Origin: a virus
IMG/VR virus record: IMGVR_UViG_3300028027_000289
Span: 1 to 20,600 of that record
Direction: 5' to 3' (one strand)
Length of the DNA: 20,600 nucleotides
Shown: piece by piece, positions 1 to 20,600 of the stretch
Numbering within the stretch: position 1 is the stretch's first letter
How the letters are laid out: each line of letters starts with the position of its first letter
Program-made: the position numbers and the translations under genes
The notes under the pieces: generated by a model
Database searches by the model: none
The model's input: the letters and a program-made list of their open reading frames with translations, nothing else
What the model was told of the DNA's origin: nothing

Positions 1-108
1 ATAGGACAAATCGGACATTAAAAATAGTGTGTATCATACATATTAAAAATATATTAACATTTTCTCAAATTTCAAAACAGGGGCGGGAAATAAATATTTC
101 CTGGATCC

Positions 109-138
109 TTGACTTACGAAAATCCTAAATGCTATACT
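109..138 (+). promoter_or_regulatory. sigma70-type promoter, TTGACT-18-TATACT
   Basis: A -35 box TTGACT (109-114) and a -10 box TATACT (133-138) are separated by 18 bp. The -10 is preceded by TGC, which gives an extended -10. Predicted transcription start is near 145. It is one of the two best promoters in the window. The first well-supported downstream gene starts about 300 bp away, which suggests a structured RNA or long leader in between. Confidence 0.7.
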
Positions 139-144
139 GTAAAC

Positions 145-294
145 CTTGGACAGTTTCAGGAGATAATATCAAGGGGTTAAACTCCAAGTGCGATGATGAC
201 GGAAGTTGTATTCTACAATTACTTTCAGATAATAGCAACAGCTCGAACCGATGAATGGCGGATTTATACTCTGATCATTTCGGGGTTCTCTTTT
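145..294 (+). ncRNA. candidate structured small RNA or leader
   Basis: This stretch lies between a strong promoter and a terminator-like hairpin and holds no convincing gene. Visible helices are CTTGGA (145-150) with TCCAAG (183-188), and TTGTA-TTC-TACAA (206-218, extendable by a G-T and an A-T pair). A longer bulged hairpin (about 245-288: GAA/TTC, CCGA/TCGG, TGA/TCA) is followed by TCTTTT (289-294), which resembles an intrinsic terminator. Two tiny open frames cross it (129-254, 41 codons; 193-351, 52 codons), but neither has a well-placed ribosome binding site. It matches no RNA family I recognise. The bases before 109 are AT-rich and show nothing further. Confidence 0.35.
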
Positions 295-409
295 AGAAAT
301 CATAAAAGGGGTATAGGGGTTGTATGCTCAAATTCTGGAAGTTATCATTAAAAAGATAAAAACAAATATAGAAGCTATACTTCTAAAAAAATATTTTACT
401 AACATTTAG

Positions 410-415
410 TAGAAT
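410..415 (+). promoter_or_regulatory. possible -10 element (TAGAAT)
   Basis: TAGAAT, preceded by TTTAG, lies 26 bp before the start at 442. The same hexamer occurs in the extended -10 elements at 4316 and 6318, but here the TG of the extension is absent and I see no -35. Confidence 0.3.
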
Positions 416-441
416 CTATAAAGTAGTCGACTAGGATTAAT

Positions 442-591
442 ATGACATTCAATGTATATCAATACGATGTAAAAGTAAGAGTAGCAGTAATTGCGGGATC
501 AGAAGAAGAAGCAACAGCAAAGTTGGATCAGGGACAAGTTCAACAGATCTCAATGGAGAGAGAACTTTTTAGCACAACTGAAGTAATTTAA
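442..591 (+). CDS. small phage protein of unknown function (49 aa)
   Basis: A 49-codon frame starts with ATG and has AGGA (433-436) five bases upstream, a well-placed ribosome binding site. The product begins MTFNVYQYDV, alternates hydrophobic and polar residues as a beta-rich protein would, then has an acidic Glu/Ala helix (SEEEATAKL) in the middle. I see no signal peptide, membrane span or metal-binding motif. It precedes the HNH-type gene in the same direction and is separated from it by a fresh -10 box. Function unknown. Codon use resembles its neighbours, which supports a real gene. Confidence 0.6.
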   Translation: MTFNVYQYDVKVRVAVIAGSEEEATAKLDQGQVQQISMERELFSTTEVI

Positions 592-605
592 TAAACATAA
601 TGTAA

Positions 606-611
606 TATAAT
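606..611 (+). promoter_or_regulatory. -10 box for a leaderless start
   Basis: A perfect TATAAT lies exactly six bases before the ATG at 618. Transcription would start at about the first base of the start codon. The only purine-rich stretch, AGGGG, ends one base before the ATG, too close for a ribosome binding site. The same TATAAT-N6-ATG layout occurs at 1030 and, on the minus strand, at 1840. Confidence 0.55.
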
Positions 612-617
612 AGGGGT

Positions 618-902
618 ATGTCTCCAGAGAAGATATCGATCAAGAAACAAAAAGAATTCCTGGCGCAGTATTTAAAAGATCTTAAAGAAAAGAATCCTTG
701 TATGGATTGTAAGATTTCATATCCCTATTATATGATGGACTTTGATCATGTCCGTGGGCGGAAGCATTCAAATGTGGCGGAACTAATCAATACGTTATCT
801 AAGAAACGTCTGGATGAAGAAATAGCCAAATGCGAAATAGTTTGCTCAAATTGTCATAGAGTAAGAACTCATATGAGAAAGCACGGAAAGAAGGCATCAT
901 GA
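618..902 (+). CDS. small HNH-type (Cys-rich) nuclease-like protein
   Basis: The 94-aa product has the hallmarks of small phage HNH proteins. A Cys-x2-Cys pair (C28, C31) is followed by D-F-D-H (41-44), the His-containing beta hairpin usual in HNH folds. A second pair in C-S-N-C-H-R (76-81) is followed by R-T-H. The cysteine pairs would bind a structural zinc, and the DFDH and NCH histidines would coordinate the catalytic metal. Known relatives nick DNA as free-standing homing endonucleases or help terminase during packaging; which applies here cannot be told. The start is supported by TATAAT six bases upstream (leaderless). The stop overlaps the next start (ATGA). Confidence 0.75.
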   Translation: MSPEKISIKKQKEFLAQYLKDLKEKNPCMDCKISYPYYMMDFDHVRGRKHSNVAELINTLSKKRLDEEIAKCEIVCSNCHRVRTHMRKHGKKAS

Positions 903-1009
903 ACTTTTGTACATATTGCGACAAGATCTCATATACATCTAAGTTAACTCTAGAAGGTAAGATGATATATTACTGTTCAGATCATGCATTAAATATTACA
1001 GTTGACTAG
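899..1009 (+). CDS. Cys/His micro-protein, likely zinc-binding (36 aa)
   Basis: A 36-codon frame starts at an ATGA overlap with the HNH-type gene, the usual sign of translational coupling in phages. It begins MNFCTYCDK (C-x2-C) and later has Y-Y-C-S-D-H (C-x2-H), so a single CCCH zinc knuckle or ribbon is plausible. No catalytic motif is visible. It may assist the neighbouring nuclease, but that is guesswork. Confidence 0.6.
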   Translation: MNFCTYCDKISYTSKLTLEGKMIYYCSDHALNITVD

Positions 1010-1014
1010 GATTA

Positions 1015-1023
1015 TGGTATAAT
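1015..1023 (+). promoter_or_regulatory. extended -10 promoter TGGTATAAT, leaderless start
   Basis: TGG-TATAAT ends at 1023, six bases before the ATG at 1030, so the transcript should begin at the start codon. A TTGACT (1002-1007) lies upstream but only 10 bp away, too close to act as a -35. The same nonamer recurs at 13012-13020. Confidence 0.6.
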
Positions 1024-1029
1024 ATATTT

Positions 1030-1161
1030 ATGAATAGATGTTCTGCACACACATGCCCATTGCCATCATTTGTATTTAGAAAAGATGATCCATCTATTGG
1101 ATACTGCATGGCACATGGCATGGAATATGCGTATATTATGAAAAATAAAGAAAATGCATGA
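1030..1161 (+). CDS. Cys/His micro-protein (43 aa)
   Basis: A 43-codon frame placed seven bases after a perfect extended -10 box, with no ribosome binding site, which implies leaderless translation. The product begins MNRCSAHTCP and later contains G-Y-C-M-A-H-G. C4, C9, C26 and H29 (with H7) could bind a zinc ion. The pattern C-x4-C...C-x2-H resembles the previous micro-protein in style but the two are not obviously homologous. The end overlaps the next gene by eight bases. Confidence 0.6.
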   Translation: MNRCSAHTCPLPSFVFRKDDPSIGYCMAHGMEYAYIMKNKENA

Positions 1162-1297
1162 CCACGAGAATATAGTATTAGCCACAGGTTCAGGAATAAC
1201 TGAAATGCAAGTAATGTGGATACTTATGGGTCTCATGGCAGCTCACCATATTTGGATGTGGTGGAAGATGAAAAAGAAAGACTGTAACTGTAAATGA
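1154..1297 (+). CDS. small membrane protein (47 aa)
   Basis: A 47-codon frame overlaps the previous gene by eight bases. The product has a short acidic N-terminus (MHDHENI), one hydrophobic Met/Trp-rich segment (about residues 17-37, with VMWILMGLMAA), then a basic tail (KMKKK) ending in D-C-N-C-K. A single span with a positively charged C-terminus suggests an N-out, C-in inner-membrane protein. Holin-, spanin- or superinfection-exclusion-like roles are all possible and not distinguishable here. Confidence 0.55.
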   Translation: MHDHENIVLATGSGITEMQVMWILMGLMAAHHIWMWWKMKKKDCNCK

Positions 1298-1371
1298 ATT
1301 GGTTACAGGCAACAATTATATTTGGGCCAGTAGTGGTTCTTTTAATTGCATATATGACAGGAAACATATGA
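1294..1371 (+). CDS. single-span membrane micro-protein (25 aa)
   Basis: A 25-codon frame joined to the gene before and the gene after by ATGA overlaps. The product begins MNWLQATIIF and is essentially one transmembrane helix (residues 4-21). It is too short to classify. The double ATGA coupling is the main evidence that it is translated. Confidence 0.5.
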   Translation: MNWLQATIIFGPVVVLLIAYMTGNI

Positions 1372-1514
1372 AAAAGATCTTTGCTTTAATTACTCTAACT
1401 GCGACAGCAGTCTTCTCAGGTCTTGCTATGTCTAGATTCTTAAATTGGGCGGGAAAGCAAGAAGACTTCTTTGATTTTGACCTAAATGAAGATATAGACA
1501 ATGAACAGTTCTAA
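1368..1514 (+). CDS. small secreted or membrane-anchored acidic protein (48 aa)
   Basis: The start at 1368 overlaps the previous stop (ATGA); an in-frame ATG at 1299 exists but would overlap the 25-aa gene almost completely. The product begins MKKIFALITL and has a signal-peptide or anchor-like hydrophobic helix (4-20). A strongly acidic, aromatic C-terminal half follows (DFFDFDLNED). The acidic tail would face outwards if this is an N-in anchor. No cysteine follows for a lipobox. Function unknown. Confidence 0.6.
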   Translation: MKKIFALITLTATAVFSGLAMSRFLNWAGKQEDFFDFDLNEDIDNEQF

Positions 1515-1581
1515 ATCATTCCTATGGTCATTACTAATCATCCTTGGTGCATACTACTCATTGGTGTATATAGCTAAATAA
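1501..1581 (+). CDS. single-span membrane micro-protein (26 aa)
   Basis: A 26-codon frame overlaps the previous gene by 14 bases. The product starts MNSSKSFLWS and is dominated by one hydrophobic helix (about 7-23) with a terminal Lys. It is the last gene of the plus-strand chain; a weak terminator follows within 20-40 bases. It is too short to classify. Confidence 0.45.
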   Translation: MNSSKSFLWSLLIILGAYYSLVYIAK

Positions 1582-1597
1582 ACGTATGTTATATCTA

Positions 1598-1622
1598 TAG
1601 GGTAAAGTCCCTAATCTTTTTT
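1598..1622 (+). terminator. weak intrinsic terminator
   Basis: TAGGG (1598-1602) pairs with CCCTA (1609-1613) around a six-base loop, and T6 (1617-1622) follows after ATC. It sits just after the micro-protein chain. The stem is only five pairs, so termination may be partial. The next 85 bases are rich in GGG/CCC runs with alternative pairings, e.g. GTATC/GATAC at 1646-1658 and CGCCC (1627-1631) with GGGCG (1696-1700). Confidence 0.45.
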
Positions 1623-1682
1623 CTCCCGCCCTTTTAAGGGTTCAAGTATCGGAGATACCAAATATGACCCGTTAGGGCTGGA

Positions 1683-1699
1683 AAACCCCCGTAGAGGGC
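1683..1699 (-). terminator. possible weak terminator of the 43-aa minus gene
   Basis: Read on the minus strand, CCCT and GGGG can pair around a short loop and are followed by four T, just after the stop codon at 1709. The stem is short, so this is a weak call. Confidence 0.25.
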
Positions 1700-1708
1700 G
1701 TATGAGGG

Positions 1709-1840
1709 CTATTTTTTAAAGATGCTCCAGATCTTAAACTTGATCTTTTGAATAATATTATCTATTTTCTGCTCGACGCTAATATCCTTCTTATTAAAAC
1801 TCTTAGGACTATTCCATAAATTAGAAAAATGTCTAGGCAT
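1709..1840 (-). CDS. small basic protein (43 aa), leaderless start
   Basis: A 43-codon frame begins MPRHFSNLWN and continues with a Lys/Ile-rich amphipathic helix (KIDNIIQKIKFKIW), giving a strongly basic product. TATAAT (1852-1847, minus) is exactly six bases before the ATG, the same leaderless layout as the starts at 618 and 1030 on the other strand. That match is the best argument that the gene is real. No ribosome binding site. A role in binding nucleic acid or membranes would fit the charge but is not shown. Confidence 0.5.
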   Translation of the reverse strand: MPRHFSNLWNSPKSFNKKDISVEQKIDNIIQKIKFKIWSIFKK

Positions 1841-1846
1841 AATATA

Positions 1847-1852
1847 ATTATA
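1847..1852 (-). promoter_or_regulatory. -10 box for a leaderless start (minus)
   Basis: TATAAT on the minus strand, six bases before the ATG at 1840. No clear -35 is visible at 17-18 bp. Confidence 0.45.
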
Positions 1853-1898
1853 CTCTATATTTAAATATGGTGTTCTTATTTTCGGCGCACTTTTTTTC

Positions 1899-1916
1899 GC
1901 ACTATATGCACTATAT
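1899..1916. repeat. tandem 9-mer GCACTATAT x2
   Basis: Two perfect adjacent copies of GCACTATAT, flanked on the left by two related CGCAC tracts (1886-1890 and 1898-1902) around T7. It lies in the gene-free stretch between the minus-strand terminator and the 43-aa gene. It could be a protein-binding site or a slippage product. Confidence 0.5.
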
Positions 1917-1935
1917 GTCCTAATTGTCTATATAA

Positions 1936-1970
1936 GAAAAAATCCCAATCAGAGGCGGATCCGACTGGGA
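1936..1970 (-). terminator. intrinsic terminator of the endolysin operon and sRNA
   Basis: On the minus strand TCCCA (1970-1966) plus TC pairs with GA plus TGGGA (1947-1943) across one mismatch, with a GC-rich apical part, and T-rich sequence follows directly (1942-1936). It is about 100 bases beyond the last gene of the minus-strand operon. Confidence 0.7.
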
Positions 1971-2026
1971 CTTTCTAGTGTATTGCTACACATTATATAG
2001 GGAGACATTGCTGCCGTCACCTACAC
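1936..2026 (-). ncRNA. candidate ~90-nt small RNA
   Basis: A promoter with a near-consensus -35 (TTGACA, 2061-2056) and -10 (TACAAT, 2038-2033), spaced 17 bp, lies right after the last operon gene and points at the intrinsic terminator about 60 bases further on. The predicted transcript (start near 2026, end near 1936) has no start codon leading to a useful frame. It can form TAGG-GAC/GTC-CCTA, then GTGTA-GCAA-TACAC (a perfect 5-bp stem with a GNRA-type tetraloop), then the terminator hairpin. That compact three-hairpin layout is typical of phage or bacterial small RNAs. It is not a tRNA: no acceptor or T-arm fits. Confidence 0.5.
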
Positions 2027-2032
2027 ATCTTA

Positions 2033-2061
2033 ATTGTAATATGGAATATTTTATATGTCAA
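2033..2061 (-). promoter_or_regulatory. promoter TTGACA-17-TACAAT (minus)
   Basis: A perfect -35 hexamer (2061-2056) and a one-mismatch -10 (2038-2033) at ideal spacing, in the intergenic space downstream of the gene ending at 2067. It can only serve a short transcript, because a terminator follows about 90 bases after the predicted start. Confidence 0.6.
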
Positions 2062-2066
2062 GCATT

Positions 2067-2273
2067 CTAGTTGACAGGATTTTCAGACGGGGTAAATGAT
2101 GGCTCAGGTCCAAGTAGATATCCTTGCTCATGATAATCAATCATCTTAGCCGTCTTTTCAGGATCTACTCCATTTGCCATAATTGTTAGCATATCGTAAA
2201 TACGGTGAAGCATTATATAATTCACCATAGGTAGGTTGTCTTCTAGATTTCTAGATGGTTCTTTTTCTTCCAT
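2067..2273 (-). CDS. small operon protein of unknown function (68 aa)
   Basis: Starts at the ATG that overlaps the previous stop by one base (TAATG) and has GGGGAG six bases upstream. A TTG further upstream at 2297 is in frame but would lie inside the preceding gene. The product begins MEEKEPSRNL, has a helical middle (MLHRIYDMLTIMANG) and a Pro-rich tail ending PVN. No known motif recognised. It is the last gene of the endolysin operon. Confidence 0.65.
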   Translation of the reverse strand: MEEKEPSRNLEDNLPMVNYIMLHRIYDMLTIMANGVDPEKTAKMIDYHEQGYLLGPEPSFTPSENPVN

Positions 2274-2446
2274 TATGGTCTCCCCATATCGTTCCAAAAT
2301 ATTTCTCTTCCCATAGAGTCTTTCTCTAATAGGACACTTGATTCAAATTCATATGAAGAAAAGGTCTCTTCTTCCGCCGACGCACTTTTTGTTTTAATTT
2401 GCAGTCCTTGACCACAATTGCAATTACTACATCCATGTTCAGACAT
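2273..2446 (-). CDS. Cys-rich small protein (57 aa)
   Basis: The frame starts inside the end of the upstream gene (8-base overlap) and stops at a TAATG junction with the next gene. The product begins MSEHGCSNCNCG: three cysteines within seven residues (C6, C9, C11). Together with H4 they could bind a metal. The remainder is Ser/Glu-rich and lacks motifs (EEETFSSYEFESS). Tight coupling on both sides supports translation. Function unknown. Confidence 0.6.
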   Translation of the reverse strand: MSEHGCSNCNCGQGLQIKTKSASAEEETFSSYEFESSVLLEKDSMGREIFWNDMGRP

Positions 2447-2645
2447 TGTTGACTTCTTTCACTAATTTCTCGTATACCTCTAGGCCTATGTAGTTCTTGT
2501 AATCACAGGAGAGGCAGTATAAATAAATGTTATCTTCTAAATCTAAGTTACATAGAAGAGAGCCCTGATCCATGGGACATTCAAGTCTAGGAACAAGGCC
2601 CTCTTCTGATAAGGCTATGTACTTAGATACATATTGTATCTGCAT
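2439..2645 (-). CDS. Zn-ribbon-like small protein (68 aa)
   Basis: Starts five bases after the endolysin stop. The product begins MQIQYVSKYI and contains E-C-P-M (C23), then L-C-N, then Y-C-L-S-C-D-Y (a C-x2-C pair), so a small zinc ribbon is plausible. No catalytic residues are evident. It is the second gene of the minus-strand operon. It might be a lysis accessory or simply a hitch-hiking phage micro-gene. Confidence 0.65.
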   Translation of the reverse strand: MQIQYVSKYIALSEEGLVPRLECPMDQGSLLCNLDLEDNIYLYCLSCDYKNYIGLEVYEKLVKEVNNV

Positions 2646-2650
2646 TTGAC

Positions 2651-3202
2651 CTACTTTTTCTGATCAATCGGGAATTGCAATAGCCATTCCTTAGCTTTTG
2701 GGGTCATACCCTTCCAAGCCGACCAATCTATACCGCCATTGGTCATATAATACGTTATCTCTGCGTTTGTTACTGGGTCGAATAACTCTCTGTTACTCTC
2801 TAGTTTGAATTTCTCAAGTCTTTCAGGACCAAGATTTCCAATCATGTTTATCTGGAATATTCCGTAAGAACTATCTCCAGTACTTCTGTCCCCGTTATAT
2901 GCAAGCGGTCTTCCATTAGATTCTCGCTTTGCTATGGACCAGGCTTTCTTAAGGCCTACTCCTTCGAATCCTACAGTCTTGAGTAGTAATACTAGCTCTT
3001 CGTCTGTAAGCATCTCAGATGGCTTGTAAATTGCTTTACTAAACTTATCCAAGACTTCTTGCTTTAGTTGGGCTTCAGTTTTCACTAAAGGTTTTACTAC
3101 TAAGGCTTGTGTAGGCTGGACTGGAAACATAAATAATGTTATCATTACTATTGTAACCAGATTATGAGCCAAATCACTAACCTGTTGTTTTATTTTCTCC
3201 AT
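2651..3202 (-). CDS. secreted lysozyme/transglycosylase-like endolysin
   Basis: A 183-aa product with a lysozyme-fold (SLT/GH23-like) catalytic domain. A signal-peptide or signal-anchor helix (13-27, ending PVQPTQA) precedes a charged linker (40-60). The catalytic part spans about 68-175: A-K-R-E-S-N-G carries the likely general-acid Glu (E94), S-Y-G-I-F-Q-I-N (112-119) is the usual substrate-cleft block, and N-A-E-I-T-Y-Y (146-152) with W-S-A-W-K-G is the C-terminal helix of the fold. It would cut peptidoglycan after export. The start chosen is the ATG eight bases after AGGAGG (3216-3211); a TTG frame start at 3274 lies within the promoter and is excluded. First gene of a four-gene operon. 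A virion-associated lysin is the alternative. Confidence 0.8.
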   Translation of the reverse strand: MEKIKQQVSDLAHNLVTIVMITLFMFPVQPTQALVVKPLVKTEAQLKQEVLDKFSKAIYKPSEMLTDEELVLLLKTVGFEGVGLKKAWSIAKRESNGRPLAYNGDRSTGDSSYGIFQINMIGNLGPERLEKFKLESNRELFDPVTNAEITYYMTNGGIDWSAWKGMTPKAKEWLLQFPIDQKK

Positions 3203-3235
3203 TGGCATTTCCTCCTCTAGAGATAACGAACTACA

Positions 3236-3265
3236 ATCATAACATTGATAGGATAAGCCTGTCAA
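3236..3265 (-). promoter_or_regulatory. strong promoter TTGACA-18-TATGAT (minus)
   Basis: The -35 TTGACA (3265-3260) and -10 TATGAT (3241-3236) are 18 bp apart, with TGT before the -10 (extended). A second TTGAC lies 9 bp upstream as a direct repeat. The transcript would start near 3229 and carry AGGAGG before the endolysin ATG. It overlaps the region driving the divergent glycosyltransferase gene. Confidence 0.8.
3246..3254 (+). promoter_or_regulatory. possible extended -10 for the glycosyltransferase
   Basis: TGA-TAGGAT fits an extended -10 and would give a leader of about 27 bases. It lies on top of the divergent endolysin promoter, so the two could exclude each other. TAGAAA (3276-3281), six bases before the ATG, is an alternative leaderless arrangement. 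Confidence 0.35.
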
Positions 3266-3287
3266 GCCAGTCAACTAGAAAGAAAAC

Positions 3288-4289
3288 ATGGATATATCTT
3301 ATTATACTATTCAAGCGGGGCTAGATCCTGCTGTTGGCTTTGGCTATGCAGGAAAAAATATTGTTAATTCTTTAAATAATTTAGGACATGCTGTATCTTT
3401 TGCTAACCCTAAATCTACTGTTCAATTAAACTTTACTCAACCTCACCACTATAAGCTACATAGAAATCAATATCAGATTGGATACACTCCGTGGGAATCA
3501 ACTTCCATGAGACCCGACTGGGTTGAAAGATTTAATTTTTGTGATGAAGTCTGGGCGACATCAGATTGGTGTGCACAAGTATTTAAAGACAACGGTGTTA
3601 CAAAGCCAATATATGTTTACCCACATGGTATAGAAAAAATTTGGAAGCCAAAGCGCAGAGTTTTAAAAGAAGGGCAACCTCTTAAGTTTTTACACATAGG
3701 AGAACCATCTCCAAGAAAAGACGGACAACTAGCAGTAGATACTTTTATTAATCTATTCGGCGGAAATCCAAACTATCATTTAACAATTAAAGCTCATAAG
3801 TTTAATACTACTAGGGTATACGATAATCATAATCAGTTTATGAGTCCAGAAATGGCACATAGCAATATATCTTTAATTACAGAAGAGTTATCAGAAACAG
3901 ATCTTGTTTCTTTGTATCATAGCCATCATGTTTTGTTATACCCTACTTGGGGAGAAGGTTTTGGTTTCATCCCGCTTCAAGGTTTAGCAACAGGTATGCC
4001 AATCATATCGACATATGATTGGTCTCACTATGTGGACTATATGGGACCACTCAAATTAAAATCTAAACTTACAGATGAGACTTTGCCTAAATCTGTAGGA
4101 GATGAGTACATTGGAAAAATGTTTAAACCAGATGCAAAACATTTAGAACAGTTAATGCGTGATGTATCTATTGACTATAAAGGCTATTCGGGATATTATT
4201 TTGCTCAAGCAGATAAAATACATGAAGATTATAATTGGGATCAGTTGACTAAGAAAGCCTTTCAACATTTAGTAGAAAAATTTTCTTAG
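3288..4289 (+). CDS. GT4-like glycosyltransferase
   Basis: The 333-aa product looks like a GT-B fold retaining glycosyltransferase. The N-terminal half has a Gly-rich loop near the start (VGFGYAGKNI, 16-25) and blocks typical of the acceptor domain (GYTPWESTSM, 65-74; VWATSDWC, 88-95). The C-terminal half carries F-L-H-I-G-E-P-S-P-R-K (134-144) and the nucleotide-sugar block W-G-E-G-F-G-F-I-P-L-Q (221-231). In GT4 enzymes this block usually reads E-x7-E; here the second Glu is Gln (E223...Q231). Possible targets are phage DNA bases, virion proteins or host surface glycans. It stands alone on the plus strand, divergent from the lysis operon. Only weak GAAAG precedes the ATG. Confidence 0.8.
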   Translation: MDISYYTIQAGLDPAVGFGYAGKNIVNSLNNLGHAVSFANPKSTVQLNFTQPHHYKLHRNQYQIGYTPWESTSMRPDWVERFNFCDEVWATSDWCAQVFKDNGVTKPIYVYPHGIEKIWKPKRRVLKEGQPLKFLHIGEPSPRKDGQLAVDTFINLFGGNPNYHLTIKAHKFNTTRVYDNHNQFMSPEMAHSNISLITEELSETDLVSLYHSHHVLLYPTWGEGFGFIPLQGLATGMPIISTYDWSHYVDYMGPLKLKSKLTDETLPKSVGDEYIGKMFKPDAKHLEQLMRDVSIDYKGYSGYYFAQADKIHEDYNWDQLTKKAFQHLVEKFS

Positions 4290-4312
4290 GACTTCCCCTT
4301 TTAACTGTTCTT

Positions 4313-4321
4313 TGGTAGAAT
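4313..4321 (+). promoter_or_regulatory. extended -10 promoter TGGTAGAAT for the reductase
   Basis: TGG-TAGAAT is identical to the element at 6315-6323. No TTGACA-like -35 lies at the right distance, consistent with an extended -10 promoter. Predicted start near 4328, leaving a leader of about 50 bases before the ATG at 4378. Confidence 0.55.
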
Positions 4322-4348
4322 AGGATCTTCACACTAAATTTAAATTAA

Positions 4349-4359
4349 CCGCCAGGCGG
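4349..4359 (+). promoter_or_regulatory. leader hairpin CCGCC-A-GGCGG
   Basis: A perfect GC palindrome in the leader of the reductase gene, close before its ribosome binding site (AAAAGG, 4363-4368). No T-run follows, so it is not a terminator. It could protect the mRNA or tune translation. Confidence 0.4.
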
Positions 4360-4377
4360 AGAAAAAGGTATTATAAA

Positions 4378-6312
4378 ATGTCTAAGACTATTGCAAACCC
4401 GTACGAAAATTTCATTGCGTTATCAAGATATGCAAGATGGATATCAGAAGATAATCGTCGTGAGACTTGGGGTGAAACAGTAGATAGATATTTTAACTTC
4501 ATGCTTGGCCATCTAGAAAAGAACCATAATTATATTCCAAATGAGAAGCTTGTTGCGGAATTAAAAGAGTTCGTCTTTGAACGAAATGTTATGCCATCAA
4601 TGCGTTCTGTTATGACTTCAGGAGCAGCATTAGAAAGAGATAATGTAGCTGGATATAACTGTGCTTTCTTACCAGTTGATTCACCACGTTCATTTGATGA
4701 GACTATGTATATCCTTATGTGCGGTACAGGTGTAGGATTCTCTGTTGAGTATAAGTACATCAATAAGCTTCCTGCCGTCCCAGAAACTTTAGAGAAGTCA
4801 ACTACAGTTATTACAGTAGAAGACTCAAAGCAGGGCTGGGCTAAAGCATACCGTGAGTTGCTAGCACTACTTTGGTCTGGACAGATTCCAGCAATTGATG
4901 TTTCTAAGGTAAGACCAGCAGGAGCAAGACTTAAGACAATGGGTGGAAGATCTTCAGGCCCACAGCCACTTATTAACTTGTTTGATTTTACAATTGCAAA
5001 GTTTAAGAATGCTACAGGAAGAAACCTAAAGCCAATCGAATGCCACGACATTATGTGCAAGATTGGTGAAGTAGTTGTTGTAGGAGGAGTTCGTCGCTCA
5101 GCAATGATTTCTCTTTCTAATATTAATGATATTGAAATGGCGCAGGCAAAGTCAGGTAACTGGTGGGAAGCAAGCCCACAACGTGCCCTGTCTAATAACT
5201 CTGTTGCGTATTCACGCAAGCCAGAGATGGAGCAATTTATTGCAGAATGGAAATCTCTATATGATTCAAAATCAGGAGAACGAGGCATATACAATGTGGC
5301 CGCAGCTCAAGCCCAAGCAGCCAAGTATGGAAGAAGAGATCCAGATATACACTATGGAACTAACCCGTGTTCAGAGATTATTCTACGTCCTTACCAGTTT
5401 TGTAATCTTTCAGAAGTCGTACTACGTGAAAATGATACAAAGAAAGATATTGAACGTAAAGTAGAACTAGCAACTATTCTTGGAACCTGGCAGTCCACTC
5501 TTACAGACTTTAAGTATCTACGTAAGATTTGGAAAGATAACACAGAAGAGGAACGCTTACTAGGAGTTTCTTTGACTGGACAGTTTGGGCATAAGTTTAT
5601 GTCAGGCAAACAAGATTTGGTTGCACTAGAGTCATTCTTGATGACCCTTAGAGAAGCAGCAAGAGCAAAGAATAAAGAAGAGGCTGGGAAAATTGGGATT
5701 CCTGAGTCTGCCGCTATTACTTGTGTAAAGCCTTCTGGAACAGTGTCTCAATTGGTCGGGGTATCTTCAGGAATGCATGCTTGGCATTCTCCATACTATA
5801 TTAGAACTGTTCGTGGTTCAAAGGGAGATCCAATTTCTACCTTCCTTAAAGAGGTGGGGATTCCAGTAGAAGATGATGTAATGAAGCCAAACGATACATA
5901 CGTATTTTCATTCCCAGTAAAGGCACCAGAGGGTGCAATTGTCAGAAATGATCTAACAGCTATTGAGCACCTTAACATTTGGTTGGTTTACCAACGTGCA
6001 TGGTGTGAGCATAAGCCATCAATTACAGTTTCTGTAAAAGAAGATGAGTGGATGGAAGTAGGAGCATGGGTATATAAGCATTTTGACGAAGTGTCTGGAA
6101 TTTCATTCCTTCCACACTCAGATCACTCATACAAGCAGGCTCCATATCAAGAAGTAGATAAGGCTGAATACGATGCACTTGTTGCAAAGATGCCTAAAGA
6201 TATTCGCTGGGAAGATTTATCTTTTTATGAGACAGAGGATGGCACATCTACTAATGCCACCCTTGCCTGCAGCTCAGATGGAAATTGTGAGCTTGTAGAC
6301 ATATCTGCTTAA
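4378..6312 (+). CDS. nrdJ: adenosylcobalamin-dependent ribonucleoside-triphosphate reductase (class II)
   Basis: The 644-aa product belongs to the monomeric RTPR type that reduces ribonucleotides to deoxynucleotides using coenzyme B12, so it works without oxygen-dependent radical subunits. N-P-C-S-E (329-333) holds the predicted thiyl-radical Cys331 and Glu333. C95 (G-Y-N-C) and C342 (Q-F-C-N-L-S) form the redox pair; the 331-342 spacing equals 408-419 in the Lactobacillus enzyme. C631 and C637 at the C-terminus are the shuttle pair. The glycine-rich block V-K-P-S-G-T near residue 450 fits phosphate binding. It is about 95 residues shorter than the 739-aa Lactobacillus protein, as often seen in phage forms. 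Own promoter and a good ribosome binding site. The host must supply B12. Confidence 0.93.
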   Translation: MSKTIANPYENFIALSRYARWISEDNRRETWGETVDRYFNFMLGHLEKNHNYIPNEKLVAELKEFVFERNVMPSMRSVMTSGAALERDNVAGYNCAFLPVDSPRSFDETMYILMCGTGVGFSVEYKYINKLPAVPETLEKSTTVITVEDSKQGWAKAYRELLALLWSGQIPAIDVSKVRPAGARLKTMGGRSSGPQPLINLFDFTIAKFKNATGRNLKPIECHDIMCKIGEVVVVGGVRRSAMISLSNINDIEMAQAKSGNWWEASPQRALSNNSVAYSRKPEMEQFIAEWKSLYDSKSGERGIYNVAAAQAQAAKYGRRDPDIHYGTNPCSEIILRPYQFCNLSEVVLRENDTKKDIERKVELATILGTWQSTLTDFKYLRKIWKDNTEEERLLGVSLTGQFGHKFMSGKQDLVALESFLMTLREAARAKNKEEAGKIGIPESAAITCVKPSGTVSQLVGVSSGMHAWHSPYYIRTVRGSKGDPISTFLKEVGIPVEDDVMKPNDTYVFSFPVKAPEGAIVRNDLTAIEHLNIWLVYQRAWCEHKPSITVSVKEDEWMEVGAWVYKHFDEVSGISFLPHSDHSYKQAPYQEVDKAEYDALVAKMPKDIRWEDLSFYETEDGTSTNATLACSSDGNCELVDISA

Positions 6313-6314
6313 TG

Positions 6315-6323
6315 TGGTAGAAT
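6315..6323 (+). promoter_or_regulatory. extended -10 promoter TGGTAGAAT for the holin-like gene
   Basis: The same nonamer as at 4313-4321, starting two bases after the reductase stop. TTGTAG about 19 bp upstream is a poor -35. The predicted start, near 6330, coincides with the first base of a perfect hairpin. Confidence 0.55.
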
Positions 6324-6330
6324 TATAGTA

Positions 6331-6367
6331 TTGGGGATATTCCCCAAAATTCTGGGCACCCCGCCCA
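6331..6367 (+). promoter_or_regulatory. two tandem hairpins at the mRNA 5' end
   Basis: TTGGGGA-TAT-TCCCCAA (6331-6347) is a perfect 7-bp stem. TGGGC-ACCCC-GCCCA (6353-6367) is a perfect 5-bp stem. They begin right at the predicted transcription start and end before GGAG (6372-6375). No T-run follows either, so they are leader structures that could stabilise the mRNA, or a CCCC/GGGG switch with alternative pairings. Confidence 0.5.
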
Positions 6368-6383
6368 AAATGGAGATGATAAT

Positions 6384-6620
6384 ATGGCTAAATTCGATAA
6401 AGCGGATTTAAACAAAGATGGAAAGGTAACAATGACAGAACAAATTTTAGCAGCGCTTGGAACATATGCTCGTGCATTTCTTTCAGCAGCAATTGCTCTA
6501 TATATGACTGGAAATACAAATCCAAGAGACCTTCTTCTAGGTGGCGTAGCAGCTGTTGCACCAGTAATCCTTAAGGCTCTAAGCCCAAGTAACAAGGAAT
6601 TCGGATTCGTAGCAAAGTAA
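6384..6620 (+). CDS. holin-like membrane protein with an EF-hand loop
   Basis: The 78-aa product has two parts. Residues 8-19 (D-L-N-K-D-G-K-V-T-M-T-E) match the canonical 12-position EF-hand calcium loop: D1, N3, D5, G6, a hydrophobic at 8, T9 and E12. Two hydrophobic segments follow (about 24-43 and 50-66) joined by a short G-N-T-N-P-R-D turn, then a polar tail (SPSNKEFGF). The hydrophobic part resembles r1t-type holins of phages of Gram-positive hosts, which make the membrane hole that frees endolysin. GGAG sits eight bases before the ATG. A virion membrane protein is the alternative. The gene is not in the endolysin operon but close to it. Confidence 0.7.
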   Translation: MAKFDKADLNKDGKVTMTEQILAALGTYARAFLSAAIALYMTGNTNPRDLLLGGVAAVAPVILKALSPSNKEFGFVAK

Positions 6621-6644
6621 AAATTTAATATCGAATTAGGGACT

Positions 6645-6674
6645 CTCCTGTGCTAAAATAAGTACAGGAGTTTT
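6645..6674 (+). terminator. intrinsic terminator
   Basis: CTCCTGTGC (6645-6653) pairs with GTACAGGAG (6662-6670) over nine pairs with one G-U, and TTTT follows. It separates the holin-like gene from the tail-gene run. The loop holds TAAAAT preceded by TGTGC, so a -10 element may be embedded in it for the downstream genes. Confidence 0.7.
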
Positions 6675-6692
6675 CCTATTTTAGGAGATGTT

Positions 6693-7046
6693 ATGTCAGC
6701 AGTTAAAAATTTTGAAGTAGACCAAAATGCAACATTTTCTTTTGTTGTAGAATATAGAGACAACCAAGACTTACCGATAAGTCTAGTCGGTGCTTCTGCA
6801 AAACTTCAGGTTAGAGACACAAAAGGCGGATCAAAGTTAGCGTTTACATTAACTACCCCTAATCTATCAAATGGAATTTCAATAGATCCGACTGCTGGAA
6901 AACTAACAATTAAAATGACACCAGCACAGACAAATAAACTATTCTATCCAAAATCAGCCTATGATCTTATGGTGACAGATAGCAACGGAAATAAAATAAA
7001 ATTACTTGAAGGCTTTTTAGCACTAAGTAGGTCGGTGACAGTATGA
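6693..7046 (+). CDS. phage tail/baseplate-like beta protein (117 aa)
   Basis: AGGAG (6683-6687) stands five bases before the ATG. The 117-aa product is predicted all-beta. It begins MSAVKNFEVD and runs through a T-F-S-F-V-V-E-Y strand, 'G-A-S-A-K-L-Q-V-R-D' and 'A-Y-D-L-M-V-T-D-S-N-G'. This pattern is common in small phage structural proteins with an Ig-like or BppU N-terminal-like fold that modify polymer or fibre attachment. I infer a tail-associated role from sequence style and position at the head of the fibre gene run. It overlaps the next gene at ATGA. Confidence 0.6.
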   Translation: MSAVKNFEVDQNATFSFVVEYRDNQDLPISLVGASAKLQVRDTKGGSKLAFTLTTPNLSNGISIDPTAGKLTIKMTPAQTNKLFYPKSAYDLMVTDSNGNKIKLLEGFLALSRSVTV

Positions 7047-7486
7047 CAGTAGAAAAAGTAATAGTAACAGAAGTCGTAAATGATGTAGTTATTTCCAGTC
7101 CTGGCCCTCAAGGACCAAGAGGAAAAACAATATTAAATGGCCTAGGTGCCCCATCAGAAACACTAGGTCTTGAAGGCGATTTTTATTACGACAAAAACAC
7201 AACAAGATTTTATGGTCCAAAGCCCTCAGACTTTACATGGGTCGGAGCAGCAAACTACCTCCTAACAGCTGGAACATTGACTTACCCTTGGTTGATCAAT
7301 CAAGTAACAGGTCCAGTAAATGGAATATATAGCCTTCAGATAACACATAATTTGGGATACAATCCAAATGTGACTATCAAAAATTCTGCAGGCGACATAT
7401 TAGAAACGGGAATAGACTATAATAGTATTAACCAGATTACACTGACAATGGCACAACCATTTTCAGGGACAGCGTACCTGTCCTAA
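7043..7486 (+). CDS. tail-fibre protein with short collagen tract and THNLG domain
   Basis: The 147-aa product has a short beta N-terminus, a brief collagen-like tract (G-P-Q-G-P-R-G, about 21-27), a 'G-D-F-Y-Y-D...T-W-V-G' unit (50-70) and a C-terminal module (about 95-147, T-H-N-L-G...G-T-A-Y-L-S). The C-terminal module is clearly related to the end of the next gene's product. Units of this kind are usual in trimeric phage fibres that bind host surfaces. It is translationally coupled (ATGA) to the gene before. Confidence 0.7.
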   Translation: MTVEKVIVTEVVNDVVISSPGPQGPRGKTILNGLGAPSETLGLEGDFYYDKNTTRFYGPKPSDFTWVGAANYLLTAGTLTYPWLINQVTGPVNGIYSLQITHNLGYNPNVTIKNSAGDILETGIDYNSINQITLTMAQPFSGTAYLS

Positions 7487-7499
7487 AGGAGAATAAAAA

Positions 7500-8888
7500 A
7501 TGGCAAGATTATTTGTAACCAACATTGACCTCAACAAGAATGAGCTGCTCAATGCAAGAATTCAGAATTTAAGTTCAGCACCATCCAATCCAGTAGCGGG
7601 TCAGATTTATTATGACTCAAGCAATAATACAATGTACTACTACAATGGACTTGCCTCTCCAAATGGTCCATGGATGCCAATGTCTGGTTCTACAGAGGTT
7701 ATTCAAGATGTAATTGGTTCAGCAATCGTTGGCGGAGTTGGTCTAACATCAACATACAACGATGCAGCAGGCACAACAACAATAGACTTAGATAACACTA
7801 CAGTAACTGCTGGCTCATACGGTTCAACAACAAAGATCCCAACATTTACCGTAGATGCACAAGGTCGTTTAACCGCAGCAAGCGAAGCAGACGTAGCAAC
7901 AAACCTTTCAATAGCAGGAGACACTGGAACAGATACAGTTAATCTATTAACTGACACATTAACTGTTGCTGGCGGAGAAGGAATTGACGTAGCTGTAACA
8001 AATAATACAGTTACAGTATCAGCAGAAGATGCAACTTCAACTAATAAAGGCGTTGCAAGCTTTGACGCAACAGATTTTACAGTAACATCAGGAGCAGTAA
8101 CATTAAACGCTGAGCGTGTTCAAGATATTGTTGCTGGACAAATCAATGCAGGCGAAGGTATAGATGTAACATATGATGATGTAGCAAACATACTAACAGT
8201 AGATGCAGAAATTGCAACAACTACAAACCGTGGTGTTGCTTCTTTTGCTACAACAGATTTTACCGTAACAGACGGTGCAGTAAGTGTTAAGAATGTAAAC
8301 CTTGGAAGCCAAACAACTGGTGATTATGTTGCAAACATTACAGGAACAGCTAATGAAGTAACAGTAAGCCCTACAGCAGGAGAAGGCACAACAGTAACAA
8401 TTGGTCTTCCAGATGATGTAAGCATTACAAATAATTTAACAGTAGGCGGAAACCTAAACGTAGCTGGAACAATAAACTCAGTAAATACTACACAGGTAAA
8501 TATTGTTGATAATAAGATTAATCTTAATACCGACTATACTGGAACACCAACAGCAGATGCTGGAATTCGTGTAGAGCGTGGCGATGGCGCAGATGTTGAA
8601 GTTCTATGGAATGAGACAAGCGATAACTGGACACTTACAAATAATGGAACAAACTATCATGCAATTGCAAGAAAGTACGCAGAAAATCTTGCTAACCCTT
8701 CAGATTTAACAGCGCTTGTTGTAACACACAATTTGGGATCAGATGATGTTACTGTTCAAGTTTTTGAAACAGCAGGGCTAAAAGCTTTAGTTGAAACAGA
8801 TGTAGAGCGTACATCAGCAAACACAATTACACTAAGATTTGCAACAGCGCCTGCAAGTGGAGCCTACAGAGTCGTAATTACTGGATAA
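7500..8888 (+). CDS. long tail-fibre protein (462 aa)
   Basis: AAGGAG sits eight bases before the ATG. The product starts with M-A-R-L-F-V-T-N-I-D-L and a 'G-Q-I-Y-Y-D-S' unit (34-60), then a Thr/Val/Asp-rich beta shaft. The shaft holds 'QD...YDD/YND' units (Q70-D71 onward, then V-Q-D-I-V-A-G with V-T-Y-D-D-V near 208-230) and two copies of T-(N/T)-(K/R)-G-V-A-S-F-(D/A)-(A/T)-T-D-F-T-V-T. The C-terminus (about 400-462) is a T-H-N-L-G module shared with the preceding product. The repeated Asn/Thr-rich layout is that of trimeric phage fibres. No enzymatic motif. Confidence 0.8.
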   Translation: MARLFVTNIDLNKNELLNARIQNLSSAPSNPVAGQIYYDSSNNTMYYYNGLASPNGPWMPMSGSTEVIQDVIGSAIVGGVGLTSTYNDAAGTTTIDLDNTTVTAGSYGSTTKIPTFTVDAQGRLTAASEADVATNLSIAGDTGTDTVNLLTDTLTVAGGEGIDVAVTNNTVTVSAEDATSTNKGVASFDATDFTVTSGAVTLNAERVQDIVAGQINAGEGIDVTYDDVANILTVDAEIATTTNRGVASFATTDFTVTDGAVSVKNVNLGSQTTGDYVANITGTANEVTVSPTAGEGTTVTIGLPDDVSITNNLTVGGNLNVAGTINSVNTTQVNIVDNKINLNTDYTGTPTADAGIRVERGDGADVEVLWNETSDNWTLTNNGTNYHAIARKYAENLANPSDLTALVVTHNLGSDDVTVQVFETAGLKALVETDVERTSANTITLRFATAPASGAYRVVITG

Positions 8889-8899
8889 GGGAGTTTTAA

Positions 8900-9151
8900 A
8901 TGTCAGTTCAAAGATTAGTTCCCTTACACGCAGTAGCACTAGCAACAGATCCAGCAAACCCACGCATAGGTGATATTTATTTTAATACTGCTGAATCTTC
9001 TTTAAAATATTATGATGGTTCGTCTTGGAGCCCAGTTGGCGGTGCCATAACAGGCCTACTAGATCATATTCATACATATGATGGAGCAGTTTATTCTGTA
9101 GAATCAGTTGAAGTTCCAAGTCCAGGAGTAGTTGATGGCGGTGCTGCATAA
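8900..9151 (+). CDS. short tail-fibre accessory protein (83 aa)
   Basis: AGGGAG sits six bases before the ATG; the stop shares one base with the next ATG (TAATG). The product is little more than one 'R-I-G-D-I-Y-F-N-T...Y-Y-D-G-S-S-W' unit (21-46), the surface unit found inside the longer fibres, followed by a His-containing turn (D-H-I-H-T-Y-D-G). It may be an adaptor between fibre segments or the 5' part of a fibre gene that has been split. Function inferred from module content only. Confidence 0.6.
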   Translation: MSVQRLVPLHAVALATDPANPRIGDIYFNTAESSLKYYDGSSWSPVGGAITGLLDHIHTYDGAVYSVESVEVPSPGVVDGGAA

Positions 9152-10539
9152 TGCCATCAGTAACGATAAAAATTAGAAGAGGTACTTCATCTCAATGGTC
9201 TTCTTCCACAAGACCTTTAGCAGCTGGAGAACTAGGTCTAGATACAACGCTAAATAAAATAAAAGCTGGAAATGGAACAAGTTTATGGCCAGCACTTCCA
9301 TTTTTAAGCGTTATACCAAGTGAAATTACAGAGCTTGCTCAAGATGCAATAGACTCAGCATTAGTTGCTGGAACAGGTGTATCCAAAACCTATAACGATG
9401 TTGCAAATACAATCACTCTTGCAGTTGACAGCACTATTGCAAGCAAATTATATGTTGATGCAGCAATTGATGCATTAGATGATACAGTTTCCACTGGTTA
9501 TATTCCAATGAGTTTATTGGGAAACCCAGAAGGAGTTGCAGAACTTGATTTAAATGGTTTTGTTCCAGACTCTCAAATCCCAGCAACAATTGCAAGAGAC
9601 ACAGAAATTACTTCTGCAATTTCTACTGAAGTAACAAACAGAAATTTAGCTATTACAGCTGCTATATCAAACCTTATAGATACAGCACCCGATGCATTAA
9701 ATACTTTAAATGAAATTGCCGCTGCAATTAATGATGATGCTTCATACGCTGCAACTATAACAACAGCACTAGGAACAAAAGCTCCTATTGCTTCACCGAC
9801 ATTTACTGGAACAGTAAGCGGTATTACAAAAACAATGATTGGCTTAGAAAATGTAGACAATACGGCAGACTCTGTTAAGCCAATATCTACTGCTACCCAA
9901 ACAGCATTAGATAATAAAGTTTCTATTTCACAGCCTTCTGTAGATTATTATATTACTAATTCAGGCTCAGGTGGATACCTTGTAAATGGAGTTTTAAACG
10001 ATACTATTAGCTTTGCAAAAGGCAAGCGGTACAGAATTGTAGTTAATGCTACAAACCACCCTTTCTGGATTCAAACAGTGCCAGGCGGGTACTCGTTAGC
10101 AAATGTTTATTCTGAAGGCATAACAAATGCTGGAGCAGATAATGGTTCTATTATTGTAGAGCTTCCGCAGAATGCCCCAGATAATTTATATTATGCCTGT
10201 CAATATCATCCATCTATGTCAGGATCAGTTTCTGTTAGATCTGAAGATTCGATAACAATAAATTCTAAGTCTACCAGTTACACTATTGCGCCAATAGATT
10301 CTGGAAGACTTATTGAAATGTCTGCAGGCGGAACTATAACAATAACAGATTCTAACTTGTTTCCCATTGGATACTCTGTAGATATATTACAAACAGGAAC
10401 CTCTCAGGTTACTATAGCAGGAGATGGATTTACTCCAAATTCTACTCCTGGATTAAAATTACGTGCACAGTGGAGTAGTGCAACTTTAATTAAACGAGCA
10501 TTAAATTCCTGGGTTGTCCTAGGCGATCTGAGCGTTTAA
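9151..10539 (+). CDS. tail fibre with cupredoxin-like domain (462 aa)
   Basis: The N-terminus (1-55, I-R-R-G-T-S...G-E-L-G-L-D-T) is the attachment unit common to many phage fibres. A 'QD...YNDV' unit (63-90) and a helical linker (L-N-E-I-A-A-A-I-N-D-D, about 186-196) follow, then the T-F-T-G-T-V block and the L-E-N-V-D-N-T motif typical of fibre shafts. Residues about 265-365 look like a cupredoxin: H303 in N-H-P-F-W, then C-Q-Y-H-P-S-M (C350, H353, M356), the spacing of amicyanin's type-1 copper ligands. A final beta module (370-462) resembles fibre tips. It is coupled to the gene before by TAATG. Copper binding is untested. Confidence 0.75.
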   Translation: MPSVTIKIRRGTSSQWSSSTRPLAAGELGLDTTLNKIKAGNGTSLWPALPFLSVIPSEITELAQDAIDSALVAGTGVSKTYNDVANTITLAVDSTIASKLYVDAAIDALDDTVSTGYIPMSLLGNPEGVAELDLNGFVPDSQIPATIARDTEITSAISTEVTNRNLAITAAISNLIDTAPDALNTLNEIAAAINDDASYAATITTALGTKAPIASPTFTGTVSGITKTMIGLENVDNTADSVKPISTATQTALDNKVSISQPSVDYYITNSGSGGYLVNGVLNDTISFAKGKRYRIVVNATNHPFWIQTVPGGYSLANVYSEGITNAGADNGSIIVELPQNAPDNLYYACQYHPSMSGSVSVRSEDSITINSKSTSYTIAPIDSGRLIEMSAGGTITITDSNLFPIGYSVDILQTGTSQVTIAGDGFTPNSTPGLKLRAQWSSATLIKRALNSWVVLGDLSV

Positions 10540-10540
10540 A

Positions 10541-11890
10541 ATGGCTAGAAGAAGATCTAGCAAAAGAATTTCGATATCGAGAGTCGGTATTAGAAAAGTA
10601 AACGTGCCTAACTTATCAGGTTTAAGTAGATCTCAAGCAAAAACAGCCCTAGAATCAGTTGGACTGAGTTGGTCTGAAACTGCCTCTGATATTCAAAATA
10701 TAAATTTAAATCAGTCAATTGTAGATCAAGAAATTGCAAGCGGAAGTACTGTTAAAATTGGTGAGACTATACCATTTAGATATTACAATTATGTAGAGCC
10801 TCCACCACCACCGCCGCCGCCAAGTCCATACCCAAATATAGGTTCTGTTATTGCGTATGGCGCAGGAGCAGGCCAAGCTTGGACTCAAGATCAAGCCTAC
10901 ATAACATGGGGAGGAAGCGGTTGGGGTTCATATACCGTTACAGCTAGCAATGGTTCTTCGAATAATAGTGCATCCTCTGGGGGAGGCCCACCAGTACTAC
11001 TAAGTGGTTTTTCTGCTGGCACAAATTACTCTGTAACCGTAACACTATATGCAAATGCAAATTATAGTGGATCTTCTGCGTCTTCCAGTACAAGCTTTAC
11101 TACTGCTGCAGCATCTGTTCCACCACAAGGTCCACCAGCAGGACCACCTGCAGGCCCACCAGCAGGCCCACCAGTAGATTGTGATTATGTAGATGCCCCA
11201 ACATATTGCACTAACGTAAACGCTCAAGGTTATGGAAATGCATATCAAAGATCTTGGACGGCTGGATGCCCAGACGTATACCTTGGATACAGTTTTTGTG
11301 GAATTTCAGCTCCACCAAGTGCACCACCAGCAGATCCACCAGCAGCACCACCAGCAGATCCACCAGCTTTTCCACCAATAGATTTGCCACCACTTGGACC
11401 ACCTGTTGGAAAATCTGTTTCGGTATCTACTTTAGTTAGAACTCCATCAGGACTTGTTCGTGCTGAAAATTTAAATGTAGGTGACATATTACTTTCTGCA
11501 GATCTAGAAGGATTCCCATATAATCCATCTGAAGGTGTTACCGAAGAAGCATTATCATGGACAAGTGATAATCCAAACTTAAATATTGTAAATACAGAAA
11601 TAGTTGGAATAACTAGGAGAATTGGAGACAAGGCTGTTGTAATTAATGGCGATATCTTCTCACAGTGGCACTGGATCCTTGTAAAAAGAAATGGAATAAC
11701 TCAATTTATTAGGTCTGAAGAAGTTGTTGAGCAGTTAGATTATGTCTTTGACCTAGATAGTAATAGTTGGGAAATTGTAGACTTATTTGAAGTAATAGAA
11801 GTTGCTCATGAAACCATATCAATAGACTGTGAACCTTACGATATGTTCTTTACTGAAAAAATGCTAACACATGATTCCTTCGCAATATAA
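10541..11890 (+). CDS. mosaic virion adhesin: PASTA, Fn3, Pro-rich, Hint-like (449 aa)
   Basis: Domains in order: a basic N-terminus; a PASTA-like domain (about 21-82, V-P-N-L-S-G-L-S...A); a poly-Pro tract (87-97); an Fn3-like domain (98-190); G-P-P-A-G repeats (195-212); a four-Cys stretch (C214, C223, C243, C253); A-P-P-A-D repeats (257-288); and a Hint-like domain (about 290-449). In the last, L-N-V-G-D (311-315), a central His (H377) and L-T-H-D (442-445) correspond to the Hint blocks. The usual first Cys is not present and the usual final Asn is Asp, so full splicing is unlikely; cleavage or a purely structural role may remain. The start follows the previous stop by one base without a clear ribosome binding site. 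Confidence 0.72.
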   Translation: MARRRSSKRISISRVGIRKVNVPNLSGLSRSQAKTALESVGLSWSETASDIQNINLNQSIVDQEIASGSTVKIGETIPFRYYNYVEPPPPPPPPSPYPNIGSVIAYGAGAGQAWTQDQAYITWGGSGWGSYTVTASNGSSNNSASSGGGPPVLLSGFSAGTNYSVTVTLYANANYSGSSASSSTSFTTAAASVPPQGPPAGPPAGPPAGPPVDCDYVDAPTYCTNVNAQGYGNAYQRSWTAGCPDVYLGYSFCGISAPPSAPPADPPAAPPADPPAFPPIDLPPLGPPVGKSVSVSTLVRTPSGLVRAENLNVGDILLSADLEGFPYNPSEGVTEEALSWTSDNPNLNIVNTEIVGITRRIGDKAVVINGDIFSQWHWILVKRNGITQFIRSEEVVEQLDYVFDLDSNSWEIVDLFEVIEVAHETISIDCEPYDMFFTEKMLTHDSFAI

Positions 11891-12422
11891 TATTATAAGT
11901 CTGAAAAAAATTAATGAAAAGATAGTGCCTGTATTTTCAGCCTGGCCTAAAGAGCTTGCGGGGTGGTGGCTTCAGATAACAGAAGTATCTTTGTTACAAA
12001 CAAAATGGGTGTGTCAGTTTTATTTTAATAACGATCACGCAGAAGGAGCTGTTATAGTTTCAAGTTGTGTTGTAAAAAATTATCCAGACATGTATCTGCT
12101 TGTGGATTATGACGGAACCGTAGACAGAGTTTACATAAATCCAGTTTATAGAAAAAGGGGGCTTTTAGCAGTTAGTGGTCCTATATTAAGAACCCTTATG
12201 TACGAGCTTTTTGATATAATAGTAGAGACAACTACAGATAGTAGCCTAAAAACACAAAAGGGAATAATTGGAGCTTATGGATCAGGCGGAGAATATATTC
12301 CTTCAAGGAAGCCAGAAGAATTATTGTCTGATATTTCTGTAGATGACATTCTGCCACCAAGAGATCCTGTTTACCCGTTTGTTTGGGTTAAAGAAAGGCC
12401 TGGTGGTAAAATTGAGTCGTAA
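11871..12422 (+). CDS. GNAT-like acetyltransferase domain protein (183 aa)
   Basis: Overlaps the preceding gene by 20 bases. The product begins MIPSQYNIIS; the middle (V-D-R-V-Y-I-N-P-V-Y-R-K-R-G-L-L, about 84-99) reads like GNAT motif A, with R-K-R-G-L-L in place of the acetyl-CoA loop R/Q-x-x-G-x-G/A. A long helix follows (S-G-P-I-L-R-T-L-M-Y-E-L-F). The loop is imperfect, so activity is uncertain. Phage relatives of this kind sit among fibre genes and may modify virion or host proteins. The exact start is unsure because no ribosome binding site precedes the ATG. It overlaps the next gene by about ten bases. Confidence 0.6.
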   Translation: MIPSQYNIISLKKINEKIVPVFSAWPKELAGWWLQITEVSLLQTKWVCQFYFNNDHAEGAVIVSSCVVKNYPDMYLLVDYDGTVDRVYINPVYRKRGLLAVSGPILRTLMYELFDIIVETTTDSSLKTQKGIIGAYGSGGEYIPSRKPEELLSDISVDDILPPRDPVYPFVWVKERPGGKIES

Positions 12423-12999
12423 CGAAAGATTGCTATACAGATCTAATAAACAAACACTGATACATGTAGGCCACACAGAGGCTGCTGGGGTATATGAAAA
12501 GTTTTACTCAGAATTAAACAAGAAAGATCTTGTATATCAATTTCCTGTTGCTGGCATTTTAGGAATGACACAAAAACCACAAGAGGTATTTCCAAATAAA
12601 AACAAAAACGTTTTATCTTTTCCAGATATTCAAGTTAATAAGATATTTAAAGATGTTGTAGGGGCAGTAAAAGAATCCTGTAATAAGTTTAACTTAAGCT
12701 ACGATACCAATAGATATTATCTTTCCTGTGATCTATTAGAATCGCCACCCACTGATTTTTGGCACGATCAGTCTAGCGCAAGCAAGCCAGCTTTGTTTGG
12801 AATACTATGCCTAGAAGATTCTGTTTCTAACATAAAGATTAATGAAACCCCTCTTGCTTTAAGCCTAGGAGATATTATAATTTCTGAGGCGGGAAATAAG
12901 ATTGTTTATCTAGACTATTTTAAATATCTAAGCATACAGGTTCTTCCAGTCTCTGAATTAAAGGGACAGTACTTAGAAAAATGGATACCTCTATGTTAA
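12412..12999 (+). CDS. unknown protein, possible double-stranded beta-helix fold (195 aa)
   Basis: The start is ambiguous. TTG at 12412 (GGTGG five bases upstream) fits best and gives MSRNERLLYR; GTG at 12403 is an alternative, while the ATG at 12343 would overlap the neighbour by 80 bases. The C-terminal half has F-W-H-D-Q-S (H and D adjacent), then L-C-L-E-D...I-K-I-N, then L-S-L-G-D-I-I-I-S-E-A-G-N-K. This pattern looks like the strands of a cupin or 2-oxoglutarate oxygenase fold, but I cannot find the second metal-binding His or the Arg. I therefore leave function open. It lies in the GNAT-fibre segment and ends before a fresh promoter. Confidence 0.6.
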   Translation: MSRNERLLYRSNKQTLIHVGHTEAAGVYEKFYSELNKKDLVYQFPVAGILGMTQKPQEVFPNKNKNVLSFPDIQVNKIFKDVVGAVKESCNKFNLSYDTNRYYLSCDLLESPPTDFWHDQSSASKPALFGILCLEDSVSNIKINETPLALSLGDIIISEAGNKIVYLDYFKYLSIQVLPVSELKGQYLEKWIPLC

Positions 13000-13011
13000 A
13001 AATAAGTCTTT

Positions 13012-13020
13012 TGGTATAAT
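13012..13020 (+). promoter_or_regulatory. extended -10 promoter TGGTATAAT
   Basis: Identical nonamer to 1015-1023. Predicted start near 13027 gives a 13-base leader containing AGGGG (13030-13034) and the ATG at 13040. No -35 seen. Confidence 0.55.
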
Positions 13021-13039
13021 TAAAGGCATAGGGGATAAA

Positions 13040-13267
13040 ATGTCAGATATAGAAAACACAGATCTTACCAAAAGAGAAGTAAGGCCCTGGGATTTTTTAA
13101 ATCCAAAAACTGAATACGCCACAGAGGAAGAGGCTGACAGAAGATATGAGATATGCAAGTTTTGTCCAGAACTTATATCCCTCACCAAGCAATGCAAAAA
13201 GTGTGGATGCTTAATGCACTTAAAAACAAAGCTTGAGAAGGCTACATGCCCCCTAGGTAAGTGGTAA
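13040..13267 (+). CDS. Zn-ribbon small phage protein (75 aa)
   Basis: AGGGG is five bases before the ATG. The product starts MSDIENTDLT; an Ala/Arg/Tyr helix (A-D-R-R-Y-E-I-C) leads into C39-x2-C42, then C52-x2-C55-x-C57 and C70 before the end G-K-W. Six cysteines in a C-x2-C...C-x2-C-x-C...C array predict a zinc ribbon or knuckle. Short proteins with this layout (R-R-Y-x-I-C-x-x-C and K-C-x-x-C-G-C) are frequent in marine and freshwater phages and have no assigned role. It has its own promoter ahead and another behind, so it is probably expressed as a unit. Confidence 0.75.
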   Translation: MSDIENTDLTKREVRPWDFLNPKTEYATEEEADRRYEICKFCPELISLTKQCKKCGCLMHLKTKLEKATCPLGKW

Positions 13268-13286
13268 AACTTAATAAGCTTTAGGG

Positions 13287-13292
13287 TATAAT
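13287..13292 (+). promoter_or_regulatory. -10 box TATAAT for the large fibre gene
   Basis: TATAAT preceded by TTTAGGG. The start would be near 13299, leaving a short leader with AAGAGG (13298-13303) nine bases before the ATG at 13313. No -35 visible. Confidence 0.5.
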
Positions 13293-13312
13293 AAGGAAAG
13301 AGGTGCAACCAT

Positions 13313-15190
13313 ATGGCAACAAATTTTCCAGCAGACCTAGACGTTCTAGTTAACCCACAGCCGACTGACTCGGTTTTAGCTGTCCCACATGCTAAACAGC
13401 ATGCAGACGCAAATGATGCTATTGAGGCCCTTGAGACAAAAGTTGGAAAAACCAATGACACAAACCCTAACTCCCTAGACTTTAAAGTTCGAACCCTAGA
13501 AACCAACATTCTTGATACCGAAGAGGTAGAGGATCTAGTTGGAGACCTGCTAACCACTGGAACGCATACAAATATAACTGTTGCTTACGACGATGTGGCC
13601 AGAAAAATAAACTTAACAGCTACATACGATAATGAAGAAGCAATTGCTGCAATTGCAACGGCAATTGTTGCTACAGGCGGAATAGACAAGGTCTACGATA
13701 GCGTAGCAAAAACAATAACCTTATCTGTAAATACAAATACAATAGCAAGCCAAGCATACGTAAATCAAGCAATTTCAAATTTAGTTGATACCTCTCCAGC
13801 ACTGCTAAATACCCTAAATGAAATAGCGGCAGCAATAAATGACGATCCTAATTTTTCAACAACTATAACAACAGCTATAGCCACAGCTTTAGCCTCATCA
13901 AAGTCATATACTGATGCAGCAATTGCTGCCCTTGGAAATACAAGCGATACAAAATATGTTCCTGTATCAGAAGTAGGCCAAGCAGATGGAATTGCACAAC
14001 TTGATGGACTTGGAAAAGTTCCACTATCTCAATTAGATATAGACGAGAAAATTCAGGATGTAGCCGCAGGCCTTATAACCTCTGGAACTCATACAAATTT
14101 AACGGCAACATATGATGATGTCACAGGCAAGATTAACTTTGTAGCAGTAGCTCAATTAACCCAAGAACAAGTTCAAGATGCAATCGGACCATTGTTTACT
14201 CATGGAACAAATCCTAATATTTCTGTAACCTACGATGATGAATCTAACAAGATGATTCTAGAAGCCTATATTCCCCCTTCTACTGCAAAGATGTCCTCTA
14301 ATGCACCCACTTCTCCAATAGATGGTCAATTCTGGTTTGATACGGATGAAGCAAGAAGCGGAACAATAGGTGCTCTAAAGGTATGGAATGCTTTAAACTC
14401 GGCTTGGGAAAATGTAACAACAAACCTATCTCAATCTACAACAAATACATGGACATCTAAAAATACTTTTAATAATGGAATTATTATTGGACTTGATGCC
14501 GCTCCACTAACTCCAGTACACGGACAAATCTATTACAATAAGCCACTAGACAAACTAAAGGTCTGGGACGGACTACTTTGGCAAGATATTCAAGGCTCAG
14601 GCGGAGGCGGTGGACTAACACTAATTCCAACAGATACATCTTTGCCACCAAGCACATTTTTTGTTGGTTTAATTTCACCCCCAGCAGGTGCAACATCAAC
14701 AGGAGATCTTTGGATAGATGTTGACGATGACGCAGGCTCTACTGAATTTGTATTTGCTGGACCTAATCCTCCAGCTGAAGGAACATATGGGATGGACACG
14801 CTGTGGATTGATACAGATGAGCCAGAACTTCCTTTAATTTATTCAGATGAAGAGCCACCTACGTATACTGCAATTGAAGGAGATTTCTGGGTAGATCTTG
14901 ACGATACAAGTGGTCAATCAATTTTATCTTCAACAACTCCACCTAATCCAGCACAAACAGAATTTTGGCTAGACTTAACAACAGAAGAAGGAGAAATAAC
15001 TTACTCTGATTTATTTAAAAATAATGCTGCACAAATAACAAATTTTGCTAGCCTGCCAGCAGCATCTTTGCACGGCGGAATGATAGCATACATATCTTCA
15101 GAGGCTTCTTTATATGTAGCAGCGGCAGGACAATGGATAAAGATATTCCCAACCTTTGATGCGGAAACGCTGATTTGGGCTGGGGTTTAA
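13313..15190 (+). CDS. long tail-fibre protein with repeated modules (625 aa)
   Basis: The 625-aa product is mostly repeats. It starts MATNFPADLD and continues with the H-A-x-x-H-A-D-A-N-D-A-I-E-A-L-E unit of phage fibres. Three copies of 'Q/E-D...T-H/T-x-N...YDD...K-I/M' lie at about 70-105, 245-280 and 284-320. L-N-E-I-A-A-A-I-N-D-D (about 168-178) matches the fibre at 9151. Around 335-470 come the 'G-Q-F-W-F-D-T-D' and 'G-Q-I-Y-Y-N' surface units, then a Gly-rich linker (S-G-G-G-G-G-L) and four further 'W-x-D' repeats (D-L-W-I-D, T-L-W-I-D, D-F-W-V-D, E-F-W-L-D). These units build beta shafts and tips. It has its own promoter. No catalytic motif. Confidence 0.8.
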   Translation: MATNFPADLDVLVNPQPTDSVLAVPHAKQHADANDAIEALETKVGKTNDTNPNSLDFKVRTLETNILDTEEVEDLVGDLLTTGTHTNITVAYDDVARKINLTATYDNEEAIAAIATAIVATGGIDKVYDSVAKTITLSVNTNTIASQAYVNQAISNLVDTSPALLNTLNEIAAAINDDPNFSTTITTAIATALASSKSYTDAAIAALGNTSDTKYVPVSEVGQADGIAQLDGLGKVPLSQLDIDEKIQDVAAGLITSGTHTNLTATYDDVTGKINFVAVAQLTQEQVQDAIGPLFTHGTNPNISVTYDDESNKMILEAYIPPSTAKMSSNAPTSPIDGQFWFDTDEARSGTIGALKVWNALNSAWENVTTNLSQSTTNTWTSKNTFNNGIIIGLDAAPLTPVHGQIYYNKPLDKLKVWDGLLWQDIQGSGGGGGLTLIPTDTSLPPSTFFVGLISPPAGATSTGDLWIDVDDDAGSTEFVFAGPNPPAEGTYGMDTLWIDTDEPELPLIYSDEEPPTYTAIEGDFWVDLDDTSGQSILSSTTPPNPAQTEFWLDLTTEEGEITYSDLFKNNAAQITNFASLPAASLHGGMIAYISSEASLYVAAAGQWIKIFPTFDAETLIWAGV

Positions 15191-15204
15191 TAAAAGATAT
15201 GTTG

Positions 15205-15210
15205 TATAAT
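15205..15210 (+). promoter_or_regulatory. -10 box TATAAT for the collagen-like gene
   Basis: TATAAT (preceded by GTTG) 20 bases before the ATG at 15230. GGAGAGG (15214-15220) is the ribosome binding site at nine bases; the predicted start near 15217 would trim it, so the true start may lie a little upstream. Confidence 0.45.
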
Positions 15211-15229
15211 AGTGGAGAGGTAATCAAAT

Positions 15230-15847
15230 ATGTCATTAAAACGCTATAACGGAACTGAGTGGGTAGTCGTTGCAGGATCACGACCTGGCCCAACGGGAGC
15301 TACTGGCCCTCAAGGCCCAGCAGGAACTGCAGCAGCTATATCTGTAGGTACAGTAACATCGGTTGCTTCAGGCCTAAATGCAACAGTTACAAATTCAGGC
15401 ACAGCAACAAATGCTGTTTTAAACTTTTCAATTCCACGGGGCGCATCAGTTACGGGCCCAGCAGGTGTTCCAGGTACAAGAGGAACAAAGACATATACAG
15501 CTCAATCAGTTCCACAAAATGCAGGGCTAACAAATTTAATTGAAGGCGACAACTTTATAAATTTAAATACTGGAGAGTATTATGTTTATAGCGCATCAAC
15601 AACAACTTGGGTTTTACAAGGTAACGTAAGAGGTCCACAAGGTATTCAGGGTCCAGCAGGAGTCCAGGGACCCGTTGGTCCGACAGGTCCAATTGGAGAT
15701 GTAGTTGTGGCAGATATTGAAAGAAGAGTTTCAGCCTATGAATTAGATTCATTACTTAATCTAGGTATTTATTATCCAAAATATGCACTAACATCATCTT
15801 TGGCACAGATAAATGGTACAATTATGGCAACAAGTTTTATTTTCTAA
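15230..15847 (+). CDS. collagen-like tail-fibre protein (205 aa)
   Basis: The 205-aa product starts MSLKRYNGTE and soon enters a Gly-X-Y tract (G-P-T-G-A-T-G-P-Q-G-P, about 20-32), followed by a beta block (V-T-S-V-A-S-G-L-N-A-T-V) with the I-P-R-G motif. A short second tract (about 79-86) and a G-E-Y-Y-V-Y...W-V-L unit come next, then a third Gly-X-Y tract (R-G-P-Q-G-I-Q-G-P, about 134-154). The C-terminus (Y-P-K-Y-A-L...) resembles fibre trimer ends. Collagen-like repeats form rigid trimeric stalks in phage fibres. Good ribosome binding site. It precedes the largest structural gene by 15 bases. Confidence 0.75.
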   Translation: MSLKRYNGTEWVVVAGSRPGPTGATGPQGPAGTAAAISVGTVTSVASGLNATVTNSGTATNAVLNFSIPRGASVTGPAGVPGTRGTKTYTAQSVPQNAGLTNLIEGDNFINLNTGEYYVYSASTTTWVLQGNVRGPQGIQGPAGVQGPVGPTGPIGDVVVADIERRVSAYELDSLLNLGIYYPKYALTSSLAQINGTIMATSFIF

Positions 15848-15862
15848 GGGAGACTAACCAAT

Positions 15863-18800
15863 ATGGCAAGAAGAGCAATTAACGATCAAGGGATTATATT
15901 TTCCCCCGCAACATCCACGATTACAATTCCAAGATTTGTACTAAGACAAAATCTTCTTTTGATCACAAACGTCACCCAAAATAAAATTATTTATAATTTT
16001 TCAGACCCAGCGGTAGGTCTAGCAAGCTACTCTTTAACTGATAGTCTAAATGATGTTCACACAACTTTAGTTCTTGAGTATAATACAGCATCAATGCAGT
16101 CAACAGATAAGCTTCAAATTATGGTTGACGAGCCATCTGAGACATTTACGCCTTCACCAGACCAGTTGGATGCAGTAGGAAAGCTAAAAATATCTGATCC
16201 AGAGTCTTTGATTGATACTGACTTTGAGTACGGTGTGCAGGGTTCTAAATGGGAATCTCTTTCTCTTCAAAATAACTACCCAACATTCTTTTCAAGAAAT
16301 ACAGGCGGAAACTCCCTAGATGTAATTTCTATTATTTCATCAGGCGGATCACCAAGATCTAGAATTGTTGTAACAACCGCAACCCCACACGGATTAAACA
16401 ACGGAGACGTAGTAAGCGTTAACGAATCACTAAGCCCTCTTACAGATGGTACTTTTCTTATTACCATTGTTGACTCAACAGCATTTTCATTTATTGCCAA
16501 GGGCAATGTTCCAAACTTGACTAGTGTTCTAGATGGAACCCTAACAACACTTTACGGTGGAGGAATCTTTGATAATGCACACATTCCAGGCGGAAATACT
16601 GGAGCCTTAAATTCTTGGGCAGCAACATCAGACGGTGCAAGTCTTTCAAGAATCGATGTTGTTACTACAAACCCACATGGACTTTATCCAGGAACGCCAA
16701 TTTTGATTTCAGCTCCATCAGGAAGCGCAATTAATGGAAGCTTCTTGATTGACAGAGTTACAACCCCAAATTCATTTTCATTCATGACACAGTCATTAAT
16801 TCCAGTAGGTGCAATAAACACCACAGGAATTGGTCTATTCTGTAAGCCAGAGGGCTACGTAGAACATAGACCGTTTGATGGTGGAGTTATTCTCACGACT
16901 GGAAATAACGTATGCGGAACACAAACACTTAGACAGACACGTAGATATTTTAGATATCAGTCAGGTAAGTCAATTACGTTTTCAACAGGAACAAAGTTTA
17001 CCCCTTCATTTGATATATCTTATATTGCAGCATCAAGCACAGCAATTGGATCAAATGCAATCACAATTCGTGTTTTGCAAGATCACAACCTACAGGCTGG
17101 CGCAACAATTAAAATTGAGGGAATTGAAACAGTGGGAGCATATAACCCATTCAATGGCCTATTCACCATTAGCTCAGTAACAGATTCAAATACAATTATT
17201 GTACAAAAGACATTTACTTCTGCAATTAGCGCAATCGATCAATTGCCAGGTGGAGTTAATGCATTCGTAACAGCATATCAGTGGAAAGGCTCAGCAACAA
17301 GAGCGGGACTATATGATGATCAAAATGGATTCTATTTTGAGTATGATGGACGGACATTGTATGCAGTAAGAAGATTCTCAAACAAAGAACTATTTGGAAA
17401 GATCTCAGTAACACAATTTTCAAATGTAGTCACAGGAGTGGATACTAGATTTAGAAAGCAACTACTTGTTGGAGACCTAATTGTAGTTAGAGGACAGTCT
17501 TATAGAGTTATTCAGATTAACAATGATACTTCTTTAAACATTGCCCCAGCATACAGAGGACCAAGTGTTAGTGGTTCTCCTTATCTTAAGACACAGATTC
17601 AAAAGATTCCACAACACGATTGGAACATTGATACTGTAGACGGACACGGACCAACAGGGTACGACCTTGATATATCAAAGATGCAAATGACATTTATTGA
17701 CTACTCTTGGTATGGAGCAGGTTCAATTAGATTTGGATTAAGAGGCACCGACGGTAACATTATCTGGTGTCACAAGATGGTAATGAATAATATTAATACC
17801 GCTTCATATATGAGATCAGGAAACCTTCCTGCAAGATATGAAACAATTAATGAGCCTCTAAACTCTGCAAAATTAATTGCAGGAGGATCAGGGCTAAGCG
17901 GATCCACACTATTCCCTCAAGACACAGTAATCTATGTCAATGACGTAAGCTTCTGGCCATCAACAGGATACCTAAGAATTGCAGATGGAGCTAATTTTGA
18001 GATTTGCGAATATACATCAATTGGTGCATATAATCCATCAATTCAAGCACATGCAGTTAATATTGTAAGAAGAGTCGCACAACCTCTAGTTTACGGAGGA
18101 GTTCCAATGAATCTATTTGGAACATCTATCCAATCAAACTTTGTTCCAGACTCAACAATTCCTGGCGGATCTGGTACAGCACAAGTTTCAGTACAAACAA
18201 TTTCTCAAAACTGTGCACCAGTTATGTCACACTGGGGATCATCTGTAATTATGGATGGTAAATTTAATGATGATAAGTCGTTTATCTTTACTGCTGGTAT
18301 GCAGAGATACTTGCAGGTTGGTGGATCTGGAACAATTTCAGCTACGCTAACAAACCGACAGGCGCAATCAGGTGTGGCAACAATGACTACATCAGGTACT
18401 CACACACTAGCATCAGGTACAAACGTAACCATATCAGGTGTAAATGATATTGTTACACCAACATTTAGACAAATCAGCAATAACATCGCAACACTGACAA
18501 CTGGTACAGCACATCTATACTCAGTTGGACAGCAGGTTACTATTACTGGTATGGATAGCATTTTTAACGGAACATATACAATCTCACTTGTTCCAAGCCC
18601 TACAACATTCTCTTTCAGCAAGGTTAATGCAAATATTGGCTTCCAGTCAATTTCTGGATCACCAAGAGTTACAGGATCAAGCCGATACAACGGTACATTC
18701 TTAATTACTTCGGTTGCACCAACATCATTTACTTTTGCTTTAGCGGGTGCAGATGAAGCAATTTCTGCAATTAACCCTAACGGTACCGCAGTACAGACAT

Positions 18801-19360
18801 TCGGAAGCACACCAACCCCTCGTCCACTCGTTTCGATTAGAGTGGCACCTTCTGCAGACAATGGTCTAGGAAGAAACTTTGGAATGCGTGAACTAGCAAA
18901 CCGTATGCAGATGAAGCTTGACTCAGTTGGAGTTCTTTCACAGGGACAATTCTTGATTGAAGGAATTCTAAATCCAGCAACTATGAACGGTATTGCAATC
19001 CCTGCAGAATGGGAAGCAGTAAGAGTTGGTTCTGGTTCTCTTGCACAGGTAATTTATCACGACGGTACAGGAGTTAGAGGTACTGGAGCACCAGTTACAT
19101 CCCCTACAAATACCGTTACTGGTGGAGATCGTATCTTTGCTTTCTACACAGAAAACGCAGGTGGTACTAACTTCTCCGTTACTACATTTGATGCTAAGAA
19201 AGTTAGAGACCTTTCAAACTCAATTCTAAACGGAAATGGGTCTCAGACAAACCCATCATTCCCTAATGGACCAGATATCTTAACAGTTACAGCAACAAAT
19301 CTTGGTTCAGGGGCTGCAAACATTCTTGCTAGAATTTCCTGGACTGAAGCTCAGGCTTAG
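15863..19360 (+). CDS. large virion structural/tail protein (1165 aa)
   Basis: The largest gene here. The 1165-aa product starts MARRAINDQG. A beta N-terminus and the block E-P-S-E-T-F-T-P-S-P-D (90-100) lead into repeated 50-aa modules 'T-x-x-H-G-L-x-x-G-x-x-V-x-I...N-G-x-F-x-I-x-x-V...F-S-F' (about 170-212, 266-308, 400-450 and, rearranged, about 836-966). The central part (about 490-650) has R-F-R-K-Q-L-L-V-G-D and D-G-N-I-I-W-C-H-K, blocks I associate with large baseplate or fibre proteins of T4-like marine phages. Virion surface location is inferred, not its exact position. GGGAG precedes the ATG by ten bases. Confidence 0.72.
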   Translation: MARRAINDQGIIFSPATSTITIPRFVLRQNLLLITNVTQNKIIYNFSDPAVGLASYSLTDSLNDVHTTLVLEYNTASMQSTDKLQIMVDEPSETFTPSPDQLDAVGKLKISDPESLIDTDFEYGVQGSKWESLSLQNNYPTFFSRNTGGNSLDVISIISSGGSPRSRIVVTTATPHGLNNGDVVSVNESLSPLTDGTFLITIVDSTAFSFIAKGNVPNLTSVLDGTLTTLYGGGIFDNAHIPGGNTGALNSWAATSDGASLSRIDVVTTNPHGLYPGTPILISAPSGSAINGSFLIDRVTTPNSFSFMTQSLIPVGAINTTGIGLFCKPEGYVEHRPFDGGVILTTGNNVCGTQTLRQTRRYFRYQSGKSITFSTGTKFTPSFDISYIAASSTAIGSNAITIRVLQDHNLQAGATIKIEGIETVGAYNPFNGLFTISSVTDSNTIIVQKTFTSAISAIDQLPGGVNAFVTAYQWKGSATRAGLYDDQNGFYFEYDGRTLYAVRRFSNKELFGKISVTQFSNVVTGVDTRFRKQLLVGDLIVVRGQSYRVIQINNDTSLNIAPAYRGPSVSGSPYLKTQIQKIPQHDWNIDTVDGHGPTGYDLDISKMQMTFIDYSWYGAGSIRFGLRGTDGNIIWCHKMVMNNINTASYMRSGNLPARYETINEPLNSAKLIAGGSGLSGSTLFPQDTVIYVNDVSFWPSTGYLRIADGANFEICEYTSIGAYNPSIQAHAVNIVRRVAQPLVYGGVPMNLFGTSIQSNFVPDSTIPGGSGTAQVSVQTISQNCAPVMSHWGSSVIMDGKFNDDKSFIFTAGMQRYLQVGGSGTISATLTNRQAQSGVATMTTSGTHTLASGTNVTISGVNDIVTPTFRQISNNIATLTTGTAHLYSVGQQVTITGMDSIFNGTYTISLVPSPTTFSFSKVNANIGFQSISGSPRVTGSSRYNGTFLITSVAPTSFTFALAGADEAISAINPNGTAVQTFGSTPTPRPLVSIRVAPSADNGLGRNFGMRELANRMQMKLDSVGVLSQGQFLIEGILNPATMNGIAIPAEWEAVRVGSGSLAQVIYHDGTGVRGTGAPVTSPTNTVTGGDRIFAFYTENAGGTNFSVTTFDAKKVRDLSNSILNGNGSQTNPSFPNGPDILTVTATNLGSGAANILARISWTEAQA

Positions 19361-19368
19361 GAGAAAAA

Positions 19369-20034
19369 ATGCCAGATTATACAACACTGCAAACTCAGGT
19401 TGAACTATTTAAAACAAAGGTAAGCGCTCTTGCATCTACAACCTTAGATGCAAACGACCTAGTTTTGCTGGCCTCAGCACTTGATACATTAGCAAAATCT
19501 ATGGGCGTTAACGATATTCTTACAGTTACAACTGAAAGAATTGCTGCTATTAATGCGGCAAGAGACGCAGCTATTACATCAATTAACAGCTCAGTTAACG
19601 GACAAAGAATTACTGATGTTGAAGCTGATGTTGCTGATCACGAAACAAGAATCTATGCAACTGAAAACTATGTAAGTACAGCAGGCGGACAGATTTCCGC
19701 ACTTGCTTCAACAGTTACAGGATTAAATTCACTAGTTGCAGGAAAGATTCCAAATACTTGGACAAATATAACTGCTTCATATACAGCAGTTAGAGGAGAT
19801 AGACTTCTTATAACACCAGCAGCAGGTCTTGTAATAACATTGCCAGCCGCACCTTCAATTGGAGACACAGTAATCATTGTTGACTCAGCTGGAACTTCAC
19901 AAACAACTAACTTTACAGTTGCAAGAAACGGAAGCTTGATAGCTGGAATAGCGGAAGATCTAGTTTTTAACGTAAAGAGCAAAGCTGTAGAATTAGTATT
20001 TTCAAATACATCTCAAGGATGGAGAGTAATCTAA
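19369..20034 (+). CDS. tail-fibre protein with coiled-coil and T7-like tip domain (221 aa)
   Basis: TAGGAG (overlapping the previous stop) precedes the ATG by five bases. The product starts MPDYTTLQTQ and has a long alpha-helical, heptad-like N-terminal half (about 1-120: L-Q-T-Q-V-E-L-F-K-T-K-V, and V-E-A-D-V-A-D-H-E-T-R-I). A C-terminal beta domain (about 130-221) follows: R-G-D-R-L-L-I...I-T-L-P-A-A-P-S-I-G-D-T-V, A-R-N-G-S-L-I-A-G, and G-W-R-V-I at the end. This domain is common at the tips of phage fibres. A coiled coil plus tip fits a short trimeric fibre. Overlaps the next gene by one base. Confidence 0.75.
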   Translation: MPDYTTLQTQVELFKTKVSALASTTLDANDLVLLASALDTLAKSMGVNDILTVTTERIAAINAARDAAITSINSSVNGQRITDVEADVADHETRIYATENYVSTAGGQISALASTVTGLNSLVAGKIPNTWTNITASYTAVRGDRLLITPAAGLVITLPAAPSIGDTVIIVDSAGTSQTTNFTVARNGSLIAGIAEDLVFNVKSKAVELVFSNTSQGWRVI

Positions 20035-20399
20035 TGGCACTATTAAGCGATGTTATCGGAGATCAAGTTGGATCCCTTAATACATATAAGACTGGAAGAC
20101 TAGACCTAGGGTCTCGTTCAGGTGCAGTAAACTTAGACTTATCTCTATCAAATGATTTTACTTGCACAGTAACAGCAGCAACAACATTTACTATTATTAA
20201 TACCCCAACAACGGGAGTTGTTTCTTTTTCTCTACAATTAACTGGCGGAGGAGCATACACAATAACATTTGCAAATGCAAAATATCCAGGAGCTACAGCT
20301 CCAGCCCTCACTTCTGGAGGAATCGATGTTATAACATTTATTACATACGATAATGGAACAAACTGGCGAGGATCAATATCAATGAAGGACTCACGATAA
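20034..20399 (+). CDS. small beta-rich tail protein (121 aa)
   Basis: The ATG at 20034 overlaps the previous stop (TAATG) and has GGAGAG seven bases upstream; an in-frame ATG at 20019 would overlap the neighbour further and lacks such a site. The 121-aa product starts MALLSDVIGD and is predicted mostly beta (N-L-D-L-S-L-S-N-D-F-T-C-T-V). It ends in a F-I-T-Y-D-N-G-T-N-W-R-G strand pair, as in phage fibre tips. The stop again overlaps the next start (TAATG). Confidence 0.65.
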   Translation: MALLSDVIGDQVGSLNTYKTGRLDLGSRSGAVNLDLSLSNDFTCTVTAATTFTIINTPTTGVVSFSLQLTGGGAYTITFANAKYPGATAPALTSGGIDVITFITYDNGTNWRGSISMKDSR

Positions 20400-20600
20400 T
20401 GTACGCACAAGTTATAGATAAGCATATTACTCAAATTGTAAATGAGCAACAGCTAAGAGAGATGTATCCTTCAACACATTTCCCTTCACCAATTTTAGAA
20501 TCACACCTTGAAGGCTTTGATAATTGGTATATATGTGAAGATGAAGCAGAAACCCCATCATTCGATCCAACTAAAAAGAAAGTTTCTTTTGAAAGAGTCC
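20399..20600 (+). CDS. partial gene, possible fibre assembly protein (5' end only)
   Basis: The frame begins at a TAATG overlap and runs off the right edge, so only 67 codons are visible. The product begins MYAQVIDKHI and goes on with Q-L-R-E-M-Y-P, then G-F-D-N-W-Y-I-C-E-D. Its position straight after fibre genes and its polar, acidic sequence are compatible with a fibre assembly or chaperone-like protein, but the visible part has no diagnostic motif. Confidence 0.5.
   Translation, partial: MYAQVIDKHITQIVNEQQLREMYPSTHFPSPILESHLEGFDNWYICEDEAETPSFDPTKKKVSFERV

Follow-up and report, generated by a model that had tools for sequence, protein, structure and literature searches.

A covarying small RNA gene conserved behind the endolysin operon of large environmental phages that probably infect actinobacteria

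OOP-type RNAs of phages have their own promoter and terminator, and the actinobacterial 6C RNA, which we take to be Rfam family RF01066, is a short RNA in which two loops each have six or more C in a row. In the actinobacterial phylum, base pairing of the C-rich loops of 6C/B11 with G tracts of 5' UTRs is documented (PMC10470900) and, according to the same article, which cites Mai 2019, this pairing with G-rich mRNA sites is chaperone-independent. Phage-encoded trans-acting sRNAs and lambda OOP-type RNAs represent small phage non-coding RNAs (review PMC12197685), and extrachromosomal mycobacterial prophages are described as having RNA-based replication systems (PMC7157519).

The phage RNA analyzed here shares with 6C/B11 its short length, a gene of its own, C-rich loops and, likely, the host phylum. 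However, 6C/B11 is bacterial whereas our RNA is phage-borne, with UCCGCC and GCAA loops in the studied sequence in place of the two C runs of 6C and a different architecture around the bulge of its first hairpin; a cmscan search yielded no match to 6C at E-values up to 5. Similarly to phage trans-acting sRNAs and OOP-type RNAs, it is small, phage-encoded and non-coding, but OOP lies antisense to a gene that it overlaps, whereas this RNA overlaps none and is a covarying core feature of its entire family. Like the RNAs of the mycobacterial prophages (PMC7157519), it is a non-coding RNA of (probable) actinophages; those, however, are replication RNAs and come from prophages, whereas we noted no second convergent RNA at the studied locus, and our records do not represent prophages of any known host.

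We analyzed a 20,600-nt stretch (20.6 kb, hereafter the window; G+C content, 38%) that comprises positions 1-20,600 of the IMG/VR virus record IMGVR_UViG_3300028027_000289. The endolysin operon on its minus strand consists of the genes endolysin, orfC, orfB and orfA, in this order (Table 1). A preliminary description of this DNA had proposed that a near-perfect promoter, TTGACA-17-TACAAT, follows the last operon gene and would give an RNA of about 90 nt with three hairpins, in a region that no gene explains, and these sequence features were all borne out. TTGACA starts 5 nt past the orfA stop codon (TAG, 2069-2067, minus strand) and is separated by 17 bp from TACAAT (2061-2033, minus strand), the two hexamers agreeing with the consensus at 11 of 12 positions; judging by its sequence, the promoter is of the sigma-70 type. 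The RNA, with a start predicted near 2026 on the minus strand, folds over 2026-1936 into three hairpins with a minimum free energy of -39.2 kcal/mol, compared to -19.8 +/- 3.45 kcal/mol for shuffled sequences (z -5.6). It would be transcribed by the host RNA polymerase and presumably be stabilized by its hairpins. The promoter by itself is not decisive because 33 promoter-like sites occur in 6 kb against 22.4 expected; we consider the observation settled because the RNA is conserved and its stems covary.

Table 1. Positions in the window of the promoter, the predicted RNA with its structural elements, and adjacent genes
Feature	Position	Strand	Remarks
-35 element TTGACA	2056..2061	minus	TTGAC with a 17-bp spacer in 37/38 representatives
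-10 element TACAAT	2033..2038	minus	TAYAAT/TATACT-like in almost every relative
Small RNA gene, predicted transcript of 91 nt (about 90)	1936..2026	minus	Fold z -5.6; covariance model
Hairpin P1	1995..2026	minus	Covarying variable outer stem, GG-U bulge-GA...UC-CC core, GCAA loop
Hairpin P2, GUGUA-GCAA-UACAC	1978..1991	minus	Covariation at each of the four modelled pairs; pairing in 99.1% of cells
P3, intrinsic terminator	1937..1976	minus	T-tract 1942-1937; fold and covariation
Terminator hexaloop UCCGCC	1954..1959	minus	Closed by A-U; invariant in every member seen, the divergent L067-L070 among them
orfA, 76 aa	2067..2297	minus	Last gene of the endolysin operon, syntenic neighbor of the RNA; no Pfam match
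Endolysin (SLT_3 lysozyme-like)	2651..3274	minus	First gene of the operon

Relatives of this locus were gathered in two independent ways, through the endolysin protein (80 loci) and through RNA sequence patterns, for which the counts given are minima. The promoter, hairpins and terminator recur in more than 100 IMG/VR phage contigs. In the first 35 distinct homologues, the two promoter hexamers hardly vary and the RNA differs very little beyond paired changes; the spacer and the DNA past the terminator drift. Because the RNA patterns themselves include CTCCC or GGATCCGCCTC, invariance was assessed on the endolysin-sampled loci, which were collected independently of the RNA. The exact 11-mer GGATCCGCCTC is present in 62 of the 69 such loci with enough flank, L027 carries a one-base variant, and the divergent loci L067-L070 were recovered by the covariance model, bringing the total with the RNA to 67 of 69. 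Relatives that had been classed as carrying the terminator only were found to possess the promoter, P1 and the terminator, sometimes without P2, and are thus further members. In one lineage (L061-L066 and L370, the latter around 8448), P1, P2 and the terminator are retained and recognizable -35 and -10 elements are absent. Across 14 relatives, the RNA is on average 93% identical to that of the window, compared to 76% for third codon positions of orfA and 68% for the DNA downstream of the RNA. The members are 66 to about 100 nt long, with the length differences located in loops. No start codon or open reading frame is common to the family, and several members contain no frame longer than two codons.

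The covariance model (R1) was derived from an alignment of 29 diverse members (A1) that includes the window sequence; the window RNA, itself one of these model-building members, scores 77.7 bits (E 6.5e-18). RNAalifold predicted 23 pairs for the 29 members, 14 of them with compensatory changes. When the inner pairs of P1 were added, 90.5% of the 777 cells were paired, whereas shuffles reached 80.4% and sliding the partner strand out of register lowered the share to 36.6-45.1%; 88 double-change cells, spread over 16 pairs, were counted where shuffles gave 28.4. Alignment is poorer for the inner pairs of P1 because three or more types of inner P1 exist in the family; several of these pairs are unpaired in half of the rows, and our case does not lean on them. 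G-U cells (97) outnumber A-C cells (22), which points to selection acting on the minus-strand RNA. The changes affect all three stems and include, in the GNRA stem singled out by the preliminary description for such a check, the replacement of G-C by A-U together with that of GCAA by GUAA. Thus, neither unconserved stems nor a shared coding frame, either of which would have spoken against the proposal, was found in the homologues, and a small RNA that has its own promoter and ends in the shared terminator is strongly supported. These patterns show a conserved RNA of two to three hairpins that is under selection as RNA.

The GNRA-type tetraloop on a perfect 5-bp stem that had been noted from the sequence is P2; P1 is also capped by GCAA (2011-2008, minus strand). 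P2 is optional, being missing in compact members of 66-80 nt, and its cap is often GNRA and sometimes UUCG. The loop of P1 is C-rich in some relatives and GNRA in the window. Three elements are constant in the family: the promoter, the P1 core (GG/CC-bulge-GA/UC) and the hexaloop UCCGCC. The terminator pairs next to the hexaloop have changed from G-C to A-U in L067-L070, the hexaloop itself being unaltered there, and in L069 a G-C pair of the P1 core is replaced by A-U through a paired change. Given the constancy of the core and the hexaloop and the optional P2, P1 and the terminator appear to be the functional core, with the hexaloop as the likeliest contact site. No second copy of the P3 terminator was found within the window. 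In L021 (4455-4515), an extra copy of the RNA's terminator, without promoter or P1, lies directly 3' of a coding frame and was apparently spread by recombination.

The position of the RNA after the endolysin operon is a case of conserved synteny: endolysin, orfC and orfA lie upstream of the RNA on the same strand in 92 of the 92 contexts with enough flank. The RNA lies 0.5-4.3 kb from endolysin, with further inserted genes in between, and this spread argues that co-transcription is probably not essential. The preliminary description had suggested control of lysis timing or of host genes. We rejected the former given these varying distances and inserted genes and the absence of conserved complementarity to the endolysin operon or to other phage mRNAs; regulation of host genes is possible. 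GGCGGA occurs upstream in 24 of 36 loci, but at shifting positions.

Each of the 22 phage contigs searched with model R1 (51-114 kb) yielded a single locus; weak second matches correspond to the same palindrome read on the other strand. In one 114-kb contig (G002, which contains L145), the RNA is present at both ends with equal scores, probably due to terminal redundancy (or a circularized assembly). WhiB, an actinophage marker (PMC10202952), is encoded in 9 of the 22 long contigs, so the RNA-carrying phages probably infect actinobacteria; we infer that they are freshwater phages with hosts among 'Ca. Nanopelagicales'. Among isolates, the best relatives of the glycosyltransferase and the ribonucleotide reductase of these phages come from Streptomyces phages, Stanwilliamsviridae among them, where the gene order is the same. 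The RNA was not found in five isolate phage records, Stanwilliamsviridae isolates included, and a 19.8-bit match in Sham was rejected as a terminator that follows a tRNA. In bacteria, the strict RNA pattern produced no matches and the loose pattern at least 120, none of those listed having the terminator tail, and the model produced none in 297 Actinomycetes genomes, a search without a positive control in bacteria; thus, neither approach yielded a credible bacterial copy. A scan of 4227 Rfam families gave no match at or above the gathering cut-off for the RNA, only tRNAs in the neighboring DNA. In some relatives, tRNA genes are located closely downstream of the RNA on the opposite strand (e.g., L106, 4656-4804; L339, 8631-10865). 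We found no description of this RNA family in the open-access literature searched, which does not in itself prove novelty. The family is real and apparently undescribed, and is not in Rfam.

Two further conserved non-coding blocks were identified in the window. The first (100-400, plus strand) consists of about 300 nt downstream of a promoter-like TTGACT-18-TATACT (109-138), is about 83-99% identical in many relatives, and contains block-wise swapped, apparently compensating segments; its single-sequence fold is not unusual (z -0.56). It is probably a second, longer phage RNA. The other (1617-1713, plus strand), with the layout CTCCCGCCC..AAGGG..TATCGGAGATACCAAATATGACCCG..GGAAAACCCCC..GAGGG in dozens of relatives, lies between plus-strand small genes and the minus-strand RNA; its fold is not unusual either (z -0.43), and it is perhaps pseudoknotted.

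We consider it likely that the RNA is the product of a stand-alone phage gene, one per genome, that acts in trans in some manner. Regarding the mechanism, a regulator that pairs through its loops is our tentative first choice, by analogy with the C-rich loops of 6C/B11. The P3 terminator doubles as the 3' hairpin of the RNA. Under this model, its invariant C-rich hexaloop UCCGCC, often along with a second C-rich loop on P1, would be displayed for pairing, and could engage G-rich sites in host or phage RNA without a chaperone, in the manner of 6C. Searches for targets yielded no common phage target of the hexaloop: its non-self complements are coding, many of them encoding Gly-Gly-Ser, and are no more frequent elsewhere in the phages than those of a reversed-pattern control. 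Blocking of Shine-Dalgarno sequences was rejected, as GGCGGA shows no clear enrichment at start sites in phages (17 against 8.6 expected) or in the genomes of the likely hosts (1 against 1.2), taken to be rhodopsin-bearing Actinomycetes of 1.2-1.5 Mb. The codon pair GGC-GGA, which is complementary to the hexaloop, is the most over-represented one in 583 phage ORFs of the fetched loci (244 against 84.5 expected), and the excess is weaker in the likely hosts (83 against 53). The hosts favor GGN-GGA, and GGA-GGN is avoided in phages and likely hosts alike, probably to avoid internal Shine-Dalgarno-like GGAGG; because the hosts show like preferences, much of the phage excess may be codon-pair bias, and we treat it as no more than a lead. 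Pairing with the conserved block at 100-400, which contains GGCGGAT at 257, was also rejected, as L087 and L133, among others, have lost this site.

Two further features count against pairing: the P1 loop of the window is GNRA rather than C-rich, and the conserved P1 bulge is equally consistent with recognition by a protein. It is indeed possible, if somewhat doubtful, that the RNA binds a protein or the ribosome as a decoy or in assembly, with the pyrimidine bulge of P1 and the terminator hexaloop as recognition sites. The conservation in shape and sequence of the bulged core (GG-UY-GAG/CUC-CC) and the hexaloop, next to covarying outer stems, and the lack of a conserved pairing target are compatible with such binding, but no relative among the protein-binding RNAs of Rfam scored above threshold. 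We find it improbable that the sequence is only a cis element, that is, a conserved 3' terminator or stabilizer for the mRNA of the endolysin operon, no separate RNA being made: although the RNA invariably follows this operon on the same strand, and one lineage has no recognizable promoter, the hexamers keep their 17-bp spacing in 37 of 38 representatives, inserted genes make the distance to the operon variable, and the elaborate conserved P1 and P2 exceed what a terminator needs. The succession of promoter, leader and terminator would also suit a leader or attenuator of a downstream minus-strand gene, and there are leader-like matches below threshold, but one of these, to His_leader, is far under its cut-off (21.1 against 49 bits), the downstream DNA is poorly conserved (68% identity between relatives), and the downstream genes in the window are on the strand opposite to the RNA, making this very improbable. 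A chance promoter and terminator without a functional RNA is hardly credible: promoter-like sites are common in this AT-rich DNA, but the covariation refutes chance, and the strand asymmetry, the conservation and the phylogenetic spread speak against it.

Well-supported, widespread and strongly covarying non-coding RNA families are uncommon in phages. The stand-alone RNA described here seems to belong to the core genes of large environmental actinophages, with one locus per long contig tested. More speculatively, and in our view rather unlikely, it could be a core regulator throughout a widely sampled group of large actinophages. This family, restricted to phages and marked by its invariant bulged helix and hexaloop, would then commandeer an RNA or protein of the host during infection in a mode as yet undescribed. 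The exact sequence, the structure and the invariant loop can now be tested, and the covariance model could annotate hundreds of metagenomic phages. If action in trans proves true, the RNA would be a conserved tool for controlling actinobacterial hosts, where known phage regulators are few.
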